This document shows positions 1 through 64,000 of a DNA stretch of 64,000 bases, one piece after another. Below the pieces are notes generated by a model, which saw nothing but the letters and a program-made list of their open reading frames with translations, was not told the origin of the DNA and searched no databases. The position numbers and the translations under genes were made by a program. Origin of the DNA: Alcanivoracaceae bacterium (GTDB taxonomy: Bacteria > Pseudomonadota > Gammaproteobacteria > Pseudomonadales > Alcanivoracaceae); contig JARGPU010000001.1 of assembly GCA_029210325.1 (NCBI GenBank), positions 1,126,126 through 1,190,125 on the forward strand. Direction: 5' to 3'. Numbering within the stretch: position 1 is the stretch's first letter; each line of letters begins with the position of its first letter.

Positions 1-881
1 ACGGCACAACCGGCAGCGCAACCGAGTGGGTTGCCCCCATAGGTGCTGCCATGGCTGCCCGGGCCGAACAGGGCAGCAGCCTTGCCCTGAGTGAGGCATG
101 CGCCAATCGGGAAGCCATTGCCCAGGCCTTTCGCAGTGGTCACTACATCGGGTAGCACAGCCATTTGTTGATAGGCAAAGTAACTGCCGGTGCGGCCGTT
201 GCCGGTCTGGATTTCATCTAGCATCAGCAGCCAGTCGTGCTGGTCGCAAATTTGCCGTAGCTCTTGCAGGTAGTCCGCTGTCGGCACATGAATGCCTCCT
301 TCGCCCTGCACCGGTTCGACCAGCACGGCGGCAATCTGCCGGTTGCTTGCAGCAACCTTGCGCACCGTATCAAGGTCATTGAACGGTACCCGGATAAAAC
401 CCTGTACCAGCGGTTCAAAACCGGCCTGTGCTTTACGGTTGCCGGTGGCCGTCAGTGTCGCCATGGTGCGGCCATGAAAAGCGTTTTCCATAACGATGAT
501 GTATGGCACTTCAATGTCTTTACTGTGGCCATGTAAACGGGCCAGTTTTATGGCCGCTTCATTCGCTTCAGCACCGGAATTGGAGAAGAAAACCTTCTCC
601 ATGCCTGCCGCCTGGCACAGCTTTTCTGCCAGCGCTTCCTGCCGCTCGACTCGGTAAAGGTTCGATGTGTGCACCAGAGTGGCCGCTTGCTGGGAGATCG
701 CTGCGGTGACCGCCGGGTGGCAGTGGCCCAGATTGCAAACTGCAATGCCGGCGACGGCGTCAAGCCAGCGATTGCCTGCGTCGTCAAATAACCAGCAGCC
801 CTCGCCACGCTGGAACATCACCGGCTGGCGAGCGTAGGTAGGCATCAGGTACTGATCGGGCGTTTTCGTCGTATCACTCAT
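1..881 (-). CDS. argD: Acetylornithine aminotransferase, 3' end cut by window edge
   Basis: Class III PLP-dependent aminotransferase, cytosolic; most likely N-acetylornithine aminotransferase of arginine biosynthesis. The first ~293 residues are present. Visible hallmarks are the N-terminal AVCNLGHCHP region, the SGAEANEAAIKLAR block, AFHGRT, the PLP-pocket segment around LDEIQTGNGRTG, and the Schiff-base lysine in TTAKGLGNGFPIG. The ATG at 879-881 gives the usual family N-terminus. Succinylornithine or 4-aminobutyrate aminotransferases are close relatives, so the substrate is inferred from family resemblance and from argG in the same window. A terminator-like hairpin lies 32 bp upstream in the leader (see 913-935). 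The C-terminal quarter is outside the window. Confidence 0.85.
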   Translation of the reverse strand, partial: MSDTTKTPDQYLMPTYARQPVMFQRGEGCWLFDDAGNRWLDAVAGIAVCNLGHCHPAVTAAISQQAATLVHTSNLYRVERQEALAEKLCQAAGMEKVFFSNSGAEANEAAIKLARLHGHSKDIEVPYIIVMENAFHGRTMATLTATGNRKAQAGFEPLVQGFIRVPFNDLDTVRKVAASNRQIAAVLVEPVQGEGGIHVPTADYLQELRQICDQHDWLLMLDEIQTGNGRTGSYFAYQQMAVLPDVVTTAKGLGNGFPIGACLTQGKAAALFGPGSHGSTYGGNPLGCAAGCA

Positions 882-912
882 CACGGGCTCCGGGACGACT
901 CCGTCCTGAAAC

Positions 913-935
913 GAAAAACGGCAGCCAGAGCTGCC
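913..935 (-). terminator. Terminator-like hairpin in the argD leader (possible attenuator)
   Basis: Read on the minus strand, a 6-bp GC stem (CGGCAG/CTGCCG) with a 6-nt loop is followed directly by a TTTTT run. It sits 32-54 nt before the argD ATG and points toward argD. With no minus-strand gene immediately upstream, it would stop argD transcripts begun further up. It is therefore either an attenuator or a stop for stray antisense transcription from the TonB-receptor region. I see no clear leader peptide. Confidence 0.4.
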
Positions 936-1045
936 GGGGGAGGACGGATGATAGCTTCCTGATTTCGGGGCTGCAATGCCCGCCACGGCTGCTCTGCGGC
1001 GGCAACCAGAGAGCCGGGGAGCGTCAGGAGAAGATTTCATTGAAT

Positions 1046-1066
1046 ACAAATGATAATGGTTTGCAT
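1046..1066 (+). promoter_or_regulatory. Putative Fur box
   Basis: The stretch around 1048-1065 contains ATGATAAT followed by TTTGCAT. It matches about 12 of 19 positions of the classical Fur consensus (GATAATGATAATCATTATC). It lies about 110 bp before the predicted start of a TonB-dependent receptor, within an AT-rich promoter region (1040-1085). Iron-dependent repression is inferred from the match and from the gene downstream. Confidence 0.55.
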
Positions 1067-1171
1067 TACTATTTTTAATTAATTAGGATGCCCCCCAGTC
1101 AATCGCGGGTTCTGGCTGTCGTCTATTCAGGGCGGTCCACCGATCCTGCTCATCATATGGGGAGAAAAAGC

Positions 1172-3274
1172 ATGACTAGGGTGGTTTCTGTGAGTTCCTC
1201 TCTTCCGGCCTGCCGCACAGTGATGGCGGCTGCTGTGGCGCTGGCCAGCGCTACCATGGTTCCAGTGTGGGCAGAGGATGAAATGGAGGGCACTCGCCTG
1301 CCGGAAGTGTTTGTGACCGGGGAGACCGAGCAGCAGGCAGCGCGCCAGCCCGGGGCGGTGTCTCAGGTAAGCCGAGAGGAAATGGACAAGACCCAGCCCA
1401 AGTCCACGGAAGAGGCCTTGCGCAGTGTGCCGGGTGTTTACATCAAGCAGGAAGAAGAGACCGCAGTGGTGGTTAATATCGGTGTTCGCGGCCTCAGTTC
1501 AGCGGATTACAAGACACTGGTGCTGGAGGACGGTGTGCCAGTGGCGCCCGGCTTGTTTGTCGGTAACGGCCGCTATTACAACCCACGCATCCAGCGCATC
1601 GACAGCATCGAAGTGTTGAAGGGTGCTTCATCCCTGCGTTACGGCCCCAGCACTATTGGCGGTGTGATCAACTATCGCACCAAGCAGCCAGCGGACGGAG
1701 TGGTGTTGGAAAGCAGTATCGGCTCGTGGCAAACATACAAGAACATGGTCGAGTTGGGAGGCACGGCGCCTTCCGGTGATGGCCTGTTCGGCGCTGTGCT
1801 AAGTACGGCTAAAAGTGATGGTTTCATGGGTAAGAGCTATGACATGTCCGATGCCATGATCAAAGCAGGCAGCGCCATTGGTGACGACCAATGGGTCGGC
1901 GTCAAGTTCAGCCATTATGAGAACGACGCGAATATTTCTTATCGGGGTCTGTTTCTTGACGACTACAAAGCGGGCAAAACCTATAACCCGGCCCCGGACG
2001 ACTGGTTCCTTACAGGCCGCACTTCATTTGATCTAAACCACGCATGGGATGTCAGTGCCACAGTAAGGGTGAACACACTGCTCTACTGGAGCGAGATGTA
2101 CCGGGACTACTGGCGCTATGCCACGGATAACCCTGCTTCGGCTACCGCCGGCCGCTGGGTGTACACCAATAATCTGAACGGTAATAACCGTGAATTCGAG
2201 CGCAAGGGGGCGGAAACGCGCATAACGGTTCTGAATGAAATGTTGGGCATCAATGGTGAGGCAGAAGTGGGCCTTCGCTACATGGTCGAGACTATGCATG
2301 ACCAGACTATCGGTGCTACTCGTGCCACGCCTCGCACAGGGACAATTAACCGTGATCGGGTTGATTCGGCAGATAGCTATGCAATGTTTGCCCAGAACCG
2401 TTTCGATATGTCGGATCGCCTTTCCATAACGCCGGGGGTTCGGGTGGAGTATTACCAGCAGTCACGCAAGGACCTGCGAGTGCCTGACAGTGCCAGTACC
2501 TCGAACACGGAAGTGATCCCCGGCCTGGGTGCTACCTTCCAGATGAATTCGTCCGTGCAGTTGTTCGGTGGCGTGTACAAGGCTTTCGCTCCTGCGCTCA
2601 ATGGCGATGCTTTAGATGGCCTGCAGGATCAGGAGCTGGACGCAGAGCGCTCCATCAATGTGGAAGTGGGGCTGCGTGGTCGCGATGGTCCGTGGAGCTA
2701 TGAAATGGCCGCCTTCCGGATGGATTTTGATAACCAGATCATTCCTGCCAACAGTGCCAGCGTGTTTCAGAATACGAATGGCGGCAAGACGTTACATCAG
2801 GGTGTAGAGGGTGGTGTGGGCTATCAGTTCGATGGTGGCTTCAGTGTCGAGGCGAATGCTACCTGGGTGCCGGTGGCCGAGTTCGTTGGTACCCGTTTTG
2901 AGCCAGACGGAATCACCATCGATATTCCCGACGGCAATCGTGTCACCTACGCGCCGGAGCTAGTTGCCAATCTGGTTCTAGGCTACACAGCGGGCAACCT
3001 GCGAACCTTGCTTAGCGCCAACTACACTGGCTCGCAGTACACCGACACGGACAATACCAAGGCCATTCAGGAAAATACCTCTGGCTTCTTCACTGGTCAG
3101 GTGGAGGCCTATGCAACGGCAGATCTGAGTGCTCGCTATCAGGCCACCACTGATCTGGAGCTGTTTGGATCGGTCAAGAACCTGACCGATGAGAGATACA
3201 TCGCCAGTTTGCGTCAGGGTATATATGTTGGCCCGGAGCGTAGCGTCGAAGCGGGCTTCCGTTATCGCTTCTGA
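1172..3274 (+). CDS. TonB-dependent outer-membrane receptor, FecA-like
   Basis: Outer-membrane siderophore/ferric-chelate transporter of about 700 aa. A signal peptide ends near VPVWA, followed by a plug domain (EEALRSVPGVYIKQ, NIGVRGL, IEVLKGASSLRYGPSTIGGV). A 22-strand barrel ends in the typical C-terminal aromatic residue (GFRYRF). The segment RGLFLDDYKAGKTYNPAPDD resembles FecA-type receptors, so ferric citrate or a similar carboxylate chelate is a reasonable guess, but the ligand cannot be read directly. I prefer the ATG at 1172, with GGGGAGA 6 nt upstream, over in-frame starts at 1088 or 1157; it puts the signal peptide at the N-terminus. No N-terminal signalling extension is evident and no FecIR pair is adjacent. 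A putative Fur box lies upstream. Confidence 0.9.
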   Translation: MTRVVSVSSSLPACRTVMAAAVALASATMVPVWAEDEMEGTRLPEVFVTGETEQQAARQPGAVSQVSREEMDKTQPKSTEEALRSVPGVYIKQEEETAVVVNIGVRGLSSADYKTLVLEDGVPVAPGLFVGNGRYYNPRIQRIDSIEVLKGASSLRYGPSTIGGVINYRTKQPADGVVLESSIGSWQTYKNMVELGGTAPSGDGLFGAVLSTAKSDGFMGKSYDMSDAMIKAGSAIGDDQWVGVKFSHYENDANISYRGLFLDDYKAGKTYNPAPDDWFLTGRTSFDLNHAWDVSATVRVNTLLYWSEMYRDYWRYATDNPASATAGRWVYTNNLNGNNREFERKGAETRITVLNEMLGINGEAEVGLRYMVETMHDQTIGATRATPRTGTINRDRVDSADSYAMFAQNRFDMSDRLSITPGVRVEYYQQSRKDLRVPDSASTSNTEVIPGLGATFQMNSSVQLFGGVYKAFAPALNGDALDGLQDQELDAERSINVEVGLRGRDGPWSYEMAAFRMDFDNQIIPANSASVFQNTNGGKTLHQGVEGGVGYQFDGGFSVEANATWVPVAEFVGTRFEPDGITIDIPDGNRVTYAPELVANLVLGYTAGNLRTLLSANYTGSQYTDTDNTKAIQENTSGFFTGQVEAYATADLSARYQATTDLELFGSVKNLTDERYIASLRQGIYVGPERSVEAGFRYRF

Positions 3275-3373
3275 TGTTTGGCTGGCCGCTGCCTTTGCAG
3301 TCACGGGAGGCAGCGGCAGGCGCAGCGGTTCAATGCTACAATCGCTGCCCCGGCCCCCCATTAGGAGACCCCC

Positions 3374-3703
3374 ATGGACATCATGCAAGTCATCAAAGAG
3401 CAGATTGAAGGCAACCCGGTCATTCTTTACATGAAGGGTACGCCGCAGTTTCCCCAGTGCGGCTTCTCTGCCCGGGCGGTGGAGGTGATGACTTCCGTTG
3501 GCCAGCCGTTCGCCTATGTGAATATCCTTGAGGCTCCGGAAATCCGCTCGAACCTGCCACAGTATGGTAACTGGCCAACCTTCCCCCAGCTGTGGGTCAA
3601 GGGTGAGCTGGTTGGAGGTAGTGATATCCTGCTGGAGATGCACCGTAGTGGCCAGCTAGCCGAGATGGTTGAGGCCGCAGCAAGCGCCCAGTCGGAACAG
3701 TGA
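3374..3703 (+). CDS. grxD: Monothiol glutaredoxin Grx4 (GrxD)
   Basis: Cytosolic monothiol glutaredoxin of 109 aa that binds and transfers [2Fe-2S] clusters with glutathione, usually with BolA-type partners. The active site CGFS is at residues 29-32. The glutathione-binding features WPTFPQLWVKGELVGGSDI are present, and the length matches E. coli GrxD. The start is supported by AGGAG about 6 nt upstream. The gene stands alone and ends at a strong hairpin terminator at 3710-3741. Proximity to an iron-uptake receptor fits iron handling but does not imply an operon. Confidence 0.95.
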   Translation: MDIMQVIKEQIEGNPVILYMKGTPQFPQCGFSARAVEVMTSVGQPFAYVNILEAPEIRSNLPQYGNWPTFPQLWVKGELVGGSDILLEMHRSGQLAEMVEAAASAQSEQ

Positions 3704-3709
3704 TAGCAG

Positions 3710-3741
3710 AGGTCATCACCATTGCGGTGATGACCTTTATC
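3710..3741. terminator. Rho-independent terminator between grxD and the kinase gene
   Basis: A perfect 11-bp stem (AGGTCATCACC / GGTGATGACCT) with a 5-nt loop, followed by TTTAT on the plus strand. It lies between two convergent genes and may serve both directions. Confidence 0.85.
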
Positions 3742-3749
3742 CAAGGCTA

Positions 3750-6392
3750 CTAGGAGAACTCTTTCCGTTTTGGATTGAGGATATTGAAGTTAATTTGCTC
3801 AATAATCTCGTCCGGATTGAAGACACCACTGTCCTCATACAGACGAATTATCTTGGGCAGCTGACCAACCCCCTCCTGACCCGCCGGCAGCGCGTAGTGG
3901 CGCACACTGGTGTCAACGTCGTTCAGGCCTTCCAGCTCAATATAAATGGTGATTTTAGGATAGCGCTTGCAAATCCTGATAACGTCGACCAGGCATTTCT
4001 TACGCAACTTATCCATGTCCCGCTGGACCATTTCCGGGGTCACTCGGCGCTGATCAATCTTGAGTATTTTCTCCAACCAGGTGACCACTGCACCTCGTTC
4101 TTTGTTGACATCCATCACCGCATCGCGGAGCTGATCCTTCATATCTTCCATGGCCGGCGTGTAGGCATCCAGAATCTTCTTGAATTCTGAATAAAGCATT
4201 TCCGGATCGAGCAATGGATCTGCACGCTGCGCACCACCCGGAACAAACAGTGTGTCTCTGCGTTTGTCCATCAGTGACAGATACGCCATCATCTTCAGAT
4301 CCAGGTCCTGAGCGGCGGTACTGAAGGTTGCGGCGAACTGGCTGCTGAAGTCGCGGACTTCACATGCCAGCTGGATAATGAACTGTCGCAGGTGGTGAAA
4401 CAGGTATTCGAAGTCGTCTCTGGTTTGCGCCATCTCTTTGAGGGCTTTAGGAATCTTGGCAAGAATCTGTACCGTCAGAGCCTGTTCGTACTGCAGGATT
4501 TTCTCTGCAATTGCTGCTTCGAGCTCCGTGCCGTCGGCGCTAATTTCTCTTCTCAGTATGGGGCCGAGCTTTTCGGAGTAGGCCTTCTCCATTTCCTCCA
4601 CCAGCTCAGTGATTCCCGGGCTAAGCTGGCGCTGCAGGGTTACGATCCTGCTGATACTCCACTTCAGATGATCTATCAGCTTTTCATTGCGGATCTGAAC
4701 TGCGGGTATGGCGACCACGTTGAAATAGACGACTTTGCCACCCATCGCTGACTCTTCATTCAGGAAGCGCCGGGCGGAAAATGGATTCTGGCCAAAGTTG
4801 CGTACCGGACCGACCATGAACCAGGCCTTCTCGGTGCGGATAATATCGCACTGACGAACTCTGGCTTCCCTGGCGACGTGATCGCGTATCAGCTCCTGCG
4901 GATCATTTTCCAGAGCGGAAAGGGGCGTGCTGCGGAAGCGGTAGCCCTGCATCATCTGCTTAAGGTAAACATGAGCGAAGTAGTAACGGATGATATCGCT
5001 GGTCAGGCCACGGCGGTTGTCTGGAACCTGGAACTCACTGCCACGAACAATCAATACCAAATCATCCAGCAGCGCCTGACGTACTGCCTTTTTCCCTTTC
5101 TGCAGGGTAAGGTTTTCCTGAACATCAAAGTTATCAATGATGCTGATACTGCTTTCCATCAGGTCCGCAAAAGCCTGAGGGTCGCGGGCGGTGCGTAGCA
5201 TTTCCTCGGCCTTAAGCAGTTTCGCAACTACTTGTTGCAGGGCGGCGCTTGCAATGCTGGTGCTTAAACCGGCGACACTCGGGCGACCCTCAAAAACAAG
5301 GCGCTTCGATTCCTTGTCGTGGGTAATCCCTTTTTCAGAAAGGTAATTGGAGAACGCATAGCTACGCTGTGGCGCCGTCATGGTTTTGAACAGTGCTACT
5401 ACTTTCTGATACCAGTCGGGGTCGAATAGCGGGTCGAGCTCTCGCAGTTCAATGGATGTTTCACGCGACAGTCTGTGGTCAGCTACAGACTGCAAGCTGC
5501 CGCCGACGTTCGGCGTCGGTCGGGGTTTCTGTTGACTCATCTGCGCCTGGGCTTTCAGTGCCACTGATGCAGAGCTGACAATCGATTCGGGATCCTTCTT
5601 GCCGGTCAGAATCTCGCGAAGCACCTGTGCCAGTTCCTGTGCAGAGGCAAAGCGCTTTTCAGCCTCTTTCTCCACCATCCGTTCAAACAGTCGCTGGTAA
5701 CGGCGGAATCGCCCGGGGAGATTCGGAATAGGGTCCTTGCAGTGCATGACCGCAAGCGTGGTGTAGTCCGCGTGCTCGTAGGGCACTCGTCTGGCCAGCA
5801 TCTCGTAGAACATGATGCCAAGGGAGTAGATATCGGCGCGACCATCCAGCTGACGGCCCTGAACCTGTTCCGGGCTCATGTAACTTGGAGTGCCGAGTAC
5901 CTGGCCTACCACGGTCACCTGATCGGCACCATTTTGCAGGCGGGCGATGCCGAAGTCAGTCAGTACCGCCGAGCCATCCTCGCGAAACATGACGTTGTCG
6001 GGCTTGATGTCGCGGTGGACGAAGCCTTTCTCATGAACCAGGTGCAGGGCATCGCCCAGCTGGGCGAGGATATTCAGGCACTCTTCTTCTTTCAGTCCGG
6101 CCTTGATACGGGCTTTAAGATCACCGCAGGGCAGGTACTCCATTATCATGTAGTAGCTGTCGTCAACCTTGCCGAAGTCATAAACCGGAATAATGTGCGG
6201 GTGGCCCATGCTGGCAACGGTTTTCGCCTCACGCAGGAAGCGCTCTACGAACTCCTTGTTCTCGGCAATCTGTGGCAGCAGCACCTTGATAGCCACTTTG
6301 CGGCCAAATGACTCCTGAGTAGCCAGATAGATTCTAGCCTGTCCCCCAACCCCGATTTCCCCGTGAACCTTGTATCCGGGTAGATTCAGCAT
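3750..6392 (-). CDS. Ser/Thr protein kinase with large uncharacterised C-terminal region
   Basis: 880-aa protein with an N-terminal Hanks-type kinase domain (about residues 7-265): glycine-rich loop GEIGVGGQARIY, VAIK lysine at 36, HRDIKPDN with catalytic Asp128, DFG at 146-148, and activation segment GTPSYMSPEQ. All catalytic residues are present, so it should be active. Residues ~300-880 form a soluble region rich in predicted helix, without a domain I recognise; I see no transmembrane segment or PASTA repeat. I chose the ATG at 6392 (GAGGG just upstream) over a GTG at 6401. It is downstream of RNase T on the same strand with a gap of about 140 nt. Substrate and trigger are unknown. Confidence 0.85.
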   Translation of the reverse strand: MLNLPGYKVHGEIGVGGQARIYLATQESFGRKVAIKVLLPQIAENKEFVERFLREAKTVASMGHPHIIPVYDFGKVDDSYYMIMEYLPCGDLKARIKAGLKEEECLNILAQLGDALHLVHEKGFVHRDIKPDNVMFREDGSAVLTDFGIARLQNGADQVTVVGQVLGTPSYMSPEQVQGRQLDGRADIYSLGIMFYEMLARRVPYEHADYTTLAVMHCKDPIPNLPGRFRRYQRLFERMVEKEAEKRFASAQELAQVLREILTGKKDPESIVSSASVALKAQAQMSQQKPRPTPNVGGSLQSVADHRLSRETSIELRELDPLFDPDWYQKVVALFKTMTAPQRSYAFSNYLSEKGITHDKESKRLVFEGRPSVAGLSTSIASAALQQVVAKLLKAEEMLRTARDPQAFADLMESSISIIDNFDVQENLTLQKGKKAVRQALLDDLVLIVRGSEFQVPDNRRGLTSDIIRYYFAHVYLKQMMQGYRFRSTPLSALENDPQELIRDHVAREARVRQCDIIRTEKAWFMVGPVRNFGQNPFSARRFLNEESAMGGKVVYFNVVAIPAVQIRNEKLIDHLKWSISRIVTLQRQLSPGITELVEEMEKAYSEKLGPILRREISADGTELEAAIAEKILQYEQALTVQILAKIPKALKEMAQTRDDFEYLFHHLRQFIIQLACEVRDFSSQFAATFSTAAQDLDLKMMAYLSLMDKRRDTLFVPGGAQRADPLLDPEMLYSEFKKILDAYTPAMEDMKDQLRDAVMDVNKERGAVVTWLEKILKIDQRRVTPEMVQRDMDKLRKKCLVDVIRICKRYPKITIYIELEGLNDVDTSVRHYALPAGQEGVGQLPKIIRLYEDSGVFNPDEIIEQINFNILNPKRKEFS

Positions 6393-6530
6393 GTCCCTCA
6401 CCCCGCCGCACCAGGCGACCGTAGTTATTCCCTAGTCCTTGTTATTGCCCTGACGAGCCCCCTGCGATAATGGCAGTCTAATGCCGCTTCGTGAACATGC
6501 AAGACCTTCTCTAATAGGGCGGCTGTTCGG

Positions 6531-7244
6531 TCAGAGACCGAACTCCTTACTAAAGTCCATATCATCATCACGGATACTGACCGGATTTTTTGCCAGTGTT
6601 GGCGGCATCTCGGAGGGGGGCACCGGAGGCCAACCACCAAGAGTGTGCCAATGATTCACAATGGTGCAGAACAGCTCGGCAGTGCGCTGGGCATCGTACA
6701 GTGCAGAGTGGGCTTCGCGCTGGCTGAAGGGGATGCCGGCCATTTCACAGGCCTTGGCCAGCACCGTCTGGCCGAACGCCAAGCCTGCCAGAGAAGCGGT
6801 ATCGAAGCAGGAGAAGGGGTGGAACGGGTTGCGTTTGTGGTTGATTCGGCCGGCGGCGGCCTTAACGAAGTCACTATCAAAGAAGGCGTTATGACCAACC
6901 AGCACCGCCCGGTTGCAGCCCTGGGCGCGTAATGCCTCGCGCACGGCATCAAAGATGTTGTTGATGGCCACGCTTTCCGGCACCGCTCCACGCAGCGGGT
7001 TGTGAGGGTCAATGCCGGTGAATTCCAGCGCTGCGGGCTCCAGATTGGCGCCGTGAAATGGCTCCACATGGTAGTGATAGTAGCGGCCCGGCTGCAGTTT
7101 GCCGTCTTCGTCCATCTCCACCAGAACGGCAGCAATCTCCAGCAGTGCATCGGTTCGGTGGTTGAATCCACCGGTTTCCACGTCCACCACCACGGGTAGG
7201 AAGCCGCGGAAGCGGGCAGCGAGAGAACTATTGCGGTCAGTCAT
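6531..7244 (-). CDS. rnt: Ribonuclease T
   Basis: DEDDh-family 3'-5' exoribonuclease that trims tRNA and other stable RNA 3' ends; works as a homodimer in the cytosol. 237 aa, slightly longer than E. coli RNase T. Exo[10 protein letters not shown] (Asp21, Glu23), Exo[13 protein letters not shown] and Exo[18 protein letters not shown] with the catalytic His and Asp are all visible. The start at 7244 has GGAG 5 nt upstream; two in-frame codons further up (7268, 7307) are less likely. Divergent from argG. Confidence 0.93.
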
Positions 7245-7375
7245 GGGGGCTCCAGTCAGGGCGCTCATGCTAACCGATCCCGGCCTGCGAGAAAAACGCC
7301 GGTGCATGGATAACTGGGCGCTGGCCCCCTACAATACGCGCCCTGTTAAACCGAATTCTCACCACGGGGTGCTGC

Positions 7376-8596
7376 ATGTCCGATATCAAGAAGGTGGTTC
7401 TGGCCTATTCTGGAGGTCTCGATACCTCTGTCATCGTCCGCTGGCTGCAGGAAACCTATCAGTGCGAGGTGGTTACTTTTACCGCTGATATCGGTCAGGG
7501 CGAGGAAGTCGAACCGGCTCGGGCCAAGGCTCAGGCGATGGGCGTGAAAGAGATTTACATTGAGGATTTACGCGAGGAGTTTGCCCGCGATTTCGTCTTC
7601 CCCATGTTCCGTGCCAATACCGTTTATGAGGGCGAGTACCTGCTGGGGACGTCCATTGCCCGGCCGTTGATTGCCAAGCGCCTGATCGAAATCGCTAATG
7701 AAACCGGCGCCGATGCCATTTCCCACGGTGCCACCGGCAAGGGTAATGATCAGGTTCGTTTTGAGCTGGGCGGTTACGCCCTGAAGCCGGGCGTCAAGGT
7801 GATTGCTCCCTGGCGTGAGTGGGATCTGACTTCCCGCGAGAAGCTGATGGATTATTGTGAAACTCACGACATCCCGGTGGACTTTGCCAAGAACAAGAAG
7901 AAGTCGCCGTACTCCATGGACGCCAACCTGCTGCATATCTCCTACGAAGGCGGCAATCTGGAAGACCCCTGGTGGGAGCCGGAAGAAGATATGTGGCGCT
8001 GGAGCGTCAGTCCGGAAACCGCGCCGGACAAACCGACCTACGTCACCCTGACTTATCAGAAGGGCGATATTGTCGCCATTGATGGAACGCCCACCAGTGC
8101 TGCCGAGGTGCTGGAGCAGCTGAACAAGGTTGCCGGTGATAATGGTATCGGCCGTCTTGATCTGGTGGAAAACCGCTATGTTGGTATGAAATCCCGTGGC
8201 TGCTATGAAACGCCAGCCGGCACCGTGATGCTGCGTGCGCACCGCGCCATCGAGTCGCTGACGTTGGACCGTGAGTCTGCACACCTGAAAGACAGCATTA
8301 TGCCTAAGTATGCTGAGCTGATTTACAACGGCTACTGGTGGTCCCCGGAGCGTCTGGCCCTGCAGCAGTTGATCGATGCGACGCAGGAATACGTTAACGG
8401 CGATGTGCGAGTAAAGCTATACAAGGGTAATGTCAGCGTGGTTGGTCGTCGCTCTGAGGACAGTCTGTTTGATCCTTCGATTGCTACATTCGAAGATGAT
8501 GCAGGCGCCTATGACCAGAAGGATGCCGAAGGCTTTATCCGTCTGAACGCTCTGCGCTTGCGCATTGCTGCCAAGAAAGGCCGTCGCATGCAGTAA
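7376..8596 (+). CDS. argG: Argininosuccinate synthase
   Basis: Joins citrulline and aspartate using ATP in arginine biosynthesis; cytosolic tetramer. 406 aa, the standard length of the short bacterial/eukaryal-like form. The ATP-pyrophosphatase P-loop [10 protein letters not shown] is at residues 10-19. [33 protein letters not shown] and the C-terminal DASIATF-like block are conserved. Monocistronic: it is followed by a clear terminator at 8626-8652. Confidence 0.97.
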
Positions 8597-8625
8597 TGCC
8601 GGCTTTGCTTGACGTTTGCTTCAGG

Positions 8626-8652
8626 ACGCCCGACGCTAGTCGGGCGTTTTTG
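8626..8652 (+). terminator. Rho-independent terminator of argG
   Basis: A 9-bp perfect stem ACGCCCGAC/GTCGGGCGT with a 4-nt loop, then TTTTTG, 30 nt after the argG stop. Confidence 0.92.
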
Positions 8653-8682
8653 TTTGCGCGCCCGAATTGAGGAGATATCTTT

Positions 8683-9075
8683 ATGCGCATTCTTCACACC
8701 ATGCTAAGAGTTGCCGACCTGGATCGTTCCATCGCTTTTTATACGGAAGTGCTTGGCATGCGCTTGCTGCGCCGTAAGGACTTCCCGGAAGGCCGTTTCA
8801 CCCTGGCTTTTGTTAGCTATCAGGATGAGTCTGAGGGTGCGGCCATTGAGCTGACCCACAACTGGGATACCAAGCATTATGACCTTGGTACAGGCTATGG
8901 CCATGTGGCGCTGGCGGTGGAGGATGTTTATGCGGCCTGTGATCGAATTCGAGACAAAGGTGGCAAGATTACTCGTGAACCGGGGCCTATGAAGCATGGC
9001 AGCACCGTTTTGGCATTTGTTGAAGACCCGGATGGCTATAAGATCGAGTTGCTCGGAGAAAAGCGCTCGGGCTGA
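8683..9075 (+). CDS. gloA: Lactoylglutathione lyase (glyoxalase I)
   Basis: Converts the hemithioacetal of methylglyoxal and glutathione to S-lactoylglutathione. 130 aa; two VOC modules. The metal ligands fall exactly where expected for the Ni2+-type enzyme: His5, Glu56, His74 and Glu122. GAGGAGA lies 8 nt before the ATG. The gene sits between the argG terminator and the RimK cluster; the gap of about 58 nt to the next gene leaves co-transcription possible. Confidence 0.96.
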
Positions 9076-9133
9076 TTTTATGAAACAGGCGCTATGGGTA
9101 TCAGAGCCAATATTTTTCGCCAGGAAGTAAAGC

Positions 9134-9568
9134 ATGCAGACAATCGGTTGGCGGGAGTGGGCAAGTCTGCCTGCGCTTGGCATAGAGCACATCAAGGTTA
9201 AGGTGGATACCGGTGCACGCACGTCGGCTTTGCATGCCTTCGAAGTGAAAACCTATTTTGAGGATGGTCAGGAGTGGGTGCGGTTCCGAATACACCCATT
9301 ACAAAAGAATACCGAGCTGGTTAATGAATGCTGCTGTCCGGTTTTGGCACGCCGTCAGGTCACTGACTCCGGTGGCCACACGGAAGAGCGTATTGTGATT
9401 CGCAGTGATGTGGTTATTGGCACTCACCAGTGGCCAATCGAAATTACCCTGACGGATCGGGAGAATATGAAATTTCGTATGTTGCTTGGGCGCACGGCAA
9501 TGACAGGCTTGCGTGTTGATCCGAACGACTCCTTTCTGCTGGGACGTAGAAGACACCATAAGAGTTAA
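9134..9568 (+). CDS. RimK-associated retropepsin-like protease (ATP-dependent zinc protease family)
   Basis: 144-aa protein of the family annotated as putative ATP-dependent zinc protease (PF05618), now regarded as retropepsin-like. The aspartyl-protease-type motif [12 protein letters not shown] has Asp25-Thr-Gly, and the C-terminal part has [10 protein letters not shown]. It is only 2 nt from rimK. In Pseudomonas fluorescens the homologue next to rimK is called RimB and acts with RimK in regulating ribosomal protein S6 glutamation; the same role is inferred here from gene order. No signal peptide, so cytosolic. Confidence 0.85.
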
Positions 9569-9570
9569 CT

Positions 9571-10479
9571 ATGAAGATTGCTATTTTGTCGCGTAACAAG
9601 AATCTGTATTCCACTCGACGGCTAGTCGAGGCCGGACAGGAGGCGGGTCATGAAGTGCATGTTATTGATACGTTGCGCTGCTATATGAGTATGGCCTCCC
9701 ATAAGCCTGAGATTCACTATCGCGGACAGGTGCTGGAGGATTTTGATGTAGTTATTCCTCGTATCGGTGCTTCAGTGACATTCTATGGCACGGCGGTTCT
9801 ACGCCAGTTTGAGATGATGGGTGTCTTCCCGGTAAACGAATCTGTAGCCATTACACGTTCGCGGGACAAGCTACGCTCTCTACAGCTGTTGGCCCGTAAA
9901 GGAATTGGTATGCCAGTGACCGGTTTTGCCAATGCGCCGGATGATATTCCCGATCTGGTTAATATGGTCGGTGGCGCGCCGTTAGTGATCAAGCTGCTTG
10001 AGGGTACTCAAGGTATTGGTGTCGTGCTGGCAGAAACCCGTCAGGCGGCCGAGTCGGTGATTGAGGCCTTTATGGGGCTGTCTGCCAACATCATGGTGCA
10101 GGAGTACATCAAGGAAGCAGGTGGCGCTGATATCCGTTGCTTTGTTGTCGACGGCAAAGTGGTTGCTGCGATGAAACGTCAGGCTAAGGAGGGAGAGTTT
10201 CGTTCCAACTTGCACCGGGGTGGCAGTGCCAGTCTTATTCGTATCACGCCGGAAGAGCGGGCTACTGCGGTGCGGGCCGCACAGGTAATGGGCTTGAATG
10301 TGGCCGGTGTGGATATTCTGCGCTCGGAGCGTGGGCCACTGGTGATGGAGGTTAATTCATCGCCGGGTCTGGAAGGCATAGAGAAAGCTACCGCCAAGGA
10401 CGTCGCCGGTTTGATTATCAAGTTTGCTGAACGTAATGCCCGTCCGCACCGGACGCGTACCAAAGGAAGTCGTGGATGA
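9571..10479 (+). CDS. rimK: RimK, ribosomal protein S6-L-glutamate ligase
   Basis: ATP-grasp enzyme (302 aa) that adds glutamates to the C-terminus of ribosomal protein S6; E. coli RimK also makes poly-glutamate. Visible: the N-terminal RimK domain ([17 protein letters not shown]), ATP-grasp segment [37 protein letters not shown], and the metal-binding end [16 protein letters not shown]. Its stop overlaps the next start by 4 nt (ATGA), which indicates translational coupling to the metallohydrolase downstream. Confidence 0.95.
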
Positions 10480-11540
10480 GTGCCGAGGAAGTCGCCGTTC
10501 CCTTTGAGCTGGCTGGTGTTCGTGTGGCGCCCGGTAGGCGCGCAGTGGTTGAAATGCCAGCGGCCCAGCTCTATACCAATACGCCGCTCAATATTCCTGT
10601 GCATGTAGTGCATGGTCGTCGCCCGGGCCCGGTATTGCTGGTCTGTGCTGCTATTCATGGCGATGAACTAAATGGCGTGGAAATTATACGCCGGGTACTG
10701 CAGTCGCAAAGCCTGCGTAACCTGCGCGGCACTTTGGTGGCAGTGCCTGTGGTCAACGTTTTTGGTTTTATCCATAAATCTCGCTACTTGCCAGATCGGC
10801 GTGATCTTAATCGCTGCTTCCCGGGCTCAGAGACTGGCAGCCTCGGGGCGCGCATGGCCTGGTTGTTCAAGAACCAGATCCTGGACCGTTGCACGCACGC
10901 CATCGACTTGCACACTGGCGCAGTTTATCGCAGTAATCTGCCGCAAATACGTGCCAATCTTGATAGCAGTGCAACTGCAGAGATGGCCCAGGCTTTCGGT
11001 GTGCCTCTGATCCTCAACTCGGTGTTGCGTGACGGTACTCTGCGGGAGGTGGCTGAAGCCCAGAATATTCCGGTGATTACTTATGAAGCGGGTGAGGCAC
11101 TACGTTTTGATGAGGCAAGCATTCGCGCTGGTGTCCGTGGGGTGATCAATGTTATGCGCCATCTCAACATGGTGGCTCCAGCGCGCAAGCCCCACCCGCT
11201 GGTAGAGCCGTCGGTGGCGCGTAGTTCACTTTGGGTGCGTGCCGAGCGTGATGGGGTGTTTCGCTCGTTGGTGGCTTTGGGTGATCGGATCAAGAAAGAT
11301 CAGCTGCTGGGCAGAATTAGCAGCCCGTTCTCCAGTGATGAAATGCAGATCCTGTCGCCCTGTGCCGGTATTTTAGTGGGCCGCGATAATCTACCGCTGG
11401 TCAATGAAGGTGAGGCCCTGTTCCATATTGCCCGTTTCGAAGAGGTGAGAGAGGTTGCTGAGCAAGTGCAGGCTTTTGCTGCTGATATTCTTGAAGGCGT
11501 TACCCTTGGAACGTCTAGCGAACCGCCGATCGCCCCCTGA
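10476..11540 (+). CDS. Succinylglutamate desuccinylase/aspartoacylase-family zinc hydrolase
   Basis: M14-like metallohydrolase (354 aa) related to AstE and aspartoacylase. Zinc-site residues are visible: IHGDE (His61, Glu64), RDLNRCFPG, and AIDLHTGA with the third ligand His. A C-terminal beta-domain resembles a biotinyl/lipoyl-like fold ([14 protein letters not shown]). Such proteins cleave N-acyl amino acids or related amides. It follows rimK with an ATGA overlap, so a role on glutamate-containing chains or peptides is attractive but unproven. It is not in an ast operon, so AstE function in arginine catabolism is unlikely. Confidence 0.85.
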
Positions 11541-12802
11541 TGGCAGGGCAGGCAGGCATGGGTAAATCGGTTGCCATTGTGGGCAGTGGCATGGCTGGGC
11601 TCGCCGCGGCGCACAGCTGCCGCAAGCGAGGCTGGCAGGCTACTCTGTTTGAAGCACAGCCTGCTCACGGTATGGATGCCCATGCATTACATGTCGACGG
11701 CGGGCTGGTGGATGTACCCCTGCGAGTGATGAATCCGTCGGCATGGTCCAGTGTGCTGGCGCTCGCTGCGGAAGTCGGTGTTGGCACCTTTCCCGTTAAT
11801 ACCTATGTGTCGTGCAGTTGGTCCGACCAGCGCACCTGGTTTCGTAGTAGTCGAGTGCCCCTATTGAATTGGCCCATGGTTGGCAGCTGGCGTTATCTCA
11901 ATGGTGACAGCCTGCGGCTAGGGCTTGGCATGCGCCAACTTTACCGAGTCAGCCGCAGTTTGAGTGGACTCCCTCAGAGCATGACGGTGGCAGAGCTGCT
12001 GCAGCGGGAAAAATTTGATCCGCTGTTTTGGCGCGGTCTTGTGTTGCCAGTACTGACTACTATCTGCACCTGTGAGGAGAAGCATCTGCTGGCCTGGCCT
12101 GCACCGCAGTTGCTTTCATTGCTTCAACAGATTCTTCATGGCGATGGTCTGGTTCGGTTGACTGGCGGCACTCGAGCATTGGTTCAGGGGTTGGCGGCGG
12201 ACCTGCCGCGAATCAGTGGCAGTCCGGTGCAGTCAGTAGTGGAGCAGGGTGAGCAGGTGCGTGTACATAATGCGCGTGGTGAAGGTGGGCTGTTTGATCG
12301 GGTCATCATTGCTACCCAGGCTAATCAGCTCCACTTTCTTCAGGGTGAACGCTATCAGCAGGAAAAGGCGGTGTTAGGTGATGTCCGCTTTGATCAGGGC
12401 GAGCTGGTGGTGCATCGTGATTCGCGTTTTATGCCGCTTCATCGCCGCGACTGGGCAGCACTTAATTTTCGCACGGATGCGGCAATGGGCAACGCCATGT
12501 TCACGGTTTGGGTCAACGCGGTAGAGCCAACTCTACGCAATGCTCCACCCGTGCTGCAAACCTGGAACCCGCAGTTTGAACCGATGGCAGATTCCATTTT
12601 GGCACGAGTGCCCTTGCAGCGAGCTGTGGTACATGCCGGCACGGCAAAAGTGCATCAGCAGCTGAATAGCTGGCATGCTGAGTCTGGTCGGCGGATTTTC
12701 TATTGTGGCTCATGGGCCCATGACGGCGTGCCGCTGCTCGAATCTGCTGTGCGTTCCGCACATGCCGTGGTGGAGCGAATGATTGATGGCAAACAGGCCT
12801 GA
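11540..12802 (+). CDS. FAD-dependent amine-oxidase-like oxidoreductase
   Basis: 420-aa protein with an N-terminal Rossmann FAD motif (VAIVGSGMAGLAAAHSCRK, then the acidic residue in LFEAQ) and a flavin-containing amine oxidase fold, similar to COG2907-type proteins. A second dinucleotide-contact segment is DRVIIATQANQL, and the C-terminal FAD-binding block is IFYCGSWAHDGVPLLESA. The first ATG (11540) overlaps the upstream stop by one base; an ATG at 11558 with a better GGCAGG ribosome site is possible. Substrate unknown. Its close linkage to a methyltransferase suggests a shared small-molecule or lipid target. Confidence 0.8.
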   Translation: MAGQAGMGKSVAIVGSGMAGLAAAHSCRKRGWQATLFEAQPAHGMDAHALHVDGGLVDVPLRVMNPSAWSSVLALAAEVGVGTFPVNTYVSCSWSDQRTWFRSSRVPLLNWPMVGSWRYLNGDSLRLGLGMRQLYRVSRSLSGLPQSMTVAELLQREKFDPLFWRGLVLPVLTTICTCEEKHLLAWPAPQLLSLLQQILHGDGLVRLTGGTRALVQGLAADLPRISGSPVQSVVEQGEQVRVHNARGEGGLFDRVIIATQANQLHFLQGERYQQEKAVLGDVRFDQGELVVHRDSRFMPLHRRDWAALNFRTDAAMGNAMFTVWVNAVEPTLRNAPPVLQTWNPQFEPMADSILARVPLQRAVVHAGTAKVHQQLNSWHAESGRRIFYCGSWAHDGVPLLESAVRSAHAVVERMIDGKQA

Positions 12803-13622
12803 GCGTTTTCACATTGCTGGCGATCTGCTTGCCGGGCCCCATGGCGACAGCCGCTGGAACAATCTCGGCTACTGGGAATCTGCTCGCAACTACACGGAAG
12901 CCTGTAGTGCCCTGGCCGAGCTGCATGGACTGGCCGCCAATCTAAAACCGTCACATCGTCTGCTTGAGTTGGCCTGTGGTTATGGTGCTGCACTGGACGT
13001 TTGGCGCGATCGTTTTGCCGTCTCAAGAGTGTCAGCGCTTGAATATCGTCCTGAGTGCGTTAGCCATATTCGCTCTCTTCCTCATACCGCGGTCGAATCC
13101 GTGCTGCTGGGACATTTTGACGAGCCACTAGACCCCGGGCTTTCTGATTCAGTTTTTGATGCCGTTCTGTGTGTTGATGCGGCTTACCATGCGAGCTCTC
13201 TGAGGGCCTTCATTGGGGTGGCGGAATCGGTGCTGGCCGAGCGTGGCGTGTTGGTGTTCAGTACGGTAATGCTGGCAGATACTCGTGGTCCAGAGTCTTG
13301 GCCAAGGGCATGGTTCGCTAGCGCGCTACTACGCGCTGCAGCCATATCTCCTGCAAGTTTGCCAGCAGAAAGCGATTTGCGGCGTACGGTGGAGGAACAG
13401 GGGTTGGTTGTAACGGCGCTGGAGGATATCAGTGCCGCTGTTTTTCCCGGCTTTGCTGACTATGTGGCAAAACGATCCCGCAATTTAGGCTGGCGCGAGA
13501 GATACTCTGCCGGGTGGTTGAAGGTTGTGCTGACGGCGCTCTGGTGCCGTCGGCTAGAGAAAAGTAAAAAGCTGCGTTATGTGCTGGTCAGTGCTGGCCG
13601 GCCAGAGAATTGCCGAAAATAA
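12786..13622 (+). CDS. SAM-dependent class I methyltransferase
   Basis: 278-aa Rossmann-type methyltransferase. Motif I is LLELACGYGAALDVW, the acidic residue after beta2 is in SALEYRPE, and motif IV is DAVLCVDAAYHA. This layout resembles small-molecule (ubiE/sterol/lipid-like) methyltransferases rather than DNA or rRNA enzymes. The start overlaps the flavoprotein gene by 17 nt (a TTG at 12783 is an alternative), indicating a coupled pair. Its stop abuts the convergent nth stop with no intervening base. Target unknown. Confidence 0.8.
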   Translation: MANRPERFHIAGDLLAGPHGDSRWNNLGYWESARNYTEACSALAELHGLAANLKPSHRLLELACGYGAALDVWRDRFAVSRVSALEYRPECVSHIRSLPHTAVESVLLGHFDEPLDPGLSDSVFDAVLCVDAAYHASSLRAFIGVAESVLAERGVLVFSTVMLADTRGPESWPRAWFASALLRAAAISPASLPAESDLRRTVEEQGLVVTALEDISAAVFPGFADYVAKRSRNLGWRERYSAGWLKVVLTALWCRRLEKSKKLRYVLVSAGRPENCRK

Positions 13623-14264
13623 TCAATATTCCGGCCTCTTGCTTGGTGGGTACTCGCACAGATCTTCGATGATGCAGCTGCCACACTTTGGTTTGCGTGC
13701 TACACAGGTGTAGCGTCCATGGAGGATTAGCCAATGATGTGCGTCAAGCTTGAATTCTTCCGGGATTACTCGCTCCAGACGCCTCTCGACTTCCAGGACG
13801 TTTTTGCCGGGTGCAATTTTCGTCCTGTTTGAAACCCGAAAAATATGCGTGTCCACGGCAATAGTGGGCTGGCCGAATGCAGTGTTCAGCACCACATTGG
13901 CAGTCTTTCGGCCGACCCCTGGCAGAGCCTCCAGAGATTCGCGATCCTGCGGTACTTCGCTGCTGTGCTTATCGATAAGGATGCGGCAGGCCTTTATCAC
14001 ATTCTCGGCTTTGGAGTTGAACAGGCCGATGGTCTTGATGTATTGCTTTAATCCGTCCACGCCAAGGGCAAAAATCTTCTCCGGGGTATTGGCCACGGGA
14101 AACAGCTTTGCTGTTGCCTTGTTGACTCCCACATCCGTTGCCTGGGCAGACAGCGTGACTGCCACTAGCAGCTCAAAGGGTGAGGAGTAGTTTAGCTCGG
14201 TTCTTGGTGCCGGGTTGTGTTCGCGCAGCCGGGCGAAGATTTCTGTTCTTTTTGCACGGTTCAT
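13623..14264 (-). CDS. nth: Endonuclease III
   Basis: Bifunctional DNA glycosylase/AP lyase for oxidised pyrimidines. 213 aa; helix-hairpin-helix LPGVGRKTA with catalytic Lys120 and Asp138 (AVDTHIFRV). The [4Fe-4S] ligands are Cys187, 194, 197 and 203, the same numbering as E. coli Nth. Last gene of the rnf operon, 3 nt after rnfE, an arrangement shared with enterobacteria. Confidence 0.97.
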   Translation of the reverse strand: MNRAKRTEIFARLREHNPAPRTELNYSSPFELLVAVTLSAQATDVGVNKATAKLFPVANTPEKIFALGVDGLKQYIKTIGLFNSKAENVIKACRILIDKHSSEVPQDRESLEALPGVGRKTANVVLNTAFGQPTIAVDTHIFRVSNRTKIAPGKNVLEVERRLERVIPEEFKLDAHHWLILHGRYTCVARKPKCGSCIIEDLCEYPPSKRPEY

Positions 14265-14267
14265 CGG

Positions 14268-14975
14268 TCAGGCGACAGTTCCGGTAGTGCGTACGCGACG
14301 GCTGGTTTTGGGTTCGGCTGCCTCGCGACGTTTGGCAGCATCCTTCAGACGCTTATCAATCACATTCTTGCCAGCGATGATCAAGCCGAGACCAATAAAA
14401 GCACCGGGTGGCAGGATGGCTAACAAAAATCCACGGTAATCAGGAATTAGAGTGATTTGCCAATTCGCAGCCATGGGGCCGAACAGCAGCTGCATATTAC
14501 TGAACAGCGTGCCTTGTCCTAACGCCTCGCGCATGGCGCCAAGCAGTAGCAGTACAAATAGAAAGCCTGCACCCATCATCAGCCCGTCAAGCACCGCCGG
14601 CAGCGGGGCATTTTTGGATGCAAAGGCATCAGCGCGGCCTAGCACCGCGCAATTGGTGACGATCAGTGGAATAAAAATACCAAGAATCTCATACAGCTCG
14701 AAGGTTAGAGCCTGCATCAGCATTTCAATTACCGTTACCAATGCTGCGATGATCATCACAAACGCAGGCAAGCGCACCGCCGGGGTAACAAAGTGGCGGA
14801 TCAGCGAGACGGCAAAGTTGGAGCCGGCCAATACCAACATGGTTGCCAGGCCAAGCCCCATGGCATTGACCACACTGCCTGATACGGCGAGTAGCGGACA
14901 CAGGCCAAGGATCTGTACGGTTGCCGGATTATTGTTCCACAGGCCATCCATGCTGATCTTTTTATAATCAGTCAT
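14268..14975 (-). CDS. rnfE: Rnf/Rsx electron transport complex subunit E
   Basis: Integral membrane subunit (about 235 aa, six predicted transmembrane helices) homologous to RnfA. Hallmarks are [18 protein letters not shown] near the N-terminus and [19 protein letters not shown], with a conserved cysteine in each symmetry half. I chose the ATG at 14975, preceded by AGGAGAG, rather than the upstream in-frame codon at 15065; it overlaps the rnfG stop by 8 nt. A basic tail ([10 protein letters not shown]) ends the protein. Confidence 0.95.
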
Positions 14976-15615
14976 TGCAGCTCTCCTGATGATCGGTGTC
15001 TGCCGGAAGGTCAAAAATAGCAGCCTGTTCGTTGGCGACATACTTAAGGGTGCGGTGTACCGCACCGATCACCGCCCGCGGCGTGATGGTGGCGCCGGTG
15101 AAGGCATCGAACTTGCCACCGTCTTTGCGCACTGCCCAGTCGCTGTCATCTGTATTGCTCAGGCTTCGACCATTGAATCCGGTTATCCAGTCGGACTTGC
15201 GGATATCGATGTTATCGCCAAGGCCCGGCGTTTCGTTGTGTGGCGGAATCATCCGCACACCGGTCAACGCACCATTCTGATCTACTCCGATTAGCAGGCG
15301 AATGGCGCCACCATAGCCATCGGGCGCAGTGGCCTGAACCACCATGCCGGCGGGCTGCTCACCCATGCGGGCACGATAGATCATATGCTCGCCACGGCCG
15401 AGCAATGGGTCCATGGCAACCACAGAATCCGCTAGCAGAACATTATCGAACCTGTCTGCCGGGATAACTTCCAGCAGGGAACTCTTCAGTGCCAGTTCAC
15501 GATTACACTGAATCTGTGGCAGCGTGCTGTTATTGGTGATTGCCAGCATGGCTGCAGTACCAATGGCGAATAGTGAAAGCACCAGTGCGTTGCGAGTAAT
15601 GGCTTGGCGCATCAT
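14968..15615 (-). CDS. rnfG: Rnf/Rsx electron transport complex subunit G
   Basis: 215 aa; one N-terminal membrane anchor ([18 protein letters not shown]) and a periplasmic FMN-binding domain. The covalent flavin attachment motif TGATIT (residues 173-178, acceptor Thr178 by homology) is intact. Start overlaps the end of rnfD by 4 nt. Confidence 0.95.
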
Positions 15616-16634
15616 CGGCTGGCCCCCCGTTTCGCCTTGCGATGACCATAGCTGCGTGGCTGGGTGTAGTAATCAATAGTCGGCGCCGCCATATTCATAA
15701 GCAGCACCGCAAAGGCAACAGCATCCGGGTAGCCGCCATGGCTGCGAATCACCCAAACCAAAACGCCAATCAGGGCACCATATATCAGTCGGCCGTAGCG
15801 GCTGGTGGCAGCGCTCACCGGGTCGGTGGCGATAAAGAAAGCACCGAACATAGCCGCACCACTAAACAGGTGAAACAGCGGGCTGGCGTAGCGCACATCA
15901 TCAACCAGCCAGAAAGGCAGGGCGATCAGAGCCATGCCAACCAGCATGCCGACGGGGATATGCCAGCTAATGATTTTACGAGCTAGCAGATAGAGACCGC
16001 CAAGTAGAAAAGCCAGATTAACCCACTCCCAGCCAGCACCGGCGAAGGTGCCATGCAGGATCGGCTGGTTGGCCAGTTGCTCTGCATTGCCTGCCCAGGT
16101 ACGCAAGCTATCTAGTGGTGTGGCTCCGGTAAAGGCATCCACATTGGCGCTGGCCAGCACCATGCGGAAGGAATCAAACCAGCTCGGTGCTTCGTGGGGT
16201 GCAATCCAGCGAGTCATTTCCAGTGGAAAAGAAATGAGCAGCACCACGTAACCGACCATGGCCGGGTTAAATGGGTTCATTCCGAGGCCACCATAAAGCT
16301 GCTTGGCAACAACGATCGCGGCAACAATGCCAATCACAATCAACCACCACGGCGAGGTGGGTGGAATGGCTATGGCGAGCAGTACGGCAGTGAGCGCCGC
16401 ACTCCAGTCGCTCAAGGCAAAACGAACATCGCGGCCCCGGGCTTTGAGTACTGCGGCTTCTGCGATCACGGCCGCTGGGACGGCGATAATCAGGTTGAAC
16501 ACAGTGCCCCAACCAAACAGCCAGGTCAGCACAGCGACACCGGGGATCGTGGCGTAGATAACCTGACGCATAAAAGCGCCAGTGTGATTGCGCTGACCGG
16601 TGGTATGCGGTGAGGTGACGGTAATCAGGCTCAT
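15612..16634 (-). CDS. rnfD: Rnf/Rsx electron transport complex subunit D
   Basis: 340-aa integral membrane protein with about nine hydrophobic segments. It carries the second covalent FMN site, TGATPLDSLRT, and PFNPAMVGYVVLL typical of RnfD/NqrB. Overlaps rnfC by 4 nt. Confidence 0.95.
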   Translation of the reverse strand: MSLITVTSPHTTGQRNHTGAFMRQVIYATIPGVAVLTWLFGWGTVFNLIIAVPAAVIAEAAVLKARGRDVRFALSDWSAALTAVLLAIAIPPTSPWWLIVIGIVAAIVVAKQLYGGLGMNPFNPAMVGYVVLLISFPLEMTRWIAPHEAPSWFDSFRMVLASANVDAFTGATPLDSLRTWAGNAEQLANQPILHGTFAGAGWEWVNLAFLLGGLYLLARKIISWHIPVGMLVGMALIALPFWLVDDVRYASPLFHLFSGAAMFGAFFIATDPVSAATSRYGRLIYGALIGVLVWVIRSHGGYPDAVAFAVLLMNMAAPTIDYYTQPRSYGHRKAKRGASR

Positions 16635-18985
16635 GCGTCGGCCAGCCCCTGTTCATCAATGGCGGCTTTGAGGGCGCCTGCGGCAACCTCGGCTTCCCGT
16701 TTCAGGGCTTCCAGCTCTCGAGTCAGCACATTAATGCGCTGGTCGTCGCCGTTGATTTTTGCTGCATCCAGCTCCCTTGCTTTCTGTCTGGCGGCCGCCT
16801 CGGTTTGCGCCGCTTCAATTTTCAGAGATTTCAGGTCGCTGCCGCTGGCACGGATATCCGCTTTTGCCTGATCAACCAGCACGTTAAGAGCTTCTTTGGC
16901 TTTGTCGGACTTCAGCTTGAAGCGCTCCACCTGCTTGCGCAGCTCGTCGAGATTGTCACTGCCATCCCGCTCGGCACGTTCCAGAGCTGCGTTGGCTTCC
17001 TTGAATTGTTTATGAGACACGTTAAAGGCAGTTTTCAGTGCCTTCATTTTTTGTGCCCGCTGCGCCGTATCATCGGATTTTTCCGGCGCCGTTGCGCTGG
17101 CGTTTGATGGCGCTGCGCTTTGGGTGGCTGGTCCTGCGTCGCGCACCGCAGCTTTGGCGGCATCCGCTTTTGCCTTCAGGGCATCGGCTGCGCTGCGCAG
17201 TGCGGAGACATCCTCGCCCGCCGCTTCGGCAGCTTTCATTGCCTTGACCGCTGCCTTGTACTCCGCCGACGCGGCCAGAGAAGCGGCCTTCAGTGCGGCA
17301 ACATCAATCACTGGTGCGGACGGCGTGTTGCCGGCGTCTCGTACCGCCGCCTTGGCTGCGTCAGCTTTGGCCTTTAGTTGCTCGACTTCGCTGGCCAGCG
17401 CAGCAAGCTGATCGCTGCCATCTGCCTCGGCCGCCTTCAATGCCTTCACGGCGGCCTTGTAAGCTGCCGAGGCCTGCAGTGAAGCGGCTTTCAATGCCGC
17501 CACGTCCACGCCGGGTGTGGCACTGGGCTTGTTGCCTTGCAGTCGCGCCTTTCGACGAGCTTCTTTTTCTGCCTGTTCATCTGCCAAACGCTGCTGACGT
17601 GCTTCAAAGCGCACCCGGGCGCGATCCGCTTTCTGTTGCTCTTGCAGGGCATTGCGTACTTCGCCCTTGGCAAACCGATAGTACTGCACCAGCGGAATAT
17701 GACTGGGGCAAACATAAGCGCAGGCACCGCATTCGATACAGTCCATCAGGTTGTACTGTTGTGCGCGTTCCAGATCCTGATTCTTTGCATACCAGTACAG
17801 TTGTTGTGGCAGCAGATCCGCCGGGCATACATCCGCGCAGCTGCCGCAACGGATACAGGGTTGTTCTGTGGCTGGAGCTGGCAGCTCCTGCGCGGTGGCA
17901 GCAAGAATGCAGTTGCTGGTTTTGACTACCGGGATGGCCGTGCTGTGCAGGGTAAAGCCCATCATTGGGCCACCCATGACCAACCGGCCTATTTTGTTCA
18001 TATCAGCGCTGGCCGCTTGCAGCAGGCTAGATACCGGGGTGCCGATCAGCACTTCAAAGTTGCCTGCCTCTGCCAGCGCTTTGCCGGTTAACGTGGTAAT
18101 TCGGGAAACAAGTGGCTCGCCGTGAACAATGGCGCGGTAGATGGCCAGGGTTGTCCCTGTGTTATGACAAACCACACCTATTTGTGCCGGAATGCCACCG
18201 CTGGGGACTTCCTTGCCGGTGAGCATATAGATCAGCTGTTTTTCACCACCGGAGGGATACTTGGTTGGTACCACGGCAATTTCTATACCGGTGCCGGTTG
18301 CCGCGCGACGCATGGCCTCGATGGCTTCTGGCTTGTTATCTTCAATGCCAACGATGGCTTCCTTGGGTTTGAGGATATGCCGCAGGATTTCTATGCCACC
18401 GATAATCTGCTCCGCCCGCTCGCGCATCAGCACATCGTCAGCAGTGATATAAGGTTCGCATTCCACCGCGTTAATAATGAGCTGATCGATTTTATGCTCT
18501 GGCTTTGGGCTGAGTTTGATCGCCGCTGGAAAGCCAGCACCACCCATGCCAGCAATGCCGGCTTCACGTAGTCGCGCCACTAATGCGCTGGGCGGGCAGC
18601 AGGTTTGCCAGTCCGGCAGTGGATGCAGCTCGCACCACAGGTCTTTGCCATCCGGCTCAAGCACGATGCATGGCGCATCGAGTCCTGAAGGATGCTGAAT
18701 GGGGCGCGGGCCGATGGCGATGATCTTGCCGGAAGTCGGCGCATGTACGGGCAGGCTGACAGCCCCCTGAGCTTCGGCAATTTTTTCGCCTTTCAGTACC
18801 CTGTCGCCAACTTGCACGATGGCTTTTGCAGGTGCTCCCAGATGCATATTCAGGGGCAGGATCAGCTGCTCCGGCAGCGGCGCCTGACGAATTGGCCGCT
18901 GATTGGACAATTCCTTGTTTTGTGGCGGGTGAATGCCGCCATGAAAATCAAACAACGGGCGCGGCTTACCGATAGAGGCGTTCAC
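16631..18985 (-). CDS. rnfC: Rnf/Rsx electron transport complex subunit C, with repeat-bearing C-terminal extension
   Basis: 784 aa, GTG start overlapping rnfB by 4 nt. The N-terminal NADH/FMN-binding Complex1_51K-like region ([25 protein letters not shown]) is followed by two [4Fe-4S] clusters ([12 protein letters not shown] and [12 protein letters not shown], about residues 375-425). Beyond ~460 comes an Ala/Lys-rich, predicted coiled-coil tail. It contains at least two tandem copies of a ~65-residue unit ([10 protein letters not shown]...[13 protein letters not shown]...[14 protein letters not shown]) and a more diverged third. The tail is common but variable in length among gammaproteobacterial RsxC; its job is unclear. 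Confidence 0.95.
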
Positions 18986-19566
18986 AGGTTCACCACCGGG
19001 ATCTGATTGTCTGGCTTGCGGCCGATGCCTGGCGGCCGCTGCCAGTGCCAGGTGTTAAGTGTGGGTGCCACTTCCACCATATCAATACAGTCCACCGGAC
19101 AGGGTTCAACACACAGGTCACAGCCGGTGCATTCATCGGCAATCACGGTGTGCATCAGTTTGGCGGCGCCGACAATGGCATCCACCGGGCAGGCCTGAAT
19201 GCATTTGGTGCAGCCGATGCATTCGTCTTCGCGAATCACCGCCACCCGTTTGATGTCACCGGCACTGCCTTCTTCCGCATCCAGTGGCAGGACCTCGCGG
19301 CCAAGCAGTTCTGACAGGGCAACCACAGTGGTTTCACCACCGGGGGGGCAGCGATTGTGTTCTTCACCAGAGGCGATGGCCTCAGCATAGGGTCGGCAGC
19401 CGGGGTGGCCGCATTGGCCGCACTGGGTTTGCGGTAGCAGGGCGTCAATTTGATCAACGATTGGATCGCCTTCGACACGGAATTTTTCCGAGGCAAAGCC
19501 GAGCAGGGCACCGAACACGGCGGCCAGAGCAAACAGCGCAGCGACGGCGAGCAGGATGGTAGTCAC
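18982..19566 (-). CDS. rnfB: Rnf/Rsx electron transport complex subunit B
   Basis: 194-aa iron-sulfur subunit with an N-terminal membrane anchor, a CGQCGHPGC...C cluster motif, and two ferredoxin-type motifs ([24 protein letters not shown]). GTG start overlapping the rnfA stop by 4 nt. Relays electrons to the membrane flavin subunits. Confidence 0.96.
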
Positions 19567-20147
19567 AGCTTGATCAACCCGGAAAAGCCCATAAATGCCA
19601 GCGACATTAGCCCGGCAGTAATCAGGCCGATGCTGGGGCCACGAAAGGCCATCGGCACATCAGCCACGGCGATACGCTCACGCATGGCCGCAAACAGCAC
19701 CAGTACCAGGGAAAACCCCAGTGCGGCGCCAAAGCCATAGGTCAGGGATGACATAAAACTGGCGTCTTCTTTACGCACGTTCAGCAGTGCCACACCTAGT
19801 ACCGCACAGTTTGAGGTGATCAGTGGCAAGAAAACGCCAAGCACACGATAAAGCAGTGGGCTGGCCTTGCGAACAAACATTTCGGTGAACTGCACCGCTA
19901 CGGCGATAACCAGAATGAAGGAAATGGTGCGCAGGTATTCAAGCTCCAGCGGTACCAGAATCCAGCTCCATGTCAGGTAGGCGAGTACCGAGGACAGGGT
20001 TAGCACGAAGGTGGTGGCCAGCGACATGCCCATGGCCGTTTCCACCTTGTTGGAAACACCCATAAACGGGCACAGGCCCAGAAACTGGACCAGCACAAAG
20101 TTGTTTACCAGCACGGCGCTGATCAGGATCAGAATAGTCTCTGTCAT
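19563..20147 (-). CDS. rnfA: Rnf/Rsx electron transport complex subunit A
   Basis: 194-aa six-helix membrane subunit, first gene of rnfABCDGE-nth. Conserved cysteines lie in [11 protein letters not shown] and [10 protein letters not shown]. In E. coli the homologous Rsx complex keeps SoxR reduced; in other bacteria Rnf couples NADH and ferredoxin redox change to ion pumping. Both are possible here, since no soxR or nitrogenase gene is in view. Confidence 0.96.
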
Positions 20148-20411
20148 AACGGCGCGGCTAACCCCTATACAAAACGTCTACCTGTGGCGAAGGCGCATAG
20201 TATGGGCCACCGGCCAGAGCGCCTCAAGAATGATTCTGAATAAGCTTAAGTGGTTGATCGGTCAGAAATAGACCTTGGCAGTGTAGGGGGCGTCGAGTGC
20301 TGCCGTCGGGACTTCCGAAGGGCGCTGTTTTTGACACATGGGCACAGTCCCTGATTGAAGCGCAGCGGTCGGCGTGGTTCCATGATGGATATTGTCAATG
20401 GAGTCCAGATC
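20148..20411. promoter_or_regulatory. Divergent intergenic region (rnf / yqjDEK-like operon)
   Basis: About 260 bp without a supported gene between rnfA (minus) and the DUF883 gene (plus). A plus-strand TTGACA at 20331 with a weak -10 (ATTGAA) 17 nt later could drive the DUF883 operon. I see no clear rnf promoter. Confidence 0.35.
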
Positions 20412-20681
20412 ATGACTGAACCTGTATCCGCTGCGCCCCGCACGGCTCGAGCCGCCGAGAATCTGCATGAGGCAGTTGATGCTGCCGCAGAGAAGGTCGG
20501 CAGTGCTGAGGAAAGTCTGCGAGAGCAGGCAGAAAAAGCCCGGCAGACGGCGGAATATGCCAAGGCGCGAGGCGCGGAAGTGGTCGATTCAATGGCTCGC
20601 TATACACGGGATAACCCGCTTGCTGCGGTAGGCATAGCCTTTGCTGCCGGCTTTTTACTGGCTTCACTGACACGGCGCTGA
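20412..20681 (+). CDS. DUF883/ElaB-YqjD family inner-membrane protein
   Basis: 89-aa protein with an amphipathic, Ala/Glu/Lys-rich predicted coiled coil and one C-terminal transmembrane helix (NPLAAVGIAFAAGFLLASL), ending in TRR. This is the pattern of ElaB/YqjD proteins, which in E. coli are RpoS-induced tail-anchored proteins that bind ribosomes in stationary phase. I use the ATG at 20412 with GGAG 8 nt upstream; earlier in-frame codons (20355, 20382) lack a good site. Its stop touches the next start. Confidence 0.85.
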   Translation: MTEPVSAAPRTARAAENLHEAVDAAAEKVGSAEESLREQAEKARQTAEYAKARGAEVVDSMARYTRDNPLAAVGIAFAAGFLLASLTRR

Positions 20682-21118
20682 TGAGCAATACGGAACAACC
20701 ACCGGCCACTGAGCCGCAACAGTCAGAGGCCTCCTCCCGGGTTTTGATGGATGACCTTAGCCGAATCAGTTCGGGTTTCGGTGATCTGGCTCGGGATGCT
20801 GTGGCATTGCTCAAAGCTGAATCCCGGCTGGCGGCTTCGGCACTGGTGCTTATCGTTGTATTGACCATGGTCACCGGCTTTCTGCTTGCCGGTGCCACCT
20901 TGCTGCTGGTCGCGGCCCCGGTGGTGGTGTTGATCGAAATGGGTTGGCTCGGGCCGTCGCTGGCGGTGTTGGCGGTGGTAGTAATGCTGTTGCTGATGTC
21001 GTTATTACTGTTTTGGGTTATCAGTCGACTGGCGCGCGACCTTCTGTTTCCGCGCAGCCGGGCCGCCTGGCAGCGGCGACCGGGTCAGCCACGGCCACCA
21101 GTCGATGAAGGGGAGTAG
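20681..21118 (+). CDS. YqjE-like phage-holin-family membrane protein
   Basis: 145 aa with two strong transmembrane helices (LVLIVVLTMVTGFLLAGATL and a second at about residues 85-117), matching the holin superfamily III/YqjE family (PF07332). Despite the name these are chromosomal stress genes, not lysis genes. The start overlaps the upstream stop by one base (TGATG), and the order DUF883-YqjE-YqjK is the same as in E. coli yqjDEK. Confidence 0.82.
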   Translation: MSNTEQPPATEPQQSEASSRVLMDDLSRISSGFGDLARDAVALLKAESRLAASALVLIVVLTMVTGFLLAGATLLLVAAPVVVLIEMGWLGPSLAVLAVVVMLLLMSLLLFWVISRLARDLLFPRSRAAWQRRPGQPRPPVDEGE

Positions 21119-21126
21119 CGAGGGGT

Positions 21127-21399
21127 ATGTTTTTGCGTCACCACCGCCATCGTCACCAGGCTGATCAGGCAAGCAAGGATCTTGCTGCCAGTCGCGAGGC
21201 ACTGGCCGAGCATATCCAGCAGCAACGTGAACGCTGGCGTCAGCGTTATCCCTGGCTATTACCCTTGTCGTTTGTTGCCGGTTTGCTGGTGGCCCGTTTT
21301 CGTCCTGGGCAGAAGCTCTGGCAGCTTGCCCAAGGGCTGATGGTTGTCGGTGACTGGGTCAGTCGCCGCGATCCGGTTTATCGCCGCCCGCCGGAGTAG
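21127..21399 (+). CDS. YqjK-like small membrane protein
   Basis: 90-aa His/Arg/Gln-rich protein with one hydrophobic segment (PWLLPLSFVAGLLVARF). Assigned to the YqjK-like group mainly by its position after YqjE. Its last 41 bp overlap the 3' end of the convergent Gcr gene. Confidence 0.6.
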   Translation: MFLRHHRHRHQADQASKDLAASREALAEHIQQQRERWRQRYPWLLPLSFVAGLLVARFRPGQKLWQLAQGLMVVGDWVSRRDPVYRRPPE

Positions 21400-23410
21400 C
21401 TTCTTTATCGGTTTCCTTCGGCGGCCAGAGCAGGGCGCTTGGCTGCTGGCGAACTTCGCTTGCCAGTACGCGCAACAATTTGCTGGTGCTTTTGATTTGT
21501 ACGCCGCGGGCCCTTAGTGCCACTGAAAGTGCCAGCGCAAAGCTGACCGCCAGATTGATCAGGCCAATCAGCAGTACTATGCCAAGTAGTTCGGCAAACA
21601 GTCGTATATCAGTCACCCCCGCATAGCCCAGATTCGCTGATGAAAATGCTACATGGCGAATATCCAGTGGCAGGTTCATCAGTGAGCCGAAGTAGCCCGT
21701 GGCTCCAAGCAGCACACCAAAGATAAAATTTCCCGCAATGGCGCCGTTATGCTTGGCCAGGTACTCGCCGGTTTTTTCTCGCCAGTGCAGCGGCATTAGC
21801 CGCCGGATCAGTGGGTGATGTTTGAAACGTTCTGCCACTGACAGGTAGGCGGCGCGGTTATCAAAAAAACCGGCAATCAAACCAGACAGGAACAACCAGA
21901 CGCCGGCAATGGCGGCATGAAGCAGAGCCAGGCTGGCAAAGGGGGTTAGTGAGTACTGTTGATACTGCTGTTGCTGCGCATCAAGTAGGGGCTCTCCAAG
22001 CCAGTGTTGGTAGCCAAGACTGAGTAGCATGGCAATGCTGAGGGCCACAGAAACATTGCCGGCAATGGCGATAAACTGGGAGCGTGTTACCTGAACCAGC
22101 AGTTGAGCGAGACGTTTCGGGTTGGCTCCACCACGGCCTTCTTTTTCTACCGCGCTGGCAAAGCGGGCGGCGGTCATGGCCGGCTGTTTGGTGGCAATGG
22201 TAAAGCCACAGATATGAATCAAGACAAAGCCAAGCCCATAGATCAGGCAGTACAGTAATGTCTCTGTGCCCGCATCAAAGCCCACCTCATGGGTGTGAAT
22301 TTTCAATAGCGCCATTAGCGGAATAATCAGACCGGCTCCCGCAGCAGAGCGCAGCATGGAAAAGTATTCACTGCGGTCACGGGTAACATAGTGCTCGCCA
22401 TGATCGCTGGCATTCTCGGTAACAGTGCGCGATAGCAGGCGAATACTTTGGCGCCACAAGGCGCGCACACTGTTGCGCATTGTCGTAGCAACGACCAGCT
22501 CGCGGAACAGGATCAGGGTGGTTTCCCGGCTACGTTGTATGTCGGATAGATTGACGATGTCGAGAATGTGTTCAATACGAGCCAGCGTTTGTTCCAGTCG
22601 CTCGAGCAAATAAGTAAGGGAAATACTGGTGCCACGGGTAACCGCGCGGCGCCTGAACGCAGCAACCTCGGTGGCGCACTGGTCGAGCATTACACGAGCA
22701 TGGGAGGCATCGTGCCAACGACTATGATCGCCTTCCAGCCATGCTTCATAGTCGCGCACAAAGCTGGACAGCTCGCGCTGCAGGCCAACAAAGGCAGACT
22801 CACGAATCTGCATACGAGGTTCCAGCCGCACTAGATCCGGTTCCAGCTCTTCCGCCGCCACCCAGATCGATAGCATCTCCAGTGCATACAGCAACTCATC
22901 CAGAGCGCGCACCATAAATGGCCGCATTTCTCCGTCCGGGGTATGCCACAGGGTCATAAACAGGCCCAGCCAGGCATCGTCAGATACCCGGGCCACCCAT
23001 TCGCCGTCCTGGGGATGAGTGAATATCAGCGACAACATGCTGGCCAGATCAGCAGGGTCCTTGGGTGCTGGATTGAGATGCTCGTAAATGCGTCGCCTCA
23101 GCTCGCTGCGAAAGCCCTGTCGAGGCAGAATCCCCAAGGAGGCAAATGCGGGGAAAAAATGTGTATCGGCAAGCCAAGTACGCAGACACTCAGAAATGCT
23201 GGCGCGTAACTCCGGGCGAGTCTCAAGGGCGGCGCGCAGGTCGTTAATGCGGCTTTCTACTTGTGCACCGGCTTGCTCAGAGCCAGCCGCGGACGGGCGC
23301 AGCCAAGCGACAATTCTTCGCAAAATCGTCAGGGTGCCAGCGCCGTCTTGCTGCTCCAGCTGGTTTAGCAGGTCAGTGGCAGTGGGGTGAGCACGGCGCC
23401 ACAGGCTCAT
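21359..23410 (-). CDS. Gcr-type membrane protein ('site-specific recombinase' family, PF10136)
   Basis: 683-aa protein. The N-terminal ~330 residues are soluble, with a conserved block around RNSVRALWRQSIRLLSRTVTE and GEHYVTRDRSEY; the C-terminal half has about six transmembrane segments (LIIPLMALLKI onward). The family carries the old name site-specific recombinase from a gonococcal study, but a polytopic membrane protein without tyrosine- or serine-recombinase motifs is not a credible recombinase. Function unknown. It follows uup with a 4-nt overlap, so it is in that operon. Confidence 0.75.
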   Translation of the reverse strand: MSLWRRAHPTATDLLNQLEQQDGAGTLTILRRIVAWLRPSAAGSEQAGAQVESRINDLRAALETRPELRASISECLRTWLADTHFFPAFASLGILPRQGFRSELRRRIYEHLNPAPKDPADLASMLSLIFTHPQDGEWVARVSDDAWLGLFMTLWHTPDGEMRPFMVRALDELLYALEMLSIWVAAEELEPDLVRLEPRMQIRESAFVGLQRELSSFVRDYEAWLEGDHSRWHDASHARVMLDQCATEVAAFRRRAVTRGTSISLTYLLERLEQTLARIEHILDIVNLSDIQRSRETTLILFRELVVATTMRNSVRALWRQSIRLLSRTVTENASDHGEHYVTRDRSEYFSMLRSAAGAGLIIPLMALLKIHTHEVGFDAGTETLLYCLIYGLGFVLIHICGFTIATKQPAMTAARFASAVEKEGRGGANPKRLAQLLVQVTRSQFIAIAGNVSVALSIAMLLSLGYQHWLGEPLLDAQQQQYQQYSLTPFASLALLHAAIAGVWLFLSGLIAGFFDNRAAYLSVAERFKHHPLIRRLMPLHWREKTGEYLAKHNGAIAGNFIFGVLLGATGYFGSLMNLPLDIRHVAFSSANLGYAGVTDIRLFAELLGIVLLIGLINLAVSFALALSVALRARGVQIKSTSKLLRVLASEVRQQPSALLWPPKETDKEATPAGGDKPDRGD

Positions 23411-25299
23411 GGTTCCAGCTCCGACCAGCGATTGAATGCTTGTTCCAGAGCCTGCTCCTTTTCTGTCAGTGCTGTGGTGGTGGCCGCAACCTGCCCTGGG
23501 TCACCCTTGAAGAAATCCGGGTCGCTCATGGCCTGCTGTAGCTGACTGATTTCTGTTTCCAGTTTTTCAATCAGTAGCGGCAGCTCTTTCAGTTCCGTTT
23601 GCTCCTTGTAGCTGAGTTTTTTTTTGCCAGAAGAGGTTGCCGGCGTAGCGGGTGCCAGTTTGGCAGCCACTTTTTTGTCGCCCTGTTGATTGGCGGACTT
23701 GCTCTTTGGCTTGGCCCGCTGACGTAACCAGTCCTGATAGCCGCCGACGTATTCATTGACTTCGCCCTGTTCAAAGACCAGCGTCGAGGTGACCACGTTG
23801 TCGACAAACTCCCGGTCGTGGCTGACCAGCAGCAGGGTGCCCTGATACTGCATCAGTTGTTCTTCGAGAAGGTCCAGCGTGTCAGCATCCAGATCGTTGG
23901 TTGGCTCATCCATTACCAGCAAGTTAAATGGTCGAGTAAACAGTCTGGCCAGCAATAGTCGGTTGCGCTCTCCGCCGGAAAGCGCCTTGACTGGCTGGCG
24001 GCAGCGGGCCGGTTCAAACAGGAAATCTTGCAGGTAGCCAATGATGTGCTTTTGCTGGCCGTTGACCTCAATGAAGTCACTGCCCTCAACAACGTTTTCG
24101 ATAATGGATTTATTCTCGTCCAGAGTTTCACGCAGCTGGTCAAACCAGGCAATTTGCAGGTTGGTGCCAAGGCGCACGTTGCCGCTTTGCGGCTCTTGCC
24201 GGCCAAGCAGCAACTTTAGCAAAGTGGACTTGCCGCAGCCGTTCGGACCGATCAAGCCGATGCGATCACCGCGCTGGATAGTGATGGCAAAATCCTTGAA
24301 AAGAGTATGGCCGCCGAAAGCTGCGCTCAGCTGCTCTGCTTCGATAACCAACTTGCCGGACTTGTCTCCCTGTTGCACGGTCAGGCTGGCTTGGCCGGTA
24401 CGCTCACGGCGTGCGGCACGTTCCTGACGCATGGCCTTGAGGGCGCGCACCCGGCCTTCATTACGAGTTCGTCGTGCCTTAACACCTTGACGGATCCAGC
24501 GTTCCTCCTGAGACAGCTTTTTGTCGAATTCGCTGTTGGATTTTTCTTCCGCATCCAGCTGGGCCTGTTTGCCTTGCAGGTAGGTTTCGTAGTTGCCCGG
24601 CCAGCTGGTTAGGCGGCCACGGTCGAGCTCGATAATACGGGTGGCCAAGGCACGCAGAAAGGCACGGTCGTGGGTGATAAACAGTAAGGTGCCATTCCAG
24701 CTTTTGAGAAACTCTTCCAGCCAGCGGATTGATTCGATATCCAGATGGTTAGTTGGCTCATCCAGTAACAGGATGTCCGGCTCCTGCACCAGAGCCTGGG
24801 CCAGCAGTACACGTCGTTTCATACCCCCTGACAGACCGGCAAAGTCAGTTTGACCGTCAAGGGCAAGACGGGTCAGCACGGTGTCGACCCGCTGTGACAG
24901 GGTCCAGCCGTCGCGGCTGTCCAGTTCGTGCTGCAGATCCTCGAAGCGCTGCATATCAGCATCGGAGGCGTCGCCTAGAGTCAGCGCCAGCGCGGCGTGC
25001 TCGGCAACGATGCCGCCAAGATCGCCGAAACCACGCGCCACCACATCGAACACACTGCCCTCGGTGTCCGCTGGCACTTCCTGCACCAGACGGGCGATGG
25101 TCAGGCCTGGCTGCTTTTCAAGATCCCCGTCATCCGCCTGGATTTCCTCAGCAATCAGCTTCATCAGAGTCGACTTGCCGGCGCCGTTGCGGCCCACCAG
25201 ACAGAGCCTTTCCCCCGGCTCAATGGACAGGTTGACGCCATCAAGCAGCGGCGCGGCGCCATAGGCCAGCTGAATATTGCGCAGGGTAAGCAGGGGCAT
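23407..25299 (-). CDS. uup: ABC-F family ATPase Uup
   Basis: 630-aa cytosolic protein with two ABC domains and no membrane domain. Walker A GRNGAGKST and GPNGCGKST, signatures LSGGMKRR and LSGGERNR, Walker B LLLDEPTNHLD and LVMDEPTNDLD. The C-terminal coiled coil (about 530-630) is diagnostic of Uup, which suppresses transposon excision and acts on ribosomes or branched DNA. The start at 25299 begins directly at MPLLTLRNI; an in-frame codon at 25383 would add an unlikely extension. Confidence 0.92.
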   Translation of the reverse strand: MPLLTLRNIQLAYGAAPLLDGVNLSIEPGERLCLVGRNGAGKSTLMKLIAEEIQADDGDLEKQPGLTIARLVQEVPADTEGSVFDVVARGFGDLGGIVAEHAALALTLGDASDADMQRFEDLQHELDSRDGWTLSQRVDTVLTRLALDGQTDFAGLSGGMKRRVLLAQALVQEPDILLLDEPTNHLDIESIRWLEEFLKSWNGTLLFITHDRAFLRALATRIIELDRGRLTSWPGNYETYLQGKQAQLDAEEKSNSEFDKKLSQEERWIRQGVKARRTRNEGRVRALKAMRQERAARRERTGQASLTVQQGDKSGKLVIEAEQLSAAFGGHTLFKDFAITIQRGDRIGLIGPNGCGKSTLLKLLLGRQEPQSGNVRLGTNLQIAWFDQLRETLDENKSIIENVVEGSDFIEVNGQQKHIIGYLQDFLFEPARCRQPVKALSGGERNRLLLARLFTRPFNLLVMDEPTNDLDADTLDLLEEQLMQYQGTLLLVSHDREFVDNVVTSTLVFEQGEVNEYVGGYQDWLRQRAKPKSKSANQQGDKKVAAKLAPATPATSSGKKKLSYKEQTELKELPLLIEKLETEISQLQQAMSDPDFFKGDPGQVAATTTALTEKEQALEQAFNRWSELEP

Positions 25300-25404
25300 A
25301 AAGGTCAGACTCAGAATATCCGGGGGGCGCAGTGTACCACCGCCGGGGAATCGGCAGGGCACAGCTGTTACACTAGCCGCCATTTTACTGATCAGGCCTG
25401 CTCC

Positions 25405-26784
25405 GTGACCGTCTCTGCTTTTTCTGCCTTATCCCTGCCGGCTGACCTGCTGGCCAACCTTGATTCCCTTGGTTACACGGAGATGACCGCAGTGCAGGCC
25501 CAGAGCCTGCCACTGATCCTTGCCAGTCAGGATGTGATCGCCCAGGCTCGCACCGGCAGTGGCAAAACCGCAGCTTTCGGCATCGGTCTGCTGCAGGCGC
25601 TGGATCCTCGCTGCTTCGACTGTCAGGGGCTGGTGCTGTGCCCAACCCGTGAGTTGGCGGATCAGGTGGCCAAGGAAATTCGTCGGCTTGCCCGCAGTGC
25701 TGGCAACATCAAGGTGCTGACCCTGTGTGGTGGCGTCGCCATGGGGCCCCAGGTGGGTTCGCTGGAGCACGGCGCGCAGATTATTGTCGGCACCCCGGGC
25801 CGAGTGCAGAAGCACTTGCTCAAGGGCTCGTTGCGCCTTGATGCGCTGCGCACTCTGGTGCTGGATGAAGCAGACCGGATGCTGGATATGGGTTTTTACG
25901 ACAGCATTGCCGAGATCATTGTGCAAATACCTGCTAAGCGTCAGACGCTGTTGTTTTCCGCAACTTATCCGTCTGGCGTCAAGCAACTGGCCGCGTCTTT
26001 TATGCGTGATCCACAGCAGGTGCGGGTTGAATCACTGCATAGTGATAGTGAGATTGAGCAGCGCTTCTACGAGATCGATGCGCAAGAGCGTATGAGAACG
26101 GTGCTGCGAGTACTGGCCTGTTATCGACCGGAATCAAGCGTTGCTTTTTGCTTTACCAAACAGCAGTGCGATGAGTTAACCGGCACGCTGCGTGCCAGCG
26201 GTATTTCTGCCGAGTCTTTGCACGGCGATATGGAGCAGCGAGACCGAGATCAGGTGCTTGCCTTGTTTGCCAATAAAAGCTTGTCGGTACTGGTGGCCAC
26301 GGATGTGGCTGCCCGTGGGCTGGATATTGATGCGCTGGATATGGTGATCAATGTTGAACTGGCGCGCGATGCAGAAACCCATATTCATCGAGTGGGTCGC
26401 AGTGGTCGGGCCGGGCGCAAGGGTATGGCGATTAGTCTGGTGGCGCCGCCGGAGGCACGTCGCGCTCAGGCCATCGAGGCGATGCAGAAGGCACCATTGA
26501 ACTGGCACCCGCTGAATAGTCTTAAACCACAACCGGGCGAGCCTTTGCAGCCCCCCATGCGCACCCTGTGTATCGCCGCCGGGCGCAAGGACAAGTTACG
26601 TCCGGGGGACATCCTGGGCGCACTGACTAAAGACGCGGGCATTGCTGGCGATCAGGTCGGTAAGATCTCGGTATTTGATTTCCAGTCCTACGTGGCCGTG
26701 AAGCGTGATGTGGCGGATACGGCGCTGGCACGGCTGGGTGCTGGCAAGATCAAGGGACGTTCGTTGCGAATAAGAGCTCTCTAA
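25405..26784 (+). CDS. dbpA: ATP-dependent RNA helicase DbpA
   Basis: DEAD-box helicase for 50S subunit assembly, activated by 23S rRNA hairpin 92. From the GTG start at 25405 it has 459 aa, close to E. coli DbpA (457). Q motif, ARTGSGKT, LVLDEADRML, LLFSATYP, ATDVAARGLDI and HRVGRSGRAGR are all present. The C-terminal 75 residues match the DbpA RNA-binding domain (RKDKLRPGDILGAL, KISVFDFQSYVAV). The reading frame stays open far upstream through uup, but that part is antisense. Divergent from uup. Confidence 0.95.
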   Translation: MTVSAFSALSLPADLLANLDSLGYTEMTAVQAQSLPLILASQDVIAQARTGSGKTAAFGIGLLQALDPRCFDCQGLVLCPTRELADQVAKEIRRLARSAGNIKVLTLCGGVAMGPQVGSLEHGAQIIVGTPGRVQKHLLKGSLRLDALRTLVLDEADRMLDMGFYDSIAEIIVQIPAKRQTLLFSATYPSGVKQLAASFMRDPQQVRVESLHSDSEIEQRFYEIDAQERMRTVLRVLACYRPESSVAFCFTKQQCDELTGTLRASGISAESLHGDMEQRDRDQVLALFANKSLSVLVATDVAARGLDIDALDMVINVELARDAETHIHRVGRSGRAGRKGMAISLVAPPEARRAQAIEAMQKAPLNWHPLNSLKPQPGEPLQPPMRTLCIAAGRKDKLRPGDILGALTKDAGIAGDQVGKISVFDFQSYVAVKRDVADTALARLGAGKIKGRSLRIRAL

Positions 26785-26795
26785 CGGAGGCAGGT

Positions 26796-27170
26796 ATGAG
26801 CGGCAAGAAGGAATTCACTCCCCTGCAGGCGGAGTCATTTCCGAAAAAATGCAGGATCTGCGGCAAGATCTATCAGGATCAGATGCAGTTTCTTACTCAA
26901 ACTACACCTGTGACCCATGCACCCTCCTCTATCCGGGAGGTGGCACAGGAAGATGGTAGTCACGACCTGTACTTGGAAGTGTTTCGTCACTGTACCTGCG
27001 GCGCAACGCTGATGGAGTTTTTTCACAGTCGACGTGATCTCAGTGAAGACGGAATTACCCGTCGCCAGTTGTTCGATAGCATGGTCAAGATTCTTGAAGA
27101 GGCCGGGCAGACCCGTCAGCAGGCCCGCGCAGCCTTGCTGGGGCGACTCAAAGCTTTTCGGGAAAATTAA
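26796..27170 (+). CDS. Hypothetical cysteine-rich protein (possible zinc ribbon)
   Basis: 124-aa soluble protein I do not recognise. Two cysteine pairs (CRICGK near residue 20 and HCTCGATL near 67-72) could form a zinc site. The C-terminal third is helical (GITRRQLFDSMVKILEEAG). It begins 11 nt after dbpA, with GGAGG just before the ATG, so is probably co-transcribed with dbpA. Confidence 0.7.
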   Translation: MSGKKEFTPLQAESFPKKCRICGKIYQDQMQFLTQTTPVTHAPSSIREVAQEDGSHDLYLEVFRHCTCGATLMEFFHSRRDLSEDGITRRQLFDSMVKILEEAGQTRQQARAALLGRLKAFREN

Positions 27171-27194
27171 TTTTAATACTCAGGTGAGCCGGTT

Positions 27195-28100
27195 ATGTCT
27201 GATTTGATTCTGCACCATTACGCTATGTCGCCTTTTGCCGAGAAGATCCGCGCCATGCTGGGTTACGCCGACCTTGCCTGGTTGTCCGTGGCAGTGCCGG
27301 AGATGCCGCCACGCAAGGCTCTGGAGCCTCTGGCGGGGAAATATCGCAAAATTCCGGTGATGCAAATCGGCGCAGACGTATTCTGTGACACTCGCACCAT
27401 CAGCAGTGAGATCGCCAGACTGTGTGGCAAGCCTGAGCTGGCACTGGAGAACTGCAGTGAAGAAGTTCAGGCCTTCGTGCGCCATACGGATTTGCAGGTG
27501 TTTCTAGCCTGTGTGTTGTCGGCGCCAGGTGGAACCTTATTGCGCAAACTGTGGAAAGGGTCTTCGTTGTTGAATGTGGCCCGCTTTCTACGTGACAGAA
27601 TAAATATGGGGCGCACTGCCAGTGTCAAAGCCGCCGGGCCCAAGCGTGCCAAGGTGATTGTCCGGGAGCAGTTGGAAGATATGGAAAGGCGTCTTGCTGA
27701 CCAGCCGTTTTTGTTTGGTGATAAGCCCTGTATTGCTGATTTCAGCGCCTATCATGGCATGTGGTTTATCCGTGATTTGGGTGAGTCTCGTTTTATTGAT
27801 CGCTACTCAAAAGTGAGCGAGTGGATGAACCGGATGCGTGGCTTTGGTCACGGTGATGTGACGGTAATTAGCGCGGATCAGGCTTTGGATGCTGCACTGG
27901 CAGTGCAGCCCCGTGCTTTGGCAAGTGATGCTGATGGTGCTTTGATAACTATTGCTCCCGATGACTACGGCCAGACTGCGGTTCAGGGAAAATTGGTGTC
28001 AGAGACTGGTCAGGGTTGGGTGATTGCCAGAGAGAATTCCCGAGTGGGCAGGGTGCATGTGCATTTTCCCAAGCAGGGCTATGTGGCAACCACTGACTGA
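27195..28100 (+). CDS. Glutathione S-transferase-like protein with C-terminal extension
   Basis: 301 aa. Residues ~1-80 are a GST N-terminal thioredoxin fold (LILHHYAMSPFAEKIRAMLG, KIPVMQIGADVFCDTRTI); ~100-220 is an all-helical GST C-domain (PFLFGDKPCIADFSAYHGMW). About 75 further residues look beta-rich (AQTAVQGKLV-like, VGRVHVHFPKQGYV) and are not part of a usual GST. Catalytic Ser/Cys at residue ~10 (MSPFAEK) is plausible. Substrate unknown. Confidence 0.82.
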   Translation: MSDLILHHYAMSPFAEKIRAMLGYADLAWLSVAVPEMPPRKALEPLAGKYRKIPVMQIGADVFCDTRTISSEIARLCGKPELALENCSEEVQAFVRHTDLQVFLACVLSAPGGTLLRKLWKGSSLLNVARFLRDRINMGRTASVKAAGPKRAKVIVREQLEDMERRLADQPFLFGDKPCIADFSAYHGMWFIRDLGESRFIDRYSKVSEWMNRMRGFGHGDVTVISADQALDAALAVQPRALASDADGALITIAPDDYGQTAVQGKLVSETGQGWVIARENSRVGRVHVHFPKQGYVATTD

Positions 28101-28120
28101 CTCTGGGTGCGGGCGCCGTT

Positions 28121-28783
28121 CTACTCTGCGATGTGCCCGACTTTTACCAGCAGCGTACAGCCCTCACGACTGAATGGATGATGCCGGCTCCAGGGCGGGT
28201 TACGTAGCCAGCTACCCGCTGGGTACTGCCCGTCTTCGTCTTCGAACACCCCTTCAATAACAAAAATTTCTTCGCCGCCGGGGTGGCTGTGTGGTTGAAA
28301 CACAGTGCCTGGCGCCCAGCGCACAAGTGCGGTATGGACGATGCCATGGCTGTGTAGCGACATCACGCTAAGACCATCTACCAGTCCCGGCCGCCAATTG
28401 GACTCCCCGGTGCGGATGCGAACGCTGGCATCGTCATCCGGAGAAAACTGGTTCAGTTTTACCAGAATGGTGCAGCCCTGTTCGCTAAACGGGGCATGGG
28501 ATGAACCGGGAGGGTTGCGCAGATAGGAGCCCGCGGGATAGTCGCCATGTTCGTCACTGAACACGCCATCCAGTACCAGAATTTCCTCTCCCAGGGGGTG
28601 CTGGTGGGCACTAAATCGAGTGCCAGGCTCATAGCGGACAATGCTGGTGACTTGCCCGGATTCCGCCGCTTCTCGCTCCAGCTTTTTGCGCCACACGCCG
28701 TCGACCGGTGAGCTCTCCCAGTCCAGATCAGTGGTATTGATGAAGAGTCGCTGGCTGCGATCCATATTCAGCGGTGCGGACAT
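28121..28783 (-). CDS. ChrR-like double-cupin protein
   Basis: About 220 aa with two tandem cupin modules, each with metal-ligand motifs (HQHPLGEEILVLDG and HSHPGGEEIFVIEG) and each ending in a SWLRNPP/SYLRNPP segment followed by a cysteine. This is the ChrR C-terminal cupin family, which in Rhodobacter is the sensor domain of a zinc anti-sigma factor. The anti-sigma zinc-binding domain is missing and no ECF sigma factor is adjacent, so it is more likely a stand-alone oxygenase or sensor. Start ATG at 28783; upstream in-frame codon 28867 is less likely. Divergent from the SQR-like gene. Confidence 0.8.
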   Translation of the reverse strand: MSAPLNMDRSQRLFINTTDLDWESSPVDGVWRKKLEREAAESGQVTSIVRYEPGTRFSAHQHPLGEEILVLDGVFSDEHGDYPAGSYLRNPPGSSHAPFSEQGCTILVKLNQFSPDDDASVRIRTGESNWRPGLVDGLSVMSLHSHGIVHTALVRWAPGTVFQPHSHPGGEEIFVIEGVFEDEDGQYPAGSWLRNPPWSRHHPFSREGCTLLVKVGHIAE

Positions 28784-28882
28784 CAGGCCTGCCTTTTGGT
28801 GGGAAGTGATGCAGATCAATTGTAGTTCATGGTGGTGAGAGTAACGTGACCGGATAGCATAAGTCACAGGTGGGAGTTAATC

Positions 28883-30157
28883 ATGGCAGATATCGTTATT
28901 GTCGGTGCGGGTCTTGGCGGCATGCCGATGGCTTTTGAGATGAAAGATATAGCTCGCCCGGAAGATCGAGTCATCATGGTCAGCGACAAGGACTACTTTC
29001 ACTTTGTTCCGTCGAATCCGTGGATAGCGGTGGACTGGCGCAAGCGCGACGATATTGTGGTGCCACTACGCAAGCCGCTGGACAAACGTGGCGTCGAGCT
29101 GGTGGTCGGTAAAGTGACCAAGGTGGTGCCCGAGTCAAACCACATCGAGATGGAGGATGGCAGCACTATCCGCTACGACCACCTGATTATTTCCACTGGC
29201 CCGCGACTGGCCTTCGAAGAGATTGCCGGCCTTGGCCCGGAAGCTCATACCCAGTCGATCTGCCATATTGACCATGCAGAGCAGGCCAAGGACCGCTGGC
29301 TAGAGTTCGTTAACAAGCCGGCGCCGATTGTGGTGGGTGCGGTACAGGGGGCATCCTGTTTTGGCCCCGCCTACGAATTTGCCTTCATAATGGACAAGGA
29401 CCTGCGTGATCGGAAAATCCGTGACCAGGTGCCGATGACGTTCGTTACCTCCGAACCATTTATTGGCCATCTGGGCTTGGACGGTGTCGGTGACAGCAAG
29501 ACCATGATGGAGTCGGAACTGCGCAAACGGCATATCGACTGGATCTGCAACGCCAAGGTGGATCGAGTGGAAGATGGCGTTATGCACGTGATCGAGTGCG
29601 ATGAGAACGGTGAGGAAAAGAAGCGCCACGAATTACCATTCGGTTTTTCCATGATGCTGCCGGCCTTTACCGGTATCGAAGCGGTGCGCGGTGTTGAAGG
29701 TCTGGTGAATCCGCGAGGCTTTATTGTTATCGACAAACACCAGTGCAATCCGGTCCATCGTAATATCTGGGGTATCGGCGTGGCGGTGGCCATTGCCCCG
29801 AAAAAGCCCACCCCGGTGCCCACCGGCGTGCCCAAGACCGGCTTTATGATTGAGAGCATGGTGACCGCCACCGCGCACAACATTCGTGCCCGGCTGGACG
29901 GCAAGGAAGAAACCGCCGAGGCCACCTGGAATGCGGTTTGTCTTGCTGATATGGGTGATACCGGTATTGCCTTTGTGGCCATGCCGCAAATACCGCCGCG
30001 CAACGTCAACTGGATGAAGGCCGGTAAGTGGGTCCATGTGGCCAAGGTCGCCTTTGAGAAATACTTCCTCTACAAAGTCAGAAACGGCACCAGCGAACCT
30101 CTTTACGAAAAGGTGGTAATGAAGTCGCTGGGTATCGACAAGTTAAAGGCCAAATAG
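28883..30157 (+). CDS. Sulfide:quinone oxidoreductase-like flavoprotein
   Basis: 424-aa two-dinucleotide-fold flavoprotein. FAD motif VIVGAGLGGMPMAFE at the N-terminus; PTGVPKTGFMIESMVTATAHN is typical of SQR. The three cysteines used by bacterial SQR are at the expected positions: Cys127, Cys159 (QGASCFG) and Cys353 (VCLADMGD); Acidithiobacillus SQR uses 128, 160 and 356. The C-terminal part could contact the membrane surface. It would oxidise sulfide to polysulfide and reduce quinone. GGGAG precedes the ATG. No persulfide dioxygenase or rhodanese is adjacent. Confidence 0.85.
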   Translation: MADIVIVGAGLGGMPMAFEMKDIARPEDRVIMVSDKDYFHFVPSNPWIAVDWRKRDDIVVPLRKPLDKRGVELVVGKVTKVVPESNHIEMEDGSTIRYDHLIISTGPRLAFEEIAGLGPEAHTQSICHIDHAEQAKDRWLEFVNKPAPIVVGAVQGASCFGPAYEFAFIMDKDLRDRKIRDQVPMTFVTSEPFIGHLGLDGVGDSKTMMESELRKRHIDWICNAKVDRVEDGVMHVIECDENGEEKKRHELPFGFSMMLPAFTGIEAVRGVEGLVNPRGFIVIDKHQCNPVHRNIWGIGVAVAIAPKKPTPVPTGVPKTGFMIESMVTATAHNIRARLDGKEETAEATWNAVCLADMGDTGIAFVAMPQIPPRNVNWMKAGKWVHVAKVAFEKYFLYKVRNGTSEPLYEKVVMKSLGIDKLKAK

Positions 30158-30169
30158 CGCACCGTCTGG

Positions 30170-31804
30170 TTAGCTGGCGAAGAATCTCTTCGCCAGCTTG
30201 GCACCGTCCTTACCGCCAATCACCACGGCGGTGGCCAAACCACCGATCATGGCGCCGGCTACGCCGCAGGTAACCACGTCCTGACCGGTCAGATACAGGC
30301 CGGGAATACTGGTTTTCGGTTTCAGCCATTTCTGTTCAAAGCGCGAAGGATCATGATCCAGGCCGTAGATTTCGCCTTGCTCATAGCGACAGAAGAAATC
30401 CGTGGATAGTGGTGTCGACAGTTCGTAGTAATCGATCTTGCCGCGCAGTTGTGGGAAGTGTTCATACAGGCGCTCTAGCAGGCGCTGCGACCATTTTTCC
30501 TTCAATGCATCGTATTCCTCGCCACGCTTGCCCCAGGGTTTGTCGGCCCACTGGGCAAACCAGTCATGGGGGCCCGGCGCAACGATCTCGATGGTGGCGC
30601 GGCCCGGATACTTGTTGAGGAACTCCGGGTCTTTGGCAGACGGGAATGAGATGTACACCAGCGGTACCGGTTCGTTCTCAGGGTCGGCAAAGAATCTGTC
30701 CAGCGAGCCTTCATAGTCTTCGCTGGTGTAGAGCCAGTAGTTTGTTTTTGGTAAGCCAAGGTTTTCGGCGGTGTCCTGAATGCCGATATACATACCAAGG
30801 CTGGCCATTGAACGTTTCACAGTATCCAGCTTTTTCAGGTAACCACTTTGCTTGGCTAGTTTCTCTGGCAATAGTTTGCCGAAAGTGTTGAATACGCCTG
30901 CGTTGCTGATCACCACCGGGGCACGCACTTCGGTGCCATCGGCCATTTTCACGCCAACGGCCTTGCCATTCTCAATCAGGATTTCTTCCACCGAGGCGTA
31001 GGTGAAAAGCTCACCACCATTCTTCTGGATTTGCGGAATGATGGTCTCGGCCATGCGCGAGGCGCCGCCAATGGGATAATAGCCGCCATACAGATAATGC
31101 CGGGCGATTAGCGAGTGAATGATAAAGCTGGACTGTGCTGGCGGCAGGCCGTTATCGCCCCACTGGCCAGTGAGAACAGCAATCAGTTTCTGGTTCTTGG
31201 TCAATGACTCCAGTACTTCTCGGGTGGTCTGGTTCAGCCACTTCGGTGCTTTGATTTTACTCAGTAATCTTACCAGGGTCGCCGCCGGAGCCGGCAGCAG
31301 CTTCTCCATGGTGATCAGGCGCATGGCATCCGCCGCTTTGGCAATGCGTTTGAAGTATTCATCAATGGCTTTTTCTTCTTCCGGGAAATGCTTGAGCAAT
31401 TCGGCCCGGTATTTTTTTGGCGTGGCGACCAGATCGAATGACTCCTTGCCAACAAATATGCGGTCGAAATGGTCATCCATGGGGGCCCATTCCAGCTTGC
31501 CATCACTGACAAAGTCGAACAGCCGTCGGGCCAGCGTGTGCTTGGCACCAACATCACCGATGTAATGCACGCCCACGTCCCACTCATAACCATTGCGCGA
31601 GTAGCTGTGAGTAAAACCGCCGGCTGTGTAGTGCTGTTCGAATACCACCACCTTTTGGCCCAGTTCTGCCAAACAGGCTGCTGCGGTCATACCGCCGATG
31701 CCGGAACCGATAACAATGGCATCGTAGGGGCCGTCAAGGCGGTTGGCGCGATAACGATGGCCGATACGAATGGTGCTAGGGGCAAGGCCGGATGAGGTAG
31801 ACAT
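30170..31804 (-). CDS. CrtISO/RetSat-like FAD oxidoreductase (phytoene desaturase family)
   Basis: 544-aa flavoprotein with FAD motif AIVIGSGIGGMTAAACL, followed by the family signature VVFEQHYTAGGFTHSYSR and the C-terminal GLYLTGQDVVTCGVAGAMIG. Closest in type to carotenoid isomerases and all-trans-retinol 13,14-reductases, which act on polyunsaturated or isoprenoid lipids. No crtB/crtE nearby, so carotenoid synthesis is not implied. It starts 3 nt after a TetR gene whose paired operators suggest it is the regulated target. Confidence 0.82.
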   Translation of the reverse strand: MSTSSGLAPSTIRIGHRYRANRLDGPYDAIVIGSGIGGMTAAACLAELGQKVVVFEQHYTAGGFTHSYSRNGYEWDVGVHYIGDVGAKHTLARRLFDFVSDGKLEWAPMDDHFDRIFVGKESFDLVATPKKYRAELLKHFPEEEKAIDEYFKRIAKAADAMRLITMEKLLPAPAATLVRLLSKIKAPKWLNQTTREVLESLTKNQKLIAVLTGQWGDNGLPPAQSSFIIHSLIARHYLYGGYYPIGGASRMAETIIPQIQKNGGELFTYASVEEILIENGKAVGVKMADGTEVRAPVVISNAGVFNTFGKLLPEKLAKQSGYLKKLDTVKRSMASLGMYIGIQDTAENLGLPKTNYWLYTSEDYEGSLDRFFADPENEPVPLVYISFPSAKDPEFLNKYPGRATIEIVAPGPHDWFAQWADKPWGKRGEEYDALKEKWSQRLLERLYEHFPQLRGKIDYYELSTPLSTDFFCRYEQGEIYGLDHDPSRFEQKWLKPKTSIPGLYLTGQDVVTCGVAGAMIGGLATAVVIGGKDGAKLAKRFFAS

Positions 31805-31807
31805 AAA

Positions 31808-32443
31808 TTACTCCGCAGGTTGGGCCAGATGCTTTAGCGCCGTGGCCAGCATATGGGTAAAGGTTTTGCCCAGTTCGGCACTGGCAGGAAGTTGTTTGTC
31901 ATTGAGCAGGTTGTCGTTGCTGAGCGTGGACAGGCCATGCACCAGCGACCAGGCCAGGGTGCTTAACAGGGGCACTGGCACGGCGGGAAGGTCACCACTG
32001 GCGACGGCTTTGGCCACGGCCTGCTCAAGCATTCCATAGCTGTGCGCCGAGGCTTTCGACAGGGCGGGGTAGGCCGCTCGCTCGACCATGCGCTTGCCAA
32101 ACATCAGTCGATAATGAGCCGGGTGGGCAACCGCATAATTGACGTAGCCCTCGCCAAGAATTACCAGTTGGCGCAGGGTGTCCGCATGCGGCTCCTGGGC
32201 CAGACGGGCGCTCATTTCCGCGCTCAGGCCCTCGAAGCCCTCCGTCGCAATTGCTGCCAGCAGGTCATCCTTGTTGGCGAAATGGCGGTATACCGCAGTG
32301 GCGGACACGCCAACACTGCGCGCCAGCGCGCGCAGGCTAAGCGCCGCCGGACCGTCCTGTTCCAATGCGCTCAGGGCGCTACGGATCAGGGCGCTACGCA
32401 GATTGCCATGATGGTAGTTGACGGCTTCGGGGCTGGCAGGCAT
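31808..32443 (-). CDS. TetR-family regulator with WHG-type C-terminal domain
   Basis: 211 aa. N-terminal helix-turn-helix LRALARSVGVSATAVYRHFANKDDLL is shortened here to its key parts: ALARSVGVS (helix 2) and AVYRHF (recognition helix end). The C-terminal ligand domain resembles the TetR_C_33/WHG group. First gene of a two-gene operon with the CrtISO/RetSat-like oxidoreductase. Two similar dyad sites at 32459-32473 and 32499-32513 precede it and are its likely autoregulatory operators. Confidence 0.88.
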   Translation of the reverse strand: MPASPEAVNYHHGNLRSALIRSALSALEQDGPAALSLRALARSVGVSATAVYRHFANKDDLLAAIATEGFEGLSAEMSARLAQEPHADTLRQLVILGEGYVNYAVAHPAHYRLMFGKRMVERAAYPALSKASAHSYGMLEQAVAKAVASGDLPAVPVPLLSTLAWSLVHGLSTLSNDNLLNDKQLPASAELGKTFTHMLATALKHLAQPAE

Positions 32444-32458
32444 GGCTCCACTCAGTAT

Positions 32459-32473
32459 GTTGACGCTGTAAAC
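32459..32473. promoter_or_regulatory. Putative TetR operator 1
   Basis: Imperfect 15-bp dyad GTTGACGCTGTAAAC, 16 bp before the TetR start. It matches the reverse of operator 2 at 13 of 15 positions, giving a shared pattern GTTGACGCYGTWAAC. Confidence 0.6.
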
Positions 32474-32498
32474 ACTGAGGGCAAAGTTAGCCCTTTAA

Positions 32499-32513
32499 GT
32501 TAACGGCGTCAAC
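32499..32513. promoter_or_regulatory. Putative TetR operator 2
   Basis: Dyad GTTAACGGCGTCAAC (12 of 15 self-complementary), centre 40 bp from operator 1. On the minus strand it overlaps a TTGACG that, with TAACTT 17 nt later, could be the -35/-10 of the TetR operon. Confidence 0.6.
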
Positions 32514-32594
32514 ATGTCTTTGCCGAGTGGCTTGACCGGGATTCCTGCCGCTACCATGCTGCGGCGCCTGTTTGGCCTTACCCCGGATACCTGC

Positions 32595-33320
32595 ATGAGT
32601 TCGAAACACGCCCGACTGGACCGCTTTCTCAGTCAGCGCCTTGGCCAGAGCCGGCGCGAGATCCAGCATCTGCTGGCGGCGGGCCGGGTGCAGGTTGACG
32701 GAGTGATAGCACGGGATGGGCAGCAACGTATCGGCCCATTCTCTCGGCTGCAGCTTGATGACCAATTACTGCAGGCCAGGCAAGCCCGCTACCTGATGCT
32801 GAACAAGCCCGCCGGGGTGGTCAGTGCCACCCGGGATAGCAGGCATGCCACGGTGATTGATTTGCTGGATAAGCAGGTCGGCGAGGAGCTGCATATTGCC
32901 GGGCGCCTCGACTTCCACTCCACCGGCCTGCTATTGCTGACCAATGACGGCGACTGGTCGCGCCAGCTTAGTGCTCCGGAAAACCGGGTCAGCAAGCATT
33001 ATCGGGTGACCTTGGAAAAGCCTATTAGTGAAGAGTGTGTGGGCGCTTTTGCCGCCGGCATGTGGTTCGAATACGAGGGTATTACTACCCGCCCAGCACA
33101 CCTGCATATTGTTGCTAAGCATGTTGCCGATGTGGTGCTCACCGAGGGGCGCTACCACCAGATCAAGCGCATGTTTGGCCGTTTTGGCAATCGGGTACTG
33201 ACCTTACACCGCAGCGCCATTGGTGGACTGCAGTTGGACCCGGACCTGCGACCTGGCGACAGCCGAGCCCTCACTGCCGCAGAGGTACTGGCGGTCAATC
33301 CCGATTACCCGCCCGCCTGA
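32595..33320 (+). CDS. rsuA: RsuA-family rRNA pseudouridine synthase
   Basis: 241-aa enzyme: N-terminal S4 RNA-binding domain (RLDRFLSQRLGQSRREIQHL) and pseudouridine synthase domain with the catalytic motif AGRLDFHSTGLLLLTNDG, where Asp is the nucleophile, plus EGRYHQIKRMFG. The size and S4 domain suggest 16S rRNA U516 modification. I chose the ATG at 32595, which begins just before the S4 domain. A longer in-frame start at 32514 would lie inside the TetR operator. Related RluE/RluB enzymes cannot be fully excluded. Confidence 0.85.
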   Translation: MSSKHARLDRFLSQRLGQSRREIQHLLAAGRVQVDGVIARDGQQRIGPFSRLQLDDQLLQARQARYLMLNKPAGVVSATRDSRHATVIDLLDKQVGEELHIAGRLDFHSTGLLLLTNDGDWSRQLSAPENRVSKHYRVTLEKPISEECVGAFAAGMWFEYEGITTRPAHLHIVAKHVADVVLTEGRYHQIKRMFGRFGNRVLTLHRSAIGGLQLDPDLRPGDSRALTAAEVLAVNPDYPPA

Positions 33321-33490
33321 TCGTCGCCTTCCAGTTTGGTAATTTCTTTATACAGGGCTTCTGCCTGCTCGGTCAGGAAAGAGTATTGCCGGATGTCGCC
33401 ACTGCGCTGACAGAGCATGGCTTTTTCCAGCGTATCCGCATATTCCTTGCGCAGCTTCTTAAGTGGGTCCGACTTGAAAAGTGAAAACAT
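33305..33490 (-). CDS. DUF6435 family small protein
   Basis: 61-aa charged helical protein beginning MFSLFKSDPLKKLRKEY and containing QRSGDIRQYSFLT, the pattern of the DUF6435 family found in many gammaproteobacteria. GGAG lies 8 nt before the ATG at 33490. Its 3' end overlaps the rsuA 3' end by 16 nt, convergently. Function unknown. Confidence 0.8.
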   Translation of the reverse strand: MFSLFKSDPLKKLRKEYADTLEKAMLCQRSGDIRQYSFLTEQAEALYKEITKLEGDDQAGG

Positions 33491-33595
33491 CAGGGTGCTC
33501 CGCGGTTGAGGATGTGGTAAACCTTGCCACCCGCAACTGTCACACGAATATGTGGGCGATACCGTGAATGCCCCACTGAACAGGAACATTGCTCT

Positions 33596-34498
33596 ATGCC
33601 CTCTATAACCCTGCGCGATGGCGAAATGGTTCATGTCCGGACAATTGGCCGTGGCAAGCCGGTGGTGCTGGTTCATGGGTTTGCTTCCAATTCGTCCCAC
33701 TGGCTGCCTAATGTGCTGCCGCTTGCCCATCGTTACCGCTTTATCATGCCGGACCTGCGTGGCTTCGGCCGTTCCAGCACGGCACAAATTACCGACCACA
33801 ATGTATTCGAGCAGTACGCCCGTGATCTGCATGATGTGCTGGACCACTTTCAGCTGGACCAGACCGCGCTTGGCGGTATTTCCACGGGGGCCTATATTTG
33901 CCTGACTTACAATCGAATGTTTGGCTTTGACCGGGTTAACAAGTATCTGAATATTGAGCACACGCCCGAGTCGCGTATTCGTGACGACTGGCAACATGGG
34001 CTGTTTTCGGAGAAGCAGGATGAGCTGTTTAGCTGTTTCCAGCGGCTATTGGAAATGGCCGAGGAGGCGGGGCCGGATACGCCTTACTGGTCGCTGCCGG
34101 AGCCAGTGCGTCGCGAGTTTTCCCTGACCATGACGCGAGTACTGTCGCGCGCACTAAACAACTCAGTGGCCCGTGGTGTGGCCAGATTTGCCGGCCAGTA
34201 TGCTGAGCGCTTGCTGGCCGGGACGGTGTTCCCGGTGGAGAACTGGTATGCCTACATTCAGGTGATGCGCGCGTTTATGAATGGTAATGATACCCGTGCA
34301 GAGCTTGCCAATATCAAGGTGCCGACTACGCTGATGATCGGTGCCCATTCACGTTTTTTTTCCACTGACGGGCAGTTGGAGATTCAGCGCCATGTGCCCC
34401 ACGCGAAAGTGGTAACATTCGAACGCTCCGGACATATTCCTATGCTGGATCAACCTGTTCGGTTTCAGCGTGAGTTTGCCCGTTTTCTTGCCCAATAA
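33596..34498 (+). CDS. Alpha/beta hydrolase
   Basis: 300-aa alpha/beta-fold hydrolase. Oxyanion region VVLVHGFASNSSHW; DLRGFGRSS; nucleophile elbow GGISTGAYI (Ser in G-I-S-T-G); probable catalytic His in RSGHIPMLDQP near the C-terminus. No signal peptide. The elbow G-x-S-x-G is standard. Substrate not predictable. Same strand as the nitronate-monooxygenase-like gene 44 nt downstream. Confidence 0.85.
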   Translation: MPSITLRDGEMVHVRTIGRGKPVVLVHGFASNSSHWLPNVLPLAHRYRFIMPDLRGFGRSSTAQITDHNVFEQYARDLHDVLDHFQLDQTALGGISTGAYICLTYNRMFGFDRVNKYLNIEHTPESRIRDDWQHGLFSEKQDELFSCFQRLLEMAEEAGPDTPYWSLPEPVRREFSLTMTRVLSRALNNSVARGVARFAGQYAERLLAGTVFPVENWYAYIQVMRAFMNGNDTRAELANIKVPTTLMIGAHSRFFSTDGQLEIQRHVPHAKVVTFERSGHIPMLDQPVRFQREFARFLAQ

Positions 34499-34542
34499 AG
34501 GGCCTGTTCAGGCTTGTGCCTGGTAATCAATAAGGTGTGTGT

Positions 34543-35532
34543 ATGTCTTTGCCTGAAATTCTGAAAAGCCGTCTACGTCTACCCGTTGTCGCCTCGCCGA
34601 TGTTTATCTTGTCTAACCCCGACCTGGTTATTGCCCTGTGCAAGGCCGGCGTGGTGGGCTCGTTCCCTGCACTTAATGCTCGCCCGGCAGATCAGCTGGA
34701 GGTGTGGCTGAAACGTATCACTGAAGAGCTGGCGGCCTGGGATGAAGCTAATCCGGATCGTCCATCTGCTCCGTTTGCGGTCAACCAGATCGTCCACCGT
34801 TCCAATAATCGTCTGCAGCATGATCTGGAAATGTGTGTGAAGTACAAGGTGCCGATTGTGATTACCTCGCTGGGCGCCCGCGTTGATGTGAACGAGGCGG
34901 TGCACAGTTATGGTGGTATCGTTCTGCACGACATCATCAACAACAAGTTTGCGAAGAAGGCCATCGAAAAAGGCGCCGATGGTTTGATTGCCGTGGCCGC
35001 TGGTGCTGGCGGTCATGCCGGTGTTCAGTCGCCTTTGGCGCTGATTCAGGAAATCCGCGAGTGGTTCGATGGCCCCTTGTTGCTGTCCGGCGCCATTGCC
35101 ACCGGCGACTCGGTGCTGGCGGCTCAGGCCATGGGTGCAGACCTTGCGTATATCGGTTCGGCTTTTATCGCCACCGATGAAGCCAATGCGGATCCCAGCT
35201 ACAAGCAGGCTATCGTCGACAGTAGTGCTGAAGATATCGTTTACTCCAGCCTGTTCACCGGCGTGCATGGTAACTATCTGCGCCGTTCCATTGAGTTGGC
35301 AGGTATGGATCCGGATAACCTGCCGGAAGGTGATCCTTCGCAAATGGACTTTGGCGAAAAGCCGGATCTGGGCGGTGCCAAGGCGTGGAAGGATATCTGG
35401 GGCAGTGGTCAGGGCATTGGTGCGGTCAAGGAAACCCAGCCGGCTGCCAAGGCGGTGGAGCGTTTGCAGAAGGAATACGCTGCCGCTTGGGCGCGGTTGC
35501 AGCAGCAGGTCGCAGCATTTCCGCCGAAATAA
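34543..35532 (+). CDS. Nitronate monooxygenase / 2-nitropropane dioxygenase family
   Basis: About 329-aa FMN-dependent TIM-barrel protein. VVASPMFILSNPDLV at the N-terminus; phosphate-binding LLLSGAIATGDSVLAAQAMGADLAYIGS is typical (key parts SGAIATG and GADLAYIGS). AGGHAG contains the His of the active-site region. The ATG at 34543 has TAAGG 7 nt upstream. These enzymes oxidise alkyl nitronates such as propionate-3-nitronate; some relatives are enoyl reductases. Confidence 0.88.
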   Translation: MSLPEILKSRLRLPVVASPMFILSNPDLVIALCKAGVVGSFPALNARPADQLEVWLKRITEELAAWDEANPDRPSAPFAVNQIVHRSNNRLQHDLEMCVKYKVPIVITSLGARVDVNEAVHSYGGIVLHDIINNKFAKKAIEKGADGLIAVAAGAGGHAGVQSPLALIQEIREWFDGPLLLSGAIATGDSVLAAQAMGADLAYIGSAFIATDEANADPSYKQAIVDSSAEDIVYSSLFTGVHGNYLRRSIELAGMDPDNLPEGDPSQMDFGEKPDLGGAKAWKDIWGSGQGIGAVKETQPAAKAVERLQKEYAAAWARLQQQVAAFPPK

Positions 35533-35547
35533 TTTTCCTGATGGTGT

Positions 35548-36390
35548 TTAGTTAGCGCGCTTGTCTCGAGCGCGCTGCACGCGAAGATCCTGTGCCAGCA
35601 TCAGGCGAGCCAGGTCGGTCACCTCGGCAATGGTATTAACCACGGCATCTGGTAGATGCGGGTGCCGTGGTGAGCCGGGGAAGATCTTGTCCAACCAGTT
35701 CTGGCTCCAGCCAGCACCGTTGTAAAAGATAGGGGTAATGCCGGCCAGTCGTGCAGCAATGACATCGGTGGTGCTGTCACCCACGTACCAGACATGTTGA
35801 TCGGCTGGCAGATTCAGTTGTTGCAGTGCGTAGCGAAGCGGGTCCGGTGCCGGTTTTCGTCTCGCAACATCGGTGCCACACACGGTCACATCAAATAGTC
35901 CCAGCCAGCCGGTGTCATCTACCAGTGCCAGTTCCCGCTCGAAAAAATCCCGACGCCGGTTGGAAATCACACCCACCGGCAAGCCCACCGCCTTGAGTCG
36001 TTCAATTTGCTCGCGGATGTCCGGCTCCAGCGGATACACATCGGCAATATGTTCCCGGTAGACCTCGTCGAAGGCTCGATGGGCTTCAGTCTTGGCGCCC
36101 TCATCGGTGCCGAACAGCACTTCAAAAATATCCGTGCGAGAGATTTTCTTCTGCGCTACGACCTTGGGATGCAGCTGCTTGTTAGTGCGCACATAGTTGA
36201 GCAGCTTTGCGTCTTCCGGTGTCTTCGACTCATCCGGGTTCAGTAATAGCGACACCAGGCCCAGCTCATCCAGTCGCGCCAGCATGTCGTCAATGGCCAG
36301 ATACATAGCATCGTGAGTATCCACCAGCGTCGCATGCCAGTCGAAAAGAATGGCGCTGGGACGACTGTGGGGTAGTTGCAGGATGCTCAC
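35548..36390 (-). CDS. HAD-superfamily hydrolase with altered motif I
   Basis: 280-aa HAD protein with an alpha-helical cap, organised like phosphoglycolate phosphatase. Motif I reads FDWHATLVD: the nucleophile Asp17 is present, but the second Asp (general acid/base) is His19. Motif II ISNRRRD, motif III lysine in RRKPAPDP and motif IV GDSTTD are normal. The Asp-to-His change would weaken classical phosphatase chemistry, so it may act on a different bond or be a slow enzyme. Ten nt after the upstream 110-aa gene, likely an operon. Confidence 0.82.
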   Translation of the reverse strand: MSILQLPHSRPSAILFDWHATLVDTHDAMYLAIDDMLARLDELGLVSLLLNPDESKTPEDAKLLNYVRTNKQLHPKVVAQKKISRTDIFEVLFGTDEGAKTEAHRAFDEVYREHIADVYPLEPDIREQIERLKAVGLPVGVISNRRRDFFERELALVDDTGWLGLFDVTVCGTDVARRKPAPDPLRYALQQLNLPADQHVWYVGDSTTDVIAARLAGITPIFYNGAGWSQNWLDKIFPGSPRHPHLPDAVVNTIAEVTDLARLMLAQDLRVQRARDKRAN

Positions 36391-36400
36391 AGCTCAGGCC

Positions 36401-36733
36401 TCAGGTTTGTGCGACAAAATAATCTCGCATCCATTCATACAGCAAATCCGCTCCCAGATTGCTCATGGACAGCTGCTGGTAGGGTGCATCAGTATCTTCG
36501 TCTTTCAATGTGAACTGATAAATCAGCTCGCCGGGTTGTTGGTCATGCAGGATCAGCACAATCCGCTTGCCGGTGCGCAGGCAGTCTATGGTCAAGGCAT
36601 CCGCAGGAATGCCTTTCTCTCTCATGCCGCGGCGCACACCGACCACCGGGTTGATGTCTGCATACTGTTGCTGGATGCGGGCATGGGCCTCGGTAATAAG
36701 GTCAGAGACAGTCTTGAGTGGTTCGCTGGTCAT
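36401..36733 (-). CDS. Hypothetical protein
   Basis: 110-aa soluble protein I do not recognise. N-terminal helical half, then a beta-rich segment (RIVLILHDQQPGELIYQF) and an acidic-aromatic end. The ATG at 36733 is preferred; a longer in-frame start at 36832 would run through the strong terminator at 36808-36849. Directly upstream of the HAD gene. Confidence 0.65.
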   Translation of the reverse strand: MTSEPLKTVSDLITEAHARIQQQYADINPVVGVRRGMREKGIPADALTIDCLRTGKRIVLILHDQQPGELIYQFTLKDEDTDAPYQQLSMSNLGADLLYEWMRDYFVAQT

Positions 36734-36807
36734 GTGGGCCCATGGTTTTGTCGAGATGAGTAACCATTCTGGGCAGATTTTCCGACGGTTGTCATCCTTG
36801 CATGGCC

Positions 36808-36849
36808 AAAAAAAAGCCGGGGTCGGCTGCAACCGACCCCGGCTTTTTT
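36808..36849. terminator. Strong terminator after DUF5666 copy B
   Basis: Stem GCCGGGGTCGG/CCGACCCCGGC flanked by A8 and T7 runs, so it can work in both directions. Its core is nearly identical to the terminator at 38534-38573, which follows the other DUF5666 gene. Confidence 0.93.
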
Positions 36850-36863
36850 AAGGATGTTGCTGG

Positions 36864-38330
36864 TTAGTCTTCCAGCTCCACTTCCTCGGCGGTAATTACG
36901 CTGCCATTGTAGCTGCCTTCCACCTCAACCACCGTGCTGTCTATGGTGATGGCCGAGAAGAAAGTGCTGGCACTGATGTTGTTATCGTTATCGTCCTCAA
37001 AGTCACTGGCAGACACATCTACCGGAACGCCAAGGATGCTCAGTGCGGTATTCGGCGTGGTGGCGGTGACCGGACCTTCCAGGACTACTTGCACGGGTAG
37101 TTCCAGATCAACGCGGGTAACTTCGGTAAGCACCAGCGTGTTGCCACTTTGGTACCCCTGCAGCTCCACATAGTCATTGATTGCCAGATCATCCAGGCCA
37201 AAGAAGGACTCTTCCGCTTCACTGTCGTCTTCGTAGCGAGTGCTGGTGTTGGACACCAGAGTCAAACCAAGCGCAGTGATTGTGCCTTCGTTAAGGGTCA
37301 GGTTGGTTGCAGTAATCGCTGAAACTTGAGCGTGCAGGGAAATATTCTCTTCCTGCTCGAATTCCACTTCATCAGCGATAATAACGCCTTCTGACCAGGT
37401 GCCTTCCACTTCGACGACTGCGCCGACCACCAGAAGTTCTGCATTGCCGCCGCTAAATTCGGCGCCAGGAGCAATGGTCACAGGGATGCCGCTAACGGCG
37501 ATCTGGCTGCTTGATGTGACTTCGGTAATCAGGCCCTTCAGTTCAGCTTCAACGCCATCATCCAGATCATCAAAGCCATCACTAAAGCCCTTGACGGTAC
37601 TTGCATTCAGAATGTCGCCATTCAGGCTGCCGCGTACGCGAACCGTAATGCCATTGGCGGGCGCATTACTTGGCAGTGCAGAAAGTGCAGCCGTGTTGTA
37701 GTTCACCTCCAGTCCATTGATCTCAAAGGTAAGGGCTTCGCTATTCAGATTAGATACCTTGCCGATAACCCGTGGCTCACTGACGTTATCTTCATAGCCG
37801 ACATAGGTGGCGATGAGCACGCCATCGCTAGCGATATAGCCACTCACTTCCACGCCATCTCCGACTTCAAGTCGATCGAAGTCAGTGCCGCCGATGGCAG
37901 AAGTGAAGCTGCTATCTATCACAGTGTTGGCACGAACCTGCACAGTCTGTCCCAGCGCATTGAAGCGTTGGTTATCCGCATCAAGGCTGGTGATGCTGGC
38001 TTTTAGCAGAGTTTCCTGAATGACGGTGTCCGCAATCGGGTTGCCGTTGCCGTCAATGCTGGACGATGTGATAAAGACAAATTCACCCACCTCAAGCAAG
38101 TCAGAGGTGCTCGGGTTGTCGTCAATTCGTACCAAGGTGTTGTCGTCGACAATATAGCGCCGGCCGTTTTGCAGAATGCTGCCAAATCCGCTGATCGGAC
38201 CAGCAGATGCGCTTGCTGGTACAGCACTATTGCCACCATTGCCTGCAGTTTGGCTATCGCCACCACAGGCCGTCAGCGCAACAAGGCTGGCCGCCGTCAG
38301 GCATTTCATCCAGGTAGTGGAAGTTTTCAT
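36864..38330 (-). CDS. DUF5666 repeat lipoprotein, copy B
   Basis: 488-aa predicted lipoprotein: signal peptide and lipobox LTAC (Cys22) followed by GGD. The rest is a chain of small beta-domains of the DUF5666 type (for example FGSILQNGRRYIVDD, GDGVEVSGYIASDG, VIGKVSNLNSEALTFEINGL), very acidic and probably Ca2+- or surface-exposed. About 80% identical by eye to copy A (38604-40058). Own promoter at ~38435-38485; AAGGAGAT ribosome site. Its ATG overlaps the stop of a relic DUF6502 frame. Function unknown. Confidence 0.85.
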   Translation of the reverse strand: MKTSTTWMKCLTAASLVALTACGGDSQTAGNGGNSAVPASASAGPISGFGSILQNGRRYIVDDNTLVRIDDNPSTSDLLEVGEFVFITSSSIDGNGNPIADTVIQETLLKASITSLDADNQRFNALGQTVQVRANTVIDSSFTSAIGGTDFDRLEVGDGVEVSGYIASDGVLIATYVGYEDNVSEPRVIGKVSNLNSEALTFEINGLEVNYNTAALSALPSNAPANGITVRVRGSLNGDILNASTVKGFSDGFDDLDDGVEAELKGLITEVTSSSQIAVSGIPVTIAPGAEFSGGNAELLVVGAVVEVEGTWSEGVIIADEVEFEQEENISLHAQVSAITATNLTLNEGTITALGLTLVSNTSTRYEDDSEAEESFFGLDDLAINDYVELQGYQSGNTLVLTEVTRVDLELPVQVVLEGPVTATTPNTALSILGVPVDVSASDFEDDNDNNISASTFFSAITIDSTVVEVEGSYNGSVITAEEVELED

Positions 38331-38419
38331 GGTTTATCTCCTTCGTTTTCACTTGGATAGATGCCCAAACCGACTTGGTGGTGCTGGTTACTGCTGTCGC
38401 TATGGGCGGTTGCTTCGGT
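38327..38419 (-). pseudogene. 3' remnant of a second DUF6502 gene
   Basis: Reading minus-strand codons before copy B gives ...DSSNQHHQVGLGIYPSEN followed by EGDKP-stop. It aligns with the C-terminus of the intact DUF6502 protein (DSTEHCRLGLGMYLIED, YGDKK-stop). The stop overlaps the DUF5666 ATG as ATGA in both copies. Everything upstream to the promoter (about 700 bp of the gene) is missing, so this is the relic left by an internal deletion after duplication. Confidence 0.75.
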
Positions 38420-38435
38420 CTAATTGATCTCTATA

Positions 38436-38452
38436 TGGGGAGATAATCCCCA
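38436..38452. promoter_or_regulatory. Putative operator, copy B (TGGGG-N7-CCCCA)
   Basis: Inverted repeat TGGGG AGATAAT CCCCA. On the minus strand its spacer and left arm overlap the GATTAT taken as -10, with TTGCCT 17 bp further upstream. The same dyad occurs before DUF6502 at 40883-40899. Confidence 0.6.
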
Positions 38453-38473
38453 AATATGAGTTATCAGGCAATA

Positions 38474-38484
38474 CCGTTCGTCGG
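38474..38484 (-). promoter_or_regulatory. Conserved 11-bp promoter box, copy B
   Basis: Minus strand CCGACGAACGG, just upstream of the -35 TTGCCT. It matches CCGACGAATGG at 40921-40931 and lies 21 bp from the operator in both copies. Confidence 0.5.
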
Positions 38485-38533
38485 ATGGCTATTTCCGGAT
38501 TCGAGTTTGTTGAGTTGCCTGGAATGCGAGACA

Positions 38534-38573
38534 CAAAAAAGCCGGGGTCAGACAAAGCTGACCCCGGCTTTTT
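38534..38573. terminator. Strong terminator after DUF5666 copy A
   Basis: Stem GCCGGGGTCAG/CTGACCCCGGC with a 6-nt loop, flanked by A6 and T5 runs; paralogous to the terminator at 36808-36849. Confidence 0.93.
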
Positions 38574-38603
38574 GACAGGTGCTTTTGGGTAGGTGCTTGT
38601 TGG

Positions 38604-40058
38604 TTAGTCCTCCAGCACCAGCTCCGCTTCTTCGGCAGTAATCAGGCTGCCATTGTAGCTGCCTGTCACTTCGACAATGCTGCTATCGATGGTGATGGCA
38701 GAGAAGAAAGCGCTGGCGTCGTCCTCAAAATCACTGGAAGAAACATCCACCGGCACGCCAAGTATGGTCAAAGAGGTATTGGGTGTGGTGCTTGTAACTG
38801 TACCGCGCAGGGCGACTACCAGAGGCAGGTCGATGTCCTCGCGGACAACCTCGGTAAGTACAATAGTGTCACCACTTTTAAAGCCGCGCAGCTCGACATA
38901 GTCATTCACTGCCAGATCGTCCAGTCCAAAGAGCTCTTCGTCAGCTTCGCTGTTGTCTTCATAGCTGGTGCTGGTATTGGAAACCAGAGTCAGTCCCAGT
39001 GCGCTAATGGCTCCTTCATTAAGCGTCAGATTGGTCGCGGAAATGGCTGTGATCTGCCCATTAATACGCACGTTGTCCTCCTGTTCGAACTCGACCTCGT
39101 CCGCCAGAATGCCGCCTTCTGACCAGATGCCCTCGACTTCAACAATGGCTCCGACAATCAGTTGCCCGGCATTGCCACCACTAAACTCGGCGCCGGCCTT
39201 GATCGACACTGGAATACCGTTCACCGCAATCAGGCTGCTGGAGCTGACTTCGGTGATGACGCCCTTGAGTTCAGCTTCGGAGCCATCATCCAGATCGTCG
39301 AAACCACTGCTGAAGCCCTTCACTTCATCTGCTTCCAGAATGTCTCCATCCAGGCTGCCGCGAACACGCACCGAGACACCATTGGCGAGCATGCCATCTG
39401 GAAGAGAGGACAGGCTTGCAGTGTTGTAGTCAACGACAAGTCCATTGATCTCGAAGGTAAGGGCTTCGCTGTTCAGATTGGACACTTTGCCAATAACCCG
39501 TGGTTCACTGACATTATCTTCATAGCCGACATAGGTGGCGATGATCACGCCATCGGCAGCAATATAACCACTGACTTCCACGCCATCTCCGACTTCAAGT
39601 CGATCAAAGTCAGTGCCGATAACGGCAGATATGAAGCGGGTATCTATCACGGTGTTTGCCCGAACCTGCACAGTCTGTCCCAGCGCATTGAAGCGTTGGT
39701 TTACAGCATCAATACTGGTGATGCTGGCCTTGAGCAAGGTTTCTTGAGTAACACTGTCAGCAATCGGGTTGCCGCTGTCGTCAATACTGGATGAAGTGAT
39801 AACGACAAATTCACCCACCTCAAGCAAGTCAGAGGTACTCGGGTTGTCGTCGATTAGTACCTGCGTGTCGCCGTCGACAATATAGCGCCGGCCATTCTGC
39901 AGGATGCTGCCGAACGCATTGATCGGGCCTGCGGAGACGCCTGGCGAGGGAGCGCCACTGCCATCGATGCCTGCAGTCTGGCTGCCGCCACCACAGGCGG
40001 TCAGTGTCATCACGCTCGCGGCGGTCAGACACTGCATCCAGCGAGGAAAAGTTTTCAT
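38604..40058 (-). CDS. DUF5666 repeat lipoprotein, copy A
   Basis: 484-aa paralogue of copy B: signal peptide MKTFPRWMQCLTAAS..., lipobox LTAC, GGGSQTAG linker, then serial DUF5666-like beta modules with motifs GEFVVITSSSID, VQVRANTVID and GVPVDVSSSDFED. It lacks a short N-rich insert near the C-terminus that copy B has (DDNDNN). Its ATG overlaps the DUF6502 stop (ATGA) and a GGAG site lies inside the DUF6502 end, so the two are translationally coupled. Predicted outer-membrane or periplasmic; function unknown. Confidence 0.85.
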   Translation of the reverse strand: MKTFPRWMQCLTAASVMTLTACGGGSQTAGIDGSGAPSPGVSAGPINAFGSILQNGRRYIVDGDTQVLIDDNPSTSDLLEVGEFVVITSSSIDDSGNPIADSVTQETLLKASITSIDAVNQRFNALGQTVQVRANTVIDTRFISAVIGTDFDRLEVGDGVEVSGYIAADGVIIATYVGYEDNVSEPRVIGKVSNLNSEALTFEINGLVVDYNTASLSSLPDGMLANGVSVRVRGSLDGDILEADEVKGFSSGFDDLDDGSEAELKGVITEVSSSSLIAVNGIPVSIKAGAEFSGGNAGQLIVGAIVEVEGIWSEGGILADEVEFEQEDNVRINGQITAISATNLTLNEGAISALGLTLVSNTSTSYEDNSEADEELFGLDDLAVNDYVELRGFKSGDTIVLTEVVREDIDLPLVVALRGTVTSTTPNTSLTILGVPVDVSSSDFEDDASAFFSAITIDSSIVEVTGSYNGSLITAEEAELVLED

Positions 40059-40867
40059 TTTTTATCTCCGTAATCTTCAATCAGATACATACCCAAACCG
40101 AGACGGCAGTGTTCCGTGCTGTCCTCGTCGCGGGCGCTTTGTTCCAATTGTTGGTTCAGCCAGTCGTCCAGCTTTTCCAGGAACTGCTGGCCCTGATCTG
40201 CCAGTAGAGTGTTAAAGCGTTCGGCTGTGGCGGCGTCCGCACCTTCGACCACAACGCGACGTTCAAATCGTTTGGCCTGTTTGTTATCGCGAGGATAAAG
40301 GTTGTGATTCAGGGTCGAGCCAAGGTCATGAATGACTTCGGTGGCCCGGCGAGTGGCGATCGGATCGTTGCCGGGAGGAATAAAGGTACGGGCACGGGCC
40401 GTGATCAGATCGCCATCCTGTGTGACTGCATTCAGGCGCAGCAATTCCTTCAGAAAGGCGGTATGGGGTACATCGCCGGCGTACTCCTTGAGCAGTAGCC
40501 AGAAATCTCCGGCAGTAGCGCTGCTTAACTGCCGCGCATTGCCTTGTCCGTCCGAGAAGCGCGCGTCCCGGTGCCAGCCGGACAGTACCCGGGTGATCCG
40601 GTCTGTACGTTCCACCGCAGGCTGGTCGCTCGCTTCGGCACGATGATCCAGCTGGCGTTTGATTTCCTTGCGATCAAGACCGGTGAGCAAACTGATGCGT
40701 GAGACATTGGTGGGCCGGCCATCCTTGCCAAAGTGGTCCGATGCCACGCATACGTACTCATGCTTGAGCAGGGCGACAAGCTCCTGATAGCTGACACCGT
40801 TCTCAAGCAACAGCCGGAGCTGGGGCCTGAGCATGTCAACGAATGGGGTCAGGTCTTTGCCGTTCAT
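40055..40867 (-). CDS. DUF6502 family protein, putative winged-helix regulator
   Basis: 270-aa soluble protein. Residues ~20-75 look like a winged helix-turn-helix (GVSYQELVALLKHEYV, then TNVSRISLLTGLDRKEIKR). The C-terminal region is helical with no recognised domain. No signal peptide or membrane segment. The ATG at 40867 has GGAG 7 nt upstream; a longer in-frame start at 40924 would begin upstream of the predicted promoter. First gene of a unit with DUF5666 copy A; an operator-like dyad lies 16 bp upstream of its start. DNA binding is inferred, not shown. Confidence 0.82.
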   Translation of the reverse strand: MNGKDLTPFVDMLRPQLRLLLENGVSYQELVALLKHEYVCVASDHFGKDGRPTNVSRISLLTGLDRKEIKRQLDHRAEASDQPAVERTDRITRVLSGWHRDARFSDGQGNARQLSSATAGDFWLLLKEYAGDVPHTAFLKELLRLNAVTQDGDLITARARTFIPPGNDPIATRRATEVIHDLGSTLNHNLYPRDNKQAKRFERRVVVEGADAATAERFNTLLADQGQQFLEKLDDWLNQQLEQSARDEDSTEHCRLGLGMYLIEDYGDKK

Positions 40868-40882
40868 GAGGTTCTCCGCATG

Positions 40883-40899
40883 TGGGGTAATAAACCCCA
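40883..40899. promoter_or_regulatory. Putative operator, copy A (TGGGG-N7-CCCCA)
   Basis: Inverted repeat TGGGG TAATAAA CCCCA. On the minus strand it overlaps GTTTAT, a candidate -10, with TTGCCA 17 bp upstream. It has the same arms, spacing and context as the copy B dyad at 38436-38452. Confidence 0.6.
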
Positions 40900-40920
40900 G
40901 ATAAGTGGCTTTTGGCAAGG

Positions 40921-40931
40921 CCATTCGTCGG
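40921..40931 (-). promoter_or_regulatory. Conserved 11-bp promoter box, copy A
   Basis: Minus strand CCGACGAATGG, 21 bp from the operator and directly before the -35 region; counterpart of the box at 38474-38484. Confidence 0.5.
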
Positions 40932-40964
40932 CCAGGTGCTCTATTTAGCTCTGTGCGGCTTTAT

Positions 40965-41774
40965 CTACGGGCGGGTAAGGCGTTGAATCTCCTGCTTTTT
41001 CATCAGTTTTTCCAGCGTATTGCTCAGATGCCGCGGAGTAATCACAGTTTCGAAAGCGTTCTGGAAATCCTCCAACTGGGCGCTGGTTGGCCCTGACTCG
41101 CCAATTTCGCAGGTGCGGGCATCGAACTTGCGGGTGACTTTAGGCTCGCCGGCCAGAAAATCATTCGAGCCTTCCAGAAAAGACGTTTCCTTCTTGACGC
41201 TGCGGGCTTGCACCACAAATCCATCCTTTCCATTCACCAGCGACAGGTTGGAATAGGCGCCAATGTGGCACCAGCTTACGTTGCCGGCAAGGCCACCAAA
41301 GTATACGGATATGCCCTCTGGGGAGACGTTGGTGCCGGTATAGGCTCTGCCGGGGGCAAGCACAAGAATGGCGTCCAGTTGATGCTGGCCAGCCATTTCC
41401 TTTAAGTGGTTTGCCAGTTTCCAGTGTGCTTTCTGCCAGAGGGCGTCGCCAAAGGATCGTTTTATTTCTTGTTCCTCTCTTGCGATCAGCGCTGCAGGAT
41501 CGTACTCAAGGTGGACTATCTCATAGCGCTCCATTGCTGCCAGCGCGCGTTCAATATTTTCCTGATATAGCGCATCAAGGTTGGCGTCAGCGACTCTGAA
41601 CTCGCCTCTGCTATTGCCGAATACCGTCATCCCCAGACGGTAATAGCCTGCGGTGTCTCCCATGATCGATATAACGCCCACACGTTGTACTTCGTTGTAA
41701 TCGAAAGGCGCCCTTGGTGTGGTGGAGCAGCCAGTCAGAACAAAAACAAGGGCGATCAGATACTTCATCATCAT
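40965..41774 (-). CDS. Predicted lipoprotein of unknown function
   Basis: About 269 aa with three initial methionines, a short signal peptide and lipobox LTGC followed by STTPRAPF. The mature part starts with a small alpha/beta domain (RVGVISIMGDTAGYYRLG, AILVLAPGRAYTGTNV), resembling in outline proteins of unknown function with a nucleoside- or GNA-like fold. No family is recognised. AGGAGA lies 5 nt before the ATG at 41774; the in-frame start at 41915 would bury the signal peptide. Its 3' end is 33 nt from the conserved box before DUF6502. Confidence 0.72.
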   Translation of the reverse strand: MMMKYLIALVFVLTGCSTTPRAPFDYNEVQRVGVISIMGDTAGYYRLGMTVFGNSRGEFRVADANLDALYQENIERALAAMERYEIVHLEYDPAALIAREEQEIKRSFGDALWQKAHWKLANHLKEMAGQHQLDAILVLAPGRAYTGTNVSPEGISVYFGGLAGNVSWCHIGAYSNLSLVNGKDGFVVQARSVKKETSFLEGSNDFLAGEPKVTRKFDARTCEIGESGPTSAQLEDFQNAFETVITPRHLSNTLEKLMKKQEIQRLTRP

Positions 41775-41953
41775 GGTTTCTCCTGCTTGGGAATCAGCGC
41801 GGTATGTTTTAGTGCAGATCAAAGTCAAAGCCCGCCAGAATGCCGTGCAGACTAAGCGGCTGCTGCATTGCGGCGGCGGACGCGTATTACCTGTTAATTT
41901 AATGTGTAGTGACAAAATCCAGAGGATGATGTTGCTTAATGAAACGAGCTCTA

Positions 41954-43330
41954 TCAGATATCAAACTTTCTCATCAGGTCTGCCACATTGATCGGTGCAG
42001 AAGGTAGTGATTGGCTCGGGAAAAAATCCTGCGGAATGCCTTCTGGGGCGAGTTGGTAGTGGATGGTCAGGGTCTTCACCAGTGCTGCCGGGGCGGCCAT
42101 GGATGTGCTCGCATACAAGGTGGCGCTGGTGCGGTGGTGTCTATTATAGGTCATGGTGGATCGTCGAATGGGCTGATCGGTATCCAGTGAAAGTTCGACA
42201 AACTCCCTCAGGCGAGCATTACGATCATATCGATACTGACTGTAGCTGGAGTTTTCATAGGTGTAGCCCACCGGGCGGCCATCATCGCGGTAGTAGTACG
42301 TCATGCCATTTACAACAGTATCGTCATCCGTGTGAAGCTCGCCATCCTCGCCGGGAGAGCGCCTGACTGAAGCAGTAATATTCCCGTTCTGATCAAAGTG
42401 GTAAACGGATTCACTCAGCTCCTTGTTCGGGTCGGCAACCGTTCCACGGGTGGTGATCGTTAATGTGCCGTCGTGCCTGTCAATGACACGCTGTTGGTAG
42501 GAGGTGAGGTAGAAATTCCAGCCGGAGTAAAAGTCTGCCTCGCGAGAAACGCTTTCGTCGTCGTACTGATAACGGGCAGATTCTTTCAGGGTGCTGCAGC
42601 TGCGATAAATCAACAGCTCAATAGCAATGCTAGGGCCCTCTTCACAGATGTTGGCCATGATGTCATCAAACCAGTTGGTTTGAGTGAGCTCGATGTCTAC
42701 GCCCAGTACGCGGCCCTCGTCGTCGAGGGAAATCCGGGTCTCCTGCGTTTGCGTCAGCGAGGGGGCTTCGACTCCACCACCTAATGTTTTCATCACCTGC
42801 GTATCAAGCACCAGATTGCCGTCGCGCACCCGGCTAATAGTGAGCTCATACCCGCTTGCCGGAAAGGCCGCCTCTGTCGGGCAATATTCGCCGGCACAGC
42901 GCGCCTCATATGTCAGGGCATGGCCATCCAGTGCCGGGCAAAGTGTGGTCTCATCGCCGGGAAGACCGGCAACCGCCAGGGCAACACTGCCGGTTGGCGA
43001 TCGTTGATAGGAAACCAGTGGCAGGAAGCGCTGATAGGGCAATCCGATCTCATCTTCTTCATAGTGGCAGGTCAAAAAAGGTGAGGAGATATCGTCCGCA
43101 GTACCCCAGAGGCCGTCCTCGCCGGGGGTCAGATACTCTGAATGGATCTGCTTCGGAGTGCTGTAATCAAAACGGACGCGGTGGCTGACTGCCTGAGTCT
43201 CCGCATCAAAGTAGTCTACCGAGCTGGGGACAACCGGGAGATCGCCTATTCCGGTGCCTGAGCCACCACCGCACCCGGCGAAGAGTGCGGGAGCAACAAG
43301 CCATATCCATCCGTAATAATGCCGTTTCAT
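41954..43330 (-). CDS. Predicted lipoprotein with YD/RHS-like repeats
   Basis: 458 aa; signal peptide with lipobox FAGC, then a GGGSGTGIG linker. The body contains short segments of the type YHFDQNGNITASVRR, TYYYRDDGRPVGYTYENS and YRYDRNARLREFVELS, reminiscent of YD repeats, but there is no polymorphic-toxin C-terminal domain. Paired cysteines (TCHYEEDE, LCPALDGH, CAGEYCP) may form disulfides. Start at 43330 with AAGGAG about 10 nt upstream. Same strand as the 269-aa lipoprotein, separated by about 180 nt. Function unknown. Confidence 0.72.
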   Translation of the reverse strand: MKRHYYGWIWLVAPALFAGCGGGSGTGIGDLPVVPSSVDYFDAETQAVSHRVRFDYSTPKQIHSEYLTPGEDGLWGTADDISSPFLTCHYEEDEIGLPYQRFLPLVSYQRSPTGSVALAVAGLPGDETTLCPALDGHALTYEARCAGEYCPTEAAFPASGYELTISRVRDGNLVLDTQVMKTLGGGVEAPSLTQTQETRISLDDEGRVLGVDIELTQTNWFDDIMANICEEGPSIAIELLIYRSCSTLKESARYQYDDESVSREADFYSGWNFYLTSYQQRVIDRHDGTLTITTRGTVADPNKELSESVYHFDQNGNITASVRRSPGEDGELHTDDDTVVNGMTYYYRDDGRPVGYTYENSSYSQYRYDRNARLREFVELSLDTDQPIRRSTMTYNRHHRTSATLYASTSMAAPAALVKTLTIHYQLAPEGIPQDFFPSQSLPSAPINVADLMRKFDI

Positions 43331-43564
43331 CTGGCTGTTGCTCCTTGGATACCCATGCCGTTCAGGCAGGAATGATAGTGGAGCTGTCTGGCGGTGAAAA
43401 CCTCGGAATAGCAGCAACGTGGTATTGGCGGGAAAGGATAGCGGCGGTGAGGTGCGCGGCTGGTGGTGTTGACGTGATGTCGCAATGACATTGCCTGTCT
43501 TGCGGTTTTAGCAGCGCTGAGCATACTGCGCCCGATAACAATCAAAAAACACAAGGATGAGAAT

Positions 43565-45688
43565 ATGAAACGGAGCTTCAACGCCAGTGTACTGGCTATT
43601 GTACTGTTTACCTTTCTGGGCGGCTGTGCTGGGCACACCCCGCCACAGCGTCTGTCCACACTGACCAAAAACGCAGCCAAATCTGGCCCGGACCTGCAGG
43701 CTTCGGATGCCTATCTGCGTGCCCGCTTCTGTCAGGAGCTGCTGCTGCGCTTTGGTGTAAAAAGCTATGACGAAGGTCGGCCTGATGCCGCATTAATCAA
43801 TTGTCTAAATGACGACAGTGCAGGCGCCTACCCGCGAGACGCATTTTCTATTGCCCTTTCCGGAGGCGGGACGCGCTCCGCCTCTTTTTCCATGGGTATT
43901 CTCAAGGCCCTTAACGATGCCGGCATGCTTGAGCAGGCGGATGCCATTTCATCGGTTTCCGGCGGTGGCTATACCTCCTACTGGCTAATGTCGCAGCGAT
44001 TCTATGGAAGCATGTACCTGGCGAGGGAGAAGAAAGGGAGCGGGAAAGGCAGAAAAAAGGGAAAGCGTATTTATCCCGCAAACAAGATGCACTACAGAAA
44101 GGTGCTTCAGGATCTCGATAAACCCGGCATCGATGTCGCTGCGACCCCATTTTGTGAGCATGTGAAAGAGCAGGCCGGAACCTTGAAGCCGATCTTCCTT
44201 TCACGAACAGACTCTGACTTGTTGGGGAAAGATGCCTGGCAGCGTCATATCGCTTCGCAGTCTGACATTATCAATTACTCGCAAAATGCATTTGTCCAGC
44301 GCCTTGAGACAGGTGGACTGGCGGCAACGCACGTTGTGACGACGCCCATATATTGGGTAACAGACGGGCTGTTTAACTTCAGCGCTATCAATGGCTCCGT
44401 ATTTACCAATGCCTATCGCAAGGGGCTGGAGCGAACTTACGGGCTGGCTCCCAATGCGGAGCATGACGCCTATGTTGACTACTTTGACCATGACGAAAAG
44501 CAGTACCTGAATGCCATGAATGGTGCGTTCCTTCGCTGGCGAGAAGCATCCCGGACGGAAGAACTGCATTTCAAGCAACTGCGCGAGTTTGCGCTGGCCT
44601 ACAACACCTGTGCCGACGCCCTTGCCCGCACCGGCGTTTCTGTACCGCCCGTTTCCATGCCGATCATCAACACCAAGTTGAGCCGCCCGTACAGCTCATT
44701 CAAGGATGATAAAAGCTTTGATATGAGATCACTGGAGAAGAGCATCTTTACCTTTACCCCGGTGCAGTGGGGCTCTGCGCACACTGATTACCAGCATGAG
44801 GAAGAGATGCTTGCGCCGATTCCTTTCTCGAAGGTGGTGGCCACCTCCGGCGCGGCGGTAGACGAGGGGGCAAGAGAGCTGCGTGGCGTCGGCGACTTTG
44901 CCGTGGCAGCGGTGAACATGAACCTCGGCTACAAGGTGCGTAACCCGAAAACCCAGCAGAGTGCAGCCGGCACCGCATGGTACTGGACCTACAAACTGCT
45001 TGGCGGCTTCCCGCTCCGATACATCGTGCCGGAGAAGCACCAGGCCACCTTGCGCCTGAGTGACGGTGGCCATGCGGAAAATCTGGGGCTCTATTCCCTG
45101 ATCGAGCGGGGCACCCGGCGAATTCTGGTTGTCGATGCCGAGCACGACCCGGACTACGAGTTTGAAAGCCTGAAACGAATAAAGGCCAACCTTAAATCGC
45201 AGCTCAATATTGAACTGAGCTGCGCTAAAGACGGAGAGCCAGATAACTGCCCGCTGGCCGGAAACTATATGCAGAACCAGGGCGACGGCGTATTCGAACT
45301 GAAAGCATCCGGCTTCCCCTGGCAGGAAGACAGCACGATTATTTACGTCAAGCTGTCGGTGGACGAGCGACTGGTAGCGGATAATTTGCCGACTGCGGAC
45401 GATGGCAGTGTTTGCTTGCCGTCGCTGGCCGGGCTCGATCAAACCGCTTCGGCCTACCCCTGCAATGTTGCCCGCTACTATGAATCCGAGCGGCACCATA
45501 ACAATGCCTTCCCGCACAACTCTACGGCGGATGTCTGGTACGGGGAAACCCAGTATGAGGCATACCGCGATCTGGCTTACTTCCTTGGTGTGACTAGGGT
45601 TAACCCGCTTATCCAGGGCTGGAAGGCTGAGGTGGAGCGGGAAAGGGAGCAGGCCAGAAAGGTTGTTGAGGGTTATCGGAGCCAGTGA
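43565..45688 (+). CDS. Patatin-like phospholipase lipoprotein
   Basis: 707 aa. Lipobox LGGC (Cys21). Patatin core: oxyanion loop SGGGTRSASF (residues 99-108), nucleophile in SSVSGGGY (Ser132, where the usual first Gly of GxSxG is Ser), and catalytic Asp500 in LSDGGHAENLGL. So the Ser-Asp dyad is intact, but about 360 residues separate its members, more than in ordinary patatins. A lysine-rich insert (KKGSGKGRKKGKR, residues ~158-170) lies after the nucleophile. Probably anchored in the outer membrane or periplasm and acts on phospholipid or another acyl ester. Confidence 0.85.
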   Translation: MKRSFNASVLAIVLFTFLGGCAGHTPPQRLSTLTKNAAKSGPDLQASDAYLRARFCQELLLRFGVKSYDEGRPDAALINCLNDDSAGAYPRDAFSIALSGGGTRSASFSMGILKALNDAGMLEQADAISSVSGGGYTSYWLMSQRFYGSMYLAREKKGSGKGRKKGKRIYPANKMHYRKVLQDLDKPGIDVAATPFCEHVKEQAGTLKPIFLSRTDSDLLGKDAWQRHIASQSDIINYSQNAFVQRLETGGLAATHVVTTPIYWVTDGLFNFSAINGSVFTNAYRKGLERTYGLAPNAEHDAYVDYFDHDEKQYLNAMNGAFLRWREASRTEELHFKQLREFALAYNTCADALARTGVSVPPVSMPIINTKLSRPYSSFKDDKSFDMRSLEKSIFTFTPVQWGSAHTDYQHEEEMLAPIPFSKVVATSGAAVDEGARELRGVGDFAVAAVNMNLGYKVRNPKTQQSAAGTAWYWTYKLLGGFPLRYIVPEKHQATLRLSDGGHAENLGLYSLIERGTRRILVVDAEHDPDYEFESLKRIKANLKSQLNIELSCAKDGEPDNCPLAGNYMQNQGDGVFELKASGFPWQEDSTIIYVKLSVDERLVADNLPTADDGSVCLPSLAGLDQTASAYPCNVARYYESERHHNNAFPHNSTADVWYGETQYEAYRDLAYFLGVTRVNPLIQGWKAEVEREREQARKVVEGYRSQ

Positions 45689-45691
45689 GTA

Positions 45692-45949
45692 CTAATCGGC
45701 TGTGCTGCGAGGCATCCCCAACACGGATGGCAGCTCGCAGCCTTCCGTGACCTTGGTATCGGATGGCTTTACGTCCTCCAGTTCATGCAGGTATAGATCG
45801 TCGCCATCTTCGTCGTGATCATCGAAATAGGCAGTCGGCCAGCCGAGGTCTTCCGGGCGAAAGTGGAGGATGTCGGGCCACACTTGGTCGGCGGCGAAGT
45901 ACTGGAGCAGGGCGGCCTTGACCTGCGAGGCATCGGTTCTGGCTGCCAG
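45692..45949 (-). pseudogene. Broken gene fragment (unknown protein)
   Basis: The region 45689-46015 (327 bp) has no intact gene. On the minus strand one frame reads LQYFAADQVWPDILHFRPE, then DLGWPTAYFDDHDEDG, ending at 45692; it has coding-like composition but no ATG, only an internal GTG at 45883. The part expected before it (PQFPQSLARLAQVVIRINNW) is in another frame and joins near 45943, consistent with a one-base frameshift. Its 5' end would run into the HNH gene. I do not recognise the protein. Confidence 0.4.
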
Positions 45950-46015
45950 TTATTGATTCGGATGACGACTTGCGCCAACCTGGCGAGCGATTGAGGGAAC
46001 TGGGGGAGAGGGAGC

Positions 46016-46801
46016 TTGGCAGGTTGGACACGAGATCAACTGCTGGTGGCGCTTGGCCTGTACTGCACTATGGAGTTCGGCAAGTTTCACCAACACAACC
46101 CGCGCATCATCGAAGTGGCTGAGAAGATCGGCCGTACTCCCAGTGCCTTGGCCATGAAGCTCTCCAACCTCGCCAGTCTAGATCCGGTTATCCGCGAGTC
46201 CGGCCGACGAGGGCTGGAAGGTGCCTCCAGTGCGGACCGTGCCATCTGGCGCGAGCTAGAAGAATCGCCGGACCAGATCATGCCAGCGGCAGAAGAAGCG
46301 CTAGCGAATCTCAGCCTGTCTGAACCGTTATTCGACATTGAACCGGAGCCGGCATCAGAGCCAGAGCCGATTAATTATGCGGGCGAGGACAGGCTGGCCA
46401 TGACCCGCCAGCGGCGCGGGCAGCATATCTTCCGCAAGTCCGTTCTCTCATCATATGAAAATCGCTGCTGCATCACCGGCCTTGCCGATACGCGCTTTCT
46501 GGTGGCCAGCCATATCCGCCCCTGGCGCAGCGATAAGCACAATCGGCTGAATCCTCACAATGGGCTGTGCTTGAGCACGCTTTATGATCGCGCTTTCGAT
46601 CTGGGGCTGATTACTTTTTCTGCGGATTTTCGTTTGACGGTATCGCCCAGTCTGCGGGAGCAGATGAACAATGATTACGTGAACGAGAGTTTTCTTAGGC
46701 GCGAAGGGCAGCAGATTAATTTGCCAAATAAATTTAGCCCGGATGTTGGGTTAATGGCCTGGCACCGAGAGAATTTTTTTATTAACGATGCTGCCAGCTA
46801 G
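46016..46801 (+). CDS. HNH endonuclease-domain protein
   Basis: 261 aa from a TTG start preceded by purine-rich GGGGGAGAGGGAG; a stop codon 24 nt upstream excludes a longer protein. The N-terminal third (WTRDQLLVALGLY, FGKFHQHNP, GRTPSALAMKLSNLASLD) is typical of solitary HNH_2-type putative restriction endonucleases. The C-terminal part has RCCITGLADTRFLVASHI, DKHNRLNPHNGLCL and LYDRAFDLGLITF, i.e. the His and Asn of the HNH core. No methyltransferase partner in the window. Probably an accessory gene, lying beside a broken gene. Confidence 0.82.
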   Translation: MAGWTRDQLLVALGLYCTMEFGKFHQHNPRIIEVAEKIGRTPSALAMKLSNLASLDPVIRESGRRGLEGASSADRAIWRELEESPDQIMPAAEEALANLSLSEPLFDIEPEPASEPEPINYAGEDRLAMTRQRRGQHIFRKSVLSSYENRCCITGLADTRFLVASHIRPWRSDKHNRLNPHNGLCLSTLYDRAFDLGLITFSADFRLTVSPSLREQMNNDYVNESFLRREGQQINLPNKFSPDVGLMAWHRENFFINDAAS

Positions 46802-46808
46802 CCACTGG

Positions 46809-47933
46809 TTATTCAGTTCTCACCCATCTCCCCAACCGCCCATAAACCCCCTCATCCCGCAGCAACTGCATATGATCCACCCCATGCAGCAGTTCCCGGG
46901 TAACCGTGTGCGATCCCGGATAGTCCTCCGCCAGCGCACTGGCCGGCGTCACCAGCAAATCACTGCGCAGTTTTGTCGCGGTCTTTTCCACTGTGCGGGT
47001 GCCGGCAATAAAGCAGTGCGCCACGCCGTCCGGTATCGGGATCGGTTCGCGCGGGTCGTGGGTGTGGAAGATGTCGGCGGCGCGTTCGCGGTCGCTGTGC
47101 AGCAGGTTGCCAAAGCGCAGGTCGTGGATGGCGGCGGAGCGCAAGTTGCCAAGGCGGGTCAGGGGTGCGCTCCAGCGAGTGACGTTCAGTAGCCGGTTGG
47201 CGTAGTTGCCCAGCCGTTCTGCTTCGGCGCCATGGTGCGGGCTACCGATTGCGGCCAGGTGGGTTGTCTGGTCGGGCCAGCGGTGGCCGGCGTCGCTGGC
47301 CTGATGCAGGGCGCTGCGGGAAATCAGGCCGCCCATTGAGTGGCCAATCAGGACGATGCGCGAAGCGCCGGTGGTTTCGAGCAGATCGGCCAGCAGGCGG
47401 GCGTTATCGGCAATCGGCAGGCCGCTGTTGTAGCGCAGCCGGCTTACCCGAAAGCCGTCCTTGCGCAGGTCGTCGCTGAAGGCCAGGTGCGCCGGGCTGT
47501 GCCAGTACTGTTCATGCAGGCACAGGCCGTGGACAAACAGCACCAGCGGCTGGCCCGCAACCGGCACATCGCCGTGCAGGGACATGCCGAATGCCAGCGG
47601 GTTGTTCTGGCTGGCGAGCAGGTCGCCGAACACGCCGTTGATGGCGGCCTGCACACTCAGGGTCATGGCATCCACTTCGCGCGGCTGTATCCGGTGGCCG
47701 GCCATGCCGATCATTCGCGAGGGTAGCAGGAAGCTGTGCTTCAACAAGGCGTAGACATGCCGGGCAATGTTGGTTTGCGCGGGCAGCAGGCCAAGCGGCG
47801 TGGAGCTGTGAACTTCCCGATGTACCGTGCCAACGGTATCCGATATTTCGCCCGCCAGTGACAGGCTGAGCTGGGAGATGCCAAGCAGAAAGCGGGCATC
47901 GGGGGAGAATGAGGTCGAACTTTGTGTACGCAT
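46809..47933 (-). CDS. Alpha/beta-fold esterase/lipase
   Basis: 374-aa hydrolase resembling PGAP1-like/lipase proteins. Oxyanion loop VLFVHGLCLHE, nucleophile elbow VLIGHSMGGLISRSAL, second Asp region and catalytic His probably in GSHTVTRELLHGVDHM. No clear signal peptide. The ATG at 47933 is taken; a start at 47984 would add a basic extension. Convergent with the HNH gene, 7 nt apart. Confidence 0.82.
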   Translation of the reverse strand: MRTQSSTSFSPDARFLLGISQLSLSLAGEISDTVGTVHREVHSSTPLGLLPAQTNIARHVYALLKHSFLLPSRMIGMAGHRIQPREVDAMTLSVQAAINGVFGDLLASQNNPLAFGMSLHGDVPVAGQPLVLFVHGLCLHEQYWHSPAHLAFSDDLRKDGFRVSRLRYNSGLPIADNARLLADLLETTGASRIVLIGHSMGGLISRSALHQASDAGHRWPDQTTHLAAIGSPHHGAEAERLGNYANRLLNVTRWSAPLTRLGNLRSAAIHDLRFGNLLHSDRERAADIFHTHDPREPIPIPDGVAHCFIAGTRTVEKTATKLRSDLLVTPASALAEDYPGSHTVTRELLHGVDHMQLLRDEGVYGRLGRWVRTE

Positions 47934-48004
47934 GTACACTTTATCCTTGATTCGGCGCTGGGGTGCTAGCGCTGATGGGGCCAAAAAATGGTCATGCTCC
48001 CCAT

Positions 48005-50290
48005 TCAGGGGGCAACCTGCACCTGATACTCCACTGTGATGGTTTGCCCGGGAGGCAGGCTGCCGTTCAGGGTGGTGCGCCAGTGGGTGACATTGGCATC
48101 GACACCCGTGGCCGCCGGAGCATAAGTCCAGGTTGCCTGGTTGTCGTCGGAATACTCGATGGTGCCAATGGACATGCCGGTGGCGGGAGTGTCGTCGATA
48201 AGCTGCAGGGGCTGGCCGGCAAAGGCATCCATGACCAGGCCAACAAACTCTGGTACATCCGCAATCAGTTGTAGGTTGAAGGTGCTGATGGTTCCTGCGT
48301 TGCTGGCTTCCACACTCAGGGTCGCCGTTTGGCCGGGGTCGGCGTTCAGGGTGGGGTTGCCGTCAACCAGATAGACAATCTCCAGATTCGCCTGGGGAAA
48401 GTCGTACTCGAATGGCCGGGCAAAAATGAGCACGCTGGCAGTTTCGGCGATATGCCCACGCTCGGTATCACCGAAACGATCCTCATCAACGGTTAGTCCC
48501 AGTGCAGAATTGGATATGGCGCAGCGGCGTAGCCAGCCGCCGTTATTGCCGGCTCGCGAGGTCTGGCTGGCGTAGGCAAGTGGTGTGCTGGCGTAACTGC
48601 CGGCAAAGTTTGCGCTGAAGCAGCCATTATCCCAGCCGAGGATGCCGCTGCGTTGTTGGGTTTCGAATGCTACCGGCAGGCTGTCATTGGCGGTTAGCGA
48701 GCCAGTGATGTTGGGATCGATGGCCAAATAGCCAATTTGTTCGCTGCTGACTACCGAACCGGGAGTGGCTTCGCCGCGCTCCAGCGCCACTTCGGCACCG
48801 CTAGCGGTTAGGTTCTGAATCGTCACATTCAGGAACGGACTGGACGGGGCGCTAGGGTCCAGCGCGGGTTCGTTATTAATGCTTTGGATGGCGGTGAGTA
48901 GCGTCGGCGGTTGGCTAAAGCCATCCCACTGGAAGGTGATGGTGTCCCAGCTAGTTGTGATCCCCGTAGAGGGCTCTGCCTGCTCGGCATTCACCGGCAG
49001 GCTGCCAGCTTCAATCACTCTGCCCTCGGTGAGTACGTTAACCCCCGGAACCACGGCCAGGTAGTCCACCGTCATGGATTCGTGGGCGCCGAGTTCATTC
49101 AGTGGCTCCACCTGGGCGATATCGAACCCGGTGCTGGTGATATTGCGTAAACGCAGGGAGGCCGGGTCTGGTCCCTCATCCGTGGGCAGCGCGAAAATCA
49201 GCGGAATGGTGGGGAAAGGGTTGGCAAAGTTCACTGACGTCCAGTTCAGGCCGCCGGAGCTTCCGGGCGTCAGGGTGCTCTGGTCCATTTCCAGATCAAA
49301 GCCGATTTGCGCCGGCAGCGCTCGAAATGCATTGCTGCTGGCCAGTAGCCCTATCAGCTCGGTGGTGTGAGTGGTGTCGGTATCACTGGCCAGATCTTCC
49401 TGAATCAGAGTGCCAGCGCTGCTGTTGCTGAGAGCGCAACGTAGTGCCCAGCCACCATCGCCGCCGTCGCGAGAGTTCTGGCTGGCCACCATTAGAGGGG
49501 GGTCAGCAAAGGCAACGGGGAAAGAGGTGTTGGTGCAGCTATCGGTGACCACATCTCCTGAGCTTAGCGCCTGCAGTCGAATGCTGTTGCCCAGAGAGTC
49601 GTTGAAAACAGTATTGGTGTTGTTGGTAATGGCCACATAGCCAATGGTCTCCGCCACACTGATGGTGCCGGAGGTGACTTCCGCGCGCTCCAGTGCCAGC
49701 TGGGCGCCGGTTGTAGCGAGATTGCGCGCTGCCACGGTCATCCAGGGTACAGATGGGGTTGACAGGTCCGCGGCCGGCTCATTGTTCATGGTCTGGATGG
49801 TGGTCAGCAGTGCCGGCGGTTGGCTAAAACCGCTGGTAAACGTGATGCTGCTCCAGCTGGCGCCACCAAATTTGCTTTGCAGAGCGGTGGTGCTCAGGGT
49901 GCCCACCTCAAGGGTGCTGCTGCCCAAAGTGTGGGTACCGGGGGGCACGGCAAGATAGTGCAGATCCATCGACGGTGTTGCGCTGGTGGTGCCATCAGGA
50001 AATACCACGGCAGCTTCAAAGCCCGTGCTGGTGACATTGCGAATTCGAACCGAGAAAGGGTCAGCGGCGGCTTTTGTTGGCACAACGATAACCACCGGAG
50101 GTGCAGCAAATGGCTGCCGGAAGCTGATCGCAGTGAAGCTTGGCGGGCTACTGCCGGTGGGACTGTTCAGTATGACGCGGCTTGCCTTCAGGGAAATAGC
50201 ATGGGCATTGGAAAGCGGCCCCAACAGTATCAGGGCGAGTGTCATCAGACAGAGGTACTTCTGGCCGAGTAACACAGCAACAACTTTCAT
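48005..50290 (-). CDS. Secreted protein with duplicated H-type-lectin-like modules and DUF11-like C-terminus
   Basis: 761 aa; signal peptide ending near SNAHA. Residues ~30-320 and ~330-630 are two diverged copies of one long unit. Each begins with a module such as FAAPPVVIVVPTKAAADPF...RIRNVTSTGFEAAV (key pieces RIRNVTSTGF and RLRNITSTGF), then segments SQPPALLTTIQTMNNEPA / SQPPTLLTAIQSINNEPA, ALERAEVTSG / ALERGEATPG, and CALSNSSAG / CAISNSALG. The final ~120 residues resemble a DUF11-type beta-sandwich (GQTATLSVEASNAGT). The NVTSTGF pattern recalls H-type lectins, suggesting glycan binding, but this is inference. Confidence 0.7.
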   Translation of the reverse strand: MKVVAVLLGQKYLCLMTLALILLGPLSNAHAISLKASRVILNSPTGSSPPSFTAISFRQPFAAPPVVIVVPTKAAADPFSVRIRNVTSTGFEAAVVFPDGTTSATPSMDLHYLAVPPGTHTLGSSTLEVGTLSTTALQSKFGGASWSSITFTSGFSQPPALLTTIQTMNNEPAADLSTPSVPWMTVAARNLATTGAQLALERAEVTSGTISVAETIGYVAITNNTNTVFNDSLGNSIRLQALSSGDVVTDSCTNTSFPVAFADPPLMVASQNSRDGGDGGWALRCALSNSSAGTLIQEDLASDTDTTHTTELIGLLASSNAFRALPAQIGFDLEMDQSTLTPGSSGGLNWTSVNFANPFPTIPLIFALPTDEGPDPASLRLRNITSTGFDIAQVEPLNELGAHESMTVDYLAVVPGVNVLTEGRVIEAGSLPVNAEQAEPSTGITTSWDTITFQWDGFSQPPTLLTAIQSINNEPALDPSAPSSPFLNVTIQNLTASGAEVALERGEATPGSVVSSEQIGYLAIDPNITGSLTANDSLPVAFETQQRSGILGWDNGCFSANFAGSYASTPLAYASQTSRAGNNGGWLRRCAISNSALGLTVDEDRFGDTERGHIAETASVLIFARPFEYDFPQANLEIVYLVDGNPTLNADPGQTATLSVEASNAGTISTFNLQLIADVPEFVGLVMDAFAGQPLQLIDDTPATGMSIGTIEYSDDNQATWTYAPAATGVDANVTHWRTTLNGSLPPGQTITVEYQVQVAP

Positions 50291-50380
50291 TCAGGGCAGT
50301 CCTTCCTGCTAGCGCTTGCTACAGGGTAGGGCATCTGTCGGCACGGTGGGGCATTTTATTGCAAAATCGCGGGGGATTTT

Positions 50381-50415
50381 ACACAAAGCCCCGACATTAA
50401 GTCGGGGCTTTGTGT
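50381..50415. terminator. Terminator of the fadBA operon
   Basis: Perfect 15-bp stem (ACACAAAGCCCCGAC and its complement) with a 5-nt loop between fadA and the secreted-protein gene. On the minus strand it is followed by AAAATCC rather than a long T run, though the stem itself ends in TTTGTGT. Confidence 0.8.
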
Positions 50416-50443
50416 GGTCCTGCTGTGGTCGAGCGGGTGGTTG

Positions 50444-51637
<1,194 letters not shown>

Positions 51638-51641
51638 TTAA

Positions 51642-53792
51642 TTAGGCGAAGAAAGACTTGCCGGAAGCGGCCATGTCTTTCAGTAGTTGCGGCGCTTCAT
51701 AGAGCTTGCCCAGGTGTGCGTACTTGTCACACAGGGCAACGAACTCTTTGATGCCGATGGATTCGATATGACGGATTGGGCCACCGCGGAACGGAGGGAA
51801 GCCAATACCGTAGATCATCGCCATGTCGGCTTCGGCAGCCGAGCCGACGATGTTGTCTTCGAGGCAGCGAACCGTCTCGGTGCACAGCGGAATCATCAGG
51901 CGGGCAATGATTTCGTCGGCATCGAATTCGCGGGTTTCCGCAACGTGCGGCTTGATCAGTTCCCAGGTGGTGGCATCCGGGGTTTTGACCTGCTTGCCTT
52001 TCTTGTCCAGTACGTACTGGTAGAAGCCGGCTTTGGTCTTCTGGCCGTAGCGCTTGTTCTCGAACAGCACTTCGGACACATCTTTAAAGTCGTGCTTCAT
52101 GCGGTCCGGGAAGCCATCGGCCATGACCTTGGCAGCGTGCACGCCGGTGTCGATGCCGACCACGTCCATCAGGTACGCCGGGCCCATGGGCCAGCCGAAC
52201 TTTTCCATGACTTTATCGACAGCCTGGAAGTCGGCACCATCACGCATCAGCATGCCGAAGCCGCCGAAGTAGGGGAACAGCACGCGGTTGACCAGGAAGC
52301 CGGGGCAGTCATTAACCACGATCGGGTTCTTGCCCATTTTGGTGGCGTAAGCGACCAGGGTGGCGACGGTTTCATCCGAGGTTTTTTCGCCACGGATAAT
52401 TTCCACCAGCGGCATCATGTGCACCGGGTTGAAGAAGTGCATGCCGGCGAAGTTTTCCGGCTTCTTCAGGGCGGTGGCCAGACGGGTGATGGAAATGGTC
52501 GAGGTGTTGGAAGCCAGCACGGCGCCGTCTTTCAGCTTACCTTCGGTTTCGGCCAGCACGGACTGCTTGATCTTCTCGTTCTCGACAACTGCCTCAACAA
52601 CCACATCTACGTTAGCGAAGTCGCCGTAGTTCAGGGTCGGGCGGATCATGGACAGGGTTTTGCCCATTTTTGCCGGGTCAATGCGCTTGCGCTGAACCTG
52701 TTTGGCCAGCAGTTTGGAGGCTTCGCCCATGCCCAGATCCAGCGCGGCGTCAGCGATGTCCTTCATGATGATCGGCGTGCCCTTGGAGGCGGACTGGTAG
52801 GCGATGCCGCCACCCATGATGCCGGCACCCAGTACGGCAGCCTGATTCAGATCCTTGGCGCCTTTCTTGATGTGGCCACCATTGGCTTTTTTTACCGCCT
52901 GATCGGCGAGGAACAAGCCGACTAGTGCAGTCGCCTGCGGGGTCTTGGCTACTTTGGCGAAACCTTTGGCTTCGGCTTCCAGTGCCTGATCGCGCTTCAT
53001 GCCACCGTGCTGCTGCATAACGTTGACTGCGGCAACCGGGGCCGGGTAGTTCTTGCCAGCCTGCTGGGCGACGAAGGCACCAGAGGTCTGGAACGCCATC
53101 ATGTTTTCCAGTGGCGGCAGTTTCAGCGGCTCGAGTTTCTCGGAGCGCTTCTTCATGTGATCGATCTTGCCTTCGAGGCACTGCTTGATCAGAGCGATTG
53201 CTGCGTCAAAAAGTTTGTCGCCAGCAACCACAGCATCAACCACGCCATCTTTCAGCGCCTTGTCAGCTTTGTGCTGACCGGCAGCGGCAATCCACTCCAC
53301 GGCGTTATCAACACCGATCAGACGCGGCATGCGCACGGTGCCGCCGAAGCCCGGGAACAGGCCCAGCTTTACTTCTGGCAGGCCAACCTGTGCGGTTTCG
53401 CTCATCACGCGGAAGTCGCAGGCCAGAGCCATTTCCAGACCGCCACCCAGAGCGATGCCGTTGATGGCGCAAACGGTCGGGACCGGCAGGTCCTCGAAGG
53501 CGCAGAACACCTGGTTCGACTTCAGGCACCAGCCGGCGATTTCATCTTCCGGCAGCTTGAACATGTCGGTGAACTCGGTGATGTCGGCGCCGACGATAAA
53601 GACGCTCTTACCCGAGGTGACCACCACGCCCTTGACGTCGCTGTTGCCTTTAATGGCGTCGACAGCTTTGCCAAGATCGACAACGGTTTCCTGATTGAAT
53701 TTGTTGACGGACTCGCCCTGAAGATCGAACTTCAGTTCGGCGATGCCACCGTCATGCAGCGTCACGCTGACGGCCTTGCCGGAATAAATCAT
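51642..53792 (-). CDS. fadB: Fatty acid oxidation complex alpha subunit
   Basis: 716 aa. N-terminal enoyl-CoA hydratase domain ([29 protein letters not shown] with catalytic Glu), then 3-hydroxyacyl-CoA dehydrogenase (NAD motif [32 protein letters not shown]). Complete multifunctional protein for beta-oxidation. A pseudo-palindrome at 53898-53913 in its leader could be an operator. Confidence 0.97.
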
Positions 53793-53897
53793 GGTTTGCT
53801 CTCCACGTTGATTGGGTCGGAGCCGCCGCAGCGGTTCCGGCTGGAGTGTTCAAGGCAGCCTTCACAGGCTGTTTCACTCTGGTTTTACTGCTTTCAT

Positions 53898-53913
53898 GTG
53901 AGTGTTTGCTCAC
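53898..53913. promoter_or_regulatory. Palindrome upstream of fadB (possible operator)
   Basis: GTGAGTGTTTGCTCAC: outer arms GTGAG/CTCAC are perfect. It lies 106 bp before the fadB ATG. It does not match the published PsrA or E. coli FadR consensus convincingly, so the binding protein is unknown. The remaining stretch 53793-54080 holds nothing else that I recognise. Confidence 0.35.
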
Positions 53914-54080
53914 TCCAGCGTGTCCACGTTCCCACAGATACCTAAAAAGGAACGGGCGCCAAGTATAGGCGCGTCAACGCCGGATTTAAGCCCCTGATTG
54001 TGACCAGATGGTCTGGCTAATGGCTGCGGGCCTGTCTGGCTAATCCTGTCTATAATGCCGCGACCCTCAGGAGGCCTCCC

Positions 54081-55811
54081 TTGAAACTGCCGCAAATACG
54101 TCGTCGTGAACTGTCCACCCTGCTTGAATGGCAGGATCTGCCGCCGATTCTGGCGCGGGTACTGGCGGGGCGCGGTATCCAGCGGCCTGATGAGGTGCCA
54201 TTGACCCTTGATCAGCTGCCGTCGCCAAGCCTTATGCCGGGCCTGGATAAGGCGGTTGCCCTGTTAATGGAGGCTCGCCAGCAGGGCTGGAAAATTCTGA
54301 TTATCGGCGACTACGACGCCGATGGCGCCACGGCAACCGCGCTGATGGTGCGCGGCCTGGCGTTGCTGGGCCTGCCCACGCCGGGCTTTCTGGTGCCAGA
54401 CCGGTTTGAGTATGGCTACGGGCTGTCGCCGGAAATTGTAGAGCTGGCCAGGCAGGACGCGGCCCCCGATTTGATCATTACCGTGGATAACGGTATCGCC
54501 AGCCTTGATGGAGTTGCCGCAGCCCATGCCGCTGGCATCAAGGTGCTGATCACCGATCATCACTTGCCCGGTGATGTGCTGCCGGATGCGGATGCCATCG
54601 TTAATCCGCGCCTTGATCCGGCATCGCCATTTCTTAATCTGGCCGGCGTTGGCGTGGCTTTTTATCTGATTCTGGCCATGCGAAGCGCCCTGCGTGATGC
54701 CGGTCTGTTGCCCGCCAATGCCAATCCTGCCTCCCTGCTGGATCTGGTGGCATTGGGCACAGTGGCCGACGTGGTGGTGCTCGATCGCATCAATCGCATT
54801 CTGGTGGAGCAGGGATTGCGCCGTATACGGGCTGGGCAGTGCATTCCCGCCATTCCTGAATTGCTTAAGGTCGGTCGTCGTGATCCTGACAGAGTGGTGG
54901 CCCAGGATTTGGGCTTTATCGTTGGTCCGCGCCTGAACGCCGCTGGCCGGCTTTCCGATATGACCTATGGCATCAGTTGCTTGCTTTGTGATGACCCTGG
55001 CCGTGCCGCCCAGTTGGCAGAGCAGCTCGATAGCATCAACCGAGAGCGGCGAGGCATCGAGCAGGGGATGCGCGATGAGGCCATGATTCAGGTGCAGCGG
55101 CTGAAGGAAAAAGGAGACCTGCCTCTGGGCCTGTGTCTGCATGATGAGCACTGGCATGAGGGGGTGGTGGGCATTCTTGCCTCGCGGGTCAAGGAAGCGG
55201 TGCATCGGCCGGTGATCGCCTTCGCCAAGGCACAAGAGAAGGGCTTGTTAAAAGGCTCCGGCCGCTCCATTCAGGGATTGCACCTGAGGGATGCTCTGGA
55301 TGCGGTGGCTACCCGTCATCCCGGCATGCTGCGCAAGTTTGGTGGTCATGCCATGGCGGCGGGGCTGACCTTGGCGGCAGACCAGCTTGAACAGTTTCGT
55401 CAGGCTTTTGCAGATATCGTCGAACAGCTTGCCCCGGCGGATATCTTCACCAGTGTTATCGACACGGATGGCGTACTGGAAGAGTCGGAGCTGACCTTGA
55501 AAAATGCCGAGCTGCTGGCCCACGCCTATCCATGGGGGCAGGGTTTTCCGGCGCCCCGTTTTGATGGCGAGTTTGAAGTGCTGGACCAGCGGGTGGTTGG
55601 TGAGCGTCATCTCAAGCTGACCCTCGGTCTGCCGAGCAGTCGCGGGGTGATCGACGCCATTCACTTCAATGCCCCGGTGGCGGATTGGCCGCGTAATTGC
55701 CAGCGAGTGTCAGGCATCTATCAGCTCGGGGTAAATGATTATCGTGGTCAGCGTTCGCCGCAGTTATTGTTTGAGTACCTGATGCCGCTGGCCACAAAAG
55801 ATCGCCGCTGA
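54081..55811 (+). CDS. recJ: Single-stranded-DNA-specific exonuclease RecJ
   Basis: 576 aa, 5'-3' ssDNA exonuclease for mismatch, base-excision and RecFOR repair. DHH phosphoesterase motifs: IGDYDADGATATALMV (I), VDNGIAS (II), ITDHHLPG (III, the DHH), then DHHA1 with GSGRSIQGLHLRDAL and GGHAMAAGLT. Start is a TTG at 54081: AGGAGG is 6 nt upstream and there is no better codon nearby. Followed by a terminator at 55813-55838. Confidence 0.96.
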   Translation: MKLPQIRRRELSTLLEWQDLPPILARVLAGRGIQRPDEVPLTLDQLPSPSLMPGLDKAVALLMEARQQGWKILIIGDYDADGATATALMVRGLALLGLPTPGFLVPDRFEYGYGLSPEIVELARQDAAPDLIITVDNGIASLDGVAAAHAAGIKVLITDHHLPGDVLPDADAIVNPRLDPASPFLNLAGVGVAFYLILAMRSALRDAGLLPANANPASLLDLVALGTVADVVVLDRINRILVEQGLRRIRAGQCIPAIPELLKVGRRDPDRVVAQDLGFIVGPRLNAAGRLSDMTYGISCLLCDDPGRAAQLAEQLDSINRERRGIEQGMRDEAMIQVQRLKEKGDLPLGLCLHDEHWHEGVVGILASRVKEAVHRPVIAFAKAQEKGLLKGSGRSIQGLHLRDALDAVATRHPGMLRKFGGHAMAAGLTLAADQLEQFRQAFADIVEQLAPADIFTSVIDTDGVLEESELTLKNAELLAHAYPWGQGFPAPRFDGEFEVLDQRVVGERHLKLTLGLPSSRGVIDAIHFNAPVADWPRNCQRVSGIYQLGVNDYRGQRSPQLLFEYLMPLATKDRR

Positions 55812-55812
55812 A

Positions 55813-55838
55813 GCCGCTCCTACGGTGCGGCTTTTCTG
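55813..55838 (+). terminator. Terminator of recJ
   Basis: Stem AGCCGC/GCGGCT with a 9-nt loop followed by TTTTCT, directly after the recJ stop. Confidence 0.7.
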
Positions 55839-55883
55839 ATAGCATCCCATCCCGATAGGCCAGTTCCGGCTTAAGGAGAGAAC

Positions 55884-56168
55884 ATGAAGACCATTCATAA
55901 ATACCGCCTGACACCCGGTGACGAAGTGCAGGAACTGCGTATGCCTGAGGACGCCAGTCCGCTAAAGGTGGAGTTTTCGCTGGCCGCCAAGAGCATTTTT
56001 ATCTGGGCCGAGCTTGATGCGGCGGGGGTGATGGATCCGGCCGTTGATGTGCGCCGCTTCAAGGTGTTTCACACCGGTCAGGGCATTCCAGCCGATGCCA
56101 ATTATGTGGGCACCACCTATAACCAGATGGAGCCTCGCTCGTATCATGTTTACGAGCTGGTGGACTGA
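55884..56168 (+). CDS. DUF7352-like small protein
   Basis: 94 aa, beginning MKTIHKYRL and containing FIWAELD, then FKVFHTGQGIP; a beta-rich small protein found singly in phages and bacterial chromosomes. AAGGAGAG precedes the ATG. Lies between recJ and prfB on the same strand. Function unknown. Confidence 0.72.
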   Translation: MKTIHKYRLTPGDEVQELRMPEDASPLKVEFSLAAKSIFIWAELDAAGVMDPAVDVRRFKVFHTGQGIPADANYVGTTYNQMEPRSYHVYELVD

Positions 56169-56258
56169 GGTCCGCAGGTGAGGGAGTGGGAGCTGGATGA
56201 AAACCGTTCCCACACCCGCTAGAATGCGCGCCTTTCCGTCTTTGCTGATGAGTTTTTC

Positions 56259-57378
56259 ATGGAAATCAATCCGCTGCGTAACCAGCTTGCCGATATCCGC
56301 CAACGCACTGATGCGTTGAGGGGGTATCTTTGACTACCCGGGAAAGCGGGAACGTCTAACCGAAGTCGAGCGCGAGCTCGAAGATCCTGCCATCTGGAAC
56401 AACCCCGACCGTGCTCAGACACTGGGCCGTGAACGCGCCCAGCTGGAGGGCGTGGTGAAGAATCTGGACCAGCTTTTCAGCGGCCTTGATGACTCCGACG
56501 AGTTATTGCAGATGCTTGCCGATGAAGGTGATGAGTCCGGTCTGGAAGACTTGCAAGGTGATATCGATCACCTTGAGAAGGTCGTTTCTGGTCTCGAGTT
56601 TCGCCGCATGTTTTCCGGCGAAATGGATAGCTGCAACGCCTACGTTGATATTCAGGCCGGCTCCGGTGGCACCGAGGCGCAGGACTGGGCCGAGATGATG
56701 CTGCGTATGTACCTGCGCTGGTGCGAGGCGCACGACTTCAAAGTGGAGCTGATCGAAGTATCCGCCGGTGAAGTTGCCGGCATCAAGAGTGCCACCATGC
56801 ACATTCAAGGCGAATATGCCTTCGGTTGGCTGCGAACAGAAACCGGCGTTCACCGTCTGGTGCGCAAATCCCCATTCGATTCTGGCGGTCGGCGTCACAC
56901 TTCCTTCAGCTCTGTTTTTGTATCACCGGAAGTGGATGACGATTTCGACCTGTATATCGATCCGGGCAAGGTACGTACCGATACCTATCGTGCTTCCGGC
57001 GCCGGTGGTCAGCACGTTAACCGGACAGACTCGGCGGTGCGTTTGACCTATGTGTTTACCGATCCTGATACCAAGGAAGAACACACCGTGGTTGCCGCCT
57101 GCCAGAGTGGTCGTTCCCAGCATCAGAACCGCGATGAAGCCTGGAAGATGCTCAAGGCCAAGGTTTACGAGCTGGAAGTACAAAAGCGCAATGCCGAGAA
57201 GCAGCGATTGGAAAGTACCAAGTCGGATATCGGCTGGGGTAGCCAGATTCGATCTTATGTACTCGATGACGCACGTATCAAGGATCTGCGCACCGGCGTG
57301 GAAACCCGTAATACTCAGGGCGTCCTGGACGGTGATCTCGACAAGTTTATCGAGGCTTCCTTGAAATCCGGGCTTTAA
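56259..57378 (+). CDS. prfB: Peptide chain release factor 2, with programmed +1 frameshift
   Basis: RF2 recognises UGA and UAA. Translation starts at ATG 56259, reads 24 codons, and meets an in-frame TGA at 56331-56333 in the classical shift site AGGGGGTATCTTTGAC. After a +1 shift the frame continues to 57378, giving about 372 aa. The SD-like AGGGGG is 3 nt before CTT, as in E. coli. The GGQ motif ([15 protein letters not shown]) and [13 protein letters not shown], holding the SPF stop-codon reader, are intact. In operon with lysS. Confidence 0.97.
56318..56334 (+). promoter_or_regulatory. prfB programmed frameshift signal
   Basis: AGGGGGTATCTTTGAC: internal Shine-Dalgarno-like element, slippery CTT and in-frame UGA followed by C. 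It provides negative feedback: low RF2 favours the shift and raises RF2. Confidence 0.95.
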
Positions 57379-57419
57379 TTAATTCCTCGCCCGAGTCATA
57401 CCAGCAACCAGGTGAAAGA

Positions 57420-58895
57420 ATGACTGACGACCAGCAGCACCATGATGACAATAAACTGATCGCCGAGCGTCGCCAGAAGCTGGACGCGCTGCGTGAGCAG
57501 GGCAATCCGTTTCCGAATGACTTTCGTCATGACGTGCTGGCTGCCGAGCTGCAGCAAGCCCATGGTGAAAAGACTAAAGAAGAGCTGGAACCGCTGGCCA
57601 TTCGCGCCAAGGTGGCTGGTCGGGTGATGGCCCGCCGTGGCCCATTTATGGTGCTACAGGATCAATCTGGCCGTATTCAGATTTATGCGGACAAGGCAAT
57701 TCAGCAGGAAATCAAACACTGGGATATCGGTGATATCGTTGGTGTTGAAGGTGTATTGCATAAGTCGGGCAAGGGCGACCTTTATGTGATGATCGAGCGT
57801 CAGCAGCTACTGACCAAGTCGCTGCGGCCTTTGCCGGAGAAATGGCATGGTCTGACTGATACCGAGCAGAGATATCGTCAGCGCTATGTCGATCTGATTA
57901 TTAACGAGGAAACTCGCGATACTTTCCGCATCCGCGCGGCAGTGATTAGTGGCATTCGTCAGTATTTGGTTGAGCGCGGCTTTTACGAAGCAGAAACCCC
58001 CATGTTGCAGGTTATTCCCGGTGGGGCAACGGCAAGGCCGTTTGTTACCCATCACAATGCGCTGGACTTGCAGATGTATATGCGCATTGCTCCGGAGCTA
58101 TATCTGAAGCGTTTGGTAGTGGGTGGCTTCGATCGCGTGTTCGAAATCAACCGTAATTTCCGCAATGAAGGTGTGTCCACCCGGCATAACCCGGAATTCA
58201 CCATGGTCGAGTTCTATCAGGCCTATTCCGATTATCGCGACATGATGAATCTGACCGAGGACATGCTGCGCACGGTTGCCGCCAATGTGCTTGGTAAAAC
58301 AGAAGTTGAGTATCAAGGCGAAAGCTTTGATTTCGGCAAGCCGTTTGCGCGCATGACCGTGGTTGAATCGATTCTGCATTTTAATCCGGGTGTTACCGAG
58401 CAACAGCTCGGAGATATCGTTGAGGCCAGAGAAATTGCCAAGGGGCTGGGTATTCCCCTGAAAGATAGCTATGGTTTGGGTAAGGTGCAGATCGAGATTT
58501 TCGAGAAAACCGTTGAGCATCAGCTTAAGCAGCCCACCTTTATTACCGAATATCCGACGGAGGTGTCGCCGCTGGCCCGGCGCAGCGATAGCAATCCGTT
58601 CGTCACCGATCGCTTTGAGTTTTTTGTCGGTGGGCGGGAAATCGCCAATGGCTTTTCCGAGCTTAATGACGCGGAAGATCAAGCCGAGCGCTTCCACAAG
58701 CAGGTTGCCGAGAAAGAAGCCGGCGATGATGAAGCAATGTTTTTCGACGAGGATTACATCGCTGCCCTGGAATACGGCATGCCGCCGGCTGCGGGTGAGG
58801 GCATTGGTATTGACCGATTGGTGATGCTATTTACTGACTCACCTTCAATTCGCGATGTGATTCTGTTTCCGCATATGCGGCCGCTACACAAGTAG
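57420..58895 (+). CDS. lysS: Lysyl-tRNA synthetase (class II)
   Basis: 491 aa. N-terminal OB-fold anticodon-binding domain ([20 protein letters not shown]), class II motif 1 ([16 protein letters not shown]), motif 2 ([18 protein letters not shown]), motif 3 ([20 protein letters not shown]). 41 nt after prfB with an AGGTGAAAGA site. The prfB-lysS-TetR order also occurs in Pseudomonas. Confidence 0.97.
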
Positions 58896-58933
58896 CTTTT
58901 AAGCACACACTTATGCCAAGGAGTGAGCGCCTT

Positions 58934-59602
58934 ATGACCGACATTCAGTATCAGGGCCGTCAGGCTCGCCGCGAAGGTAGTGAACAGCGCCGTCGCAGTA
59001 TCCTTGAGGCCGCGCTGCGAATTATTGTCCGTGAAGGCATTCGTAATGTCCGGCATCGGGCCGTGGCCAAGGAAGCGGATGTGCCGCTGTCAGCGACGAC
59101 CTATTACTTCAAGGATATCTCCGACCTGATCGCCGACACCTTTACCCTGTTTGCGGAGCAGGCCATGGCAGAGGTGATTGAGCCGTTCCGGGAGCAGGCA
59201 TTCGGGTTGCTGGAGCAGTTTGACAGTGGCCGGCTACAGGATCCCGTCGAGCGTCTACGGTTGACGGAGTCGCTCACCGATATGACCACCTTCTTTCTCT
59301 ATCAGGAGTCGCGCGAAAAGCGCGATCATTTGATCGCCGAGCAGGCATTTATGCAGGAGGCGGTGCTGGACGAACGGTTGCGTGATCTGGCTCTGGTGTA
59401 TGCCAACAAACTGGTGGAGGTGCTTCAGACTGCCTGTGAAAAACTTGGTACGGCGGAGCCGGCTCAGGATGCCCAGTTAATGTGGGCATCAATCATGAAT
59501 CTGGAGCATCGCTTGTTGCTGGACCCGCAGTTTTCCATGCAGGATCTGCGCGCATTGGTGCGGCGCATGCTGGAGCTGTTCATGACTTCCCGGCATGACT
59601 GA
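58934..59602 (+). CDS. TetR-family transcriptional regulator
   Basis: 222 aa. Helix-turn-helix [20 protein letters not shown] (about residues 40-60) and a C-terminal effector domain I cannot assign. ATG at 58934 follows AAGGAGTG by about 9 nt; an ATG at 58913 is possible. 38 nt after lysS and overlapping ung by 8 nt. Targets unknown; it may regulate a distant operon since its neighbours are housekeeping genes. Confidence 0.85.
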
Positions 59603-60296
59603 TCATCGTGATTCGGTTCGTCTTGAAGCGGGCTGGAAGCAAGCTCTGGCCGGTGAGTTTAGTAGTGATTACATGATGCAGCTGCGTGCTTTCTTGCGCG
59701 CAGAAAAGCAGCAAGGAAAGGAGATCTATCCTCCCGGCCCTCTGATCTTCAATGCCTTTGAGCACACTCCCTTTGATCAGGTCAAAGTGGTGATTCTTGG
59801 TCAGGACCCGTATCACGGTCCCGGTCAGGCACATGGGTTATGTTTTTCCGTTCCTGACGGAGTGCGTCCGCCGCCCAGTCTGGTCAACATTTTTAAAGAG
59901 ATCGAACGGGATCTGGCGAAGCCAGTAAGCAAGAATGGCAATCTGGAACATTGGGCGGATCAGGGAGTGCTATTGCTGAACGCCACCTTAACGGTGGAGA
60001 AGGGTTTGGCTGGCTCGCACCAACGCAAGGGCTGGGAGGTTTTTACCGACGCGGTCATTGATCAGTTAAATCGCGAGCGTGACGGCATTGTATTTATGCT
60101 CTGGGGCAGTTACGCGCAGAAAAAAGGTGCTTTGATTGACCGGCAAAGACATCTGGTGCTGACCGCCCCGCATCCATCGCCGCTGTCTGCTCATCGGGGC
60201 TTTCTTGGTTGTGGGCATTTTTCCAAAGCCAATGAGTACCTTATTGCTCAGGGTAAAAAACCGGTGGATTGGTCTGCTCGGGGAGCCATGGCGTAG
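59595..60296 (+). CDS. ung: Uracil-DNA glycosylase
   Basis: 233 aa, family 1 UDG that removes uracil from DNA. Catalytic Asp71 in [18 protein letters not shown], plus LLNATLTVE and [10 protein letters not shown] with the catalytic His. Start overlaps the TetR stop by 8 nt. Confidence 0.97.
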
Positions 60297-60467
60297 GGTT
60301 GGAACTTTTCTTGTGAGGCAGCGCTGTCCAGGGCTACGCCATCAATTAGACACTCCAGAGTTTTATCCCAGCTTCCGTCGCTGGAGTCTTATTGGCTGGG
60401 TGTGGTGTTGGCGCCTGTTTATCCATGCAAGCAAGGGGCGACCCTTAGGTCACCCTTGCTCTTGTCA
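60297..60467. other. Intergenic, weak convergent hairpin
   Basis: 171 bp between two convergent genes. A bulged hairpin (AGCAAGGG...CCCTTGCT, 60429-60464) is present without a good T run; no gene is supported. Confidence 0.4.
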
Positions 60468-60875
60468 CTACTGCATTCGGTAAAGCACCTGGACGTTGTC
60501 GGGCACAGCATCCGCTTGAAGATAGCCAATATAGTCTCCAGAGTTAATCAGGGTGGCTAGCTCTTGAATATTGGAAACCTCCCGCGGAGGCTTGCCTTGG
60601 CCAGTGAAGATTAGTCTGGTCCAGTAGGCACGCATTTGCTCCGGTGAGCGGCCCATGAGTTTGATGTAAAAACTCTCCCGGTCCTTTGATCTTACCGGCA
60701 GGTCCAAGGGCTGGACGCGCTTGCCACCAACGGTCTTCAGTTGGCCAGAGAAAATTTGACGTACTTCGGTCTCTGTCAGCGTGCTAAATTCTGTATTACT
60801 ACCCGTGACGACCACCAGCTCTGCGTTTGCCAGTAGTGGCAAGAAGAGCAGCAACATAATGAATGATCCTTTCAT
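60468..60875 (-). CDS. PstS-like periplasmic substrate-binding-domain protein
   Basis: 135 aa with a signal peptide ending LANA. Short periplasmic binding-protein fold, as in the PBP-like domain of phosphate-binding proteins (VVVTGSNTEFSTLTETEV, RQIFSGQLKTVGG, ESFYIKLMGRSPEQMRAYW). At 135 aa it lacks one lobe of a full PstS. AAGGAGAG ribosome site; 11 nt after the porin gene. Likely a periplasmic partner or phosphate-stress protein. Confidence 0.78.
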   Translation of the reverse strand: MKGSFIMLLLFLPLLANAELVVVTGSNTEFSTLTETEVRQIFSGQLKTVGGKRVQPLDLPVRSKDRESFYIKLMGRSPEQMRAYWTRLIFTGQGKPPREVSNIQELATLINSGDYIGYLQADAVPDNVQVLYRMQ

Positions 60876-60886
60876 TTCAGCTCTCC

Positions 60887-62137
60887 TTAAAATGCTGCGT
60901 CCACTGCAAGACGGAAGACTACAACATCATTGCTGGTTGGCAGACCTGAAAATAGTGTGCCATTAGCATCGCCGTCACTTGAGAAATCATAAAAGCTGGT
61001 GGCTTCTGCTTTAAGTGCAATGCCTGCGTCCAGGTCATATCGGGCACCAAGGGTCCAGCTTTTTGACCGGGCTGTGTTTTGCGAGACCAGCGAGCCGCAA
61101 GCAGCAGCATCAGGTGCGGAGGCACACTTGTCTTCGACATCAGACTCCACCGCAGACCATGTCAAATGAGGCATCAGGCGCCCGATGCGGTAGCCGGCGG
61201 TGATGTAAGCAGCTGTCTGTTTCGGGAACCAGCTGTATGGGGCGTTAACGCCAAGCTGTACCAGCTCGCTGATTAGCAATAGTGAGCCGTTATCGTACTG
61301 GCCGCCAACGCTGGCGAAGTAGCCGAAGCTGCTATCAAGGCTATAAGGCGACAGGTCCGGCCCGCCAAGAAGTGTCAAGTCTGGCAGATCAAGGTTTGTC
61401 TCTCCTACTGAGTAGCTGATGCGAGTACTCAAATCACCGAAGAAGGACTTCAGGTTAATTCCCGCCTGATTGTTTACCAGATATCGGCCGACCTCGGTGG
61501 GAACATCAGCTGTGCCCCAGGTCACATTGACCGCGTGACCGACGTTGCCGGTGCTGAAGTTCCAGGTAAGATCCATGCCTTCCATCGTGTTGACGGGGAG
61601 GGTGCCGTAGACCTGGGCGGGCAGTTCAATCCAGGGGTAGGCGTAGGAGGCTTGCGTGTACTGAGAATGCATGTAGGTCGGGAGTACCAGTCGCCCCGCA
61701 CGCCACACTAGTTCCGGTTTGATGTTGTAAGAAAGGTATGCCCACTGTAGCTCGGCATCGTAGTCATTCTGACCGCTAGCCAGTATCTGCATAACAGCAC
61801 CGGTGCGTTCATTGATGTCTGTTTCAATACGGAATCCCGCGCGGCTGTATTTTCGCAGATTCCAGTTTTCAGAATTGCTTTCACCATAGGAAATGGGCTG
61901 GCCGGGTACTGGCCCCAGAACCGGATCAACTACTATGCCCTCAATCGTATTAGTTCTTTCCATCCCCAGCGTAATGAACCCATTGAAGCGAAACTTCTCG
62001 CTAGACATGCTCTGGGCTTCCAGCGAGGCGAGGCGGGCCTCTGCCTGAGCCAAGCGGTCATCAAGTTCCTCTGCCCAGATTGAAGTAGCCACGGAAGCGG
62101 CCAGAATACCGGTTATCAGACGGTAAAGGACGGTCAT
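60887..62137 (-). CDS. Porin-like outer-membrane beta-barrel protein
   Basis: 416 aa. Signal peptide ending in TSIWA, a short N-terminal coiled coil (EELDDRLAQAEARLASLEA), then repeated amphipathic strands such as FRFNGFITLGMER and a C-terminal AVDAAF aromatic end. Reported family members pair with a PstS-like gene, as here (60468-60875). Substrate unknown. No Pho or Fur box recognised upstream. Confidence 0.82.
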   Translation of the reverse strand: MTVLYRLITGILAASVATSIWAEELDDRLAQAEARLASLEAQSMSSEKFRFNGFITLGMERTNTIEGIVVDPVLGPVPGQPISYGESNSENWNLRKYSRAGFRIETDINERTGAVMQILASGQNDYDAELQWAYLSYNIKPELVWRAGRLVLPTYMHSQYTQASYAYPWIELPAQVYGTLPVNTMEGMDLTWNFSTGNVGHAVNVTWGTADVPTEVGRYLVNNQAGINLKSFFGDLSTRISYSVGETNLDLPDLTLLGGPDLSPYSLDSSFGYFASVGGQYDNGSLLLISELVQLGVNAPYSWFPKQTAAYITAGYRIGRLMPHLTWSAVESDVEDKCASAPDAAACGSLVSQNTARSKSWTLGARYDLDAGIALKAEATSFYDFSSDGDANGTLFSGLPTSNDVVVFRLAVDAAF

Positions 62138-62313
62138 GCGGTTGATCCCCCAGCTTGTTATTCGACGTCTTTATGGGTAGGTACAAAAGCTGATATTAGG
62201 ACTCGGTTATGAATGATGTCAAAACAGTGCCATATGGCCCTGCCGTCCACCTGTAGGCGGGCCGCCTGCTATACTTGCATCCTTTAACCCGACACCGTTT
62301 TCAGGAGCCCACA

Positions 62314-63183
62314 GTGACACCAGGCAGCCGTATCATTGACGTGACTTCCGCCAATCTCCAGCAAGTTCTGGAGGCGTCCATGCAGACCCCGGTGATCGTC
62401 GATTTCTGGGCCGACTGGTGCCAGCCTTGCAAGCAGATGGCGCCTGTTCTGGAAAAGCTGGTACGTGAGCTGGATGGCCGGGTGTTGCTGGCCAAGGTTA
62501 ATGCAGATGAGCAGCAGGAGGTGGCGGCGCAGTTTCAGGTTCGCAGCCTGCCGACCCTGAAATTGGTGGTGCAAGGTCGATTGGTGGATGAACTGGTGGG
62601 TGCCCAGACCGAGGCAGCAGTGCGCCAGTGGTTGGCACCGGTGCTGGCAGAGTCAGACCCGGAAGCAGATGCCGAGGCCTTTATCGAGCAGGTCAGACTG
62701 GCGATGGTCCATGGCCATGGTGCAGAGGCCGAGCTGGCACTGCGTGATGCATTGACGCATGAGCCTGCTCGCCATGGCTTTCGGGCGCTGCTGGTGGAGT
62801 ATTTGCTTGGTGAGGGGCGTCTTGATGAAGCCCAATCAATGCTCGCCGAAATCGCTGAGGATGTGGTTGAGTTGAGGCCATTCCGGGCCCGTTTTGCATT
62901 GCTGGAGGAGCTCAAGGAGTCGGCACCGGTCTCGTTGGCGGAGCTGGCCACCAGAGTGGCTGCAGCCCCTGCCCCGGAAGACCTGTACCAATATGGCCTG
63001 CGGGCCGCCGCCGCTGGCCAGTTTGAGGCTGGCCTGCAGGCTCTGCTGCAAATGCTGCGTGATCACCGCGACTTTGGTGACGGCTTGGCCCGCGCCGCTT
63101 TGCTAAAGGTGTTTGACTGCCTGCCCAAGGGCGATCCGCTGGCCAGTGAATACCGCCGCAAGATGTTCAACTACCTGCACTAA
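62314..63183 (+). CDS. cnoX: Thioredoxin-fold co-chaperone CnoX (YbbN)
   Basis: 289 aa from GTG 62314 (AGGAG 6 nt upstream; an upstream TTG at 62275 is less likely and sits in promoter-like TATACT). N-terminal thioredoxin domain with active site WCQPCK, then a TPR-like C-terminal region of helical pairs (residues ~125-289). CnoX/YbbN holds unfolded substrates and passes them to GroEL/DnaK; here both redox cysteines are present, so it may also be an oxidoreductase. Confidence 0.92.
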   Translation: MTPGSRIIDVTSANLQQVLEASMQTPVIVDFWADWCQPCKQMAPVLEKLVRELDGRVLLAKVNADEQQEVAAQFQVRSLPTLKLVVQGRLVDELVGAQTEAAVRQWLAPVLAESDPEADAEAFIEQVRLAMVHGHGAEAELALRDALTHEPARHGFRALLVEYLLGEGRLDEAQSMLAEIAEDVVELRPFRARFALLEELKESAPVSLAELATRVAAAPAPEDLYQYGLRAAAAGQFEAGLQALLQMLRDHRDFGDGLARAALLKVFDCLPKGDPLASEYRRKMFNYLH

Positions 63184-63226
63184 CTGCTTTGCAGCTTCTT
63201 TTTGGGCCAGCATGGAGCACTCTTTG

Positions 63227-63243
63227 TGACTCATTCTGGTGCG
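63227..63243 (+). promoter_or_regulatory. NtrC-binding site 1 (distal)
   Basis: TGACTCATTCTGGTGCG, with an intact TGGTGC half-site; about 10 of 13 defined positions of the TGCACY-N4-TGGTGCA consensus. Confidence 0.6.
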
Positions 63244-63258
63244 TAATACCTTTGCCTT

Positions 63259-63275
63259 TGCATTAATCTGGTGCG
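63259..63275 (+). promoter_or_regulatory. NtrC-binding site 2 (proximal)
   Basis: TGCATTAATCTGGTGCG, near-consensus NtrC dyad. Its centre is 32 bp (three helical turns) from site 1, the spacing seen at enteric glnA. Confidence 0.75.
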
Positions 63276-63333
63276 TATCAGCATCTTCAATCGTTTTATT
63301 CGGCTTAACCCACTGAAATTACTGGATTCCTGA

Positions 63334-63765
<432 letters not shown>

Positions 63766-63777
63766 GGAATCCTCCCA

Positions 63778-64000
63778 ATGAAACTTTTCAGCAAATCTTT
63801 TCTGCTGGCGGCACTGCTATGTCCGACGCTGGCGTACGCCGACCAAATAAATGGCGCTGACACGGCGTGGATTCTGACCAGTACAGCTCTGGTGCTGTTT
63901 ATGACGCTGCCGGGGCTGGCCTTGTTCTACGGTGGCCTGGTCCGCGCAAAGAATGTGTTGTCCGTTCTGATGCAGTGTTTTGCCATTGCCTGCGGCGCAT
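63778..64000 (+). CDS. amtB: Ammonium transporter AmtB, 5' part only
   Basis: First 74 residues before the window edge: cleavable signal sequence ([13 protein letters not shown]), then [20 protein letters not shown] and [20 protein letters not shown], the first helices of Amt/Rh channels. Electrogenic NH4+/NH3 uptake under nitrogen limitation; blocked by GlnK when nitrogen is sufficient. Co-transcribed with glnK. Confidence 0.95.

Follow-up and report, generated by a model that had tools for sequence, protein, structure and literature searches.

Autoregulated repressor operons of the LexA or TetR type carry an operator over their own core promoter, and their satellite targets carry the same operator. 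The locus described here resembles them in having a predicted operator over the core promoter of a candidate regulator as well as satellite targets, but it differs in the protein family involved, in a 4-nt overlap between the regulator and lipoprotein genes, and in a regulator mRNA that is apparently leaderless in most lineages. The two proteins belong to DUF6502 (PF20112) and DUF5666 (PF18914), both families of unknown function; in the literature searched, DUF6502 was not mentioned and DUF5666 was confined to passing entries in lists and tables. The closest structural match of DUF6502 is HetR, the master regulator of heterocysts in cyanobacteria (Pfam Peptidase_S48 plus HetR_C). HetR binds GGG-N5-CCC through Arg62, Glu71, and Lys73 (PMC4192349, PMC4649674), and the region upstream of the HetR gene is among its targets (PMC4192349).

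We analysed a window of 64,000 nt from the genome of an Alcanivoracaceae bacterium. With considerable confidence, we propose that DUF6502 is a helix-turn-helix autoregulator of its own operon and that a second lipoprotein gene, copy B, is a satellite target that arose by duplication and internal deletion. On this reading, a family present in several phyla but without described function would gain a predicted function, together with a defined DNA target and a small regulon. Copy B would be explained as a satellite of that regulon, still accompanied by what is left of its lost regulator gene.

Layout and origin of the duplicated unit

On the minus strand, the DUF6502 gene is followed by lipoprotein gene A, a terminator, the promoter and operator of unit B, a short leader, lipoprotein gene B, and a second terminator. 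The features are as follows:

40890..40918, minus strand: promoter A, predicted from sequence (–35 TTGCCA, 17 nt, –10 GTTTAT), with the layout of an 81-site consensus
40883..40899, minus strand: predicted operator A, TGGGGTTTATTACCCCA, overlapping the –10 region; one of two exact sites genome-wide
40055..40867, minus strand: DUF6502 gene of unit A, 270 amino acids from the ATG at 40867 (PF20112, E 4.6e-44), predicted DNA-binding autoregulator
38604..40058, minus strand: DUF5666 lipoprotein A (PF18914, E 1.5e-38), lipobox LTAC ending at residue 22
38532..38574, minus strand: terminator of unit A
38443..38471, minus strand: promoter B, predicted from sequence (–35 TTGCCT, 17 nt, –10 GATTAT), with the same 81-site layout
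38436..38452, minus strand: predicted operator B, TGGGGATTATCTCCCCA, overlapping the –10 region; the second of the two exact sites genome-wide
38328..38426, minus strand: relic of a second DUF6502 gene, corresponding to its 3′ end (local alignment score 67.5), which today serves as the leader of lipoprotein B and contains a separate Shine-Dalgarno sequence, AAGGAGAT
36864..38330, minus strand: DUF5666 lipoprotein B, the satellite copy (PF18914, E 7.6e-40), 78% identical to A
36807..36849, minus strand: terminator of unit B

The start codon of lipoprotein A overlaps the DUF6502 stop codon as ATGA (4 nt). For DUF6502 itself, the ATG at 40867 is a more probable start than position 40924.

The coding sequences of the two lipoproteins are identical at 1124 of 1449 nucleotides (77.6%) and their products in 375 of 491 aligned amino acid columns (78% in a BLAST-type search), slightly below the ∼80% estimated by eye in a first-pass annotation made from the sequence alone. 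Its other observations on the flanks stood: both units end in near-identical GCCGGGGTC stems, and the promoter/palindrome block preceding B aligns with the block preceding DUF6502 at a level that 0 of 1000 shuffles reach. The DUF6502 relic before B is also real and longer than first noted, extending over about 100 nt from CAATTAG to the ATG. Its 41-nt core scores above all 500 shuffles, and its upstream half is weaker, its score being reached 17 times in 1000 shuffles and 20 times in 500. Examined for riboswitches and other structured RNAs, the B leader gave no Rfam match and a fold z of –1.56.

Relic, terminators, promoter, and orthology in a sister species (see below) support the first-pass proposal of a tandem duplication of the complete unit and a subsequent loss of most of the second DUF6502 gene. 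A different origin, in which a lipoprotein gene was set behind a copied promoter and the likeness of the leader to DUF6502 is coincidental, would fit the only moderate significance of the upstream half of the relic and the leaders of satellite genes in other genomes, in which no DUF6502 relic is evident. It leaves unexplained the 41-nt core together with the matching promoter and terminator, and, orthologs apart, no other sequence in this genome or its relatives comes near A in its similarity to B; we regard this origin as very unlikely.

The sister species Alcanivorax sp. 1008 contains orthologs of A (92%), B (92%), and DUF6502 (96%) with syntenic flanks on both sides. Its assembly breaks between the A and B orthologs, and the B leader was not found in it, apparently because it falls into this gap. 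Since A and B are each matched by a separate 92% ortholog in this species, the duplication is judged from these sequences to predate the species split. Its age is also apparent from the low third-codon identity between A and B, which is 0.34–0.55 in most windows and 0.69 at the 3′ end. In codons 50–200, this identity rises to 0.72–0.80, close to the ortholog value there (0.80–0.84). Gene conversion, at about the time of the species split or earlier, probably made this tract of the two genes (within 36864–40058 of the window) more uniform. Such conversion toward the N terminus combined with divergence elsewhere would fit a partial division of labour between the lipoproteins, which the first-pass annotation had suggested as an alternative to regulated dosage, but is no proof of it.

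Copy B could also be a decaying duplicate whose operator survives merely because too little time has elapsed, and unit B has indeed lost its DUF6502 gene. The duplication is old, however, as judged from third-codon identity in most windows outside the conversion tract; both reading frames are intact, each with its 92% ortholog; and the operator arms do not differ between A and B, whereas neighboring third-codon positions agree at only ∼50%. Units consisting of operator and lipoprotein gene without DUF6502 moreover recur in other genomes. Decay is thus highly unlikely, and the earlier idea that retention of the operator reflects selection gains support from the exact arms and the recurrent satellites.

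The predicted operator palindrome and its variants

A palindrome of the form TTTGGGA-N6-TCCCAAA over the –10 box is common to DUF6502 genes of Gammaproteobacteria, Nitrospirota, Desulfobacterota, and SAR324. Among 80 named DUF6502 loci from these four groups, 62 score at least 11 of 14 positions, compared with 22 of 800 random windows. A spaced dyad, TGGG-N8-CCCA, lies upstream of DUF6502 in 40 of 76 loci mostly from the window's class (2.6 expected). The strict consensus is scored below 11 of 14 in 36 of 76 DUF6502 genes of the class, and some other DUF6502 genes carry GGGA/TCCC dyads with different spacing. Palindromes of the TGGGA/TCCCA type with shorter spacing were seen at eight loci of a phylum-wide sample, mostly from other classes (L269, L271–L274, L279, L281, and L282), which suggests that operator spacing is lineage-specific.

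The consensus of 81 sites has a TTGAC whose first base lies 15 nt ahead of the palindrome, followed at a spacing of 17 nt by TATAWT inside the palindrome; as far as the sequence tells, it is a σ70-type promoter with the palindrome covering its –10 region. In this set, the most frequent distance between the end of the 20-mer and the start codon of DUF6502 is 1 nt (34 cases), suggesting that the DUF6502 mRNA is leaderless in most lineages, unlike that of the window gene, which has a short leader with a Shine-Dalgarno sequence. The 5′ end of a leaderless RNA would coincide with the 3′ edge of the palindrome or lie past it, and we therefore infer that the palindrome acts as DNA rather than as an RNA hairpin.

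Sites A and B belong to a variant, TGGGG-N7-CCCCA, and the exact sequence TGGGGNTTATNNCCCCA is found only at these two positions of the 3.03-Mb genome. Among the DUF6502 loci scanned, this variant operator occurs at three: the window, its ortholog in the sister species, and one other lineage. The same three loci are the only ones whose DUF6502 carries PTN...KRQ in the predicted recognition region. The pairing of variant operator and variant helix-turn-helix comes from two lineages, and one shared ancestry may explain it.

The window's own genome contains a third DUF6502 gene (locus L048, C13:321000–331000), which carries an exact TGGGA-N6-TCCCA operator and is the only gene of this genome with TGGGANNNNNNTCCCA upstream. 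By eye, a gene resembling FadL/OmpP1 outer-membrane proteins takes the place of the DUF5666 lipoprotein ∼220 nt after this DUF6502, and a wax-ester-synthase-like gene lies upstream of it.

Candidate satellite targets and the proposed regulation

The exact motif TTGGGANTANNNTCCCAA is present in 25 of 276 genomes of the class, namely, in 24 of 79 genomes with DUF6502 versus 1 of 197 without it (Fisher p 1e-13, uncorrected for phylogeny). The single match in a genome lacking DUF6502 (L157) lies just behind a tRNA-like sequence and is a probable terminator hairpin. Among 27 loci with an exact site, the site faces DUF6502 in 7 and, in another 12, a DUF5666-type lipoprotein gene that stands alone without DUF6502; Pfam confirms 9 of these 12. 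Neither gene adjoins the site in 6 loci, the L157 hairpin being a seventh. Most of the stand-alone lipoprotein loci have a –35 region of the TTGA or TTGC type and a leader with a ribosome-binding site, and several of their sites lie 1.5–2.6 kb from a DUF6502 operon. Judged by its elements, this arrangement of operator and stand-alone lipoprotein gene is the design of copy B. At one locus (L176), an exact operator is located 2 nt before the possible start of a β-propeller lipoprotein (PF09826), a possible target outside DUF5666.

The DUF6502 protein of the window matches PF20112 with 150.7 bits (curated cut-off, 27), and the lipoproteins match PF18914 above its cut-off with 135.4 and 131.3 bits in three to four DUF5666 stretches. 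By pattern match, lipoprotein A has a signal peptide whose lipobox ends in cysteine 22, a residue invariant in 46 aligned proteins, and the structural model of lipoprotein B (pLDDT 90.1) consists of OB folds in series. Judged by profile, a DUF5666-type lipoprotein gene follows DUF6502 in 55 of 77 loci, with an overlap of exactly 4 nt in 35 of the 55. These two genes are the only conserved ones of the module (70–71 of 80 loci); no further gene sought around the 80 loci exceeded 6 of 80.

The AlphaFold2 model of DUF6502 (pLDDT 85.6) contains a helix-turn-helix at residues ∼55–78 and a winged-helix-like second domain. DUF6502 itself, which the first-pass annotation had not considered in this role, is the likely regulator of the operator. 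We infer that DUF6502, probably as a dimer, binds the palindrome that overlies the –10 region of its promoter and thereby regulates its operon, which links it to a tandem-OB-fold lipoprotein. Because the predicted site covers the –10 region, DUF6502 is probably a repressor. The same protein would control satellite lipoprotein genes that carry the operator alone. In the window, the unit was duplicated in tandem; a deletion of ∼700 nt from the second DUF6502 gene would then have left an operator, a promoter, a ribosome-binding site, and a lipoprotein gene as a satellite of the DUF6502 that persists in unit A, with the relic now supplying the leader and ribosome-binding site of lipoprotein B.

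Alternatively, the palindrome could be the site of another conserved transcription factor, with DUF6502 having an envelope-linked, RNA-binding, or other role. The helix-turn-helix signal of DUF6502 is weak at the sequence level (sub-threshold matches in a few members), and folds resembling the winged helix also occur in proteins that bind no operator. Yet the motif is essentially confined to genomes with DUF6502, the operator variant tracks the variant of the predicted DUF6502 recognition region, and the modeled helix-turn-helix protein has a DNA-bound regulator as its best match; another factor is unlikely.

Comparison with HetR

In a Foldseek search of the PDB with the DUF6502 model, the four best matches, which extend over the full length, were all HetR, three of them DNA complexes (best E 1.9e-3, probability 0.98). 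VIA-align superimposed DUF6502 and HetR with a Z of 7.8, within the chance range, over 224 residues (rmsd 10.5); the overall rmsd of ∼10 Å possibly results from differing domain orientations. Of the HetR fold, which comprises an N-terminal helix-turn-helix, a flap, and a hood, the helix-turn-helix is predicted in DUF6502 too. Both proteins have 270–300 amino acids, and the GGG..CCC palindrome of DUF6502 resembles the GGGnnnnnCCC target of HetR. When aligned by eye, the L-x-R-K-E-V of DUF6502 corresponds to L-E-P-K-R-V of HetR, which would place the nearly invariant Lys67 at the position of Lys73.

DUF6502 differs from HetR in being found outside the cyanobacteria, in having no known PatS-type inhibitor, and in the position of its operator on the –10 region, which suggests repression. 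The spacing between GGG and CCC is 7–9 rather than 5: 8 in most DUF6502 sites, 9 in the window, and 7 in some loci of other classes. HetR was tried as a sequence homolog and rejected (hhalign probability 0.2, with HetR scoring among shuffles). Neither Peptidase_S48 nor HetR_C, both of which HetR itself matches, was found in the window's DUF6502 at E ≤ 1; an hmmsearch of PDB sequences with DUF6502 did not retrieve HetR, and a search of plasmids for further HetR relatives that would improve the profile yielded none.

We conclude that DUF6502 probably works like HetR at the DNA level, without filing it as a member of the HetR family. Homology is possible. With somewhat less than even confidence, we suggest that DUF6502 is a non-cyanobacterial branch of a HetR superfamily, an ancient and widespread autoregulator of envelope OB-fold lipoproteins derived from the same stock. 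If the two proteins are indeed homologous, the reach of a family known for a classic developmental regulator of cyanobacteria would extend well past that group.

The C terminus of DUF6502 carries a conserved GTGRxRAGxGIYYFE tail. HetR is inhibited at its hood by the peptide RGSGR, which the GxGR of this tail resembles, perhaps by coincidence.
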